Of a stretch of 64,000 bases of DNA, positions 1-64,000 are shown piece by piece; the stretch's first letter is position 1; each line of letters begins with the position of its first letter. The stretch is from assembly GCF_902686445.1 (NCBI RefSeq), contig NC_062226.1:11566001-11630000 (forward strand), given 5' to 3'. The position numbers were made by a program, and so were the translations under genes. The notes beneath the pieces were generated by a model. That model searched no databases. It was not told the DNA's origin and saw only the letters and a list, made by a program, of their open reading frames with translations. Origin of the DNA: Sciurus carolinensis. Lineage: Eukaryota; Chordata; Mammalia; Rodentia; Sciuridae.

Positions 1-119
1 CCTCCTTGGCTATCACTAAGCCCTGTACATAATGAACTCTCCAGTAGTAGCATGACAAAGAAGATTATTTACGTGTAAAATAAAAAGAAAAGTAAAAACA
101 TGCTTCTCTTAATTTTTTT

Positions 120-234
120 CCCCTCGCTTAAAGAGCCAAAGAAACTGTAAGAATCCTAAGGAAAAAAAGAAAATTTTTCCCTTCACTTAAAGAGCCAAAG
201 AGGCTGTAAGAATCCTAAGAAAAAAAAGAAACTG
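120..234 (+). repeat. two-copy tandem repeat of about 58 bp
   Basis: Units at about 120-178 and 179-234 share cttaaagagccaaag and ctgtaagaatcctaag, with a handful of differences. It lies in an RC3H2 intron. The remainder of 1-558 shows nothing else recognisable. Confidence 0.75.
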
Positions 235-570
235 TGTGCACCTAGTCTTAACTCTGTATGGAGAATTGCACATTGATAACTTCTCAGATTCTGGGAGGTA
301 AAAGTCACCTTATCCATACCTGAAATAAAGCTCTTTAGCTAAAACAGATCTTTTGAGAAGATCTTGCTTGGTCCTAAAAAGTCAGAGAGGAAACTGTCAT
401 GCATTGCCATTCCACCCTCAATCAGTGCCCCATCTGAAAATCTATTTATCTCTCATATCTTGAAGTTGGCTTCCTACTCTGTCCCAAGGACCTAGTTCAG
501 AACTTTATTATCGCTTACAAAACTTAGGATGTAGTAATAAATATAATAATAGTAATACCCAAATTACACT

Positions 571-757
571 AGGTGCAGTTGTGGACTTCTGGTATCCCTA
601 TGACACTGAATGCTGAGGCAGAAAGATCCCAAATTCAAAGCCAACCTCTGTAATTTAGGGAGACCCTGTTTCAAAATTAAAAGTAAAAAGAACTGGGGGT
701 ATAGCTCAGGGTTAAGTACCCCTGGATTCAATCCCCAGTTTAAAAAAAAAAAAAAAA
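571..757 (+). mobile_element. B1-dID SINE
   Basis: A degraded B1 half (ctgaggcagaaagatcccaaa) is joined by an A-rich linker to an ID half (gggggtatagctcagggttaag, ttcaatccccag) with an A tail. From 758 to about 1610 nothing was recognised. Confidence 0.85.
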
Positions 758-1616
758 ATGAACTGATTATATTTTGTGCCAGGCAGCATTTTTTCATGTT
801 TCACATGTTAACCCAACTTATCCATTTTCCTACTTCAGTTGTTTTTTACTAACATTTCCCTACGTCTCAACTTAGATGTCTTCCCTCTGTATTGTGTGTT
901 TTTCTATTTCTACCAAGATCTTATCATCTAATCATGTTTATCTTCTACTTTATTTTTTTTTGACCATTTTTTTTGCCCTTTATCTTTTATTAACTACAAA
1001 AATGGCCAGTTGTAGAACTATCTAGAGATAAAATGGAAAAAAATTCAATTTGATGAAACCTAAATAACTGGCTATGTACACATTTCTAACTATGAAAAAT
1101 AACATACAGATACATGATGGTTAATGACACTAACACATCAATAAAATATCCAAGCAAAGGCCAAAACCCAACTGGGTTCTACCATATTTTCCAGGAACTT
1201 AATTCCTACCTTACTGATTTCCCCCACCCCCATCCAGATTATAGAACAAGAGCAAAACCTGGCCAGTTCATCAGATAAGTCTAGAATAATTTTCTAAAAC
1301 TAGATGAGGATAATTCAAGACAAGTTTAGTTTCACTGCATTTATGAATACAGTTTCAAAACCCTGGAATAAAAGATTTGTTAAATCCAGGAGCACGTTTA
1401 AAAAGTGCACTATGCTGATGGCATACACCAAGCATTTTCCCAGGAACGCAAGGGTAGTGCAGCCTCAGAAGATCTGTCACAAAACAAGTACTGGGTTGGT
1501 TCCTCAGAATTTGGTCCAACCTGACTCTCAGAAATAGATAGATGCCTTTTAGAAATAGATAGGTATAGATTCTTTTGGGGGCTTTTATTTGGTGGTAGTG
1601 GAGAGTTGTTTTGTTT

Positions 1617-1662
1617 TGTTTTTTGTAGTGCTGGGATTGAACCCAGGGCTCAGACATGCTGG
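1617..1662 (-). mobile_element. ID SINE fragment
   Basis: The short piece gtagtgctgggattgaaccc is the reverse of the ID B-box end, after a T-rich run. Confidence 0.6.
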
Positions 1663-2084
1663 GAACATGATGGGTACATGATGGATAATTTTTATAAGGT
1701 ACTTCTACTTAATCACTACTGACTACCATATGATTTCTTTCACTCTTTCATCTTACACATGTTGTTCCCTCTGTATTGTGTGCTTTCCTCTCTTCTCTCT
1801 GGAGAACCGTTTCTTATCATATTCAGTTATCATCTTCCCTCCACAAACTTCCCTGACTTGCCTAGGCAGTTTTGGTTGCTCTCTACTGTGCTGCTATAGC
1901 ACTTGTCTTAGCGGTTTCACACTTCTATAACAGAATACTGCAGACTGGATATTTGGTTGTTTTCATGCCCCAGTACCTCCCCTATCCTTTCTCTCCTTGG
2001 TCCCTGGGTCCCCTTTCTATACTCTACTGGTCTCTCTTCTATTTTCATGAGACTGCCCCCCGCAGTTTTTTTTTTTTTCCTTCT

Positions 2085-2935
2085 AGCTCCCACATATGAG
2101 AGAAAACATAGGACCCTTGATTTCAAACAGTTTGGCTTATTTTGCTTAAAATAATGCCCTTGAGTTTCATGTATTTTCGTGCAGATGATATAATTTTGTT
2201 CCTATGGCCAAATAAACAACATTGTGTATATGTAATACATTTTCTTAATCCATTCATCTTTTGATTCTTGGTATTGTTTCCCGAGCTTTAGGCGTCCTGT
2301 TGAGGAAATTGTTGCCTGCACTGATATGTTGGAGTGTTGACACTATGTTTCTCTGAGCATTTGCAAAGTTTTTGGTCTAATTCCTAGGTCCGATCCATTT
2401 TGAGTAGATTTTTGTGCGGGGTGAGCGATAAGGGTCTAATCACATTTTTTTACATATGGTTAACTGGTTTTTCCAGCACTGTTTGTTAAAAAGGCTATCT
2501 TTTTCTCCCTAAGTTTTTGCCATCTTTGTTAAGGATCAAATGATTGTATCTGTGTGAATTTGTCTCTGTCTTCTATTGTTTCATTGGTTTATATGTCTGT
2601 TTCTGTGCTAGTACTGTGTAGTTTATTACTATAGCTCTGTAGTATTATTTCAAGTGAGTATTGTTGTGATGCCTCCAGCATTGTTTCATTTGTTTGTTTT
2701 TTTGCTTAGAATTACTTTGGTTATTCTGAGCTTTTATCTTTCCATATGAATGGACTGTTTAGAACTATTTTTTCTAGTTCTGTGAATAATGTCATTAGTA
2801 TTTTGATGGGTATTGCATTGACTCTATAGATCACTTTTGGTGATATGGCCATTTTAACTATTAATTTTGCCTATCTAAGAACTCAGGAGGTCTTTCCCTC
2901 TTTCAGTGTTTTCTTCAGTTTCTTCTTCAGTTTCT
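2085..2935 (-). mobile_element. L1 LINE 3' fragment
   Basis: The reverse strand resembles the L1 ORF2 end and 3' region: ctagctcccacatatgagag, then the typical stretches around gatccattttgagta and aactggtttttccagcac. It is heavily mutated. Related sequence may begin near 1690. Confidence 0.7.
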
Positions 2936-3260
2936 TTCTTCAGTGTTCTATTATTTCCATAGACTGGGTAATTTATATGAACAAAAATTTATTTAGTTCA
3001 CTGTTCTGGAGGCTGGGGAGTCTTAAGATTAAGGGGATCACAACTGGTAAGGGCCTCTTGCATCATCCCATGGCAGAGGCAAACGGGCAAAAGTACCTGT
3101 GTGGGAAAGAGAGGGAGAGGAAATAGATTGGAGATTGAACTCACTCCTTTATCAGGAACTCACTCCTGTGGTAATGGCATTAACTTTTTTTTTTTTTTTT
3201 TTTTAATGGTACCAGGATTGAACCCAGGGGAGTTTGACCACTGAGCCACATCATCCCCAG

Positions 3261-3293
<33 letters not shown>

Positions 3294-3545
3294 GGAGACA
3301 GGGTCTCATCAAGTTCCCCAGGCCCTTGCTAAGTTGCTGAGACTACCCTTGAATTTGGGATCCTCCTGCCTCAACCACTGGGATTATAGGAGTGCTCCAC
3401 CACACCCAGAGGCACGAACCTATTTTTAAGGGCAGAGCCCTCATGACCTAATCATATCTTAAAGGTCTCTCCTCTCAACATTCTTGCATTGGGTATTAAG
3501 TTACCAACACATGAACTTTAAGGGGCATGTTCAGACCATAGCAAC
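2936..3545 (-). mobile_element. ERVL-MaLR LTR (MST/MLT1-like), interrupted by a SINE
   Basis: Seen on the minus strand it runs from tgctatggtctgaacatgcc to tacccagtctatgg, including the typical ctcatgacctaatca block (+ strand). A B1-dID (3185-3412) interrupts it. 3546-4060 shows nothing recognisable. Confidence 0.7.
3185..3412 (-). mobile_element. B1-dID SINE
   Basis: T run, reversed ID half (ggattgaacccaggggag, gagccacatcatccccag), long T linker, reversed B1 half (gagacagggtctcatcaag to ccaccacacccag). It is inserted in an LTR. Confidence 0.9.
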
Positions 3546-4584
3546 ACTCCATATGTAGCAATTCTAACTAGTGTTTATAAAATGTCTGTATTGCAATTGC
3601 TTCATTTATCTACCTTTATGTTTCCTGAACCTAGCATATACCTGAATAAAGTCAATATGTTCATGTCAAAAATAAAATAATCTACAGTTTCTATTTCTTA
3701 TTTCCAGCCAGCTTCACACTTTCTACTGCTTTTAAAACAAATAAATAGGAATCATACAAAGAATGAGAGGAGGTGATTTCACTATATCATATTGGTTTAA
3801 AAAATAAATGTTGCTAACCTTGCTGAGATTTTTAATGAGTCCTTTTGTCTTAGTTCACATAACACACCAAAAGCTCAACAAATGTGTATTCAACTTAAAT
3901 TAATTTTACCCTTGCTTGCTTTCTCTACTGTACACCCCTCTAGCCATACAGAATGTAAATACCCAACAATCTTTCTTTAGAATAAATATTTAAATGCATA
4001 TATTTTAGTAAAAGGGTATTAGAAACCTATTCCCAAGAATTGCTGCATTATGAGAAGTGTCAGAAACCTGGAACCAACTAACTCAACTCATTTTAAGAGA
4101 TTGTTATGGGCTTGGTACTGTCTGAAATGCTTCTAAGTGGGGAAACAGGAACAGTAACATGTAAATAATTAATTTCAGCAGTTTGGTAAGCTACAGCAAA
4201 GAATGGATTTTATTCTGATTGCAACAGGAAGCCACTATAGGGTTTTATTCAAATAGAATGATGAGATTTTAATTTTGTCTTAGAAATGTCACTTTGATGT
4301 TTGTAAGGATGGCGACCAGTTAAGCCTCTGCAGTGGACTCGGTGCAAGCTCAGTAGCATAATCCTCGTACTGTAGCATTGGAAATGATGAAAAGTATTCA
4401 TATTTGAGATATATTTTGAAAATAGAGTTTGCAAGATGGACAGATTGAATGTGGGATATAAAGAAAAGAGGAATCAAGGATAACTTCAAAGTTGTAGCCT
4501 GCATAACTGAGAGATATTCTTTACTGAGCTATGAAATGCTTTGGGATAGAAAATCAGTAGTTCTTTTGGTCATACAAAGTTTGA

Positions 4585-4900
4585 GGCTTACTCCACATTA
4601 ACGCATCCAATACTTATTGAACACTTAGTATGCATGAGACACTATATTTTGGGCTAAGTATGAAGAGTGCATAAATAAGAAAGGAAAATTCTTATCCTCA
4701 TGGGGTACATTGATATAGAAGGGACTAATATAAAGCAAATAAATAGAAAGTGTAATGTGTTAGTGATTCGTGCTAAGAAGAAAATTACACAAGGTAAGAA
4801 AAAGAAATGATTGAATGGGAGATAGTTTAGATAGGATTATCCTGGAAGGGCCATTAGAGGATATGACATTTAAGCAGACATCGTAACGAAGTAATGTTGC
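4585..4900. mobile_element. ancient L2-like repeat
   Basis: Phrases such as acttattgaacacttagtatg and cttatcctcatggggtac resemble old L2/MIR relics. 4060-4585 also looks like an old repeat that I could not name. Confidence 0.35.
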
Positions 4901-5816
4901 ACAGTAGAAAGACAGTTACAGAATTGAAGTCTATGAGAAGATAGATCATCTTGAGACACACAAGTGGGGCACAAAGTGGAGAGATTGGCTTTAGGAACAG
5001 GAACTCTTCCTTTTCTTAGGAGGAGTGTATGATTATAGATGCAAGGAAGTTACTAGAATTGGTTGTGGTAAGATGATTCTCAATTCATCTGTTTTCTTTG
5101 TTAAGAGGGATACAATATCACCTGTGGAGAGTGGAATGGAAAAGAATATTAGATGTGGGAAAGTAAATTTAGTAAAGAAATGTATTAACAAATTGCTTGG
5201 CCATTTTAAATAGTTCATAGTTTTGAATAGAATCTATATAGCATAATTGCACCTTTTTTTTCCACCAACATTTAACTGCTGTGCTTGGGAACAGGAAAGA
5301 GAAGGATTAATGGTAGATATTGGATTCTAAGATGGGAATACTTATAAGTACTTGAGAGAACTTAGGGATGATTTAAAAATAGGAAGCAATTGGTTTCGAA
5401 AGTAGAACTGCAGATTCTGTTTCAGCCTTTAGCTGCCCAGATGCTAAAAGTTCATTATGAACCCTGACTCCTCACTCAGTTTTCCATACTTAAGTTTTGA
5501 CTTCTCCTGATTCCTGTCTTTTGAGAGGCTCACATACAAAATTTTATTTTTTGCTTGCTTGACTACCTTACAAATATCTGAAATTGTCGTTTGAGGATGG
5601 AAAGCAAGGAGCAACTGGGCATTTTCTATAAGAACTTATAAGAGAAGAATGAGAATGTTTCAAAAAGCCTGTTGGAAAGCACAGGGATTTCTGATCTTTA
5701 ATGCCATCAAATTGCCATTCTGAAATATAGGTCTGCTCATGCTTCTCCTCCTCTAAGAAGTAATCATGGGTTTCCCCAATGTATACTTAATGACATATAA
5801 ATTGGACATCATCAGT

Positions 5817-6037
5817 TTTTTTATAGTACTGGGATTGAATTCAAAGGTGCTTTATTTTTTTTTTTTATTAAACCTCCCCACCCGACTCCCATCCCCTTTT
5901 GTGGGGGACAGGGTCTCCCTAAGTTGCTAAGGATCTCACTAAATTACTGAAGCTGACTTTGAACTTGCAATCTTCCTGCCTCTGCTCCTGAGTTGCTGAG
6001 ATTACAGGCATGCACCACTTGTACCTGGCCACCAGTT
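5817..6037 (-). mobile_element. B1-dID SINE
   Basis: Reversed ID remnant (tagtactgggattgaattca), T-rich linker and reversed B1 half (gacagggtctccctaagttg to ggcatgcaccacttgtacct). 6038-6600 shows nothing recognisable. Confidence 0.85.
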
Positions 6038-6620
6038 GTTTTTGTTGTGTTTCATCTTTTTTGTTTTCTTTTGTTATAAATTTCATGTTTTATTATTCTA
6101 CCTTTAGCCAGTCTGGTCTGGGAGCCCTTGTCTTTTATTAAGCTTCATTTTCCCCTATCAATATATGTATGTGGTGAGACCAAAAGAGAAAGGATTGAAT
6201 AATGAAGCTGTTGATAGATACTGAAGGACTAAAAGGGAAACTATTATAAAAGCATTGCTCATCACTAAAACTATATTAAATTTGTTTATACGTAACATTA
6301 ATATCACATTTAGACATAATGATGACCCCTAAGTGTATGTAGTCTTCTTTTCAGTCATGTAAAACTTAATTTCTCACCAGTTAAAAATATTGGAGGGAAC
6401 ATTATAGGACTAGCACTATATTATAATGAAATTTAGACATTTTCTTAAATGGAATCCAAGGTCACATTACTTTATGTATTACAGTATCATGTCCAGTCAT
6501 CATAAATAAAACTCAAAATTTAGTATCAGAAAAGTATTTAATCCTAATATTTTTTACTTTAGGTATAAACTAATATGAAGAATATAATATAAAATTCTAT
6601 GTTTAAGAATGAGTTTTGGT

Positions 6621-6825
6621 GACTGGGGTTATGGTTCATTGGTAGAGCACTTGCCTCACACATGTAAGGTACTGGGTTCAATCCTCAACACCACATAAAA
6701 ATAATAAATAAAGGGCCGGGGATATAGCTCAGTTGCTTGTCTTGCAAAGCACAAGGCCCTGAGTTCAATCCCCAGCACCACAAAAAAATTAAAAATAAAA
6801 TAATAATAATAATAAATGAAATAAA
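6621..6825 (+). mobile_element. two adjacent ID SINEs
   Basis: First copy 6621-6712 (ttcattggtagagcacttgc, A-rich tail), second 6716-6825 (ggggatatagctcagttgct, ttcaatccccagcaccac). Both are in the same orientation. Confidence 0.9.
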
Positions 6826-6879
6826 GGTATCATGTCCATCTATAACTAAAAATATTTTTTTAAAAACAGAATGAGTTTT

Positions 6880-7088
6880 GGACTAGGAACTGTACCACAA
6901 GCCTGTAATCCCAGTGGCTTGGTGGGAGACTGAGGCAGGAGGATCTTGGGTTCAAAGCCAGCCTCAGCAGTTTAGCAAGGCCCTAAGCAACTCAGTGAGA
7001 CCCTGTGTCTAAATAAGATACAAAAAGGGCTGGGGTTGTGACTCTGTTGTTAAGCATCCCTGGGTTTAATCCCTGGTACCTGCCCCCA
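6880..7088 (+). mobile_element. B1-dID SINE
   Basis: B1 half from acaagcctgtaatcccagtg to the flank of gagaccctgtgtctaaataa, then an ID half with ggctggggttgtgactctg. Confidence 0.9.
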
Positions 7089-7099
7089 AAAAATGAGTT

Positions 7100-7233
7100 T
7101 TGGGGCTGAGTGCAATGTCACAAACCTGCAATCCCAGTGACTCGAGAGTCTGAGGCAGGAGGATTGCAAGTTCAGAGCCAGCCTGTGCAAATTTAGTGAA
7201 ACCTATCTCAAAAAAAAAAAAAAAAAAAAAAAG
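7100..7233 (+). mobile_element. B1 monomer SINE with A tail
   Basis: aacctgcaatcccagtgact to a pure A run at 7210-7232. It faces an inverted B1 immediately after it. Confidence 0.85.
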
Positions 7234-7235
7234 AG

Positions 7236-7332
7236 TGTTGTTGTTTTTGTTTTTTTGAGACAGGGTCTGTCTAAGTTGCTCAGGCTGGCCTCAAACTTGG
7301 CATCCTCCTGACTTAGCCTCCCAAGAAACTGA
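7236..7332 (-). mobile_element. B1 monomer SINE, inverted
   Basis: ttgagacagggtctgtctaa and caggctggcctcaaacttgg are the reverse of the B1 body. It forms an inverted pair with 7100-7233, about 400 bp before an RC3H2 exon. Confidence 0.85.
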
Positions 7333-7740
7333 AGGATGCTTTCAACTTTTGTATACCTTTCCTCTTCATTCTGTGTTTCCCAACTAAATTTGGTGCTGCT
7401 TCTTGTTGTTTTTGCATAGTTTACTTTATATTCCAATTATGTAAGATCTTTAAGCATTTTCTTCCCACTCCATAAAAATTGCTCTTTGAATACATGTGTA
7501 CTTTGCTTGCTATATTAATTATGTGTCTGTATACATGTACATTATATACATATGTGAATAGCATATATTTTCATGTGTCATTTGTCACAGTACAATTTGG
7601 TATAGACTGTATTTGATATTTAGCTGCAGAAACTCTTTTCAAAACAATTTTCTTTTTTAAAAATATTTTCCCATTGTCTTTTCTTCTTTAGAATAAGATT
7701 TAGAACAATATTCACCAATCTGTTGATTGTTTTTAAACAG

Positions 7741-8049
7741 GTATCGATTAAGGAACAAAAAGATCAATGCGACTGTAAGAACGTTTCCTCTTCTAAATAA
7801 AGTTGGTGTAAACAACACTGTCACAACCACAGCCGGAAATGTCATTTCTGTCATAGGAAGTACTGAAACAACCGGGAAAATTGTTCCAAGTACAAATGGA
7901 ATATCAAATGCAGAAAACAGTGTTTCCCAGCTAATCCCACGTAGTACTGACAGTACTTTAAGAGCTCTGGAGTCTGTGAAGAAAGTGGGGAAGGTTGGCA
8001 CTAATGGTCAGAATGCTGCTGGGCCCTCTGCAGAGTCTGTAACTGAAAA
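7741..8049 (+). CDS. RC3H2: RC3H2 coding exon (first in window)
   Basis: The acceptor is ttttaaacag and the donor is gtaggt. The exon begins with the third base of a codon, reads YRLRNKKINATV at its start, and ends with two bases (AA) that are completed by T of the next exon to give Asn. It is rich in Ser, Thr, Val and Asn, with no known fold, and lies just C-terminal to where the CCCH finger should end. Confidence 0.94.
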
Positions 8050-11000
8050 GTAGGTATTAGGTAAAAAGGCTTAATAAGAGTTCTTTATCCTTTGTAGAAA
8101 TGCCTGAGTACTTTTTTTTAATCCTGAAGAACAGCGGTTAACTAGAATTTTTATATAGAATGATTTCATATAGTAGAAAAAGCATTAAAAGCATTTAATT
8201 CTGGCTGTACAATTGAGTAGCTCTGTAAACTTGGAAAGTCACTTCAACTCTGAGTTTTGTTTTCTCAACTGTACACTAAAGGAGGTTGGACCAGAATTGG
8301 GTTTTTTATACCATGTTTTCTTGAACTTCGGGAATGATGCCGTAGAGGTGCCAGAAAGGAACTAAGTAGAAACCTAAGCAGGTAAGAGGCTCAGCCTCTA
8401 GCCCTATGTAAATCAGAGCACTTCTATTTTGTACTCTACAATGATGCATAGTAATAAAGAGGGGAATCTTTGGAGCCAAACTCTTTGGGCTCAAATTATA
8501 GCTCACTGTTTCTCAGCCTTTGATGTTAAGCCAGTTAATTTGTCTTCCTTAGTTTACCCATTTGTAAAATTAGAATACCTATTTGATGGACTTGGGTGGA
8601 GCAGGTGCTCAGCATTTACAAGGCTCTGAACTCAATTCCCAGCTATCCACACACACACATACATAAAAGAATACCTACTTCTTATAGTGGTAATGAGAAT
8701 TAGGTGAGTTTACTACATTGTGTACTTTAGACTATTCCTGCCAGTTAGTAAACACTCAGTGAATATCTGCTTCATTATTACTGTTTTTACTAGCATTATT
8801 TTTGTTAGGTATCAGCATGAGATTTGATTGGCAAAAGATTTTGTTGCTTTAAGAAAAATGTTTGACGCCAGGTACAGTGGTGCACCCCTGTAAGTCTAGC
8901 AACTGGGGAGGATCACAATTTCAAACCACTCGCAACAATTTAATGAGACTCTGTCTCAAGGTAAAAATAAAAAGTATTGCAGATGTAGCCCCTGGTTTCA
9001 GTCCCCCATATGAGAGAGAAAAAGAAAAAGAGAAATTTTAAGGCCGGATAAAGTTGCTCAGTGGTAGAGTACTTGCCTAGACTCTGAGTTCAATCCCCAG
9101 TACTGCAAAGGGAAAAAAAGTTTTAAAACTTAAAATGATCTGAAGTTCTTTCCAATTCTAAAATTTCATACTTTGGTATTCTTTTGAGGTTTATAAACTG
9201 AAGCATATTCAGATTTTTTTGCCCATAAAGTCTGTTAGCATCTATTACATGACTGCTACTCACTTAATGTAACAAAGGATAAATAGGTAAGCAGTAATAA
9301 TTCTGTACTTTTGTATATGATAGGGAAATTGTTTAAAGGACCGTTATGAACTTCACTGAGAGATTTTACAAAGATATGTATCAAAAATATTGTCTAGTAA
9401 ATATTTGTGTACTTATTATGCACTGTTTTTGGCACATTTGGAAATTCATGAGACATAAGATAATCTATGCCTTTCAGGAATTTATGATGCTGTACTTGTA
9501 GAGATAGCATTTACATAAATGAAGCACACTGGAGTGGGATTAAAAGATAGGGAAGTTTTATATTGCTGGGAAAAATGTGGGAGCAGATTTCAGACAAAGA
9601 AACAATAAAATGGGTTAAGTTTCTTGGCAATTATATGGAATATTGAGGAGACCAGCCTTTTAAAAATAAAAGTTTATATTAGGGATTGGTGTAAAATAAG
9701 ATGAGTTAGCTAGATTGATACCAAATTATGGGACTCTTATGTTACATATGTTTAGGAAATGAACTTTTAAGGAGTTTTGGCAAGGTAATGTAAAATGTTT
9801 TATATCCATAGAATGGAATATCATACCGCCATTAAGTAGTAATGAAGAAAAACTACTATTGTGTGCTACAATATAGGTGAATCCACATTTTGCCAAGTGA
9901 AATAAGTCAGATATAAAACACCACTTATAATTTCATTTATGTGAAATGTCCTAAACAGACAAATCCATAGAAACAGAAAATAGATTAGTGGTGGCTTGGG
10001 CATAGGGTGACTGTGAATGGGGATTGAATGCTATTGAGTACAAGTTTCTCTAGAGAATGATGAAAATATTTCAGAATTAAGTAGCAATGATAGTTGGAAA
10101 ATCTTGTGAATATACCAAAACCAATGAATTGCATGCCTTAGAAGGATGAATTGTAGGTTAATTTTGAGTTTATATTTCTTTGTGATAAGTCAAACCACTA
10201 GCTTTGTGCATAATCTACCACTGAGCTATATCCCCTATATCTCAATTTAAAAAGAAAAAAATTATATATATTCATATATATATAAGCTAGTGAAAAGGCT
10301 GCTGATAATAAATAAATATAAATAAGTAAATCCCCTGTTTTTCCTTCAGTTATTAGTAAGTACCAAACATCAGGCCAACTAGTACAGCTAATGAAAATGA
10401 GCTGTGGATATACTTTTGCCTCCAAAGGTCTTCTGGGGTAATTTGGGAGATAGACATGTAAACAGATATCATATAATATACTTTGAAAGGTTCTTATGAA
10501 ATTTGTGTTCCAGATGTTATTGGAACACAGGAAAAAGGATAACTAATTCTTTTTATTCGTTCTAATTAGTCATACATGACAGTAGAATGCACTTTGATAC
10601 ATCATACCTAGATGGAGTATAATTTCTCATTCTTCTGGTTGTATATGATGTAGAATCCTACTAGTCATATAGATATATATGTACGTAGGATAGTGATGTC
10701 TGATTCATTCTACTGTCTTTCCTACCCCCATACACCCCTCCCCTCTCTTCACTCCCCTCTACCTAAGGATAACTAATTCTACAGGGAGATATTGTAGAAG
10801 TCTTCTTAGAGGTGAAGTGGTGACACCTGAACTAGTTCTAAAAGTATGCATAGCAAGGCAGGAAGATCTTTGTGGATAGAGGAAGCAATACAAGCAAAAA
10901 ATGGAGTTACAAGGGGAGTTGCTTGGAACAAGAACCTATAATCCTGGAAATGATCTAGGTTAAAACTGTAGTCATCTAGCTCCCTTACTAGGATGTAGCT

Positions 11001-11338
11001 GAAGATTTAGCTTTGTCCTTAAGTCTGAATTTTGGGGATAGCTTGCATGCTTTCTGAGGTTACAATTACCTTTTCATGAATTTTTATTGATAAATCTTAC
11101 TTGCCATTTCAAAGTAGTAATCCAAATTTTATAGTATATAACATTTTGACATAGAAGGACCAGATAATTAGAGGACTTAATGTAGTGCCTAAAATGTATT
11201 CAGTAACTGCTCTATAAATGTTGTTATTACTAAAAGGAAATTCTAATCATATTCCTATTACCTCTGTTCAACTTTAAGAATCAACACAACCAAGACATTT
11301 GTATTTACTGTATTACCTACATCTTCTTATTTATTTTC

Positions 11339-11373
<35 letters not shown>

Positions 11374-14300
11374 GGTGCTGGGGTCTGAACCCAGGGCCTT
11401 GAGCATGTTAGTCAAGTGCTTTTTACTCCAGCCCTGTTTTCTACCATTTTTTTGTTTGTTTGTTTGTTTGTTACCTGGTATTGAACCCCGGGGCACTTAA
11501 CCACTGAGCCATATCCCCAGCCCTTTTTTATATTTTATTTAGAGACACAGGCTTTCTGAGTTGCTTAGGGCTTTGCTAAGTTTCTGAGGCTGGCTTTGAA
11601 TTCACAATCCTGCCTTGGCCTCCCCAGCTGCTGAGATTACAGGTGTGTGCCACTACTCCTGACCTGTTTTCTAAATTTTAGTATATAATTATACATAGAA
11701 ATAAACATGTGTTAGACTAATCTACCATGCTAGACTTAAAGGCAGTTTATATACTTTTTTGCTTATATTCTAGCATTAAAAGGGACTTTTCTAGTTTAAG
11801 GAAAAATCCTCTTAAATCTGGTTGGGATGCAATATGTTGAATTCCTCCATAATAACAAGATCATTTTCTTGAGTCACCGCATATTAAAGCTTTATCAAGT
11901 TTGTCTTCTTTAAGGGGGACAAAAAAGTCATGATAAGATGATTTGGAGCTGGTTACTTGGTACTCAACCCAGAAAATTCTTTTTTGTATAAAATAAGGTA
12001 AAAGGCTTGAGTATTTTGCATTGGTTTAATGAGTAATTTCATTCATTCAACAGATACTGAGTACCTACTGTGTGTCAGGAATTATTTTATCTGTCCAACA
12101 AATGTTTAATGTTTCTTAGGAACTGTTCTAGGTGCTAGGGATATGAGGGTTAACAAAACAGACAAAAAATTATCTAAAATTACATTTCAGCAAATCTAAG
12201 CCTTAATAGAGAACAACTCTTTCTTACTTTGTTTTTTTTTTTTTTTTGTCCCAGAGAATTCTGCTGGTGAACTCTTGTTTTACTTGGGAACCCTTTAAAC
12301 AGGATTTTTTTTTTTTTTTTTTTTTCCAGTAGGAAAAAAATCTTTGTTTCAAGAGGGATAAAAGGGACTGATGAGTCACCATGTTACCTAGGATTTGTTT
12401 TCATTTCTTTATTCCCTCACCAGAATATGAGATGTTACTATAATCTTGTGAATTAACAGTATAAGGTAATAGTGAAAATATTTGCCTTATTTGTCACTGA
12501 AAATATCTGAAATGTTTTCTTTTTTATTTTATTTTTTAGTTGTAGATGGACACAATACCTTTATTTTATTTATTTATTTTTGTGTTATGCTGAGGATCGA
12601 ACCCAGTACCTCATACGTGCTAGGAAAGTGCTCTACCACTGAGCCACAACCCTAGCCTTCTGAAGTATTTTCTGATAATAGCTTCACTGTTTATGAAAAA
12701 TTTCTACTGAGGAAGACAACAATCATAATAGTGATTTATACTCTGCCCTTGTTATATTTTCTCTCCAGTAAAATTGGTTCTCCACCCAAGACTCCTGTAA
12801 GTAACATAACTGCTACCTCAGCTGGGCCCTCTAATGTTGGAACAGAACTGAATTCTGTGCCTCCAAAATCCAGCCCATTTCTCACTAGAGTACCAGTATA
12901 CCCTCAGCATTCTGAAAACATTCAGTATTTTCAAGATCCAAGGACTCAGATACCCTTTGAAGTCCCACAGTACCCACAAACAGGTAAGTAATTTTAGGTA
13001 ATTCTAAGAAAAAAAGAAACTCATCTAATGTTTGTTATAAATAAATGAGTCAATATTTATGTTTATCAAGAATGTCTGTATTAAAAAATTAATCCCTTTG
13101 ACTCATAAGTTTTCTTCCTGCTGTAAAAATCTGTGATTCTAGATGCCAGTATATAGTTTTTCATCAGCATATGCATTGTGAATACACAGGAAGAGACTCT
13201 GATAGGTAACTGTTTTAGTCAGCTTTTTCACCGCTGACTAAATGATCCGACCAGCACAATTGTAGAGGAGGAAGGGTTTATTTGTGGGCTTACAATTTCA
13301 GAGGTCTTGGTATATAGAAGGCCAGCTCCATTCCTCAGGGCTGAGGGTAAGGCTGAACATCATGGTGGAAGAGGGTGGTGGAGGGAAGTAGCTTATAGTG
13401 ATCAGAAAGCAGAGAGAAAGAGAGAGAGTCTACACTCTTCAGATACAAAATATATGCCCCACAGCCACACCCCAATTCCAGTTTCCTCCATCCGTACCCT
13501 GCCACTTCAATTAATCCCATCAGGGATTAATTTGCTGATGGGTTAAGACTCTTACAACCCAATCATTTATCCTCTGAATCTTCCTGCATTGTCTCACATG
13601 TTAGCTTTTGGGGGATACTTCACACCCAAACCATAACATTCTGCCCCTTGCCCCCAAAAGCTCACACTCATATGACAATGCAAAATATATTTAGTCCATT
13701 TTCAAGAGTCCCTATAGTCTCAATAGTTCTGAGATTGCTCAAAGTTCAAGTCCACAGTCTTCTCTCAGGCAATCTCGCATTGTGAGCTCCTGTAAAATTA
13801 AAAGCAATTTAAAAATATCCAACATATTGTAAACTGAGTAAATATATTGTACTGAGTAAACATTTCCATTTATAAAAATAGGGGCATAGAAAGAAGGGAT
13901 AGGACCAAAGCAAGACCAAAATCCAACAGGGCAAGAAATCCTGTAGCTGCTTGTCCAGCACCTGGGGCACACAATATCTTGATATTCTCTCCAAATGGCA
14001 TGTATAGCTCCGTCCCTGTGGCCTTGTTCATTGCAGCTCAAGTGCCTTTCTGTTGGTTTGTCTCTGCTCGTTTCCTGCAGCTTTCCTAGGACTATGTCCC
14101 ACATTACTTTCATTTCTTAATCTCTGGGGTTTCCACTGTAACTTCAGCCTCCTCACATCTCCACACTTTGACTTCTTAGGGGGTGCCCACAGGGACTCCA
14201 ACCCTGCTGCACTTTGCCTGGCCTCCCAGGCCTTCCTTTGAAGTCTTGGTGGAAACCTCCATGATCCCCTAACTCTAGCATCCTGCATTCCTGCAGAACC

Positions 14301-17207
14301 AGCACCACGTGGTTGATGCCAAAATCTGCTGCCATCTCAAACAGTAGCCAAGCCTCCAGAGGCCCTTACTGCAGCAGCCTCTGAGGATCTGGGTGGCTAA
14401 GCATGTTGAAAAGCTTCCTAGGCCCCCTTGTGGAAGAAGGGGTGACCCACTGGTTTCTTCTCAAGAGAATTTTCACTTTTACTCCCTTGAGCTTGAGATG
14501 GGTGTGGTCTCACCAGCTCCTGAGATGCCCTGGAGCCATCTTTCTCATTGTCTCTAGGCATAGTCTTGAGTATTCCTTTAGCTGTGGTAATGTCTTTAAC
14601 AGCTGCAACATCCTTAGCCCTAGTTTTACTCCTGCCTTTCAAGTCCACCACTTTAAAATCTTTTTGCTCTGCTTTCTGCTCCTGATTATCACAATAAATT
14701 TGGCTAAAAGTCACCAGCAATATCCATGCCACTTCCCGAATGCTATGCTGCCTAGACATTTCTTCCGCCAGATTAAGAACGCCTTTGCTTCTAAAATCAG
14801 CTTCATAGATGGTCTCTGGACATGGGCAAAATGCAGACAACTTCTCAGCCAGAACAACACAAATGGTCTCTATTCCAAATTCCAATGGAGTCCTCCTTTT
14901 CTGAACCCTCTTGAGCCGGGTCTTCACTGATCATGGTCCTATCACCATTCTGATCTTCTGAGCTCTCACCAGAATCGGCTATTAATCTTTGCTTATAAAA
15001 GTCTAAGGCATTTCCAGATTGCACTGCTATACATCTCAAAATTCCTCCCACCAATCCCAAAAAGCTCCAAAATCTTCTGAAACACATGGTCAGGTGAATC
15101 ACAGCAGCGATCCCACTCCTGGTACCAGTTTCTGTTTTAGCTTTTTCACTGCTGTAACTAAATGATCTGACCAGCACAACTGTAGAGGAGAAAAAGTTTA
15201 TTTGAGGGCTTATGGTTTCAGAGGTCTTAGTTCATAGAAGGCTGGCTCCATTTCCTTGGGGCTCAAGGCGAGACTGAACATCACGGCAGAAGAGGGTGGT
15301 AGAGGGAAGCAGCTTACATCATAGTGATCAGGAAACAGATAGTCTACACTCCGGATACAAAATATATGCCGCAAAGCTACACCTCAATTCTAATCTCCAG
15401 CCACACCCTACCACTTCAGTTACTCCCATTAGGAATTAATTCACTGATTGGGTTAAGACTCTTAAAACCCAATCATTTCTGCTCTGAACCTTCCTGCATT
15501 GTCTTACATGTTAGCTTTTGGGGGATACCTCACATCCAGATCATAACTAACTCAAAAGGAGTGGTTAAAACATGAGCTTATATGTCATCTTAACAAAAGA
15601 ACAATAAAACTGTAGAAAAAGTGACAAGAAGAAAAGGAGCGCAGTAGCCAGGTGCATGCCTGTAATCAGCAACTCAGGCCAGCCTCAGCAACTTAGCAAG
15701 ACACTGTCTCAAAATAAAAAGGGCTGCTGGAGTGGCTCAGTGGTAGAGGGTCTCTGGCTTCACTCCCCAGTACCACCAATATAAAAAGGAAAAGGACTTC
15801 GAATTTCTAGTGTGGCAAATTGTGGGTCTCTAGATAAATGGGGGAACTACTGGAAGATAAGGTCTAGTCAGTAAGGTTTGTGTGGTTCCTGTGGTACTAC
15901 CTTCAGGCCAGTAAGAGTCTAAAATTGTCTCTGGTGATTAGAATTACAAATGTTACATCCTGCATCTAGGCATATAGGAAGTGAACAGAGACCTTTTTTC
16001 TTGGATTTGCTACTTTTCATTTGTCTTCAGCTCAAAGTAATCCCTGTGCAAAAGTGATAGATTCTGATATTCTGCCACCCTTTAGTCTATTCATGACTTC
16101 CATTTCCTTCCTTTTTAATAAGTGATATAAAAACATAAAAATTGTACATATTAATGGAGTACCATGTGATATATTGATGACATGTTTACATTGTATTAAG
16201 GTTTAAATCAGGTTAAACATACCCATCTCCTCAAATATTTATCATTTCTTTATGATGAAAACACTCAAAATTCTTTCTTCTAGCTCTTTGAAATATGTCT
16301 AGTACATAATTGGTATCTATAGTTGCCCTACTGTGCAGTAACACACCAGAACTTTGTACTCCTAACTAACTATAATCCCATCTCTCCCTTCCCCCTACTC
16401 TCACTTTCTGGGGAGAGTATGGTAGCCACTATATATGAGACCAACCTTTTTAGATTCCATGTGTGAGTGAGATCTTGCAATACTTGGTTTTCTGTGCCTA
16501 GGTTATGTGACTTAATAGTGATTTCCAGTTCCATCCATGTTGTCACAAATGGCAGTATTTTATCCTTTTTATGGCTTAGAAGTATTCCACTTTGTATATT
16601 ACACATTTTCATAATCTGTTCATTGGTTGTTGGACACTTAGGTTATTTCCATTTCTTGACTATTGTGAATATAGTGCTGCAATAAATAGGGGAGTGTAGA
16701 TGTCTTTTACACATGCTAATTTCTTTTCTTGAATATGTACCCAGTAGTGGGAATTCTGGATCATATAATACTTCTATTTTTAATTATTTAAGGAACTGTT
16801 ACACTGTTTTCAATAATGACTGTACTAATTTACTTTCTCACTAACAATGTACAAGGGTTTCCTGTTCTCCACATCTTCTCTAGTGCTTGCTTATGGTTAG
16901 TCTTTTTGATAATAGCCATTCTCTTTTTCATCTCCCAACAAGGATTCACTAAGTGATTATCATGTCTAACAAATAAAGACTTTCTCAACTCAGGTATGGC
17001 AGAGCATGATAGTCAACTTGAGCATATGTCCATATCCTGGACAAGAGAGCCATGAGCTCTGCCTTCATGGGGTTCAGTTTAGTGGATTGAAAGACCCAGT
17101 ATAACTAAACTTTACTTTTACTTTTGCATTTAATCTTTAAGATTACTACATGAGTTGTGTATCTTTGTTTTACATAGGAGAAAATAAAAATTCGGAATCT
17201 GAGTGAC

Positions 17208-17241
<34 letters not shown>

Positions 17242-20200
17242 TAGCCATTCTCACTGCAGTGAGTTTGTATTTTCCTGATTTTTAGTGACATTGAGCATTT
17301 ATAAATCTGCATATACCTGTTGTCCATTTGTGTGTCTCCTGAGAAATGTTTATTTTCATCTATTGCTTATATTTTTCAGGGTAATTTGTTTTATTATTAA
17401 AACTTCTTAGTACCTTTTATATTCTGGATATTAACTCCCTCTCAGATATAAATTTTACAAATATTTTCTCTCATTCTTTCAGTTACCTCTGCACTCTAAT
17501 GATTGTTTTCATTGATGAGGAAAAGCTTTATTGATACAATTCTAGTTGTCTGTTTTTGTCTTTGTTTCTGTGCCCTAAAATCTTGTCCAAAAAAATACCT
17601 TCCAATGTCCTAAAGCATTTTCCCTTTGTTTCTTTTGGCACTTTCATAGTTTGGGATCTTATATTTAAGTCTTTCATACATTTTGAGTTGATTTTTTAGA
17701 CTAGTTGGTGATAGGGTTCTGGTTTCATTCTTCTGCTTGTGAATACCAAAATACCAAATAGAGTCTATGAATAACTTTTTAGGGCATTCTGTGAATTCCC
17801 TGGAATGATATGCAAAATGTTTTGGTTATATATGCTTATGTACACTTTTGGAAAAAACATGAACACCTCATATGGATTTTAAAAGAGGTCTTTAACCTCT
17901 GCTTCCAAAATGGTTAATAATAATCAATAACTTAACAATTGAAAATCTGTAGCAGTAGCTACCCTAAAGAAAATTTACCAACCATCTGTTAATATCTCTG
18001 TCAAGTGTTTTTAAGGAGCAGTTTAACAAAGTATTGACTGTTAATGATTTTCATATAATGGTATCTTGAAAGTAGCTTCTTTACAGGTATATATCAGTGC
18101 TTACTATTTTATTTCCTCTCATTAAAGGCTACTTTAGTTTAAACCATTATAAAATGTTGAATTTTACTAAGATTACATTAAATATTCCTCTTTCCAATTT
18201 TCAAGGATACTACCCACCACCTCCAACGGTACCAGCTGGTGTGGCTCCCTGTGTTCCTCGCTTTGTGAGACCCAATAATGTTCCAGAGTCCTCCCTCCCA
18301 CCTGCTTCCATGCCATATGCCGATCATTACAGTACATTTTCCCCTCGAGATCGAATGAATTCTTCTCCTTACCAACCTCCTCCTCCGCAGCAGTATGGAC
18401 CAGTTCCTCCAGTACCTTCTGGAATGTATGCTCCTGTGTACGACAGCAGGCGCATCTGGCGTCCACCCATGTACCAACGAGATGACATTATTAGAAGCAA
18501 TTCTTTACCTCCAATGGATGTGATGCACTCATCTGTCTATCAGACATCTTTGCGGGAAAGATATAACTCATTAGATGGATATTATTCAGTGGCTTGTCAG
18601 CCACCAAGTGAGCCAAGGACAACGGTGCCTTTACCAAGGGTAAGTAATGATGGAAATAGAAATGCTACTATAGTGTAGTAAAAGCCCAGTGTATGGAGTC
18701 AAACCACCCAGATGCTACGCTTCTCCTTACTAATTGCTTGACTTACAGAAGTTACTTAATCTCCCTGTGCCTCAATTTTTTAATCTGTTTGATGAAAATA
18801 ATAGTACCTACCTCATAAGGCTATTGTGAGAATTAAATTAGAAAAAGCTCTTGGAACTGGCCCTAATATATATTAATGCTCAATAAATACATTCCAATAG
18901 GAAACTGATGGGAAGATAAAAAGTAATCTCAAAAATACAAGTACAAAGCCTTTTTTTCAGTATCTTCATACATATACAAATGACTTATATAGTAGAAAAT
19001 TGAGTGTTCAGATTTTACTTAATATCAGTTGAATAAATATTAAACTTTCTGTTAAGTGTGGAGAATAGACTAGGGGACTTCCCTGCTGTTTTTTTTTTTT
19101 TTCCCTTGTCCCAACAATATCATATCTGTTTACGTTATTTTCACAGGCATAGTTAAATTTATTCACTACTCCCTAGATGACCAAGATTGTTTCTTTTATT
19201 CCCCACTTAGGAACCTTGTGGTCATTTGAAGACCAGTTGCGAGGAGCAGATACGAAGAAAGCCAGATCAGTGGGCACAGTACCACACTCAGAAAGCACCT
19301 GTGTCTTCAACTCTTCCTGTGGCAACACAGTCACCAACACCACCTTCTCCTCTATTCAGTGTAGACTTCCGCACGGATGTAAGAAAGGTTTTAATCACTT
19401 GCTCTTATGGGGATAGGTTAAGTAGCTAACTTCAAATTATTTAAATCAGGGCTTGCTATTTTGGATATCTTGCAATGGTTTGGTGTGCAGTTGAATTTAG
19501 TTCAATAAACTAAGTATATGAACAGAATTAGCATCAACATATAACTAACATACCATGGTTAGTTAAATGTAATGAGATTCTGAAGACCAGTGAGGTACAG
19601 TTCTTTACAAGAATTCAGGATCTTTTCAACAGTATAGTTTTTATTTTTATGCTGTGGGTTTTGGTTTTGTTTGTTTGTTTGTTTGTTTGGTGATGTTAAT
19701 CAAACCCAAAGCCTTATATATGCCTTACCACTGAGGTGTACACCAACCCCCAGTTGGTGGTTGCTTAGCTTGCTCAAGGCCCTGGTTTTGACCTCAGTAC
19801 TCCCCCAAAATTAAGATTTGTATCTGACATTCATTGAACACCTACTTGTTCCAGGCACTGTACAAAAGCATTATCACAATGCTATTTTATTTAATTCTCA
19901 CAAAAAACTTAAGGGGCAGGTATTATCCTTATTTTATAAATTAGGAATCCTACTCAGGGAATGATCTTTCAGCCTGTAAGTCGCTAGGATTTGAATCTTA
20001 ATCTTATCTGAGGTATTATTTTTCTCTCCTTCACAAGAAGTCCAGAATTGCTTATTATTTCTGCCATTTACATCATTGTTAATTATTGTTCTTGGCAATA
20101 TAAAACAAGTCTTTGTGCCAGGATGACTTCAGTTGAAACTGCTGTTTTTAGTAGTGTTATATTTAGAGAAAGATTCTTCTTTTTTTTTTTTTTTAACATT

Positions 20201-23200
20201 TTGAGTTTACTCCCCACTCCCAGAGATTCTGATATAAAATTATTTTCAAAATCTTCTCATTATGAAAAATTTTAAACATGCAAATTTAGAGATAGTGTAA
20301 TGAACTCCATGTACCCATCACTACCCATCACCCAACTTCCACAGCTGTCAACTTAGCCACACTTGTTCCAGCTGGATTATTCTGAAGTTATCCTAGACAT
20401 TTTTTTCACCCATAAATATTTCAATAAAGCATGCAGCTTTTAAACTAGACTCAAATTTGTCTCACCAAACTTACACTTCCTCAAAGCAGATAAAACATCT
20501 TGGGAACAGAGCAAGAGAGCTGCCCCTTGTCTAATAGAAAAATATGTTTTTGCTGGGCTCCATGGCACATCCCTATAATCCCAGTGGTTTGGGAGGCCGA
20601 AGCAGGAGGATCACAAGTTCAAAGTCAGCCTCAGCAATTTAGCAAGGCCCTAAGCAACTTAGCTAGACTCTGTCTCAAAATTTTTAAGAAGGAGTGGGGA
20701 GACTGAGGATGTGGCTCAGTGGTTAAGAGCAACTGGGTTTAATCCCCAGTACCAAAATAAAAAAGAAAAATATGTTTTCATTTTTTATGTACTGATTTAG
20801 GAGATAAGGTTTTTTTTCGAGATTCAGATCTGCTATCAGCTAGCAATATGATGTGGAAAAGTTATTTTAATGACTCTTACAACTTCAGTATTCTGGCTCC
20901 CTTAATATTCCTTACAGTCCCTTTAAAATTTATTCTCTAACTTTTCTAGGTCTGGAGCCACATTTGAATTCCTTCTGTTCTTTTTTTAGTACTATGTGGC
21001 TTATCAGTTATGTTCCCTTATTCACACATATTGTTTTTTTTCTCAAGAAAATTATAAACTCTTTAGGATAGGACTGTGATCTCTGTGCCTATTTATTTGT
21101 TTTCTTTTTCTTTTTAAATTTTTTTAGCACACCCTATACCATGTTAGCAACATATAATAAATATTTGGGGGCTGCAGTTATAGCTCATTGATAGAGCACT
21201 TGCTTGGCATATGCAAGGTACTGGGTTCAGTTCTCAGCACCTCATATAAATAAATAAAGTCCATTGATAACTAAAAAAAATATATTTTTAAATAAATATT
21301 TGTTGATCCATTTTTTTGATATCAGGAATTCCTTCTCGGAACTTAAAAGACAAAGTAAAAAGAGAAACTGCTGTTTTTTATTACATAAATACTATTTGTT
21401 GCTTACAGCTGGTTTTTATATTGGTTATTGAAAAGTACAATTGTTCATTTAATAGTTTTTTATATTAGTTACAACTTTGTAAATTTAAGTTTCATACTAA
21501 TTATCTTCCTTTTTTCTCACCCCGCCTCCCCAATCAGTTCCCTGAGCCTGTGAGTGGTACAAAATTTGAAGAAGATCATCTTTCCCATTATTCTCCCTGG
21601 TCTTGTGGTACCATAGGCTCCTGTATAAATGCCATCGATTCAGAGCCGAAAGATGTAATTGCTAATTCAAATGCTGTGTTAATGGTATGATTTTGCTGAG
21701 GTGGGGCATTTGGGGGTGGGGAAGATAAAGCATGTTGACTCTAGTTTTAGAATGAATGATTTCATCTTCCTGTTGCTATATAGTTCTATAAGCATCAGGG
21801 TTATATTTAGGTAAGTCTGAAATAAATTGCATTTAATGTTTAAATTATGTGAACATAGTTCTCTGGTTTGATATAGTTGTTGAATTATCATTGAGATCTA
21901 GAGCCAGTGTTAAATTCACCAGAAAAAACTGATTACAGATCTTTTGATAATATCTACTTGTACTACTAATTCAAGTAATTGCCAGCAGTTCTTTATTGAT
22001 ATTCTTTGATTTATGCAGGACCTGGACAGTGGAGATGTTAAGAGAAGAGTGCATTTATTTGAAACTCAGAGAAGGACAAAAGAAGAAGATCCAATAATTC
22101 CCTTTAGTGATGGACCTATTATTTCAAAATGGGGTGCAATTTCCCGATCTTCCCGCACAGGTTACCATACTACAGATCCTGTCCAGGCTACTGCTTCCCA
22201 AGGAAGTGCAACTAAGCCCATCAGTGTATCAGGTAATTCATTTAACTAATATTTAGCCTTACATAGTTTAATCTCTGTGCTTTTATTTCCCGGTCTATGA
22301 GACCAATAACAGTTTCCTCCATTTAACAATCATAGTACCCTCAGATTTAAATGGTTTAACCAGGATCCTGTGGCTAGTAGGATAAAATACACATCATTTT
22401 TGAAAAGTATAATTCACATCTGTGCACTTTTCATTTTTCTAATCATTGTTTCTTTCTACCTTTCTATAGATTATGTCCCTTATGTCAATGCCGTGGATTC
22501 AAGGTGGAGTTCATATGGCAATGAGGCCACATCATCAGCACACTATATTGAACGGTAACATTACTCTTAATTCTTTAGGGTTCTCTACTGTCAGGTTTGT
22601 GTGCATCCTCAGAATATAAAACCTATCCCCAGTTGTTCATAAAATATGCTTAGCTAATTTGAATCATATAACAAATGTCTGAAAGAAAGTTTACATGGGG
22701 AATTTTGTTTTTTTGGTTGATGGACCTTTTATTTTATTCATTTATTTATATGTGGTGCTGAGGATCAAACCTAGAGCCTCACACATACTAGGCAAGTGCT
22801 CCACCACTGAGCCACAACTCCAGCCCCTACATTGGGAATTTTGACTGAAAGTTTGAGAGTTGGTCGGTTACATTAAGACATATTGTGGTAACTGTTGCTT
22901 TGATTGCTTCATTTATTTCACTTTTATTACAATAAACATATTTCTCTTTAAAGGGATAGATTCATTGTTACTGATTTATCTGGTCATAGAAAGCATTCCA
23001 GTACTGGAGACCTTTTGAGCATTGAACTTCAGCAGGTAGGCTCTGTGTAACTCAGCTTTGATTTTTAAGAACTAGAATGATGATTGAAAGCTATGGTTGG
23101 CAACTAAGTTTGTATTTCTCTCTTCTCATGTAGGCCAAGAGTAACTCATTACTTCTTCAGAGGGAGGCTAATGCTCTAGCCATGCAACAGAAGTGGAATT

Positions 23201-24667
23201 CCCTGGATGAAGGCCGTCACCTTACCTTAAATCTTCTAAGCAAGGAGATTGAACTGAGAAATGGAGAGGTAAAGAAACTGTACCTCTTAGCTTCATGCTG
23301 TTTGCTTCTCCTGCTGCTCATTGGCTTATACCATTACTTAATGCATTTTAGTGTTCCTTTTTCTAGTGGACTATTGATTACATTTAAAACTTATGTAAAA
23401 ATGAGATTCTAGTCCTAGATATCCTGACTCATTCTTTAGTTAAATTATTTTAATTTAATTTAAAGGGAGACCCTGCAGTTAAAAATTAGTATTTTTCTTA
23501 TTTACAGAGTGATTATACTGAAGATGCAGCAGATACTAAGCCTGATAGAGATATTGAGTTAGAGCTTTCAGCACTTGATACTGATGAACCTGATGGACAA
23601 AGTGAACAAATTGAAGTAAGTGCCAGTTACTTAGAAGGCTTTGTTCCATTGGAAATTGAAAAGCCTAAGAAACTTTGATTCCAAAGGATTAACACTTTGT
23701 TTTCCTAGGAAATCCTGGACATGCAACTTGGTATCAGTTCTCAAAATGATCAGTTGCTGAATGGAACTACAGTGGAAAATGGGCATCCAGTCCAACAGCA
23801 CCAGAAGGAGCCACTAAAGCAGAAGAGACAGAGTTTAGGTGAAGATCATGTGATTCTGTGAGTGTTAGACAGAAAATTCATAAACAGTGGGCACAGGGCA
23901 TGAATATAAAGAGAAGTAGCTACTGTATTAGTTTCATTTTTGCTTTATGAGAGAACTTTATATAATAGGGCAGTGATTCGATCAGTCTGGATTTTTAGGG
24001 AGAAAGGTAAATTTGGACTAACAAAGTGGTCCATTGTAGTAACATGAAACTTACTTTTTTTTTTGGCATAAAAGTTAGTTTGTGTGCCAGCATTAGGTTT
24101 GACCATACTTCTAAGCTACAGACTGGAGAATTAAAACTTAGATGAAGCGTTTCTTGTTTTTAAAATCATGTTAAGATTTTATTTGATACCATATTGCCAT
24201 TTTGTATAATTTCTGCCCCAAATATTGGCTTAATCTTGAATATAACAGTTTGTATGGCTCTATACTAACCAATATTTTAATTTTTTATTGTAATTTTTGG
24301 AAAATGGAACTTTTTTATTGACTTCTGGTACTTTTTATTGATAAGAAGACATTTTTTTTTTCCTGGGGACTCTTGAAAGTTCAATTCAACTTTCATTAAG
24401 CCTGTATGGTTATTCTTAAAATTTTTTCACTTAAAGCTAATTTGTTTTCATTGTCATTTATTTTCTCTCAGGGAGGAGCAAAAAACAATTCTGCCGGTAA
24501 CTTCTTGCTTTAACCAGCCACTTCCAGTGTCTATTAGCAATGCAAGTTGCCTCCCCATCACCACATCTGTCAGTGTTGGCAACCTCATTCTGAAAACTCA
24601 TGTTATGTCCGAAGATAAAAACGACTTTTTAAAACCTGTTGCAAATGGGAAGATGGTTAACAGCTGA
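7741..24667 (+). CDS. RC3H2: RC3H2 (Roquin-2), C-terminal 12 coding exons, partial gene
   Basis: Roquin-2 binds stem-loop decay elements in mRNA 3' UTRs and recruits deadenylation and decay machinery in the cytoplasm, including P-bodies and stress granules. Twelve exons (7741-8049, 12769-12983, 18206-18639, 19211-19378, 21538-21684, 22019-22232, 22470-22554, 22954-23035, 23134-23268, 23508-23615, 23709-23857, 24472-24667) have AG acceptors and GT donors, and their phases match at every junction, giving one open frame of about 746 codons ending in TGA. Mammalian RC3H2 is about 1190 residues, so the first visible residue is near 446, just after the CCCH finger. The RING, ROQ and CCCH domains are therefore outside the window. 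The visible part has a Ser/Thr-rich stretch, a proline-rich region (PPPPQQYGPVPPVPSG) and a Gln/Leu-rich, coiled-coil-like region near the C-terminus. I recognise the family from long stretches of sequence specific to Roquin-2. No disabling change was seen, so the gene looks functional. Confidence 0.95.
8130..8290 (+). mobile_element. MIR SINE relic
   Basis: gtacaattgagtagctctgt, then aagtcacttcaactctgag, follows the MIR core pattern (tight losses, no tail). Confidence 0.6.
8470..8790 (+). mobile_element. MIR relic interrupted by an ID SINE
   Basis: MIR-like text (ttaatttgtcttccttagtt, tttgtaaaattagaatacc) resumes after 8675 (gtggtaatgagaattaggtg). A degenerate ID (8596-8672, + strand) ends in a short CA run. 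Confidence 0.6.
8868..9118 (+). mobile_element. degenerate B1-dID followed by an ID SINE
   Basis: B1 half from 8868 (caggtacagtggtgcacccc), ID remnant near 8985, and a second ID at 9042-9118 (agttgctcagtggtagagta, caatccccagtactgc). Confidence 0.75.
9790..10145 (+). mobile_element. L1 LINE 3' UTR fragment
   Basis: gaatggaatatcataccgcc, aagtgaaataagtcagatat and agattagtggtggcttgggc are typical of old L1 3' ends in sense orientation. Confidence 0.7.
10196..10252 (-). mobile_element. ID SINE fragment
   Basis: cataatctaccactgagcta followed by tatcccctat is a reversed ID A-box end. The flanking AT microsatellite covers 10260-10285. Confidence 0.6.
10535..10780 (-). mobile_element. 214-bp retroposon with 16-bp target-site duplication
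   Basis: AAGGATAACTAATTCT occurs at 10535-10550 and 10765-10780, exactly flanking 10551-10764. The insert starts with a short T run (an A tail on the minus strand), contains atacatgacagtagaatgca and ends in a C/T-rich stretch. It is probably a 5'-truncated L1 3' end of a squirrel L1 family or a small non-LTR element. The flanking repeats are certain; the family is not. Confidence 0.7.
11341..11436 (-). mobile_element. ID SINE
   Basis: Long T run, then gcggtgctggggtctgaacc and cagggccttgagcatg; reversed ID body. Confidence 0.88.
11443..11668 (-). mobile_element. B1-dID SINE
   Basis: (GTTT)n tail, reversed ID half (gtattgaaccccggggcact, gagccatatccccagccc), reversed B1 half ending gtgtgtgccactactcctga. 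Confidence 0.9.
12035..12175 (+). mobile_element. L2-like relic
   Basis: attcattcaacagatactga, gtacctactgtgtgtcagg and gttctaggtgctagggatat are classic L2-type 3' phrases. Confidence 0.6.
12522..12660 (-). mobile_element. ID SINE of the long-tail type
   Basis: The 3' tail (seen first in +) is ttagttgtagatggacacaa plus (ATTT)n, then the reversed ID body (gaggatcgaacccagtacct, ctctaccactgagccacaac). The same tail recurs at 21168, 22717, 30106, 33130, 50335 and 54350. Confidence 0.85.
12769..12983 (+). CDS. RC3H2: RC3H2 coding exon
   Basis: The acceptor is tctctccag and the donor gtaagt. The exon enters with one base completing a codon and leaves in phase 1 (G). It encodes KIGSPPKTP at the start and a Pro/Ser-rich linker ending PQYPQT. 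Confidence 0.94.
13211..13638 (-). repeat. MaLR 3' LTR
   Basis: Begins tgttttagtcagctttttca and ends ccataaca on the + strand. Its partner is at 15133. Direct comparison shows shared blocks such as gaggtctt, ccacttca and cttttgggggata. Confidence 0.8.
15133..15547 (-). repeat. MaLR 5' LTR
   Basis: Begins tgttttagctttttcactgc. Its right end is imprecise (atcataac), and a possible 5-bp target duplication (gtaac/ctaac) is too short to trust. Confidence 0.75.
15638..15795 (+). mobile_element. B1-dID SINE, internally deleted
   Basis: aggtgcatgcctgtaatcag, then cagcctcagcaacttagcaa, then the ID half (ggagtggctcagtggtagag). The middle of the B1 half is missing. Confidence 0.8.
16911..17252. mobile_element. 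316-bp insert inside L1 with a 13-bp target-site duplication
   Basis: aatagccattctc at 16911-16923 and again at 17240-17252 bounds 16924-17239. The insert begins with five T and ends in a (CA)n tract (17212-17239). Its body is not a SINE; parts look like old L2. It is probably a retrotransposed stretch of ordinary sequence. Confidence 0.65.
17212..17239. repeat. (CA)n microsatellite
   Basis: Pure CA dinucleotide run at the right end of the insert. Confidence 0.95.
18206..18639 (+). CDS. RC3H2: RC3H2 coding exon, proline-rich
   Basis: The acceptor is ttttcaag and the donor gtaagt. The first two bases complete a Gly codon and the exon ends in phase 0. This is the most proline-rich part (YYPPPPTVPAG, then PPPPQQYGPVPPVPSG), followed by an Arg/Tyr-rich stretch with RRIWRPPMYQRDD. 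In the family the C-terminal region, rather than the ROQ core, contacts the deadenylase complex; assigning that role to this exon is inference. Confidence 0.95.
18676..18860 (+). mobile_element. MIR SINE relic
   Basis: ggagtcaaaccacccagatg, cttgacttacagaagttact, ctccctgtgcctcaattttt and ctcataaggctattgtgaga match the MIR layout. It starts about 35 bp after an RC3H2 donor site. Confidence 0.85.
19211..19378 (+). CDS. RC3H2: RC3H2 coding exon
   Basis: The acceptor is ccccacttag and the donor gtaaga. It is a phase 0 exon of 56 codons starting EPCGHLKTSCEEQIRRKPDQ and ending VDFRTD. Confidence 0.94.
19640..19806 (-). mobile_element. ID SINE remnants
   Basis: (GTTT)n followed by a reversed ID body (aatcaaacccaaagccttat, cttaccactgaggtgtacac), and beyond it a short + strand ID end (caaggccctggttttgacct). 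Confidence 0.65.
19812..20015 (+). mobile_element. L2/MIR3-like relic
   Basis: aacacctacttgttccaggc, ttaattctcacaaaaaact and the flank of gcaggtattatccttatttt. Confidence 0.55.
20550..20772 (+). mobile_element. B1-dID SINE
   Basis: atggcacatccctataatcc to the A-rich tail; ID half ggatgtggctcagtggttaa and aatccccagtacc. 20280-20460 before it looks like an old LINE of unknown family. Confidence 0.92.
21168..21296 (+). mobile_element. ID SINE of the long-tail type
   Basis: tatagctcattgatagagca, actgggttcagttctcagca, then the characteristic tail aaagtccattgataactaaa and A/T sequence. Confidence 0.88.
21538..21684 (+). CDS. RC3H2: RC3H2 coding exon
   Basis: The acceptor is ccaatcag and the donor gtatga. 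It has 49 codons, symmetrical phase 0, including the stretch DHLSHYSPWSCGTIGSCINA. Being phase 0-0 it could be skipped without a frameshift. Confidence 0.93.
22019..22232 (+). CDS. RC3H2: RC3H2 coding exon
   Basis: The acceptor is tttatgcag and the donor gtaatt. It enters in phase 0 and leaves in phase 1. It encodes DLDSGDVKRRVHLFETQRR and then an acidic/Lys stretch followed by WGAISRSSRTGYHTTDPV. Confidence 0.94.
22470..22554 (+). CDS. RC3H2: RC3H2 coding exon (short)
   Basis: The acceptor is tttctatag and the donor gtaaca. It has 85 bases; the first two complete an Asp codon and the last two (CG) are completed by G in the next exon to give Arg. It encodes YVPYVNAVDSRWSSYGNEA. Confidence 0.93.
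22717..22828 (-). mobile_element. ID SINE of the long-tail type
   Basis: Tail ttgatggaccttttatttta, then reversed ID (gaggatcaaacctagagcct, gagccacaactccagcccc). Confidence 0.9.
22954..23035 (+). CDS. RC3H2: RC3H2 coding exon (short)
   Basis: The acceptor is ctttaaag and the donor gtaggc. It encodes DRFIVTDLSGHRKHSSTGD and ends in phase 0 after LQQ, where the Gln/Leu-rich segment starts. Confidence 0.93.
23134..23268 (+). CDS. RC3H2: RC3H2 coding exon, coiled-coil-like
   Basis: The acceptor is tctcatgtag and the donor gtaaag. It has 45 codons, phase 0-0. Regularly spaced Leu, Glu, Lys and Gln (AKSNSLLLQREANALAMQQK, later LLSKEIELRNGE) suggest an amphipathic helix. The preceding intron is only 98 bases. 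Confidence 0.93.
23508..23615 (+). CDS. RC3H2: RC3H2 coding exon, acidic
   Basis: The acceptor is tatttacag and the donor gtaagt. It has 36 codons, phase 0-0, strongly acidic (SDYTEDAADTKPDRDIELE). Confidence 0.92.
23709..23857 (+). CDS. RC3H2: RC3H2 coding exon
   Basis: The acceptor is ttttcctag and the donor gtgagt. It starts EILDMQLGISSQNDQLLNG and ends with two bases (CT) that the last exon completes to Leu. An in-frame TGA overlaps the donor, so reading through this site would truncate the protein. Confidence 0.92.
23858..24471 (+). other. last RC3H2 intron, no recognisable element
   Basis: 614 bases of AT-rich sequence without SINE, LINE or conserved motif that I can see. Confidence 0.6.
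24472..24667 (+). CDS. RC3H2: RC3H2 last coding exon with stop codon
   Basis: The acceptor is ttttctctcag. After one base completing Leu there are 64 codons and TGA (24665-24667). The C-terminus reads KNDFLKPVANGKMVNS, which I recognise as the end of mammalian Roquin-2. The 3' UTR continues in the same exon. Confidence 0.95.
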
Positions 24668-26082
24668 AAGGAGGTTCATCTTTCAAATTTGTGACCACAC
24701 CATGGAAGCATTTACACTAGCTTTTTATATATATAATATATATTATATAATGTATATTTTTTTTAAAAAAAAGATATTACTGGGGGCATCCATTTCCTGT
24801 GGACTCTTTGATACTTCAAGCCCTCTTGCATTATTAGCATTATGAAAAAAAAAAAAAGAAAATTTACTTTACTAGGGTAATACGTTCACTTTCCAGAAGT
24901 GATTGGAATTTGGACAACATTTAACTTAAGCTTCAAGCAGCTTTTTATGAGTTTGTAGCAATCCGGTGCAGTAACTGAGCCATTTCCTATTTTAAATGGC
25001 TTCTATAGAAAATTAACAACTCAGTTATTAAACTAGCAGGATCCTACAATGATACATCTAGTGAAAGTAGACTTAATTAACTTATTTATTTCTATTTTAT
25101 GTTTCACTGAGAGAAATTTCCATCTCATTCCAGCTGCTTTATTTATCTTTTTCATGGGACTTTGCATGAATTTTTTTCCTTTTTTTTTTTTTTTTTTTTT
25201 TTTTTTCCCTTTTTTTAATTTTGAAGAGTGGAGTTAGACGTTCTTACCATAGAATTTTACAGGGTTATATACTAGCTTTCTTTACTGCATTATATGTAGG
25301 AGTGTGGTGCAGTGCTTTTATCTGTAGCATTTAATTTTTTTTGATTTTCCATTTTTCAAGAATAGTTTCTGCTTTATTAATATTTACACACAGGCTACTT
25401 GTTGAAGTAATTAATTAAAAATATAACCAAGTGCCTAAGTCTTTCAGCTGATGTACTAGATATTAAATTCTCCTAAGTTATGCAGAATCGTTTTTACAAT
25501 TTTGATAAATTATGCACTAATGTAATGGCAGTTTTTTAAAATGCAGATTTAAGCCTGTACATTATTGAATCTGATGACTTGGCAAAAGAATCAGGTGCTT
25601 TCAGCTTTCTTGAGAAAACCCTGTATGTAGTGTTTGCACTGACTAACAAGATGGTATTGCTGGGTTTAATTTAAAATAATTAATTTGGATGTTCATTGCA
25701 TTATCTTGGTTAAATATTGTTTATTGTTACTTCATGTTGGGGTTTTAATTTTCCTTGTTTTCTGTTAGGTTGATAAGACTATGAACCATGTAATAGTAGA
25801 ACATTGGCTAACATTTACCCATACTTAAAAACATGAATAATATCTGCCCTGCCATAATGTGACTGAAATTGTTTTGATTTGGCATCTGAAAGTATGCAGT
25901 ATGTTCAACCAGTCGTGCCTCAGATTTGTGGGAGGTATTTTATTGAAACCTAAATTTCAGTCAACATTTGAAAACAAAAGCTGGGCATTCCTTCCTGGTG
26001 ATCTTGCCTATAGTTTGTCTTTTTGTTTTTCCTCCATTTCTTTAAGATTAGTTTGACTTTTATTATTATTTTTTTTTTAATT

Positions 26083-26097
26083 AACTTCTGTGAAGTT
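26083..26097 (+). promoter_or_regulatory. constitutive decay element (Roquin-binding hairpin) in the RC3H2 3' UTR
   Basis: AACTTC-TGT-GAAGTT is a perfect 6-bp stem closing a TGT triloop, extended by a possible T-G pair (26082, 26098). The core TTC-TGT-GAA is the one described for the TNF constitutive decay element, the structure the Roquin ROQ domain recognises (pyrimidine-purine-N triloop). Its position in the Roquin-2 mRNA suggests feedback on its own or RC3H1-controlled expression. The structure is read directly; the function is inferred. Confidence 0.6.
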
Positions 26098-28698
26098 GTT
26101 TACTCTGAAAATTGTACTGGAATATTTTAAGCCAAGCTGATCTTTCACCAGGTGTACTGTATGTAAGGGCTTTTCCTGCTAGCAAGATGCTTAAACAGGA
26201 TCATGTTATTGGTCGTCTGAGCTATTTAGTTATTTTACAAAACCACAGCATTGTATCAGATAAGATTTTGATAAAAGTTTTGTGCACATTTCCAGGGGCG
26301 GGAGGGTTGACATTTCCCTGAAATTTCTTGATCAGAATGAGTAAATACTGGTGTTTGATACCTGTCTTAATGAACATGCTCATAAGGTGACTGATAAGTT
26401 GTAAATATACCTGAGAAACAAAGGGGTAGTTTTGATATTCTGGTGTCAGTATGGAAGATCTTACACATTTATTTAATACTCAAATGTATGAAGATGTTTG
26501 TAGCATAACAGCACAGTAGCCTTGACTTAATTTCCTTTGTTTAGTACTGTACCTTTTTGCCATGGCCAGTGCTCCCCATCCCTACAAAGACATTTTATTT
26601 ATTTCACTCTGTAATCTGAAATGAATAGGAACAAGAGTTTTAAACCATGTTACATTAACTTATTTCTGACATTATAAATTAGCCTAGGATATTACAGGAA
26701 CATGATTGTTATATAATTTATATCAGAACCTTTCTATAAATATGTGCTTATTACATTTTAAATGCTTCCAATGTACTTTATTTGCTGTTTGTAATTCCAA
26801 AAAGGATATGCAAACCAGTCTGTCTATTTCATGGATATTTAATAGTGAGATCTTCCATGTTGAAGGTAATGTATTTTTTTTTAAGATTTTAAAATTGCTA
26901 TTTTGTTACAAAATAGAGACCTATTAACAGTTCGAGAGCTCCTTATGTGCCCTCAGGGAAAGAACCCTCTGTGCAACAGAACTACACAAAACATCTTCAG
27001 CACGTTCTGAGGGTGAATATATACTACATAAATTGATCTTGTGTATTTAACCTTATCTTTTTAATTTTAAAATTGAAATTTTAAAACTTGGTTGTGCTCT
27101 GCTGGAGGGGGTTGGGATAAACTGCTTAGGTGTTTGCCTACTTGTCCAGTAAATTACATTTGCATCAGTGTATGTATATACCTGCCACCTTACTGGTATG
27201 TCTCAGAACATTTATATTAAAATAATGCTTGTCTTGCAGCAGGTGATCCCATAAAACATAACTCCCTATTCTTAAAATGTTACTCTCTCACTAACAACAT
27301 AGGAATTGTTTCTGTGTTGTGATTATTCTGCATTGCATCTTTCTGTATGGTGGCCACCTTTTGCCTTTCATGGTGGATTTTAATGTGAGTAAAGCCATTG
27401 GTTCTTTACCACTTTAGAAGAAAACAGCTCATCTGATCTTTCTTCAAAATGGTACCTACTGATGTCATAGAGGAAAATAGTACAATCAGACCTAGAATGT
27501 GACTTTGAGGACCAGGGTCATTTGACCCTTTTACCAACATGTAATGTACACGTATTTAGAATCAAAGACTACAGCGCATCAGGAGAGGAAATTTGTAATG
27601 CTGGTAACTAAACTGTTGCCATTCAGGAAAAAGCAGTCTGAGGTCTGGAAATCAGGAAATTGGTGGTTTCTTTCTTTTTTGTGATTTTCCTTTTTGAATT
27701 TTTAAGTCTCATTCCAAAATCCATGTGCCTCATTTAGATACCATGGATGTAGTATCAGTAATTCTTTTTTCTTTTTTTTTTTTTTTGTGTGGTCTCATTT
27801 CATTTTATGAATTCTGAGAAAGTTATATATGTATTTCTTCCCAGTTGATACCCAAGCAAATCAGATTCCCTTGCCTTTGCTGCAGTGACTTACTTTCAAT
27901 GCCATGTGATGAGCCAGTGTCATATGTAAAGTTGTACATTGTAATTTTCAAGAGAAGGTAGTTCATTAGACCAGTGACACTGATTTTCCCCCTCTGTTGG
28001 CCTTTAATAAGAGAATAGCAAATGAAACCTCACATACTAAAACTGAAATTGTCACCAAGATTTCAAATCGGTGTTAAGTATATAAATCACATTCCAATTT
28101 TACCTACTGCCTTGAGAAAATTATAAAAATGCACAGCAGTTCATAGGAATTTTAAATTGGATCATTTAAATGTTTGAAAAAAATATTCTAAGAACCATCT
28201 ACCTTGCTTTTGCATTTGGATGTTAAAGCCCATGTTGTCTTCTTAGCAGGGGTGGAATTTGTAACAGATTCAGTAAGTGATTTAAATTTTGAATCTGAAT
28301 ATTTCTTCCCTAGCTTCTTTGAGTCATTTTCTGAGCAGGCTGTCACCAGTATTGGTAACTGATCATTAAAGGGAAAAGTTGGATTGCAACTGTGTATTAG
28401 TTTCCTGGAAGAACTTCCTTTGTGTTTTAGTGAATGAAGAATGTTGATGGGATCACTTACTGTAACTCCTACATAAGGACCCCTTCTGCAAGCAGAACAC
28501 AAATGAACATGCTCATGGAGTATTCCATTTTCTGGATAAATAAGTTTGCTAGTAACTCCTTTATACTAGCAGTTTCTTTGTATCCCTTTGCTGGCAAGGG
28601 AATATAAGGAGTCGAGACCACAGATTAGAACACCCCACATTTGAGATGAGACATATGTTTACTCCAAGAGCAGTTATTCCCCCAAGTCCGAAACTAGC

Positions 28699-28700
<2 letters not shown>

Positions 28701-28734
<34 letters not shown>
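28701..28734. repeat. (TG)n microsatellite in the RC3H2 3' UTR
   Basis: A tgtg run followed after some bases by T-rich (GTTTT)n sequence at 28754-28775. Confidence 0.95.
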
Positions 28735-29737
28735 GTGTTTGGGTTTTTTTCTTTTGTTTTGTTTTGTTTTGTTTTTAACATAAAATTTTAAAAATATCCC
28801 CAAACCAGTGGAAAACAGACACTGGCTGCACTTAGTACTGCCAAAAGCCAAGGTCATTTGCACATATTCCATCAACCTGTCAAGAATTAGGCCTCATTTT
28901 ATAACCCAAGGCATGGAAGTGCATGCATTCTCTTAGCTGGGCAAACAATTATACTGTAGTTGTGATACAACACATGTGGCTTTTATTTGTACTGCACATA
29001 TCCACTGTACAGCCACTTGGGAGTATCGTGGTTAGCTTGCAGCAACTGCTGTCTGCATTTATACTGTTTATTGCATATTCTTTTCCCTGGAAGTGAAAGA
29101 GAAATGTTTTTCTTGTTGCATTGATTACACTTTATAAATTTGCTTAGCCGGAAAGTTTGGGAAAAGAGGCCTGTTTGTCAATTGTACAACCGATTGTGAA
29201 GCTCTAGTGTGAATATTTTTACGTCTGTATTAGACATTTTCTTTGCAAATCTATTGTTCGATTGAAATGTAAATGAAATTAAAGATGGTGTACACCCATC
29301 ATGTAAAAAGCAGGCACCATCTCTAAGATGGATTTAATGCTCATTTTTAAGGCATATACTCAGCTTCTATTTAAAACTATAATTTAAAATAATTCTGTAC
29401 AATGAAATGGGGAATATATATGGGAATAAATTCTATTCCATTTATTTCAATTTGAATTTCCAAATTGTATTGTTTCCCTTTGTGCTATAGGAATAGGATT
29501 AAATGGGGGAAGGCTAGGATTTATAAGGCCTGTATATGGGGGGAGGGCAGAGATGGAACAATGAGGGTTGTGATGATAGTGAATAGCAAAGAGTGAATTC
29601 TGTGTGTTTTGCTGTAGCACTGAAGTGAAGAGATAATTAGCTTTGGCTGTTCACAAAATAGAGCATCATGATTTTCAGTGTTTGAGAGAAATTTGATGGA
29701 AAAGTTTGCAGTACTTGACATGTATTTGCATGCACAA

Positions 29738-29743
29738 AATAAA
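29738..29743 (+). terminator. RC3H2: RC3H2 distal poly(A) signal
   Basis: AATAAA followed 20-60 bases later by GT-rich sequence (gttgtttagtgtc, gtttgtggtgt), the usual downstream element. A weaker AATAAA at 29424 and ATTAAA at 29279 could be alternative sites. Confidence 0.7.
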
Positions 29744-29881
29744 ATTATTTGTCCACCTTAAAAGTTGTTTAGTGTCAATGTTAAGTTTGTGGTGTATTTT
29801 AATTGTCTCGATTTTCTTGGTTTTTTGGCTTAACAAAGCTACCAGAACACTCCTTAAGTGGCGATTTAAATGGTCACCTGC

Positions 29882-29976
29882 AGGGCTGGGAATATGGCTC
29901 AGTAGTAGAGCACTTGCCTAGTATACATGGGACCCTTGGTTTGATCCCTAGCATTGTAAAAAAATATATAAATAAA
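29882..29976 (+). mobile_element. ID SINE
   Basis: gggctgggaatatggctcag, ttgatccctagcattgtaaa. It lies about 120 bp after the inferred RC3H2 poly(A) site. Confidence 0.88.
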
Positions 29977-30105
29977 TGGCCACTTACCTCATCCATGTGT
30001 TATTGGGAAGGATCTGAAATGAATGAATACACCCAAGGAGGTTGATATATTCCTCAGTTCTGTTCATCACTTCATTTAAATTAGAGCACTTTAAAAATTT
30101 TTCTT

Positions 30106-30221
30106 TAATGTTGATAGACCTTTATTTTATTCATTTATTTATATGTGATGTTGAGAATCAAATCCAGTGCCTCATGCATGCTAGGCAAGTGCTCTACCAC
30201 TGAACCACAGCCCAGCCCTAA
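30106..30221 (-). mobile_element. ID SINE of the long-tail type
   Basis: Tail gttgatagacctttatttta, then reversed ID (agaatcaaatccagtgcctc, ccactgaaccacagcccagc). 30222-30940 shows nothing recognisable. Confidence 0.9.
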
Positions 30222-30949
30222 AATAGAGCACTTTTTAAGTGGAAGACAGAGATGTAGATAATACTGAGTTTGCAGTCAAGATAACAACTAATGCCCACAG
30301 AATGTGTCATAGAAGTATGAAGACAATTCTGTGGACCTCAGAATATGAACAGAGATAATGGCCTGAGTGAATCTGGACAGCATTTCTACTGGGCCTTGTG
30401 CGATTTTATTCATGTACTCATCTGATATATTTTAAGATCCTGTCTGTGCTGATCATATAGCTTATATAGGTGAATGAAACATAAGCCCTTCCTAAAATGA
30501 AGTTTTTAAAAATAGAAGCATGAGCTTTTTCTCCAGAAGCTCATAGAAAGACACATTTCCCAGGAAGCTTACAGAGCTGCATGAAAACTCAAAAGGAAAA
30601 TGATTGGACTGGTGGCAGTTGTAAACCAGGGGTTTTTCTCTATGAGATGATTTCTGGAGATTTCAAAAGCTGAGTAACATTTCATCAAACAGACCTACTT
30701 TGCCTGTACAGCAACCCGTGTGATTTTAACAATAATCTTTCACTATCAATACTGTAATTCCTGTTTTATGCTTGTTAATAGATGTTACATAAATTGCCAA
30801 GATCCTATGACTAGAAGGTAGTGGAGAGTCATTTCTAATTCATGTCTGTCCTCTTTCTGTCTCCCAAAGAAGTGATTGTGGTTGGATCCTATTTTTGCCT
30901 AAGTGTTAATAGTGGAAGGGGTCTTTAAGGAATGGTAATTCACTGAGTA

Positions 30950-31110
30950 AGGATATAGCTAACTCTTAGAGCACTTAGTATGTTCCAGACAGTTCTGAGT
31001 GCTTTAGTATATTATAACTTAGGACCATTATTGTTACCTTTTGCACAGAAGAAAAATGAGGCAGAGACTTTGGAGAATTTGCCCGAAGTCACAAAGCTAG
31101 AAGATGGATA
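30950..31110 (+). mobile_element. MIR/L2 relic
   Basis: gagcacttagtatgttccag, agaaaaatgaggcagagac, cccgaagtcacaaagctaga. An old repeat of unknown family continues to about 31340. Confidence 0.6.
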
Positions 31111-31749
31111 GGGACCTCTTTGAAGGACACTGACTACCATACTAAAAAGAGACTATGAGGGAGTTTTGGAAGTTAGATCATCTGAAGTTTGGGATTTTAG
31201 AAAGATCACTTGGGCAGTAGTGTAAAAGGTGAAGCCGGAGATAGAATAGCAGGGAGGCCAGGTCAACAATATAGGCAAGAAGGGATGGAGGAAAGGAGGT
31301 GGAATTGGAAAGTAGGACAGAACAATTGACAGGATTTGCTGTATAGAAAACGTATTAGACATCTACGTGTTAGAGATTAAAACTGGCTTCAAATCACAGG
31401 CCCCATTGCCGAGAACAGGTAAGTTGTCAGATGTAATCTTATACAAACCCTTGAGATCAGGAAGAAAGGAAGAGCCGTGAATATATGTGATCCAAGCAGA
31501 GGAGGAGAAAATGAAGAAAACAAAATTCCAAAAAGATTTTATTTATAGTTAATAGCTATTAAAATAACTGTGATGTGGCTTGCAAAGTATCTCAGATACC
31601 GATGGGATAGTTTCATAACTAGACCTCTCACTTTATTCAGATCTTTACCCAAAAGTCAGTCTCAGAATCAGGTGGAGAGTAATGGAAATTGCAATTTAAA
31701 ATAGATATTTAAGCCCAAGAAACTGGAGATCAACTGAAGTATTTAAAAT

Positions 31750-32400
31750 TTTATATTTTGAAATAATACAGATTCACAGGAAGTTGTGAAAAGTGTAGTG
31801 AAGATCATTTGATCGTTTTTTCTGATGGTAGGAAACTACATCTGTTTAATCCATAGACCTTATTCAGATTGCAGCAGCTTCACATGTACTTGGGCACACA
31901 TTCACGCATTTTGTGTGTGTGTTTTTATGCAACTTTCTCACGTGTAGGTTTGTGGAACCACTATTACTATCAAGATAAGGAAACTGTTTTCTTTCATCAG
32001 TGATCCTTCGTTTTACCCCTTTGTGTTCATGTCTTTCTCCCTTACTTCCAATCCCATCCCTAAACACTGGCACACTAATCTCTTCTCCATCTCACAATTC
32101 TGTCATTTTGAGAATGCTATATAAATGAAATACTGTGTATGGGCTTTTGAGATTGGCTTCCCCCCAAATCAGTACCATTTCCTTGATATCCATCCAAATA
32201 TTTGCTTGTATTAGTTTGTTACTTATACTGCTTAATATTCCCTGCTATGGATATGCCGTGATTTGTTTAAACATTCACACATGAAGGGCATTCAAGTTTT
32301 TGGCTATTACCAATAAAGCTGCTATGAGAGTGTACATATTTTTGTGTTGATACAATTTTTATTTCTGAAAAAAATTAGCAAATGGGTGTACTTTGCCTTT
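31750..32400 (-). mobile_element. L1 LINE 3' fragment
   Basis: Reverse-strand L1 phrases: gtttgtggaaccactattac, ctgctatggatatgccgtga, tttggctattaccaataaag. Confidence 0.65.
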
Positions 32401-32491
32401 GAAGGAAATCAATAATTTAGACTAGAAGGTCTTAACTTAGAAATGAACAAATTCCTTCAAAACACAATTTACAAAATGGATACAAGATAAA

Positions 32492-32682
32492 ATTGAAGCT
32501 GGACTTGGTGGCACAATTCCAATGACTCGGGAGGCTGAAGCAAAAGGATTGAAAGTTCGAGGTGAACTTCAGCAATTTAGTGGGGTGCTGTCTCAAAATT
32601 ATTATGAAAAATAATAATGGTTGGGGATGTGACTCAGTGGTTAAGCACCTCTGGGATCAATCCCCACTACCAAAAAGATAAA
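32492..32682 (+). mobile_element. B1-dID SINE
   Basis: gacttggtggcacaattcca to an ID half with ggatgtgactcagtggttaa and caatccccactacc. Confidence 0.9.
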
Positions 32683-32704
32683 AAGATGATAGTAAAATTA
32701 TAAT

Positions 32705-33340
32705 TACCTTTGAATTAGTTACCTATGGTTACATAAATTGCCTCCTGCACTTGGTGATTGAATAGCACTTATCTTGTAGTTTCTATAGGTCAGGAATCTG
32801 AATGTGACTAAAATGGATATTCTGCTTTCGGATCTCTCATGGGCTATAATGTAGGTGTTGGCTGGCACTACAGTCATGTCCTGTCTCAACTAGGGAAAGG
32901 TGAGTGCTGGTAGGATTCTGTTCAAATGAGGACCTCGGTTTTGCACTGGCTGTTGGCTAAGGCTGCTCTCAGTTCCTTGCTATGTAAGCCTCTCTACAAG
33001 GATCTCACAACATGAGATTGGCTCATCCAAGTGGCCTGAAAAAGGGAGGAAATCAGTGTTACAACCTAATTTTGGAAGCAGCATCTCATCACTTTTGTGG
33101 TATTCGAATCCTTAAAAAAGCAAGTCACTGGGACTGAGGTTGTGCCTCAGTGGTAGAACATTTGCCTAGCATGTCTGAGGCACTGGGTTCAATTCTCAGC
33201 CTCGCATATAAATAAATGAATAAAATAAAGGTCTATCAACATCTAAGAAAAAAAAAAGGCAAGTCACTAAGTCAAGTTCACACTCAAGGTGGTGGGGGTG
33301 GATTATACAAGGGCTTGAATCCCACGAGGCAGGGATCTTT
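32705..33340 (-). mobile_element. MLT1-like LTR interrupted by an ID SINE
   Basis: aggtgttggctggcactaca, ggctgctctcagttccttgc, gcagcatctcatcacttttg and, after the SINE, acaagggcttgaatccca follow the reverse MLT1 pattern. Confidence 0.6.
33120..33268 (+). mobile_element. ID SINE of the long-tail type with target-site duplication
   Basis: GCAAGTCACT is repeated at 33120-33129 and 33259-33268 around the element. Body gttgtgcctcagtggtagaa; tail aaaggtctatcaacatctaa plus A run. It is inserted in the MLT1-like LTR. Confidence 0.88.
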
Positions 33341-34070
33341 GAGAGCTTATCAGTTTGTGTTGAGTCAGAAGATAGGAGCCATGCAGTGGGTTATATGGGA
33401 GAAAGTTAAGAGAATTATTACACTCTAATAAATGAGTGAAGATAAAAGGAAATTCTACGTAGCACCTTGTGGCTTAGGACAAACTTGGAAAAGGGATCCT
33501 ACTACTCCCAAGTCTGGGGTTCTAACTTCAATTGGAAAAATAAGTTCATCCTACTGGACAGGAGAGTTTTGCTGACTGGCCCAGTCCCAAGGTAGTGACA
33601 GCAGAAAAGCTACTCTCCTGGCCACAGGTAAAGTGCACAACCTGTGGAAGGATTGGCACCAGTACAGGCAGGAGGCCTTTAGAAGCTGGGGGGTTTCAGA
33701 TTTCAGGGCACAGATTTCCATGTTGAGAGAGACGGGGAAATTATTGCCAGGTCAGACTGAGGTTGCAGTGACACCAGTGGATTACGTGAGCTGGATGCAT
33801 GCGTGGCTAGGGAAGGGGATGTCTTTATACCCACATCACTGGCCTACCATGTAGCTGTAGGCAAAAAGGAAGAGAACCCTCCTCCTGCAGTGCTCCCCCA
33901 ATGCCCTGAGAAAATTTGTCACTGTGGTCACTGCAAAGGAGAGATCCTTCAGTGAATTCTGTGCACTATTGCAGAGCATAGATTGAAGGGTGAATTGGGA
34001 ACAGGAAGTTAATAAAATCATCAGCACTGGAGCCATTTTAGAAGCTACCTACGATAACTGGTGTCTGCTA

Positions 34071-34291
34071 AAGAAATTGAGTTCAACAGCTAAACCTTAG
34101 GCTGACTTCCCATAGCTATGGAAGTGACTTCCCTGGTCACCAAGGCAGTGCATGCATGTTGGGGTTACCTTCACCTTTTCTATAAATTGTACCAAAACAC
34201 CCACTTATGTTCTTTAATTTGTACCATTCCTTCAAATAAAGAAATTTGGTACCACCCCCAAAAAAAAAAAGAAAGAAAGAAATTGAGTTCA
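34071..34291 (+). mobile_element. short processed retrocopy with poly(A) tail and 15-bp target duplication
   Basis: AAGAAATTGAGTTCA at 34071-34085 and 34277-34291 flanks 34086-34276. The insert ends with an AATAAA signal (about 34235), ttggtaccaccccc and an A run, the mark of a reverse-transcribed mRNA. The parent gene was not identified, because only a 3' UTR-like stretch is present. 33470-34070 before it is unique sequence with nothing recognised. Confidence 0.75.
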
Positions 34292-34492
34292 GATGGGCAT
34301 GGTGGCACATGCCTGTAATCCTAGCAACTTAGGCTGAGGCAGAAGGTTCCCAAATTCCAGGCCAGCCTCAGCAACTTAGTGAGACCCTGTCTCAAAATTT
34401 AAAAATAAAATGGACTGTGGATGTAGCTCAGTAGTGGAACACTCTGAGTTCAATCCCCAATACTGCAAAAGAAAAAAAAGAAATTGAGTTCA
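34292..34492 (+). mobile_element. B1-dID SINE using the same target sequence
   Basis: gggcatggtggcacatgcct to caatccccaatactgc plus A tail. A third copy of AAGAAATTGAGTTCA at 34478-34492 closes it, so it entered at the right-hand target repeat of the neighbouring retrocopy. Confidence 0.9.
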
Positions 34493-34570
34493 TTATGGAA
34501 AACTTTTACAAACACACACACACCAAAAAACAAAAACAAAAAACTCCCACATGATTTCACAGATAAATTC

Positions 34571-34800
34571 TTTTTTTTTTTTTTTGGGGGGGGGTACCAG
34601 GGATTGAACCCAGGACACTTAACCACTAAGCCACATCCCCAGCCTTTTTTTTATTGTATTTTTTAAGTTTTGAGACAGGGTCTCTCTAAATCCTTGGGGC
34701 CTTGCTAAATTGATGAAGTTGGTCTCAAACTTGTAATCCTCCTGCTTCAGCCTCCTGAGTCACTGGGATTACAGGTGTGCGCCAGTGCACACAGCTCATA
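34571..34800 (-). mobile_element. B1-dID SINE, inverted to its neighbour
   Basis: T and G runs, gtaccagggattgaacccag, then the reversed B1 half ending gtgtgcgccagtgcacacag. 34801-35110 shows nothing recognisable. Confidence 0.92.
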
Positions 34801-35111
34801 GGTGAATTCTATTAAACATTTAAGGAGAAATAATGCCAATTTTACCAAAGCCATTTCAGAAAGTGGAAGAGGATGGAACTTCCAACTAGTTTTATTAGGC
34901 TAACCTGACACCAAAACCAGACAATATTACAAAGAAAATTTTGGATTAGTATTCCTCATGAACAAAGATGTAAAAATCATTAATATGTTATATAATAAGC
35001 ACTTTAATATATAACAATCATCCACAGACATATATGATACATATGTATTATACACACACACAAACATGAAGTATAATGCAAGTCTCAGGATACAAAGTTG
35101 GTTTAGAATTT

Positions 35112-35469
35112 GAAAAATCTGTGAGACCTTGTCTCAAAATAAAAAATAAAAAGGACTGAGGATGTAGTTCAGAGGTAAAGCACTCCTGGGTTCAATCCCT
35201 AGTCCCTCCCCCTGCCCCCCCCCAAAAAAAAAAAACAGTTAAAAAGACATTTAGAGCTGGGTGCAGTGGTGCATGCCTGTAATCCCAGTGGCTCAGGAGG
35301 CTGAAACAGGAGGATCACAAGTTCAAAACCAGTCTCAGCAATTTAGTGAGGTCCTGAGCAACCCTGTCTCTAAATAAAATATATATTTTTTTAAAAAGGG
35401 GTTGGGAATGTGGCTCAGTGGTTAAGCGCCCCTGGGATCAATCTCTGGTACCAATAAATAAATAAATAA
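35112..35469 (+). mobile_element. two B1-dID SINEs in tandem
   Basis: The first (35112-35236) is 5'-truncated (gagaccttgtctcaaaataa, ID half, C and A runs). The second (35254-35469) is complete (ctgggtgcagtggtgcatgc to an (AATA)n tail). Confidence 0.9.
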
Positions 35470-36385
35470 TAGTCAATTGATTAATAACCTTAGTTATATC
35501 TTCTCTTTTGCCCGGTAAGATAACATGTACAGTGGGTTATCTCATCATGTAACTGTGAAAGGTCCAGTTCTGCCGCTGCCCATTTAAGCTAATAACTTGA
35601 GAGACAGAGAAAAAAGTTTGATTGCTAATAAGCCAGCAAATTGGAAGACAGACCCAAATTCCATCTTGCCAGGTGCAAAGTTTATATGGTGTTTCCAATT
35701 TTAGCCATTGCCAGGCGGGCACTACAGTGGTATTGATGCAGTAATCAATTCTCTTGACATAGTTTTGATGTTGTCCACAGGTCACCAGCATTCCAGACAT
35801 TCCTTGTTCCTGTAAACCTAAAGAAAGATAGATTACTAATTAGGAGTTTGTATGACTGGTATTGCTCTTTGATATTTTCCTTCATTCTTCTTTTCAAGGA
35901 AGGTTGACTTTATTGGTTAATTATTTGGGGAGTAAGACAAGGAAGAGTGAGGCAAAACAGAAACCATGAAAAACAAACTCTTAGTGCTAGGAGTGAATTA
36001 ACCCAACTGTCGGCTTCAATCATATTCACAGTCCCAGGAATCTTCTTGGGTACCATAATTATGCCTGATCACATCAGAAAGTTAAGGTTTCAGAGCAACC
36101 ACTTGCCCAAAAATCTCAGGAGAGACAATCACCTATAGGGAGAGATGAAACTTGAGCATTCTCTCACCTGAGTTTTAAGGAACCAGAAAGAATAGTTAAG
36201 AATTCAGCTAGAACAGTTGACAACTTGGTGAAGGTCAAGTGCAGGCTAGCAAGGCAGGGTCAAGTTCCTGGGAGCTGAAGAAATTAAGAATGGGGAAGGG
36301 GATCTCTGTGCACCTTTGAAGGCCCTTTCTTTCTTTGCAGAAACCCCACCAACTATTCAGAGAAATGATGAGAAAGGAGTCTAAG
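35470..36385. other. intergenic stretch, no gene seen
   Basis: Only short open frames on both strands. Composition and phrases suggest an unidentified old LTR or DNA element, but I could not name it. Confidence 0.4.
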
Positions 36386-36504
36386 AAATACTGTGTGGGG
36401 CTGGGGATGTAGCTCAGTTGGTAGAGTGCTTGCCTTGCATGCACAAGGCCCTGGGTTCAATCCCCAGCACCACAAAAAAATTAAATTAAATTAAAAATAC
36501 TGTG
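36386..36504 (+). mobile_element. ID SINE close to consensus, with target duplication
   Basis: AAATACTGTG at 36386-36395 and 36495-36504. The body ggggatgtagctcagttggt and aatccccagcaccac is almost unmutated, so it is a young copy. Confidence 0.9.
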
Positions 36505-36565
36505 GTGCTGACCTGGGGAAGTGGGAACAGTATTTGTATAGAAGGGGCAAGAAACTACCTAGATC

Positions 36566-36780
36566 CAGTCAGGCACAGTGGTGCATGCCTGTAATCCCAG
36601 CAGCTCAGGAAGCTGAGACAGGAGGATTGAAAGCTTGAAGTGAGCCTCCATAATTTAGCGAGGCCCTAAGCAACTTAACAAGACCCTATCTCAAAATAAC
36701 AAATAAAAAGGACTGGGAATATGGCTCAGTGATTAAGCATTCCTGGGTTCAATCCTCAGTACTATAAAAAGAAAAAAAGA
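36566..36780 (+). mobile_element. B1-dID SINE
   Basis: aggcacagtggtgcatgcct to aatcctcagtactat plus A-rich tail. Confidence 0.92.
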
Positions 36781-37169
36781 AATACCTTGGTCCATCTCCT
36801 TTTATTCAACTAAAAAACAAAAGCTTTGATTTTGGAGTGGGAGGAAAATGCTTTTAGGGATGAAAACTCCTTGCTGCTGGGAGCAAGGAAAAGAGTTAAA
36901 AACAATAACCAACAAAAAAGAACAAAACAAAAACCTACTCCTGGGGTAGGGGCAAGATTTTGCAGTGGGGCCATAACTACAGTAGAAGAGAGACAGGAAA
37001 ACCCTTAGGGCTGCAGGTCTAAAACTCATAGACACAATACATGGCTAAGATTAAACTTTAATCAGAGAACAACAGAGAATATATCCCATCACCACCACCC
37101 AATACCAAATGAACAAGTTTAGAATAGCAAGTAACAGCAGAATACATTGCCTAGAAAATACGGGCAGTT

Positions 37170-37304
37170 TCTCCTCCTCCCCATCTCTCTCCCCTCCCCC
37201 TTTTCCCTCTCATCCTTCTCTTCCTCCTTTCCTCCTTTTCCCTTTCCCCCTCCTTCCCTTTCTCCTTCTCTTCTCTCCTTTCCCCTCTCCCTGTCTTTCT
37301 CCCC
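37170..37304 (+). repeat. polypyrimidine tract
   Basis: About 135 bases almost entirely C and T (four purines at most near the start and end), ending four bases before the provirus LTR. Confidence 0.9.
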
Positions 37305-37308
37305 CTAC

Positions 37309-37868
37309 TGTTATGGGGTGCAACTTAAGAACAGACTGATCACCACTGAGAAGTCCAAATTTGAGAGTCTTTATTAAGCCAGCTGGCTGACTGTCTCACA
37401 CAATGCCCCAAAAAATGGCTATTGGGAGAACAGCCCTGACCACAGGGTTGTAGGGGTTCTTATACCAAAAATCGCATCAATCATAAGTGTCTGTTGCTAT
37501 GATTCAAAATTACAAACTAACATCATGAAATCAACAACAGGGGGAAGTGGGTCAAAATGACCCTTACCTAAGTACAAACTAAAGAATGTTTGCTAACATC
37601 CACACAGTTACCGTTTACATGGTACATTGGTTAAGAGCAATAGAGGTCAAAAGAGAGCAATTTTTACTACATAGGTATTGCCATTGTATATTATTAAACA
37701 TGTCACGCTAAGTAACTGATGATGGGTACAGAGGCAGGGTGTTCCCATGGGAGAAGCTTATTTCCTACAAAACATGGGGTCTCAGAGCAAAATGGAGTCT
37801 GTTTAGTCATTTCCCTTAGAGTCTGGCCTAGAGCATTCTCATGGAGCCAGATCTGTCAGTCCATCACA
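37309..37868 (-). repeat. provirus 3' LTR
   Basis: Ends TG...CA. In minus sense it has a TATA-type box (TATAAGAACCCC, reverse of 37453-37464) and AATAAA (reverse of 37370-37375), about 90 bases apart, fitting a U3-R-U5 layout. Confidence 0.92.
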
Positions 37869-37885
37869 TTCCCCACTGGTTTTAT
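37869..37885 (-). other. provirus polypurine tract
   Basis: Minus strand aaaaccagtggggaa directly abuts the 3' LTR, the usual plus-strand priming position. Confidence 0.6.
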
Positions 37886-37893
37886 GTACATAA

Positions 37894-38633
37894 TCAAATC
37901 ATTGATTCATTAGTAGTGCATAGGTGATTGTAGTGAGTGTGCAACCCCATTAGCTTAACAGACTGGATTCTATCTCTAACATATTTAGGCGAACAGTTTA
38001 TCATGTATGGCCCGATTGAAAGTCTCAACATAACTAGAATGAGAGGTCCCACCATTGTGGTTATTAGAGTAGTTAACAAGGGGGACCAAGAGAACAGATT
38101 TTGATACCAATTTTTCTCAGGTTTTTAGCTTTTTTTTTTTTTTACCTTTTTGAGCCTTTTTTTAAAATCAAAGATAAACTATCATGAATGACACCTGAGA
38201 GGTTAGTATAGAAACAATAGGTCTCTCCTAAGGCCACACATAATTTTTTTATTTTAAAAATAACAAATTTGATCCTCTTTTGCTTTGTAAAACTACCTCA
38301 GCAGTTGAATCAAGGGAATTTTTTAAGTGACTTACAGAGTTTTCTAACTCACTTAAGTTCAAATCTATTTGTCTACTCAAAGTTTTGAAATTCTGGTTTC
38401 CAGTAATCAGGGCAGTGGTTCCTACAGCTGTGGAGCCCATTATACCTATTTTCACTAGGAGGGGAACTAAGACAGGGGCCACTTGTTTAGATATTAGCCC
38501 CATATGTTCCTTTCATCCCTCCCCATCATAATAATATACAGAATTTAGCCCTTTTGGCAGTCAAAAAGTTGAACAGTTAAGCACAGAGTTATTTCTGATG
38601 TAGTCCAAGCAAGAGAAAAAACACGATTAACAT
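37894..38633 (-). pseudogene. provirus env remnant: leader start and transmembrane subunit, surface subunit missing
   Basis: A leader-like start (38633, hydrophobic, stop after 14 codons) is followed within about 150 bases by the transmembrane part: a small-residue/hydrophobic fusion-peptide-like stretch and heptad-like helix (38249-38503), then the membrane anchor and cytoplasmic tail remnant (37894-38079). The surface subunit, usually over 1 kb, is absent. Stops and frameshifts separate the parts. Old virus copy, non-functional. Confidence 0.65.
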
Positions 38634-38734
38634 TTTTTCAGTCTTATCTTTAGATGGTGGTTGGGGTCTCTGAGGGCTGTCCATTTTTCTGTTGTTTTGA
38701 CTCACATGTGATGAGCCCATGTTGTGAGTAAGGT

Positions 38735-38960
38735 CTCTTCCATTTCAGCCAGGTGTTAGTCCTTTCTGGAACAATTTGATGTAGACATAGTCTTCTGACT
38801 GATATGGGTGTTGGAAATCAGTGGTCTCTTGGGGCTGGTTCTCTCATAATTTGAACTTGTTAGACTTAACAACAGGTTAGAACAGGAGCAGGTTCTTGGT
38901 AAGGGTGGAGGAAGGGCTCCGAAAGCATTAAACTTTTAATCTCTCAGAGGTTATTTGCCT
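38735..38960 (-). pseudogene. provirus pol remnant (integrase C-terminal end)
   Basis: Minus strand reads YVYIKLFQKGLTPG then a stop where the family has Trp, and upstream a GALPPPL motif. This fits the C-terminal domain of gammaretroviral integrase. No reverse transcriptase or RNase H block was found. Confidence 0.6.
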
Positions 38961-40170
38961 CCAACTTTCTGGACCCAAACTGGCTCTTATTTTTGTGATT
39001 TAACCCAATTTACCTATCTATATTGACTGTCTTTTAAAATTTTTATTATTACCCCTTTAATTTTAGGTACTTTTTACTGCTGTAAGGAAAAAGAGCAATG
39101 ACCGCTCTTGCTGCTTCGAGCTGAGAGGGGGCGATGTGGGGTGGGGCAAGCAGTAAAAAGTTCCTTTCTAGGGGTAAAAGTCTTGTTCTATGAAAGAAAC
39201 AAACAAAAAAAAAAAACCATGAGTACAAAATAAATAGCATCTGGAACATGTCAATGAATATTATGAAGCTGATAGAAATTAATAATCTCTTACCAGGAGG
39301 TGGAGGAGCTGAGACGTTGTTTACATAAAATGGCCTAACAAAGTCTAACAAGGCTGGAGAGGATAAGGCCTTAATTGTAAATCTTAACACTGTTGGAGTT
39401 ATCAGGAATGTAAACACAACATTTAGTTAAGTTACTTACTGTCATCTGATTTTTTGTAAAATAGCTTTTTATTGGCATGATCTCTTTGTTTAGTAGAGAT
39501 CCCTTTATTTTTGTTACTCAGGGCTAGAGAATCATACTAATAAACATTGATTAAGTCTGCCTGTACTGGAGGTTAGGATGATCTGTAGGCCTTAAACTGA
39601 CTAAAAACTTATAACTCTAACAGTTTCTCTTGATAGTTATCAGGCATTTTTGTCTAAGAATCTTTTTTGTTACCTCTAGTCTTACTTATTTGGGGGAGGG
39701 TCTACCACAAGTGTACATCTCAAGTTACATTAAAATAACTATTGTTTAGTTTTTTAAAAAAAATGTCCAGGAATGACATTGTTTTAGTTGTAACTGTTTT
39801 TGCTAGGTGTTTAAAATCAAGCTGGTCAAATTGACCTTGTTCCTATCTGCTGTTAAGAGTCAACTGAGTTCCCACAGAGGTTACTCTTGGGGAGCTTGAG
39901 AGCAGCTTCTTAGCTCCTTTAGTGCCATTCGCCTGGTCGGGTCTCCTTGATGAGGTGGCTTCCTTTGGAAGCATTAGGGATGTCTCCCTTTTCCAAGGAT
40001 ATCCTCCTCTGCAGCAGGTGCACTGATCAGCTTCTCATCCTCTAATGGTCTCATCAATCTCCCTGATCAGAAGGTCGTGTGGCCCAGAGTGGCAAAGCTC
40101 CTTAGAGAAGTTCTCTTGTTCCCTGGGTTTAGACTGACTCTGAGGGCAAGAGCCAAATATTGATTCTCTT

Positions 40171-41959
40171 GACCCCTTTATTTTAGAGATTCTGTTCATG
40201 ATTTTTTACCATCTTCTCTGTTTGGGCAACTTTATTTTCAAGATTAAATATTTTGTCTTCATTGTCTGAGGTTCTGCCTTCCAAGTGGTCTAGTCTTTTG
40301 GTGATGCTTTCTATTGAGTTTTTTATTTGGTTTATTGTTTCCTTCATTTCAAGGATTTCCATTTGGGTTTTTTTTTTTTTTTTTTTTTTGAGAATCTCTC
40401 TTTGTTGAAATGATCTTTTGCTTCCTGCAGTTGCTCTTTCAGCTTATTGGTATTATCATTCATTGCCTGCATTTGCTCTCTTATCTCATCCTTTGCTTTG
40501 CAAATCATCTTAATCATGTATAATCTGAAGTCCTTTTCTGACATTTCTTCTAACATACTGTCATTGGATTCTATTAATATAGAATCTAGATTTGATTGGA
40601 TCATTTTCTTCCCTTGTTTTTTCATGTTGTTCATGTATCTTCCCCTCTAGCAGTGCAGATCTGGGGTATTGCAGATTTCCCCCTATAGGCTTATAGTGGC
40701 CCTATAGGTTTCCAAAACCTTTTCTTTAAGGGGAGATCAATATTAGCAGTGCCCAATTCAGACACTATGCAATCCTAGTCCAAATAGCCCCTATGAGGAC
40801 AATAACAAAATTGTCATAATAAACAGAATGAGTTCAAATATTATCTTCAGTAAAACAAACAGATTTGCAATAAGGTCTGCAGTTTCTAGTGGAGGACAAA
40901 GAGGATGCAGAGGGATATAGAATGTGGCTGTTAATGGGATAAGAAAAGAATATACAGAAGTTCTAGATAATAGAAAGGTGAGAGTGTAATCAAAAGAAAT
41001 GGATGTTAGCATGCAAAAAAGGGAGAAAGAGACTCTGAGGGAACAGGTAAACAAAAGGAAAAGACAGCAAGAAAAGTAAAGAAATAAAAACTTAAAATTT
41101 TTCAATAACGAGAAAAAAGAAAATCTACAGTATAACAGTCATATAGTAATGAAACCTCTCAGTGTTCAGTAGCCTGATGCATGAGAGGTACCTGACAATG
41201 AGCTTCAAGCCTCCAGCAGGCGTCGCAGGGTGGGATTTGCCTCACCTAAAGATTGGAGCTATGGCTTCCAGGATTATCCAAGATGGCTGCTCTGGCTTCC
41301 AAATGTGTTGGCAAATGGGGAACTGCAGCTCAGGGTGTGGACATGGTCAGCTGGAGGTCCTGGAGGCAGGATGTAGTTGGTCAGGCAGGGGTCCTGGAGG
41401 TCGAGTGTGTTTGGTGTGGTTGTGGGATCCTGGAGGCCAGGTGCAATCAGTCGGTCTGGGGTCCCGGTGATAGGGCGCAGTCAGTTGGTCTGGGGGTCCT
41501 GGCGGCAGGGAGCAGTCAGTGGATGTGAGGGCCCCAGGGCAGGGAGTGATTGGTCAGGCTGAGGGATCCTGGAGACAGGGCTCAGTCAGTCCGGCCAGGG
41601 GTCCTACAGGGCCTGGCTGTCGTCTCAAAATGGTGGCAGCCACGTGTAATCAAACCTGCAGGTACTGTAACAGTGAACTTCCAGGCAACAGCAGGCACCT
41701 GGTGCTCCACTAGTGGCCGACGATCAGTTGCTGACTGTTGTCTGATGATTAGGAGGTGAACCTCGTGCCTTGGGTGATGGATAGGTGTAAGGCAGGCGTT
41801 GGACAGGCAAGAGGCAGGCAAATGGCGGATGATAGGCACTTGACAGTGACCAATCTGCACTCAAAAAAGGCCTCGATATGCTGGCAGACTGCAGGTGATC
41901 ACAGCAGACAAATGGGGTAAGCAGCAGGGGATCAATAAGCAGCCGACCCCTTTATTTTA
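40171..41959 (-). mobile_element. 3'-truncated L1 inserted in the provirus
   Basis: GACCCCTTTATTTTA at 40171-40185 and 41945-41959 flanks 40186-41944. On the minus strand it starts with a GC-rich L1 5' UTR (about 1.3 kb, with repeating ggtcctggaggc-type units), then the start of ORF1 from 40634 (coiled-coil N-terminus, about 90 codons), then an A run (T run at 40367-40389 on +), more coiled coil, and stops without ORF2, 3' UTR or poly(A). Confidence 0.75.
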
Positions 41960-44400
41960 ATCTCAATCTTTAAGTTTTGATCTTAAACATCCAGCAAGTC
42001 AGTTTCATGAGTTGTACAGTAAGAGTACTGGGTTTTAACTTTTATGTCTATGACTTTATAGTTATTTACCAACTTTTATTAAACTGGGGTCTATATTATC
42101 TGTCCTATAAGTGAAGGCTTATTATCTCAAATTAATTTAGATTGTTCTTGAAGCAGTACCTCTGTAAAACATTAATCAGTCAACAGTTACAGAGTTTACA
42201 AGGAAAATACAAAATGGAATTAACAACAGTAAAAACATATTTAGTTGTGTAATAGCTATTTTAAATTTTGATTGAGCTATGTATTATATCCCCTGCAGTA
42301 ATTTTACAACAAAAAACCAATCTTTTGAATATAATTTTAAGTGAACTGAAGTCTGACTTATTTTGGAGCCATTGTAACATGTAGTAAGGTAGGTAGCAGA
42401 GCTTTATCTCAGGTAAGGTGGGGCTCTTCATAAATCTTAGGTAAAGCAGTCCTAGTTCTGAAGCTGACATTTATCTTTTTATATATTACTTTATAAAGTT
42501 TACATGTATTTTTCCCAAGTCTATTCAAATGTTAGTTAACACAGTATGATATTACATCTAAAACATGAACCAAAGAAAGCTGAGAGAGCTTTTAACTTTC
42601 CTTTTGTGTAGTAAAGTGGCAAAATGTTTTCCTGTTTCCTGATATTAACTTTTAAACATATCAGGCTCTTATTATCTTTTAGAAATACATTTACATTTTC
42701 ATCCCAGTGCAGAAGGTAACATAAGGTTCAGGTTCAGTTACAGAACACTAAATGATATAAATAAATCCCTAATAAAATTTCTTATTTTGATAAGTTTAAA
42801 TTTACCATTACAACTTTAGGTTGGAGAACACCAGCTTGATAAAATGTTCTTTTAAACCTTTTAAAGACTTGTATACCTGGAAGATATGAACACATTTAAT
42901 ATATAAATAAGAGTGATAGAATCATAATTACATTGATTTTTTTATATTAACCATGTTCAGCTTTTAAAGAAAATTTAGACTTTGTAATGTGGTACAATAC
43001 TCTAACAGTTGCTGTTTAACCAGAGTTGTATAAACCCCCAATTTTTAAGACTAGTTGCTCTAGAATATAAAACTTAACAGACACAATGTTAAGAGTAAAT
43101 TAATATTTTAAGAATTATTGGTCATTTCAGCATATAGACTGAACTTTGGTTTATATCAGTACATTTTTTTTTTTTTTTTTTTTGCGGTGCTGGGGATCGA
43201 ACCCAGGGCCTTGTGCTTGCAAGGCAAGCACTCTACTGACTGAGCTATCTCCCCAGCCCTAGTACATTAATATTTGATCTTAGGAAAAACCTTGAATAGT
43301 TTTAACTGTTGTGTTACTTACACATATATGTAAACCTTTTAAAATTTACACTTAACATTTTTTAATCACTTAGACACTCTTGTTGTTTACTAAGATGTAT
43401 TACAGTCTTATTTTATTACATAAAGACTTTTTTTTATCTAGAACCATTCTATATTTTTATATTTAAAACCTTATAATGTTTTAATCTATTGATCCCCTTT
43501 TTAAAATTTATATTTTGAAACAACCCTTATGAATTTCTGAATTTAGATAAATTACTTCATTTTAATCCGATGAAATACTTTGTTACTTATAGAACTCTAT
43601 TTAAATACAGTTGAAACTTTTGGACCCTTTATATAGAATAATACCTGCCTGTTAAGACTTTTAGTAATCATGTTTTTGGTGATAACATAAAGTAAATTTA
43701 AACCCTTTTTTAATTTATCAATTTATGAAAACACCAAACATGTTTTAAGTCTGTTATCCTATGGAATTTAAGGAGTTAAGAGTACTTGATGTTATATTTA
43801 ACAGCTAGCATTTTAACTTTTTAAACTAATCAGATGTCTCTAACAAACACATCTGTGATCAACCCCATATATGTTAAATCTAATTTAGTTATTTTTTAAA
43901 AAAATAACAAGGTATCAGAGAATTGTATTAAGCCATATCAGTCATTTCTTTCCTGTTGAAGAAAAACCTAGAAACAATGGATATTAGACATTTTATAAAA
44001 TTAACATTTTATTTATTTTTTGACCACCTGGAAACAAAACTGTGTTAGTAACTTGAAAGCCATATTTTTGTTTACCCAATTTATAAACCTTTTAAATCAT
44101 GTAAATCAAAAGCATTTGGATCCATTTTTTAAAAATTTTAATTTATGAGCTCATATGTCAATTTTGGTACCAAATATATGTAGACATGACAATACACCAG
44201 TGTACATATTCGTAAAATAAACAGATGGACAAAGACCTTATAGCTTATTTTTTAAAACCCATTACATTGAGAGTTAACCCTTGTAAACTGGCCTCTGAAT
44301 GAAACAGAGCATTAAAAAAACTTTATAATTGGATAAAATAGGTCTGATCAAAAATTAACCTAGGCACACCAGATCAAAATTATGAACTTGAAAAAACAGA
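41960..44400. other. AT-rich non-coding interior of the provirus
   Basis: About 2.4 kb, strongly AT-rich, with recurring motifs like taaaccttttaaa and no frame longer than about 70 codons. No gag-pol similarity was seen. An ID SINE lies inside (43166-43260). Confidence 0.6.
43158..43268 (-). mobile_element. ID SINE inside the provirus
   Basis: AGTACATT at 43158-43165 and 43261-43268. T run, then gcggtgctggggatcgaacc and gagctatctccccagccc; close to consensus, young. Confidence 0.9.
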
Positions 44401-44689
44401 ATTTTAAAGTCTTTTTGGCCTTCATCCTGATGAAAAAGAATTAAGAGAATATAGACAAAGGTTATGCCCTATCCCTTCCTGAAGGAGTTTCCCGAAGAGC
44501 CAACAAGGGAGCTGCTTCCATTGGTCTCCTTGGGAGAGCCCCCTCAGGTTGGGGTCTTGTTCTAAACTGGTTTTTCTGGTCTCTTGGATAGCAGCCATCA
44601 AAATTATATGGCATTTTGGTGGACCAATTCCAATAGTTGGAAGTTCCTATTGGCAGCAGTTTACATCTTAATGTAAGCTTTAGTGAACA

Positions 44690-44956
44690 TGGTTAAAAAC
44701 ATTTTTAATCATTTTTTTACCCAAATTTGACTATAAAACATTTGATCAGGATGTACGGGCTGCCCAGAGACAATTTGGTGGTCTCCTGAGGAGGCCATCT
44801 AACCTCAAAAGTTGTTCATTCTCTCTCACAGAATTTAGAGAGAGAAAAGACATTGCAGCTGGTTCTGTAGTCATTGGCTCTCTTCTGGAATTCCTGGAAA
44901 TTAGTTAACATGCACTGGAGGGGAGTACATGACTGAAGTGAGGGAGACTGATCCAT
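44690..44956 (-). pseudogene. provirus gag (matrix N-terminal) remnant
   Basis: An ATG at 44956-44954 opens a frame that resembles the start of a gammaretroviral matrix protein and stops after about 47 codons; matrix-like text goes on past the stop (WPPQE region). The second residue is Asp where a myristoylated Gly is normal. No capsid or nucleocapsid could be seen. Non-functional. Confidence 0.55.
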
Positions 44957-45360
44957 GCTTACATTTAAAGGCAACAAAAAGACAGAAAAGGACAAACAAA
45001 CACAGAACAGATAAAACACCAAAGACACAGACAAGTGGTCACTCCAGATTCCAGACCAGAGGGACTGAGCAACGTTTTGCCAGTCCTGGACTCAGGAAGT
45101 AATGCTGCATCCAGCCTTCCTCAGAGTCCCCAGATGCGGATCCGCCAGAAACAGACTTACCGGTCCGCCAGGGGTGCAGAAACAGGTGACTCTTTCTGAG
45201 AATTTAGTTCAGTCCTGGGGCGGGGCTCCACAGATCATGCAGCCTGGGCCTGAGGAACATCTCTCAGACACCTTCCCCTAGGAGCAACATTGTGGCCTCT
45301 CCCCTCCGCAGGAGTTCCCAGGTCAGCGGTGAGCGGTGGTTGCCCACCAGGCAGCGAGGA

Positions 45361-45377
45361 TCTTGCTGGGGCCTCCA
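45361..45377 (-). other. provirus primer-binding site, tRNA-Thr type
   Basis: Minus strand TGGAGGCCCCAGCAAGA starts two bases after the 5' LTR. From knowledge of tRNA ends, it matches the 3' end of tRNA-Thr(UGU) with one difference (CGAGA expected). Confidence 0.7.
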
Positions 45378-45379
45378 AA

Positions 45380-45943
45380 TGTTATGGGGCGCAACTTAAG
45401 AACAAGTCACTGATCACCACTGAGAAGTCCAAATTTGAGAGTCTTTATTAAGCCAGCTGACTGACTGTCTCACACAATGCCCCAAAAAATGGCTATTGGG
45501 AGAACAGCCCTGACCACAGGGTTGTAGGGGTTCTTATACCAAAAATCACATCAATCATAAGTGTCTGTTGCTATGATTCAAAATTACAAACTAACATCAT
45601 GAGATCAGCAACAGAGGGGAAGTGGGTCAAAATGACCCTTACCTAAGTACAAACTAAAGAATGGTTGCTAACATCCACACGGTTACCGTTTACATGGTAC
45701 ATTGGTTAAGAGCAATAGAGGTCAAAAGAGAGCAATTTTTACTACATAGGTATTGCCATTGTATATTATTAAACATGTCACGCTAAGTAACTGATGATGG
45801 GTACAGAGGCAGGGTGTTCCCATGGGAGAAGCTTATTTCCTACATAACATGGAGTCTCAGAGCAAAATGGAGTCTGTTTAGTCATTTCCCTTAGAGTCTG
45901 GCCTAGAGCATTCTCATGAAGTCAGATCTGTCAGCCCATCACA
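45380..45943 (-). repeat. provirus 5' LTR
   Basis: Same layout as the 3' copy. Differences include a small indel near 45405 (aacaagtcactg against aacagactg) and about a dozen substitutions, by eye about 97-98% identity. Confidence 0.92.
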
Positions 45944-46039
45944 CTACCAGCTCTCAGATTATGAGGGCATTCAGGAAGCCTATGAAGAAAAGCATGTGTA
46001 AACAATGAAAGTCTGTTAGCAACCATGCAAATTAGCTGG

Positions 46040-46247
46040 AAAGTGAATCTACAGTCCCCACCTGCGAGCCCCCTGCCAACAACTTGACTGCAACCTCATG
46101 ACAGACCTTGAGCTAGAGGCACCCAAATAAGCAAGCCATGCCTAGACTCCCAATCCACATAAACTATAAGATAATAAATACTTGTTTTAAGACAGTGGTA
46201 CTGGGAGAATTTGTTACACAGCAATAGATAACTATTATAGTTACACT
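46040..46247 (+). mobile_element. MLT1-like LTR 3' part
   Basis: acttgactgcaacctcatga, agataataaatacttgtttt and gcaatagataactattatag are typical MLT1 3' phrases. The provirus integrated just upstream. Confidence 0.75.
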
Positions 46248-46276
46248 CACTCTTATTTCTTGGAACCTATAACGAA

Positions 46277-46805
46277 ACGCATGAGTCAGGGCTCTCTAGA
46301 GAAACAGACCCAAAGGGGACTACTCATCAGACTGGCTTATACAATTAGAAGCCAGATAGTCCCACAATGGGCATCTGCTGACTTGAGACCTGGAGGAACA
46401 AGTAACTGGCTCAGTCTAAGAAGCTGGAGCCTCAGAAGAAAAGGAACAAATGATGCAGCTCCAGTTCTAGATTGAAGGTCTGGAAACTCCCTGGAGAACT
46501 GCTGGTCAGAGTAAAAGAACTGGAGTTCAATATCCTCAGGGAATCTCAGCCATAATGGAAGCACTCACTCAAGAAGAAAGGAGTTTGTGTCTGTGTCGGC
46601 TTGCTCTTCCTTCCAGCTTTTCTTCCATTCAGGGTCCTAGCCTATTGGATGGTGCCACCCCCATTCAAGGCAGGTCTCCCCCGTCAGTTTGCTGTCTCAT
46701 ATGCCCATTATCTCTGGAAACACTGTCATAGACATAACAGGAAGTCTCTGAATCTTAGGCATCTTTTAATCTGATCAAGTGACAATCAGATTAACTATCA
46801 CAAAA
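46277..46805 (-). mobile_element. MLT2-like (ERVL) LTR
   Basis: Begins tcagggctctctagagaaac and ends near aatcagattaactatcacaa; reverse MLT2 layout. Confidence 0.65.
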
Positions 46806-47094
46806 CCCAAGACATTTTTTTTAAAGAACAAAAATTGGGATTCCTAATAAAAACTATGACCCAATTATTTTCTCATAAATTTATAGAGGAATTGTTGCAT
46901 GCTTTTAAAAGATAGGACTAAGTTCAGACAATAATTAATACTTACTAAGACATTCCCAGGATTATGTTTCTCAAATGGCCTTATCATGTTTACAACATCA
47001 AAATGTGACATGTTTTGGACTTTGTCAACATGTTTTCCAAATATTCATTTTATTTGTTTATTTTGGGGGAGTATACTACATCAACAACCCTTTA

Positions 47095-47255
47095 AAAAAT
47101 TTTTTTTTTTTTTTTTTAATTTTGAGACAGGATCTCACTGAGTTTCTTAGAGCCTCACTAAGTTGCTGAGGCTGGCCTGGAACTTGTCATCCTCCTTCCT
47201 TAGTCTCCAGAGTTGCTGGGATTACAAGCATGCATCTCCACACCTGAATTTTCCC
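47095..47255 (-). mobile_element. B1 SINE half
   Basis: T run, ttgagacaggatctcactga, aggctggcctggaacttgtc, gggattacaagcatgcatct. 46806-47094 and 47256-47520 show nothing recognisable. Confidence 0.88.
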
Positions 47256-47520
47256 AAATATTTAAAACAAATCTTTCAGTTGTTCCCATTTTATAAACAA
47301 CCCCAATGATAACAACTTAGCAGGAGAGATCCAAGACTCTATTTCATTGAGTCATGCTAGGATTTCTATCCTGAATAAGAACTTCCCACTCAAAATGTAT
47401 AATCCTTAATCTTCTCTGTGACTTGAAATCTACACAAAACAACTTGAATTTTATAATCCAAATGACTAAATTTATTTATAAGAAAATACTCCTCCATGTC
47501 TTTTCATGACATGTTAGCTC

Positions 47521-48098
47521 ATTTCTTTTTGTTTTTCCCTATGGTACTAGGGACTGAAAGCCGGGGAGTTCTATCACTGACCTATATCCCAGCCCTTTTT
47601 ATTTGTATTTTTTTAAAGGTTTTGGGCATTTTATTACTCAGTCCTTGGCGGAGGTGGGCCAAGATACAGTGGAGGGCTGCGAGCCTACAAGAAAGGGGAA
47701 CATACAGGATAAGTTGCGTGCCCTTTGCACAGCTGGATTTCCTCAGATGTGTTGTGAGTATATTACTTTGCTTTACAACGAGGGTCACTCTCTATAGATA
47801 CTCACCCAAAGATTGGAGATAAGTGGTCAGTTCCCACTCTCCCTTTCCTTCATTATCACATTCTTTAGAGACCTTCTTATCTTACTGCCAGCTTTCCTAG
47901 GTGCTGAGGAGTGTTCAACCCAACACTTCATCGCTTTAGTTGCCTTGGAAGCCCCTTAGCCCTTTTCTATTTTTTTGTTTTGAGACAGGGTCTCACTAAG
48001 TTGCCCAGGCTGGCCTTGAACTAGTGATTCTTCTGCCTCAGTCTCCTGAGTCATTTGGATTACGGGCATGCACCACCATGCCTGGTTATAGCTCCTTT
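47521..48098 (-). mobile_element. B1-dID SINE split by an insert of about 360 bp
   Basis: The reversed ID half (47521-47600) and reversed B1 half (about 47965-48098) belong together. The insert between them is bounded by agccctttt on each side (47591 and about 47958) and, on the minus strand, ends in AATAAA plus a short A run, so it looks like a processed retrocopy. Its parent was not identified. Confidence 0.65.
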
Positions 48099-48099
48099 C

Positions 48100-48490
48100 C
48101 TTTTAGCACTGAAAAATATTCTGTTTTTTGGATGTTCCACCATTTATTTATCCCTTCATGTACTGAAGGCCATCTTGGTTGCTTCTAGGCGTGGGAGATT
48201 ATTAATAAAGCTACTATAAATGTACATGTGCAGGTTATTGTATAGACTTAATATTTGAATTCATTTGGGTAAATACTAGGGAGTGCAATTGCTGGATTGT
48301 ATGTTAAGAATTATATTTAGTTTTCTAAGGAATTCCTAAACTGTCTTTCAAAGTGACCGTACCATTTTATATTCCCACCAGCAATGAATGAGAGTTGTTT
48401 TCCTCCATATCCTCCTTGTCAGCATTTAGTATTGTCATGTTTTAGAGTTTGACCAGTCTAATTAGTGTAGTAGCATCTCATTTTTTAAAA
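48100..48490 (-). mobile_element. L1 LINE fragment
   Basis: ctactataaatgtacatgtg, gagtgcaattgctggattgt and attcccaccagcaatgaatg read as reverse L1 3' sequence. Confidence 0.75.
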
Positions 48491-48588
48491 TATATTTTTT
48501 ATGCATGAGTAGATTCTTTTTGAAAATATAAAATAAGAAATAACTTTAAAAACTTGTGATTAAATTTATTTTTAAGAGTTATTTAGCC

Positions 48589-48895
48589 AGGGTTGGTGGC
48601 TCATGCCTGTAATCCCAGTGGCTTAGGAGTCTGAGGCAGGAGGGCAACAAGTTTGAGGCCAGCCTCAGCAACTTGGTGAGGCCCTAAGAAATTTAGCAAG
48701 ATTCTGTCTAAAAATTTAAAAAATAAAATAAAAAGGGCTGGAGATGTATCTCAGTGGTAAATTTCCCCTGAGTTAAATTCCCATTACAGGCCCCCAATAA
48801 AAATAAATATATAAAAAGGGCTGGGTATGTTGCTCAGTGGTAAAATGTCCCTGGGTTACAGGCCCTATAAACCCTCCCCCCCCCAAAAAAGAATT
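48589..48895 (+). mobile_element. B1-dID SINE followed by a second ID half
   Basis: ggttggtggctcatgcctgt to agttaaattcccattacagg, then 48817-48895 (ggctgggtatgttgctcagt, C and A runs). Confidence 0.85.
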
Positions 48896-49116
48896 ATTCT
48901 TTTAATTAGGAAGTCCTATAAAAATTATGTACAAAGTAATTCAGATTTTTCTCAAAATATTTGTGTATTTTTGACCTTTTGTATTGGTATTTATATATCT
49001 AAAGTTTGTCATACTACTTTATCTAAACTCAACATCCAATTGATGTTCCTGAATCAAAGAAAGTGAAAACTTTGGGATCAAATCCACTTCTTAAAGTAAG
49101 TGGATACGTGGCTTGT

Positions 49117-49154
<38 letters not shown>

Positions 49155-49164
49155 TGCGCGCGTG
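49117..49164. repeat. (GT)n and (GC)n alternating tract
   Basis: A pure TG run passes into cgcgtgcgcgcgtgc; alternating purine-pyrimidine, Z-DNA-prone. Confidence 0.92.
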
Positions 49165-49167
49165 CTT

Positions 49168-49241
49168 GCATGTTGGGGATCAAAGCCAGGACCTGGCACA
49201 TGTTAAACATGTGCCTTACCATTCAGTTACATCCCAGCCAC
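49168..49241 (-). mobile_element. ID SINE
   Basis: gttggggatcaaagccagga, ccttaccattcagttacatc; reversed ID directly after the dinucleotide tract. Confidence 0.8.
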
Positions 49242-49250
49242 AAAACTGGG

Positions 49251-49740
49251 TGTGATGGCTAATTTTGTGTGTCAACTTGACTGGGAAATGAGATGCTCAG
49301 ACTCTGTCAAGCATTGTACTGGTGTGTCTATGAGGGTGTTTCTGGATGAGATTAACAGTTGAATCATTTGGTAAACTGAGTGAAGCACCCCCTGTGACTG
49401 GCCTTATTCAGTCAATGAAGGCCTGGTGCTGGGATGTAGCTCAGTGGTGGAGCACATATTTTATTTTAGCACGGGCTAGGACCTGGGATTGACTCTCAGC
49501 AACACACACATACACATACAACCAATGAATGCTTGAATCAAGCCAAAAATCTGAGTAAGAATTCCCTCTCTCTGCCTGTCTTTGAGCTGAGACATGGGTC
49601 TTCTGCTGCTGAAGTCAAACTTGGACTCAGAAAGGAATGATACCATTGGCTTTCTAGCTTGCTAACTCAAGATCTTGGGATTTCTCAGTCTTCATAATCA
49701 CATGAGCAAATTCCTTATAATACATTTGGTGGGTGAGTGT
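49251..49740 (+). mobile_element. MLT2-like (ERVL) LTR interrupted by an ID SINE
   Basis: tgtgatggctaattttgtgt, gtcaacttgactgggaaatg and gatgagattaacagttgaat mark the LTR start. An ID (49421-49520, + strand) interrupts it. Confidence 0.75.
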
Positions 49741-50109
49741 TGCTGAATCAAGTGTAAGATTTTCTGAAAATTCAAAAATAACGTTATTATCTTTGATGAC
49801 TTGAGCCGGCCAGTTCAAGGGCAGATTGCCTAGATTGGCCTTGCAACCCGCCTGTTAGTTCATTCCCTTCTTGAAAAGTGCACAAGATTCAACACGGCTT
49901 CTCAACATTCCACCTTTCCACCTCTTTTTTTTTTTTTTTTTTTTTTTTTATAAATTCACCTTTTAAAGTTTTTTTTTTACTTGACATTCACCTATTGACT
50001 CTTCCTCATATGAATAAATCTGTTTGCATATAATTTACTGCCTCCATGTTATTCTTTGACATGAGTGAGTATATATAAAAAGAAGGTGCCAAAAGGCTGA
50101 ACCTGGGGT

Positions 50110-50290
50110 TTTCCTTTTTTTTTTTTTTTTTTTTTTGGGTACTGGGAATTGAATCCAGGGACACTTTAACACTGAGCCACATCCCCAACCCTGTCTCACT
50201 AACTTGCCAAGGCTGGCCTTGAAGTTGCAATCCTCCTGCCTCAACCACCCAAGTTATTGGGATTACAGACGTGTGCCACCATGCCCAACC
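50110..50290 (-). mobile_element. B1-dID SINE, shortened
   Basis: T run, ggtactgggaattgaatcca, gagccacatccccaaccctg, then a B1 half ending gtgtgccaccatgcccaacc. Confidence 0.9.
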
Positions 50291-50334
50291 TTCAATGCTT
50301 TCTATCTGTATACATAATAAATATTTGCCTCCAC

Positions 50335-50490
50335 TTTTTTTTAGATGTTGATGAACCTTTATTTTATTATTTATTTGTGAGAATTTGTGTTGATGAACCT
50401 TTATTTTATTATTTATTTGTGAGAATCGAACCCAGTGCCTCACACATGCTAGGCAAGTGCCCTACCACTGAGCCACAACCCCAGCTCCTG
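50335..50490 (-). mobile_element. ID SINE of the long-tail type with a duplicated tail
   Basis: The tail unit gttgatgaacctttatttta ... gtgagaat is present twice in tandem (about 50347-50387 and 50388-50427), then gaacccagtgcctcacacat and gagccacaaccccagct. Confidence 0.88.
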
Positions 50491-50733
50491 TCTCCACTTC
50501 TTAATGTAGAAGACCAGAGAATAACTTGTACTGTTCTCCATCTTACTTTTTTTTTTGAACTAAAGACTATATCCATGCAAGAATATTTATCAGTGAATTT
50601 TGGAAATGGACTTGCTGGATTAAAGAGTATGTATTTTTGCAACATTGATACATTGATGATGATTCTCAATCGTCACTCATAACAGTTGGGCATCAGTTTG
50701 CCTTTCTACAAACCAATTGTGATCAAACTTTTG

Positions 50734-50945
50734 GATTTTTTTTTTTTTTTTTTTGGTACTGGGGATTGAACCCAGGGGTGCTTTACCTCTGAGCCACATC
50801 CCCAGTTCTTTTTATTTTGTGACAGGGTCTCAATAAATTGCTTAGGGCCTCACTAAGTTGTTGAGGCTGGCTTTGAATTTGTGATACTCCTGCCTCAATC
50901 ACCTCAACTGCTGGGATTACAGGCATGTGCCACTACTCCTGGCTC
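50734..50945 (-). mobile_element. B1-dID SINE
   Basis: T run, gggattgaacccaggggtgc, gagccacatccccagttct, B1 half ending gccactactcctggc. Confidence 0.92.
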
Positions 50946-51002
50946 AAACTTTTGAATTTTAAATAATTGAAAATGTAGAAAATAGTATTTTATTTTTTTA
51001 AT

Positions 51003-51208
51003 TTTATTTTTTTTGGTACTGGTGGGATTGAACCCAGGGACTCTTTACCACGGAGCTACATTCACGTCCCTTTTTATTTTGATTCAGGGTCTTACTAAGT
51101 TGCTTAGGGCCTTGATAAATTGCTGAGGTTGCCTTTGAATTTGCCATTTCCCTGTCTCAGCCTCACCTTGGGATTACAGGTCTGTACCACCATGCCTGGT
51201 TTAAGAGT
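51003..51208 (-). mobile_element. B1-dID SINE
   Basis: ggtactggtgggattgaacc to gtaccaccatgcctggttt. 51209-51600 shows nothing recognisable. Confidence 0.9.
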
Positions 51209-51609
51209 ATGTACCCTTTTTGAAAATAAGTGCTATGAAAACATATGAATATGCTGTGGAAAAGAAGCCTGGTAATTCAGGGGAGAGAAGGGAAGTAACT
51301 TCAGGAGCAGAGTCCTTTACTAGGCTGAAGGAATGGGATCCACCTTATCAGTGATTCAGTTAAAAGGTGTAGATGCAGGGGGTTTGGTATATGTTTGGGG
51401 AGCTGAATCAAGTGCAAGTCTCTTCTGATTGTTTTTCAGGTGAAATAAGATTACAGGTCAATTGAGTGAGGATTGGGGTAGATGTTTTGAAAATTGGAGA
51501 GAATAGATAAGAATTGCTTTTCTTGGAAGGGGAGAGGACCTGCCCAGGGAAATATAGGACTGTTGGGTGGCACTGAGGCCCCCTTGAAGATTACAACACT
51601 AAACTTAAA

Positions 51610-51795
51610 GTGAACTTTGGTGTAGGCCCATGCATATGATCTCAGAGACTGGGAAGACTCAGGCAGGAGGTGGAAAGTTCCAGATCAGCCTCAGAAATTT
51701 AGCGAGACTCTGTCTCAAAATAAAAAATTAAAAGGAAAAGCACCCCTCGGCTTAATCCCCATTACCAATGAATGAATGAATAAATGAATGAATAA
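51610..51795 (+). mobile_element. B1-dID SINE lacking most of its ID half
   Basis: gcatatgatctcagagactg, ctctgtctcaaaataaaaaa, then only the end of the ID half and an (AATG)n tail. Confidence 0.8.
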
Positions 51796-52202
51796 AATAA
51801 AATGAACTGTGAAGGACAAGGAACTGCCATGGATGAGAAAAGTCACTGTTTTAGGGAGAACTGAATAAAAGCAAAATTAAAACCATTTATTGAGTATTCA
51901 TTTAACAAATATAAGGATCTCTTGTGAAGATCATGAGCATATTCCAGTCTGTTGTTCACACAAGCTGGTTAAGTAAGGCATTCACTGGGCAAACAAAAGC
52001 ATAAAAAGTCCCTGTTGGACTCTCTAAATAAATTATTCCGAAATTTGAGGTGCAGTGGGGAAGAGTTTTCTGATACTTTCGATAGACTGAACAAAGAGTT
52101 TCACAGAAAAAAAAACATGCACATACACAAACTGCAGACAATTTCAAGCGTTCCTAGAACCACAAATTAAGAACCTTCTCCTCTGAATTAGGAGCCCTAT
52201 TT

Positions 52203-52370
52203 TATTAAAAAAAAAAATTTTTTTTTGTACTGGGAATTGAACCCAGGTGCACTTTACCGCTGAGCTGCATCCCCAGACCTTTTTATTTTTTATTTTGAGA
52301 TAGGATCTCCCTAAGTTGCTGAGGGTGGCCTGAAAATTGTGATCCTCCTGCCTCAGCTTTCCGAAGAGCC
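52203..52370 (-). mobile_element. B1-dID SINE, truncated
   Basis: gtactgggaattgaacccag, gctgagctgcatccccagac, then a partial B1 half. 52371-52970 is AT-rich with nothing recognisable. Confidence 0.88.
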
Positions 52371-52974
52371 CTATTTTAAAACAGTATATCATTCTAAGTA
52401 TATTGTATATGATTCAATTTACACAAGGCTTTTTACAAGTAACTTCATAGCTGTGTACTGGATATCGCTAACAAAGCCTCAGAATTTGAAATCATTTTAG
52501 GTTTAACAACACCGTTGCAAAAAATAGGCTAGTGTTATACTATACTCTTCATCCAAAATCTCCAAGGTTAACATCTTAGATGACCGGAGTTCAATTATGG
52601 AAACTATTAATTCAATACTTTTAACTAATATTACGCAAATTTCATTAGTTGTTCCATTCTTGTTCTTTGTCGGTCCCAGTATCCAATTCAGAATTTCACG
52701 TTGCGTTTAGATGTCCTAGATCTTGCTTTTTTTTTTTTTAAGTTTTATTCTAATTTCTGTACTTAATAGCTATTATTTAATGTCTCAGTTTTCCGTCTCA
52801 ATAGACGAGATGAGGAACCTATTTTAAAAACTACACACATTTGGAACCTTTGTCGGGGAGAAAATATTTTTTTGTTGTTCAAAGCTCGGAGCTTTTTTGT
52901 GTGTGTCTAAAGCAAAACAAAAATAAAGCAAACAGAAGCGTATTAAAGTTGTTCAAGTAATTTGTCCTAAAGTG

Positions 52975-53215
52975 GGACCGGTAGCTTCTCCCTCAGCCGC
53001 CTGGAGAAGCTTCTAATTGGGCCGCGGGTCCGTCATGACGCAGGAGGGCCGCCTCATTGGTCCGCGCAGTCAGGACTCCCGCGGCTTTTCTCTTGGGTGT
53101 TCTGGAAGCCGACCCATTTCTCTTCCTCTTAAGTCAGCGCTCCCTTCTTTCTGGTGCCCGGAGCTGCTAGCCGAAAGGGATCCAGACTGAGCTAGTCCGG
53201 GTAAATGCACTGAGG
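52975..53215 (+). promoter_or_regulatory. PDCL: PDCL promoter and probable non-coding first exon
   Basis: AT-rich DNA changes abruptly to GC- and CpG-rich sequence. Two ATTGG (inverted CCAAT) boxes lie at 53016-53020 and 53056-53060, and a palindromic CGTCATGACG (CRE/AP-1-like) at 53031-53040. There is no TATA box, as is common for housekeeping genes. A donor-like gag|gtaggc at 53214/53215 fits the end of a 5' UTR exon that would splice to the ATG exon at 54955; another possible donor is at 53200. The transcription start is not determinable here. Confidence 0.7.
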
Positions 53216-53219
53216 TAGG

Positions 53220-53620
53220 CCGGGAGGAAGCGGTGGGCGTGGACTATGGGTGGAACGGTGGTTTGCGAGCCTGGGTAAAACTGCCTTGTCTTCGGGCCTC
53301 CCACGGCCTCTGCCACTTCCCAGCTCGACCTTGTCTCCCGGCCCCAACCTCCCCCCGGCTTTTCTAGGATTCCCCCTAGACTCCGAGAGCCCCTCCGCCG
53401 CCCTTCCGGGAGCCCCGCCTCCTTCGCGCTCCTCTCGGCCGGCTCCGCCCTCTTGAGCTCCTCTTTGCAGCCCCACCTCTTCTGCGCTCCCCCGCGGCCC
53501 CGCCTCCTCACCCTCATTGACCCCGCCCTCACCACTTCTCATTGGTCCGTCCCTCGCCTCCCCGGAGCCCCGCCTCCCCTCCTGCACCCTCCTCCCACTG
53601 AGTCTGACTGGGCGCGTCTC
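53220..53620. promoter_or_regulatory. CpG-rich island flank with repeated GC boxes
   Basis: Many CCCCGCCTC/CCCGCCCTC motifs (Sp1-type on the other strand) in a loose array, with two more ATTG(G/A) boxes. The minus strand is rich in G runs. It is probably the downstream part of the PDCL CpG island. Confidence 0.6.
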
Positions 53621-53989
53621 CTTTAGGTCACTCTCTGCCCCCATGCGCCTCTTTGTCCCATCCCTGGCATGTCCCCACCCCTTCAGCTTGGTTCTGCCCC
53701 TCCCTAGTACTTGGACCTTTCTCTCAGTTATCCTTCCCTCCTTTGCGCCTTGCTCCGGTCTAAGTGTCGGGGTCGCGGGATTCTGTGACTGATCCTCCAT
53801 TGGGACGTTGTGCTGGGTGTTGGAGATTGGGATTAGTTGTTCGAGGTTTCTTCTTTCAAGAGCTCTTTCAGCCTGTGGGAGAGAGTCACTTTCTAATGGA
53901 ATATAAAAGACCCTGTGATAAGTCTTCATGAAGACAGCATAATAGTGTTGGGATGCTTTGAGGAGGAAGAAATGCTAGAGGGTTGGGTT

Positions 53990-54030
53990 GTTTTTTTCTT
54001 CTTCTTCTTTTTTTTTTTTTTTTTTTTTTA
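53990..54030. repeat. (CTT)n and T run
   Basis: cttcttcttctt followed by about 20 T, in PDCL intron 1. The rest of 53620-54270 shows nothing recognisable. Confidence 0.85.
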
Positions 54031-54268
54031 ACTAATCCTGCTGGGTCCTCAAACAAGCTGTAAAGGGGCTAAACTGCACTTTTCCTCTAAAATATCCTTG
54101 ACTGCTTGTGATGCAGAACAGTGGCCTATCAGTCCGTTAAACACTTGGTTGTTATTAAAATCTTGGCATCGACCTTAGTTTTAACTAGTCAGAATTGGTA
54201 GGGCTTTGAAGACCATCCCTCCAAGTCTGCAGTGAGACAGCTTTACTTAGATTCAGAATCATACTTAA

Positions 54269-54307
54269 AAAAAAAAAAAATTATATACACACACACACAC
54301 ACACATA

Positions 54308-54348
<41 letters not shown>
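54269..54348. repeat. A run, (CA)n, (TG)n, (TA)n composite microsatellite
   Basis: A run, then acacac, then atatgtgtgtgtatat and a long TA run. The CA and TG arms are mutually complementary. Confidence 0.93.
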
Positions 54349-54349
<1 letters not shown>

Positions 54350-54352
<3 letters not shown>

Positions 54353-54493
54353 GTTGGCCACAGTACCTTTTATTATTTTTTTATTTATTTCTTTATTTTT
54401 TTTTTTAATGTAGTGCTGCACATTGAACCCAGTAACTCACAAGTGCTAGTTAAGCGCTCTGCCACTAACCACAGCCCCAGCCCCAGCATCGTA
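54350..54493 (-). mobile_element. ID SINE of the long-tail type
   Basis: gtagttggccacagtacctt, (TTTA)n, then acattgaacccagtaactca and accacagccccagccc. Confidence 0.85.
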
Positions 54494-54654
54494 CTTTTGA
54501 TGGTTCCTTTTGAAGTATTTCCTGAGGACTCTTAGTGAAGTTTTCAAGTACTAATTAGTTGGTTGGAAAACTAAAAGCATAGGTAAAATGACAAGTCAGT
54601 AATGTAAATAACAGTTTCTACTTTGGAACAATAGATAGTACAATATTCAGAAGA

Positions 54655-54850
54655 CAGCAACTCATCCCACAGGCTGCTGGAGTCAGGCATACCTGGGGTC
54701 TGTTACCATTCTACCACTTGCTGAAAAGCTTGGAGAAGTAACTTCCCTTATCTGAACCTCAGTTTTACCTTATATAAAAAGAACATAAATTCTGTCACAT
54801 ACTGTCATCATAGGGATTTATTGAGATTCTACGTAGGAAAAAAATCACTT
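54655..54850 (+). mobile_element. MIR SINE relic
   Basis: gctggagtcaggcatacctg, ctaccacttgctgaaaagct, cttatctgaacctcagtttt; it ends about 100 bp before the PDCL ATG exon. Confidence 0.8.
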
Positions 54851-54959
54851 TTAGGTTCCTGTAGGATCTTAGCCCAAGTGAGTCCCCCTATTCTTCAGAT
54901 TCATGACTTCATGCTCAAGCCAGCAAAAAGTCTTATATTGTTGCTTTCTTCTAGGCACC

Positions 54960-55131
54960 ATGACAACCCTGGATGACAAGTTGCTGGGAGAGAAACTGCA
55001 GTACTACTACAGTAGCAGTGAGGATGAGGACAGCGACCATGAAGACAAGGACAGAGGCAGGGGTGCCCCGGCCAGCAATTCCATGCCTGTGGAGGCTGAG
55101 CTGGCAGGTGAAGGCATCTCAGTTAATACAG
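54960..55131 (+). CDS. PDCL: PDCL coding exon with start codon
   Basis: The acceptor is cttctag (exon from 54955) and the donor gtactg. It starts MTTLDDKLLGEKLQ and ends in phase 1 (G) after the acidic region. Confidence 0.94.
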
Positions 55132-57300
55132 GTACTGGAAAACCCTTGAGCTCTGGAAACAGGCTCTAAAATGTCTATTAAGTATGTATCACTTAGAATT
55201 TTCCTGATCTCTCTAACTGTAATCCCAATTTTTACCCAGTATTGTTATTCATTGTGTATGTTTTAGTCTTTTTTTTTTTTTTTTTTTTTTTTTTGGCGGT
55301 ACTGGGGATCAAACTCAGTGCGCACTCTACCAGCTGAGCTATCTCCCCAGCCCATGTTTTAGTCTTTTTACTACATAGTGCAAATGTGTATGCATAGTAA
55401 CATGTTAATGAACAAGATTGGCCTGGGTTTGAATCCTGTTTCTCAAATTAACAGCAGTTTGATAGCCATAAATCATAGGTATGAGTATATTGGTAGTATA
55501 AACTCCTTAGAAATGGCATTTTTACTTTTTTTTGTGTGGTGCTGGCTTGAACCCAGGGCCTCTTAAATGTTAGGCAAGCACTCTACCACTTAGCTATGTC
55601 TACAACTCCATTTTTATATTTTAACACTATCAAATTGCTGTCAGTTGAGTTGGCACTAATTTATAGTTTAACCAGCAGTACAGTGTTTCTTCACATGTTT
55701 TTCCTACTGGGTTATCAAACTTTTTGATTTTTGCCATCCTGGTGTATGACAAATAGTCAAATTTTTTTTTTTTTTCATAGAAATGGAATCTTGCTCTGTT
55801 GTCCAGGCTGTCTGTGAACTCCTGGACTCAAGCAATTCTCCTGCCTCAGTTTCCTGAGTAGCTGGGACTATAGGCATGTACTACTGTACCAGGCTTGTCA
55901 TTGTTTTGTAACTTAATATATTTGAAGTATCTTTCATGGCAGGAAATAGAATTGTCTCATTTTTTCTAAGTGTTACTTTATTTTCCTTTGAGTAGATGAA
56001 TCATAATTTCTTTGTTTCCTAATGTTGGATATTATCTTGGCCCTTTATTATAGACTGTTTTGTAGCACACCTCTTTGTGCGTAGACCTCTCTGCCCTGTG
56101 GCACTAGTGCTCTCTAGAAGAAGTACTAAGACCAGTGGACGGATCCTAAGGAGGAGTGCTGTGGAGTAGGTGGAAGTTAGGTGCAGGTCTCTGCTTTGTG
56201 TGTGCTTGCCCAGTTGCAGCCTGTTATTCTGTGTCCAATTGCTTTGCCCTAAACAGAGCATGTGTTCTGTCAATGTTCAGAACATTAGGAAGGTTCCCTG
56301 CCACTGGTCCAACCAGTGCCAAGGGTTCCTTTCTCAAACTGGCATGGTCCATGATAGGCATGGAATTCAGGAAAGGAGGTAGAGTTTTCTTGCCACCATG
56401 CTGCCAGCACATTCCAGGCATGATGGGAAGGCTAGAGATCTGATTTCTCACAAAAAGTGAATGATACATGTCAATGAAAATGAGACCCAAAGGGTAATGA
56501 AGTGAATTAAGATAAGATTGCCTTTCATAAGGCTTCAGTTTCTAAAGGTTAGATTGAGGGGTTTTAAAAATGGCTGTAAAACTCTTACATGCCTCCCATC
56601 AAGGTGTGAAGTTTATGTCTCCTGCCTAGAAACCTGAATAGACTGGTAACTACTTCAAACAATAAAATGTGATGGAGGTAATACGATGTGACCACCAAGG
56701 CTGAGTGATAATAGTCAATGGGGTTTCTGCCTTGCCCACTGGAACCCTTGCAGTGGAGCCACAGTTGCCAAGTTGTATATTCAACTATCCTGAGGCTGCC
56801 ACATTTGGGAGAAGCACAGCTGCATGGAGAGGACTCATCTATGCACTCTAATTGACAGACCTGCTGAGCTCAGTGTGCAAGACATCGCAGCCCAGTTACC
56901 GTATATGCGAATGTGACTCCCACGATTCTAGTCCCCAGCAGTCAAGTGCCCCTCATGCCTTGAGTTTTTTTTTTTGGGGAATGCTGGGAATTGAACCGAG
57001 GGCCTTGTGCTTACAAGGCAAGCACTCTACCGACTGAGCTATCTCCCCAGCCCCTTGAGTTTTTATAGATGAGATATGAGAGAACATGAAGCAGAGGCAA
57101 GCCATCCCCATTAACTAGTTGCTAACACCTCATGCGAAGGGGAAGGATCACACTTTCCGACACAAGGAATCACCCCTGCACTGTGTTTTTCCTGCCTTTT
57201 GGTCATGTTGGAATGAGAAGAAAGGAACTTAAAATCTACAAAGGGGCAAGACACCCCCATTTCCATGGGCATCATCTCCGGGTCCTCTCCTCTCGAGGAG

Positions 57301-57337
<37 letters not shown>

Positions 57338-57718
57338 CTCTCTCAGTTCTGTGTCTTAAAAAAAAAATTTACCTTTTACTCTTGCCTCAGTATTTCTCTG
57401 GTGTTTAATCTTCAACAGTAGGGGATCGAGGACCCGATCCTGATTTTCAAGACCAGTATCACAAGCATACATCTAATTGTTCATCCTTCCTTCCTGCCAT
57501 CTATCCATGACTCCACTACTCATTTATCTGCCCATCCCTCTGTTTGTCCATTTCTTCACCCACCCACCCAGTCAGCCCAAAAAAACAATAAACCAACATT
57601 AAGTGAAAAACTCCTAGGTGTTAAGTTCTGTACTAGGCACTGTCATCCAAAATTAAAGAAGATCCAGTCCTGTTCTCACTTAAGGTTCCTAGGCTAGGAG
57701 AAGTGCTTAAAGCCTGGA

Positions 57719-57749
<31 letters not shown>

Positions 57750-60700
57750 GGGTGCTAGGGATCGAACCCAGGGCCTTATGCTTGCAAGGCAAGCACTCTA
57801 CCAACTGAGCTATCTCCCCAGCCCCCAAGCCTGGAAGTTTTGACATGTGCAGGATTTGATGTTTATCACCGTGGTTTCTGTCCTTTTAAGGGGATCAAGG
57901 TGGGGTCTTGGTTCAGCTTGGCTTGTGTCCTAATAAGGAGATCAGGGCTGGGTCCTTGATTCTGCATGGTGTGTCCTTTATAAGGAGAGCAGCACAAGCT
58001 TTGATCAATGTGACTTGCTTCGTTATAAGATTATCTTCCTTCCTACTTAGTTGATAATTGTAGTGAAACCTTTTAATTCCCTTACCTCTCATTTTGGGTA
58101 TGCTCTACCAGTATTTCTTTGGGGTTCCCATGGGGGTTTCATTTAATGTGAGAAAGAGATGCTACTGTGATGGGAATCTATAGCAACATGACTTCAGTAG
58201 TGTACAGATGTGACTGCTGTACCTCTCCAATCCTTCCCCTTCAGTTACTGATGCTACAGTTTTATATAAGGTATTTATTCAATACTGTAGGATAAAATTG
58301 GGGTGTTTTGGTACATCATTCTCTCATATCTTGTAGAAAACAACAGTAGCACTAGCTTTTATAATTGTCATGAATTGGCTTTACCAGGGATCATTCTGTC
58401 TTCATCAAAATCTGAGTTCCTATCTAATACCCTTGAGTACAACTTGAAGGACTCCCTTCACACAGGGCACATCTTGTGGGGACCAAGTCCCTGGGCTCTT
58501 GTTTATTGGGCACTGCTGTGGTTTGAATGTATGTCCCTCCAAAATTCCTGTTGAAAGTTCAGCCTCGATATAACACTATTGAGACCTGGTTAGGCCAAGA
58601 AGCTCCCACCCCAGGGATGGGATGTACACTTGAAGGGAGCTTCTCCAGCAGGTGCAAAGACCTGGTTCAGTTCTTAGCAGTGTGTGTGCGCGCGCGCGTG
58701 CGCACACACACACACACACACACACACAATACATTTGTGAAGCTGGGTGCAATGATGTATGGCTATGTTTTCATTAGCTTTTTTGTCTCTGTGACCAAAA
58801 AACCCAATGAGAACAACTTGGAGGAGGGAAAGCTTCTCTAGGGCTCACAGTTCTAGAGGTCTCAGTTCATAGATGACTGACTCCATTGCTTTGCCCAAAG
58901 TGAGGTAGTTGGTCATGGGGGAAGGGCAGCAGTGAAACATGGGGGAAGTTCAGGGCAGCAGTGAAACAGTGTAGCTATGATGATGTCTTTCAAAGCCAAA
59001 AAGTTATTACACATTTTCAAATTTGAAATGAAGAGACCTCTGAAGTATTCTACAAATTTTAATTTCTAAACAAGTAAGCATCAGTCTTCATAATCCACTA
59101 AAATAAGAAAACTTCCAGAGTCCTTTCTTATTCTTATTATGAAAGTGGAAAAGGTCCTGGAGGCTCCAAAGTGAGATGATCACTGGGGTTATGTGACTGG
59201 GTATTTCTTGCTCTGACCTCACAGGGAGTCATTGTGAGGGAATTTTAAATAGCAGGTATATAAGAGGATGGCTGAGTTTTTTGTCCATAAGTACAAAACT
59301 CTTGGTGTTGACCTGTGGAATTCCCAGATAGTTCATGTGTTTGGTGGCAGCTGGTGACTGGTGGTTGTGGTCTTTTGGATATTGGTGTTTTGATTTGTTT
59401 TTTTTCTTTTTTTTTCTTTTGTTGTTTGGTTTTTGTTTTGATTGATTGATTGATTTTTTAGCTAGCATACTTGTTCATGTTTGAGAATGAGCAGTGAGAG
59501 TTGTCAGAGCAGTGTAGTGCTGCAGTGGCGGAGCTCCTGCTATGAGCCCTCCTTGACAGACCATTATATGGTCATGCAGTACATTGGGGAAGGGGGCTTC
59601 GCTGAGGTGAAACTTGCCCATCATCTCCTCATCGGGACAGAGGTTGTGGTGAAGGTACCCACGAAAGTAGCTTTGAACTTTCTCTTCCTATCTGAACTGG
59701 ATCTGATGGCAGCCTGAAACCACTAAAATGTGATCCAACTCTTCCAGGTCATCAAGACCATGAAATATATTACTTTAACATGGAGCATGCAGGTGGGGTA
59801 CAGCTATGGGACCTCATCCTGGAAGCTGTTGGCATGCAGGAGGAGAAGGCCTGCAGACTGTTTAGGCAGATTGTGTGTGCTGTGCAGTACTGCCAAGAGA
59901 AGGGTATTGTGCACCTTGACCTGAAGCTGAGAATGTAGTGGTAGATGCCAGCAGCAACACCAAACTCATTGACTTTGGCCTGAGTACCAGATTCACAGCT
60001 GGAAAGAAGCTGAAGAGGTTCTGGGGCACTCTTCTATATATGTTGCCCTTGAAGTTGTCCGTGGGAAGGAATATGAGGGTCCTCCAGTAGACATGTGGAG
60101 CCTGGGTGTCATTTTCTATGTTATGCTCACAAGGAGATGCCCATTTGAGGCAAGCAGCAATAAGCAGGTGAAGAAGTCAATCCTGCAGGGAACATACGAC
60201 ATTTCCCTGCATGTTTCCACGGGAGCACAGAACCTCATCAATGAGATCCTGACGGTGGACCCCATGCAGAGGCCCACCATAGAGCAGGTAATCGGGGCAC
60301 TCATGGCTGAGCCAGGGCAAGGAAGCTGCTTCATCCAGTCCTTGTAGTTAGGCACTCCCCAGACTCCTGGATCCCACAATTATGAAAATCATGATGAACA
60401 TGGGATACCACCCCTATAATACCTGGGTGTTCATGGCAAGTTGAAGATTTGATGATGGCTAAGTACGTCATGCTACAGTGCCAGAGAACCCAGAGGGCAG
60501 GCCCTGCGGATCCTCCCAGGGTCTGCTTCAGGAAGTGTTCCAGTGCACCTGCCATTCCCTTGCCCTGTGAGCAGCAGCAGCCTGAGGAGGCCAAGCAGTC
60601 CTAACACAAGGGTCCTGGAAGTGCCAGCATGCCTGCCGTAGGTTCTGCTTCCTCCATGTGGACACGCCCCATCCAAGCCTAGCCTCCCAGCATGACCCTG

Positions 60701-63411
60701 TGCCTAGCCACTCATCCTCTCAAGATACTTCCATAGGGCAATCCCAGGACAGCAGCAGGGGTTGGAACAGGCTGAGGAGGAGGGTCACCAAATGTATTCC
60801 ACAACTGTGCTGCATACCATGCTTTGGTTCCTCAGCGTTCAGGCACAGAGTGGCTCCAATGGAAATACCAAACCAAGACAGACAGAAGCGACAGACAGCC
60901 AGAAGATCCTGAGCTCTGTGGGTGCTCACATCATGATGTGGGAGTGAGGTGTGCTGACTGGTTCAGGCTTCCCCACACAGATTCCAGGCAGGTATTCATC
61001 TGCATCCACCAGAAGTCTCTTCTACCCCCACTTGCAAAACACATCATAGGGACTGTTCCCTGGGACACTTCCCCTGCCCTATTCTTTGTCCTTTCTCCCA
61101 TGCTTTGGGAGAAATTTATTCTGAATTTCTTTTTTTTCACAAATTGTATAATAAAATTGATGCTCCAAAGATTTAAAAAAGACAGATTTTTGTTGTTGTT
61201 GTTGTTCTTTTAGAACTTGACCTCAGGGTAAGGGCCAGAGCCCACCAACTATCCTCTATCCTCTAAGCCTGGACCATTGTACCTCCATCTCCTGCTTACT
61301 GTATATACTAACTCACCTTGAACCAAGGTTTATGGGGATTTCTTGCGATAAGCCAATGTAGACATGGACTTGCTCCCCTTGACGGGGCATAGAAGGAGAT
61401 GCTCCCCTTGAGCCAGTGTAGACTTGACTAGTCTACACTGAACTGAGCTGACCACTGAGCTGGTCACTTTGGCCAGAATGAATCCTTTTCCTGGTTTTCA
61501 GGCCCCTCCTAGAAGTGTGTGGGGAGGGAGAGTTGCAGCATTTGGAGAAGACTCCTCTGGCAAGGCATTGGAGATTCCAGAGTGTTCTATGGCTTTATCT
61601 CCCATCATCCCTATGCAGGGAGCAAGAACTGGGCCAGTGGGTAGGGGCGGGCCAGCCTGCAGCAGTGGCTGGGTTCTTCACCACATGTTGTGCAGCCTTA
61701 CCACCCAACAGCTCCTCCTAAAGATTTGTGGAGAGTGAACACATGGGATTTAGGGAGCAGAGATGTGACTTCTCAGGGCTGCTACCTACATAAAAGCATA
61801 GTGCACCCATGTGGAATTGCTCTTATGTTTGGGTTCAGTTGACAGTGAATTTTGTGAAGTGCACACAAAAAATAAAAAACACTCAGGTTAGGACAGGAGA
61901 CTTCGTGCACCTTCTAGTCCTGGCACCTCTGCAACTCTGGGACTCCCAGAGCCTTTCTGGGCAACTTCCTGCCCTTCCCTGTAGGGGTCAGAAATTGGTA
62001 CCTTTTTAAAAAATGATGTCCCATATGTCATTTAATAGTTTTCCCTTTTACACCTTGAGCCAGGAAAAATGTTTTAAAGAAAAATATTCTATCATGCTGT
62101 TTTAATTGTAAATGTCAGGAGATAAAGGAGTGTTATCATGTTCATATAACAAATTTTCTCCAATTAAATTTATCCAGAAAATTGCTCTCAATGTGTAAAA
62201 TGTAGCTGTGAGAATTTAGCTTTTATAGTATTTTAATAATGATTTGGGATGGAAGCATTTTAAATAACTCCCAAGTTTTATAGTTCAAATTTTTAAAACT
62301 TTAATCTTATAATAGTAACATGGCTCCAGTAACAAATTTTTGTCCATAGCAAAATGTTTCCAAGGATCTCCTGAAGAGTTGGTAAGAAGGCAGCCGTGTC
62401 ATGGGACATGTGCTATTTCAGTTGAAAGTGCTGTGTGCTTTTCAAGCCCATGGTCATAGAAATAGCATAAAAATGGTAGGAGGTTTTGTTTGTTGAGAAT
62501 GCCTTGTTAACACTGAAGACTGGAAGCTAGGCTGTCTGAGCTACAATTCCTGCTTTAATCTCCTTGTGCCTGTGAAAGATGGGCAGTAGTAGGTCCCTCA
62601 GATAGAACTAATGGGTCAACTTAAGTTATAAGTTGAACATTGCCATGCTTGCCACCATCCCACAAATGTTCATGCATATGTAATTTAATGAATAAATGAT
62701 TTATAATAACATGATTACACATTTTCAAAGTAAGGCCTGGATTTAGGAAAGAGTTGAGTTTAACTAAGGCTATCTTTATGTTATATGATGGGAAAGAAAT
62801 TTCCTTCCTGACCTGTCACAAGTCCTAAACATATGGTCAATTTTAATTTGATCTGAATCACTAGAGTGAAGAAGATGTGAAATGTTTTAATCACAAATGG
62901 GAGTTCTTCAAAGGCATTTGGTGGAATGAATATGAAGTTGTATAAAAGATGTCTAAATGCTGCAAAAACACTGAAATATTTTGATATCAGAAGGAGAAAA
63001 GGAAAGTAAGGGTGTGTTTAGGATGCAAATTTAGAAAAACAGAACAAAGGTTGGATTGCAGCTTGTATGGGTACTGGGGTGTCTGTATACCTAGTCATAG
63101 TACACGGAGGGTCTGTGTTAATTGTGCAGTAGAGCAAGCTGCAGACAGATGAGCTCCCACCTACAGATGTGAGCTGGTCATAATTCTGTGCTCGTTCATT
63201 TTGGTCACATCCATGTTCATGCTACTCAGGTCCAAAAGGTGTGATCAATGACTGGCGCCGCTATAAGCAGTTGGAGACAGAGCAGAGGGAGGAACAGTGC
63301 CGGGAGATGGAAAGGCTGATCAAGAAGCTGTCTATGACCTGCAGGTCCCATCTGGATGAAGAGGAGGAGCAACAGAAACAGAAGGACCTCCAGGAGAAGA
63401 TCAGTGGGAAG
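54960..63411 (+). CDS. PDCL: PDCL (phosducin-like), first two coding exons, partial gene
   Basis: Phosducin-like protein binds G-protein beta-gamma dimers and works with the cytosolic chaperonin CCT in their assembly. The visible coding part is 118 codons of a protein of about 301 in mammals. It has an acidic N-terminus with a Ser/Glu/Asp cluster (YYYSSSEDEDSD, a CK2-type phosphorylation region known in this family) and the conserved helix-1 motif GPKGVINDWRRYKQLE, which contacts G-beta, then a charged helix with EEEEQQKQKDLQEK. The thioredoxin-like C-terminal domain is on later exons outside the window. The ATG (caccatga) is a good Kozak context five bases into the exon. The intron of 8.1 kb between the two exons holds many repeats and a kinase pseudogene. 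Confidence 0.95.
55258..55369 (-). mobile_element. young ID SINE with 16-bp target duplication
   Basis: ATGTTTTAGTCTTTTT at 55258-55273 and 55354-55369. Body ggcggtactggggatcaaac, gctgagctatctccccagcc. Confidence 0.93.
55523..55612 (-). mobile_element. ID SINE
   Basis: gtggtgctggcttgaaccca, caagcactctaccacttagc. Confidence 0.85.
55762..55898 (-). mobile_element. B1/7SL-derived monomer, old type
   Basis: aatcttgctctgttgtccag, actcctggactcaagcaatt, gagtagctgggactataggc read more like an ancestral 7SL monomer (FLAM/PB1-like) than the local B1 type. Confidence 0.7.
56574..56957 (+). mobile_element. MLT1-like LTR fragment
   Basis: tggtaactacttcaaacaat, gctgccacatttgggagaag, ggagaggactcatctatgca resemble MLT1. 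55900-56570 before it is unassigned. Confidence 0.5.
56958..57064 (-). mobile_element. young ID SINE with 12-bp target duplication
   Basis: CCTTGAGTTTTT at 56958-56969 and 57053-57064. Body atgctgggaattgaaccgag, gactgagctatctccccagc. Confidence 0.93.
57297..57346. repeat. (CTGT)n and (CT)n microsatellite
   Basis: gtctctgtctgtctgtct then a CT run. Confidence 0.9.
57710..57841 (-). mobile_element. young ID SINE with 15-bp target duplication
   Basis: AAGCCTGGAAGTTTT at 57710-57724 and 57827-57841. Body gctagggatcgaacccaggg, caactgagctatctccccag. Confidence 0.93.
57842..58508. other. intronic stretch, nothing recognised
   Basis: No gene or element that I can name; only short chance frames. Confidence 0.5.
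58509..58680 (+). mobile_element. MaLR-type LTR fragment
   Basis: gctgtggtttgaatgtatgt, ccctccaaaattcctgttga and ttgagacctggttaggccaa match the LTR start. It ends at the dinucleotide tract. Confidence 0.6.
58678..58728. repeat. (TG)n (CG)n (CA)n palindromic tract
   Basis: tgtgtgtgcgcgcgcgcgtg followed by cgcacaca and a long CA run: alternating throughout and self-complementary. Confidence 0.93.
58755..58960 (-). mobile_element. MaLR-type LTR fragment
   Basis: ttttcattagcttttttgtc, ttctagaggtctcagttcat and gactgactccattgctttgc parallel the LTRs at 13211 and 15133. Confidence 0.65.
59487..61170 (+). pseudogene. processed pseudogene of a MARK/sperm-motility-kinase-like Ser/Thr kinase
   Basis: An intronless copy in PDCL intron 2. 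The kinase landmarks are in order but in different frames: Gly loop GEGGFAEVKLA (from about 59586), VVVKV at the catalytic Lys (about 59643), HLDLK (59912-59926) where HRDLK is expected, DFGLS (59971-59985), then DMWSLGVIFYVML (about 60090) and RPTIEQV (about 60270). A MARK-type UBA-like stretch starts near 60370 (DPTIMKIMMNMGY). A stop occurs at 59715-59717 and at least three frameshifts follow, so no active kinase can be made. An AATAAA near 61151 and an A-rich stretch mark the 3' end of the copied mRNA. The lineage (rodent Smok-type rather than MARK proper) is judged from the Gly-loop text and is uncertain. Confidence 0.8.
61210..63220. other. PDCL intron 2 right part, no gene seen
   Basis: 61210-62010 is moderately GC with short frames only and no named repeat; 62010-63220 is AT-rich unique sequence. 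Nothing supportable as a gene. Confidence 0.5.
63230..63411 (+). CDS. PDCL: PDCL second coding exon
   Basis: The acceptor is gctactcag and the donor gtaatg. The first two bases complete Gly, followed by PKGVINDWRRYKQ, and the exon ends in phase 0 after EKISGK. Confidence 0.94.
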
Positions 63412-63539
63412 GTAATGAGCAGCCCCAGGCTTTTCTCAGAAGCTGCCCTGGCCACTAAAACTGGGCTTGGTGATTTGGGAGATGGAGGATATTGGATTTG
63501 GCCTCTGAGAAGCTATGCAGTACAGGGGAAAGTGTAGAA

Positions 63540-63735
63540 CTGTGTCATAACTCAGGCACACCTAGGGTTTGAATCTCAGCTCTGCACTAGTGATTGTGGG
63601 GAAATAAATCTCTTGCTTTCTGAGTTTGTTTTTTGATTAGTTAAATGAGGTCACCCCCACCTTTCCCCCTGCCCCAGAACTATGTGGATTAAATGCCCAT
63701 CATAGTGACTGGCCCATTTGAAAAGTGTTCATATA
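63540..63735 (+). mobile_element. MIR SINE relic
   Basis: ggcacacctagggtttgaat, cagctctgcactagtgattg, ctatgtggattaaatgccca; typical MIR order, starting about 130 bp after the PDCL donor. Confidence 0.8.
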
Positions 63736-64000
63736 ATGTTAGTTTTCTGCCATAGGAACTAAGATTCTAATTCAGTTTTTCTTGCTCTTTCCATGATGTT
63801 GCTCTGTTTCATCTGAAACCTATCATGAGGATTTATTCTGAGGAGGCATTATAGTAGAAGTAGATAGGCACTCTGGAAGGTATTCGGAACCAGGTCCCTG
63901 ACATCTCTTTACCTTCTCAGTGTTAAAGGACCTCTGTTACGCACATACTCTCTGACCATGGAAGAAAGTCCAGGAGTGCCCAAGATCAGTTAGGTGTGGC

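Follow-up and report, generated by a model that had tools for sequence, protein, structure and literature searches.

Constitutive decay elements (CDEs) were described as hairpins with a stem of 6-8 bp that closes a YRN triloop (PMC6294493), and their core is quoted in the literature as UCYRYGA or as NNNNNUUCYRYGAANNNNN (including PMC4510711). In conserved CDEs the third loop base is preferentially a U, and a Y-R closing pair is favoured if position 2 is a G (PMC6294493). Several such elements were prepared as synthetic RNAs by Zhang et al. (2015; PMC4614863), namely Ier3, Tnf23, Roquin (AUAACUUCUGUGAAGUUGC) and Roquin2 (UUAAUAACUUCUGUGAAGUUGUUUAC), and these CDE RNAs are credited there to Leppek et al. 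(2013). Size-exclusion chromatography revealed complexes of the RNA-binding region of RC3H2 with two of these RNAs, Roquin2 and Roquin, and the Roquin2 complex eluted between those of Ier3 and Tnf23; stem-loop affinities are given in the available text of this paper for Ier3 and Tnf23 only (PMC4614863). Later, Rc3h1/2 appeared among the target sites from which a model of the CDEs reported until then was built (Essig et al., 2018; PMC6145892), and a review of the same year states that cis-elements in Roquin mRNAs serve their negative autoregulation (PMC6079247).

Host gene and 3' UTR of the hairpin

The window, i.e., the whole stretch of 64,000 nt of Sciurus carolinensis DNA that was analysed, contains ten exon pieces on the plus strand upstream of the hairpin. 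These were joined by hand to a query of 651 aa, in which two junctions are out of phase and exons are probably missing. Of 7,990 candidates that were scored in a protein search with these joined translations, 341 matched with E <= 0.001. Among the 120 matches listed the majority carries the name roquin-2; the sources comprise mammals, with marmots and a ground squirrel among them, as well as birds, reptiles and fishes. As the exon translations match roquin-2 of many vertebrates, the host gene of the hairpin is, judged by its coding sequence, RC3H2 (Roquin-2). A search of solved structures with one RC3H2 exon returned no matches, probably because this exon belongs to the C-terminal half of the protein.

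The hairpin is located 1,416 nt downstream of the stop codon of RC3H2. A hexamer scan revealed a second AATAAA at 29425 in addition to the likely distal one at 29738 (Table 1), and both are located downstream of the hairpin, which would place it, as described for CDEs, in the RC3H2 3' UTR if the transcript reaches either of them. Between stop codon and hairpin, ATTAAA hexamers resembling poly(A) signals are present at 25027, 25414 and 25462, and short RC3H2 isoforms ending at these positions would be without the hairpin.

Table 1. Coordinates of RC3H2 features and of putative regulatory elements in the window.
Feature	Position	Strand	Basis or remark
RC3H2 last coding exon, C-terminus ...KPVANGKMVNS	24472..24667	+	Reading frame, roquin-2 matches; acceptor site by eye
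RC3H2 stop codon	24665-24667	+	Reading frame
Long RC3H2 3' UTR, 5,093 nt	24668..29760	+	Stop codon and AATAAA/ATTAAA scan; 3' end inferred from AATAAA at 29738
AU-rich nonamer TTATTTATT	25082..25090	+	Motif scan
27-nt counterpart of published Roquin2 CDE RNA	26077..26103	+	One more U, at 26081/26082
Hairpin with seventh pair, U26082-G26098 wobble	26082..26098	+	17 nt identical to published Roquin oligo
Candidate CDE hairpin AACUUC-UGU-GAAGUU	26083..26097	+	6 Watson-Crick pairs, UGU triloop, C-G closing pair
Pumilio-type octamer TGTAAATA	26400..26407	+	Motif scan
AU-rich nonamer TTATTTAAT	26469..26477	+	Motif scan
AU-rich nonamer TTATTTATT	26595..26603	+	Motif scan
Pumilio-type octamer TGTATATA	27173..27180	+	Motif scan
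AATAAA, likely distal poly(A) signal	29738..29743	+	Hexamer scan

Hairpin, chance expectation and further elements

Positions 26083-26097 read exactly AACTTCTGTGAAGTT, in which six Watson-Crick pairs without any mismatch enclose a TGT triloop. An earlier note on this DNA had claimed such a stem and loop at this place, and the exact bases and the predicted fold agree with it. Formation of the hairpin in its local context is predicted with stem pair probabilities of 0.91-1.00 in folds of at least 27 nt. Local folding of the complete 3' UTR gives 0.91-0.975 and pieces of 61 to 501 nt give 0.97-1.00, while in a fold of the bare 15-mer the outermost pair has a probability of only 0.55. For the 27-nt piece 26079-26105 a folding energy of -4.2 kcal/mol is predicted (z -2.18), and 8 of 200 shuffles fold at least as well.

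The class-I core UUC-YRY-GAA is present as UUC-UGU-GAA at 26086-26094, and the stem of six Watson-Crick pairs and one U-G pair encloses the loop UGU, in line with the 6-8 Watson-Crick pairs and the YRN triloop of CDEs. Traits that are favoured, albeit not required, are found as well: the third loop base is a U, and the loop, with a G at position 2, is closed by a C-G (Y-R) pair. The hairpin is therefore, in its bases and its predicted fold, of the class-I CDE type for all features tested.

A strict class-I CDE, defined as a 6-8 bp Watson-Crick stem with UUC-YRY-GAA, is observed once in the 5,093 nt from 24668 to 29760. Of 1,000 dinucleotide shuffles, 2 contain one or more such elements, a comparison that is post hoc and concerns a single chosen motif in a single gene. 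Looser classes provide weaker evidence: hairpins with a YRU loop are observed once in the 3' UTR and at least once in 16% of the shuffles, and those with a YRN loop three times, with at least three in 2.4% of the shuffles, two of the three observed being AT or poly-T tracts. The bare 9-mer TTCTGTGAA has four copies in the window; as at least four are reached in 7 of 100 shuffles, this is weak evidence.

The AU-rich nonamers and Pumilio-type sites that had been announced before for this 3' UTR of about 5 kb were located, three of the former and two of the latter, by motif patterns that we take to be typical of these elements. Two further Watson-Crick hairpins resembling CDEs, at 24727 and 24758, were rejected as AT or poly-T tracts, and a hexaloop resembling an ADE at 28419-28434 was set aside, its 5-bp stem containing three G-U pairs. 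Within 24668-29760, 15-mers centred on CAC or CAU with at least nine U in the 12 flanking bases were not found. The 3' UTR furthermore contains a (GT)n microsatellite at 28706-28734. None of the six tRNA-type Rfam matches of the window falls into 24668-29760; the nearest is located at 30143-30214 and the others at 36403-36475, 43190-43247, 12583-12650, 56976-57048 and 57749-57818. These are probably tRNA-derived SINEs, presumably of the ID-like kind typical of squirrels and other rodents. An open frame of 87 aa on the minus strand (38249-38512) resembles by eye part of a retroviral envelope transmembrane protein.

Putative autoregulation of RC3H2 and its alternatives

Roquin-2 is an immune regulator, and its own mRNA would bear a hairpin of the type that Roquin proteins bind for mRNA destruction. 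The hairpin very probably represents the reported CDE of the RC3H2 mRNA, through which Roquin binding shortens the life of the mRNA and restrains Roquin levels, and Roquin would in this way probably limit its own production. Mechanistically, either Roquin-1 or Roquin-2 would use its ROQ domain to grip the UGU triloop together with the 5' strand of the stem, the bound Roquin would recruit CCR4-NOT and decapping factors, and this recruitment would result in a shorter life of the RC3H2 mRNA and hold Roquin levels in check. As Roquin function is important for immune tolerance, self-limitation of Roquin mRNAs is of relevance. For the window, this explanation is based on the bases and predicted fold of the hairpin, on the identity of its gene and on its agreement with the published element, and, from the work of others, on the RC3H2 complex formed in vitro; how strongly the RC3H2 mRNA would be affected in cells, and that both paralogues would participate, we infer.

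The Roquin-type decay hairpin proposed in the earlier note is borne out by the class-I CDE traits, by the identity of RC3H2 and by the published Roquin2 CDE RNA, and the feedback loop on RC3H2 proposed with it finds support in kind in the negative autoregulation of Roquin mRNAs stated by the review (PMC6079247). The same note was unsure whether this loop had been described for RC3H2; both the CDE RNA (PMC4614863) and the autoregulation idea (PMC6079247) are already published. The RC3H2 hairpin and the idea of self-regulation are thus not new, and the result is chiefly a confirmation that the animal from which the window originates has the element.

Several observations bear on the strength of such an effect. 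In AC16 cells it was reported that an siRNA against RC3H1 is specific for the Roquin-1 mRNA and that an RC3H2 siRNA hits the Roquin-2 mRNA exclusively, and a rise of RC3H2 goes unmentioned in the available text, which argues against a strong cross-repression in these cells (PMC12651655). For Nfkbid it was shown that several stem-loops must cooperate and that single CDEs can be weak (PMC6145892); the RC3H2 3' UTR contains only one good CDE, which counts against a strong effect of the single element. A G at loop position 2, as in the RC3H2 hairpin, conferred less repression than an A in UCP3 CDEs and equal repression in TNF (PMC6294493), and U-rich motifs were more frequent than the CDE consensus in PAR-CLIP data from human (PMC4510711). 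Half-life data for the RC3H2 mRNA with the hairpin intact or mutated were not found in a literature search that covered few subscription papers, and RC3H1, RC3H2 and Roquin are absent from the main text of a paper that surveyed autogenous binding by CLIP (PMC9508846).

That the hairpin arose by chance in a long AU-rich 3' UTR and is functionless in the cell, despite protein binding in vitro, is highly improbable. The frequency of YRU-loop hairpins in shuffled 3' UTRs and the presence of further 6-bp triloop hairpins elsewhere in the window would fit such an origin, but the strict CDE form is rare in the shuffles, the element is present in the published Roquin2 RNA and, with 17 identical nt, in a separately named Roquin oligo (PMC4614863), and Rc3h1/2 are on the list of reported CDE sites (PMC6145892). 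A different assignment, which we regard as quite unlikely, would be that the hairpin serves mainly Regnase-1, or Regnase-1 and Roquin jointly, rather than Roquin self-feedback. It would be compatible with Roquin binding and draws on a review according to which the sites crosslinked to Regnase-1 are comparable in their sequence determinants to the CDEs of Roquin (PMC8894612), as well as on the autoregulation statement in PMC6079247, which spans Roquin and Regnase mRNAs together. However, the published biochemistry on the Roquin2 CDE RNA was done with RC3H2 protein (PMC4614863), and Regnase-1 and Roquin interact and share targets; their cooperation or separate action was called debated in 2018 (PMC6079247).

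It is likewise unlikely that the level of the RC3H2 mRNA is mostly set by Arpp21 sites, AU-rich nonamers and Pumilio sites with little contribution of the CDE. Arpp21 iCLIP reads were reported in the 3' UTRs of Rc3h1 and Rc3h2, and Arpp21 raises Roquin-1/2 protein in MEFs (PMC10928157), and the nonamers and octamers of Table 1 lie in the same 3' UTR as the hairpin; such elements are, however, compatible with an effect of the CDE. Self-limitation of Roquin through the hairpin may also extend to both genes. The 17 identical nt in the Roquin oligo, presumably from RC3H1, suggest that the element is older than the RC3H1/RC3H2 duplication. Only tentatively, and with some doubt, we consider that the hairpin predates this duplication and forms part of a shared homeostat, in which each protein represses both mRNAs and short RC3H2 mRNAs ending at ATTAAA (25027/25414/25462) escape.

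Comparison with published CDE RNAs

The closest described system is the Roquin2 CDE RNA (PMC4614863), which has the same hairpin and flanks as the window and is one U apart: the stretch 26077-26103 equals the Roquin2 oligo plus one U, with a longest unbroken match of 22 nt. In the text of the paper the oligo is called 27-nt, while 26 nt are shown in print; the counterpart in the window has 27 nt. Exact-pattern scans of genome_contigs and viral_contigs for vertebrate relatives present as contaminants gave no matches in either set.

The Roquin CDE RNA (PMC4614863), which by the name of the oligo presumably derives from the mRNA of the paralogue RC3H1, shares 17 nt with the window (UAACUUCUGUGAAGUUG), comprising the whole stem, the loop and the seventh U-G pair, and the window differs from it by one base at each end. 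In the TNF CDE, represented by the Tnf23 oligo, the core UUC-UGU-GAA is identical to that of the window, as had been claimed before, whereas the outer stem pairs are different (PMC4614863). The IER3 CDE, which was crystallised with RC3H2, also has the identical core UUC-UGU-GAA; however, it contains five Watson-Crick pairs in comparison to six in the hairpin of the window, and its outer pairs differ (PMC4614863).
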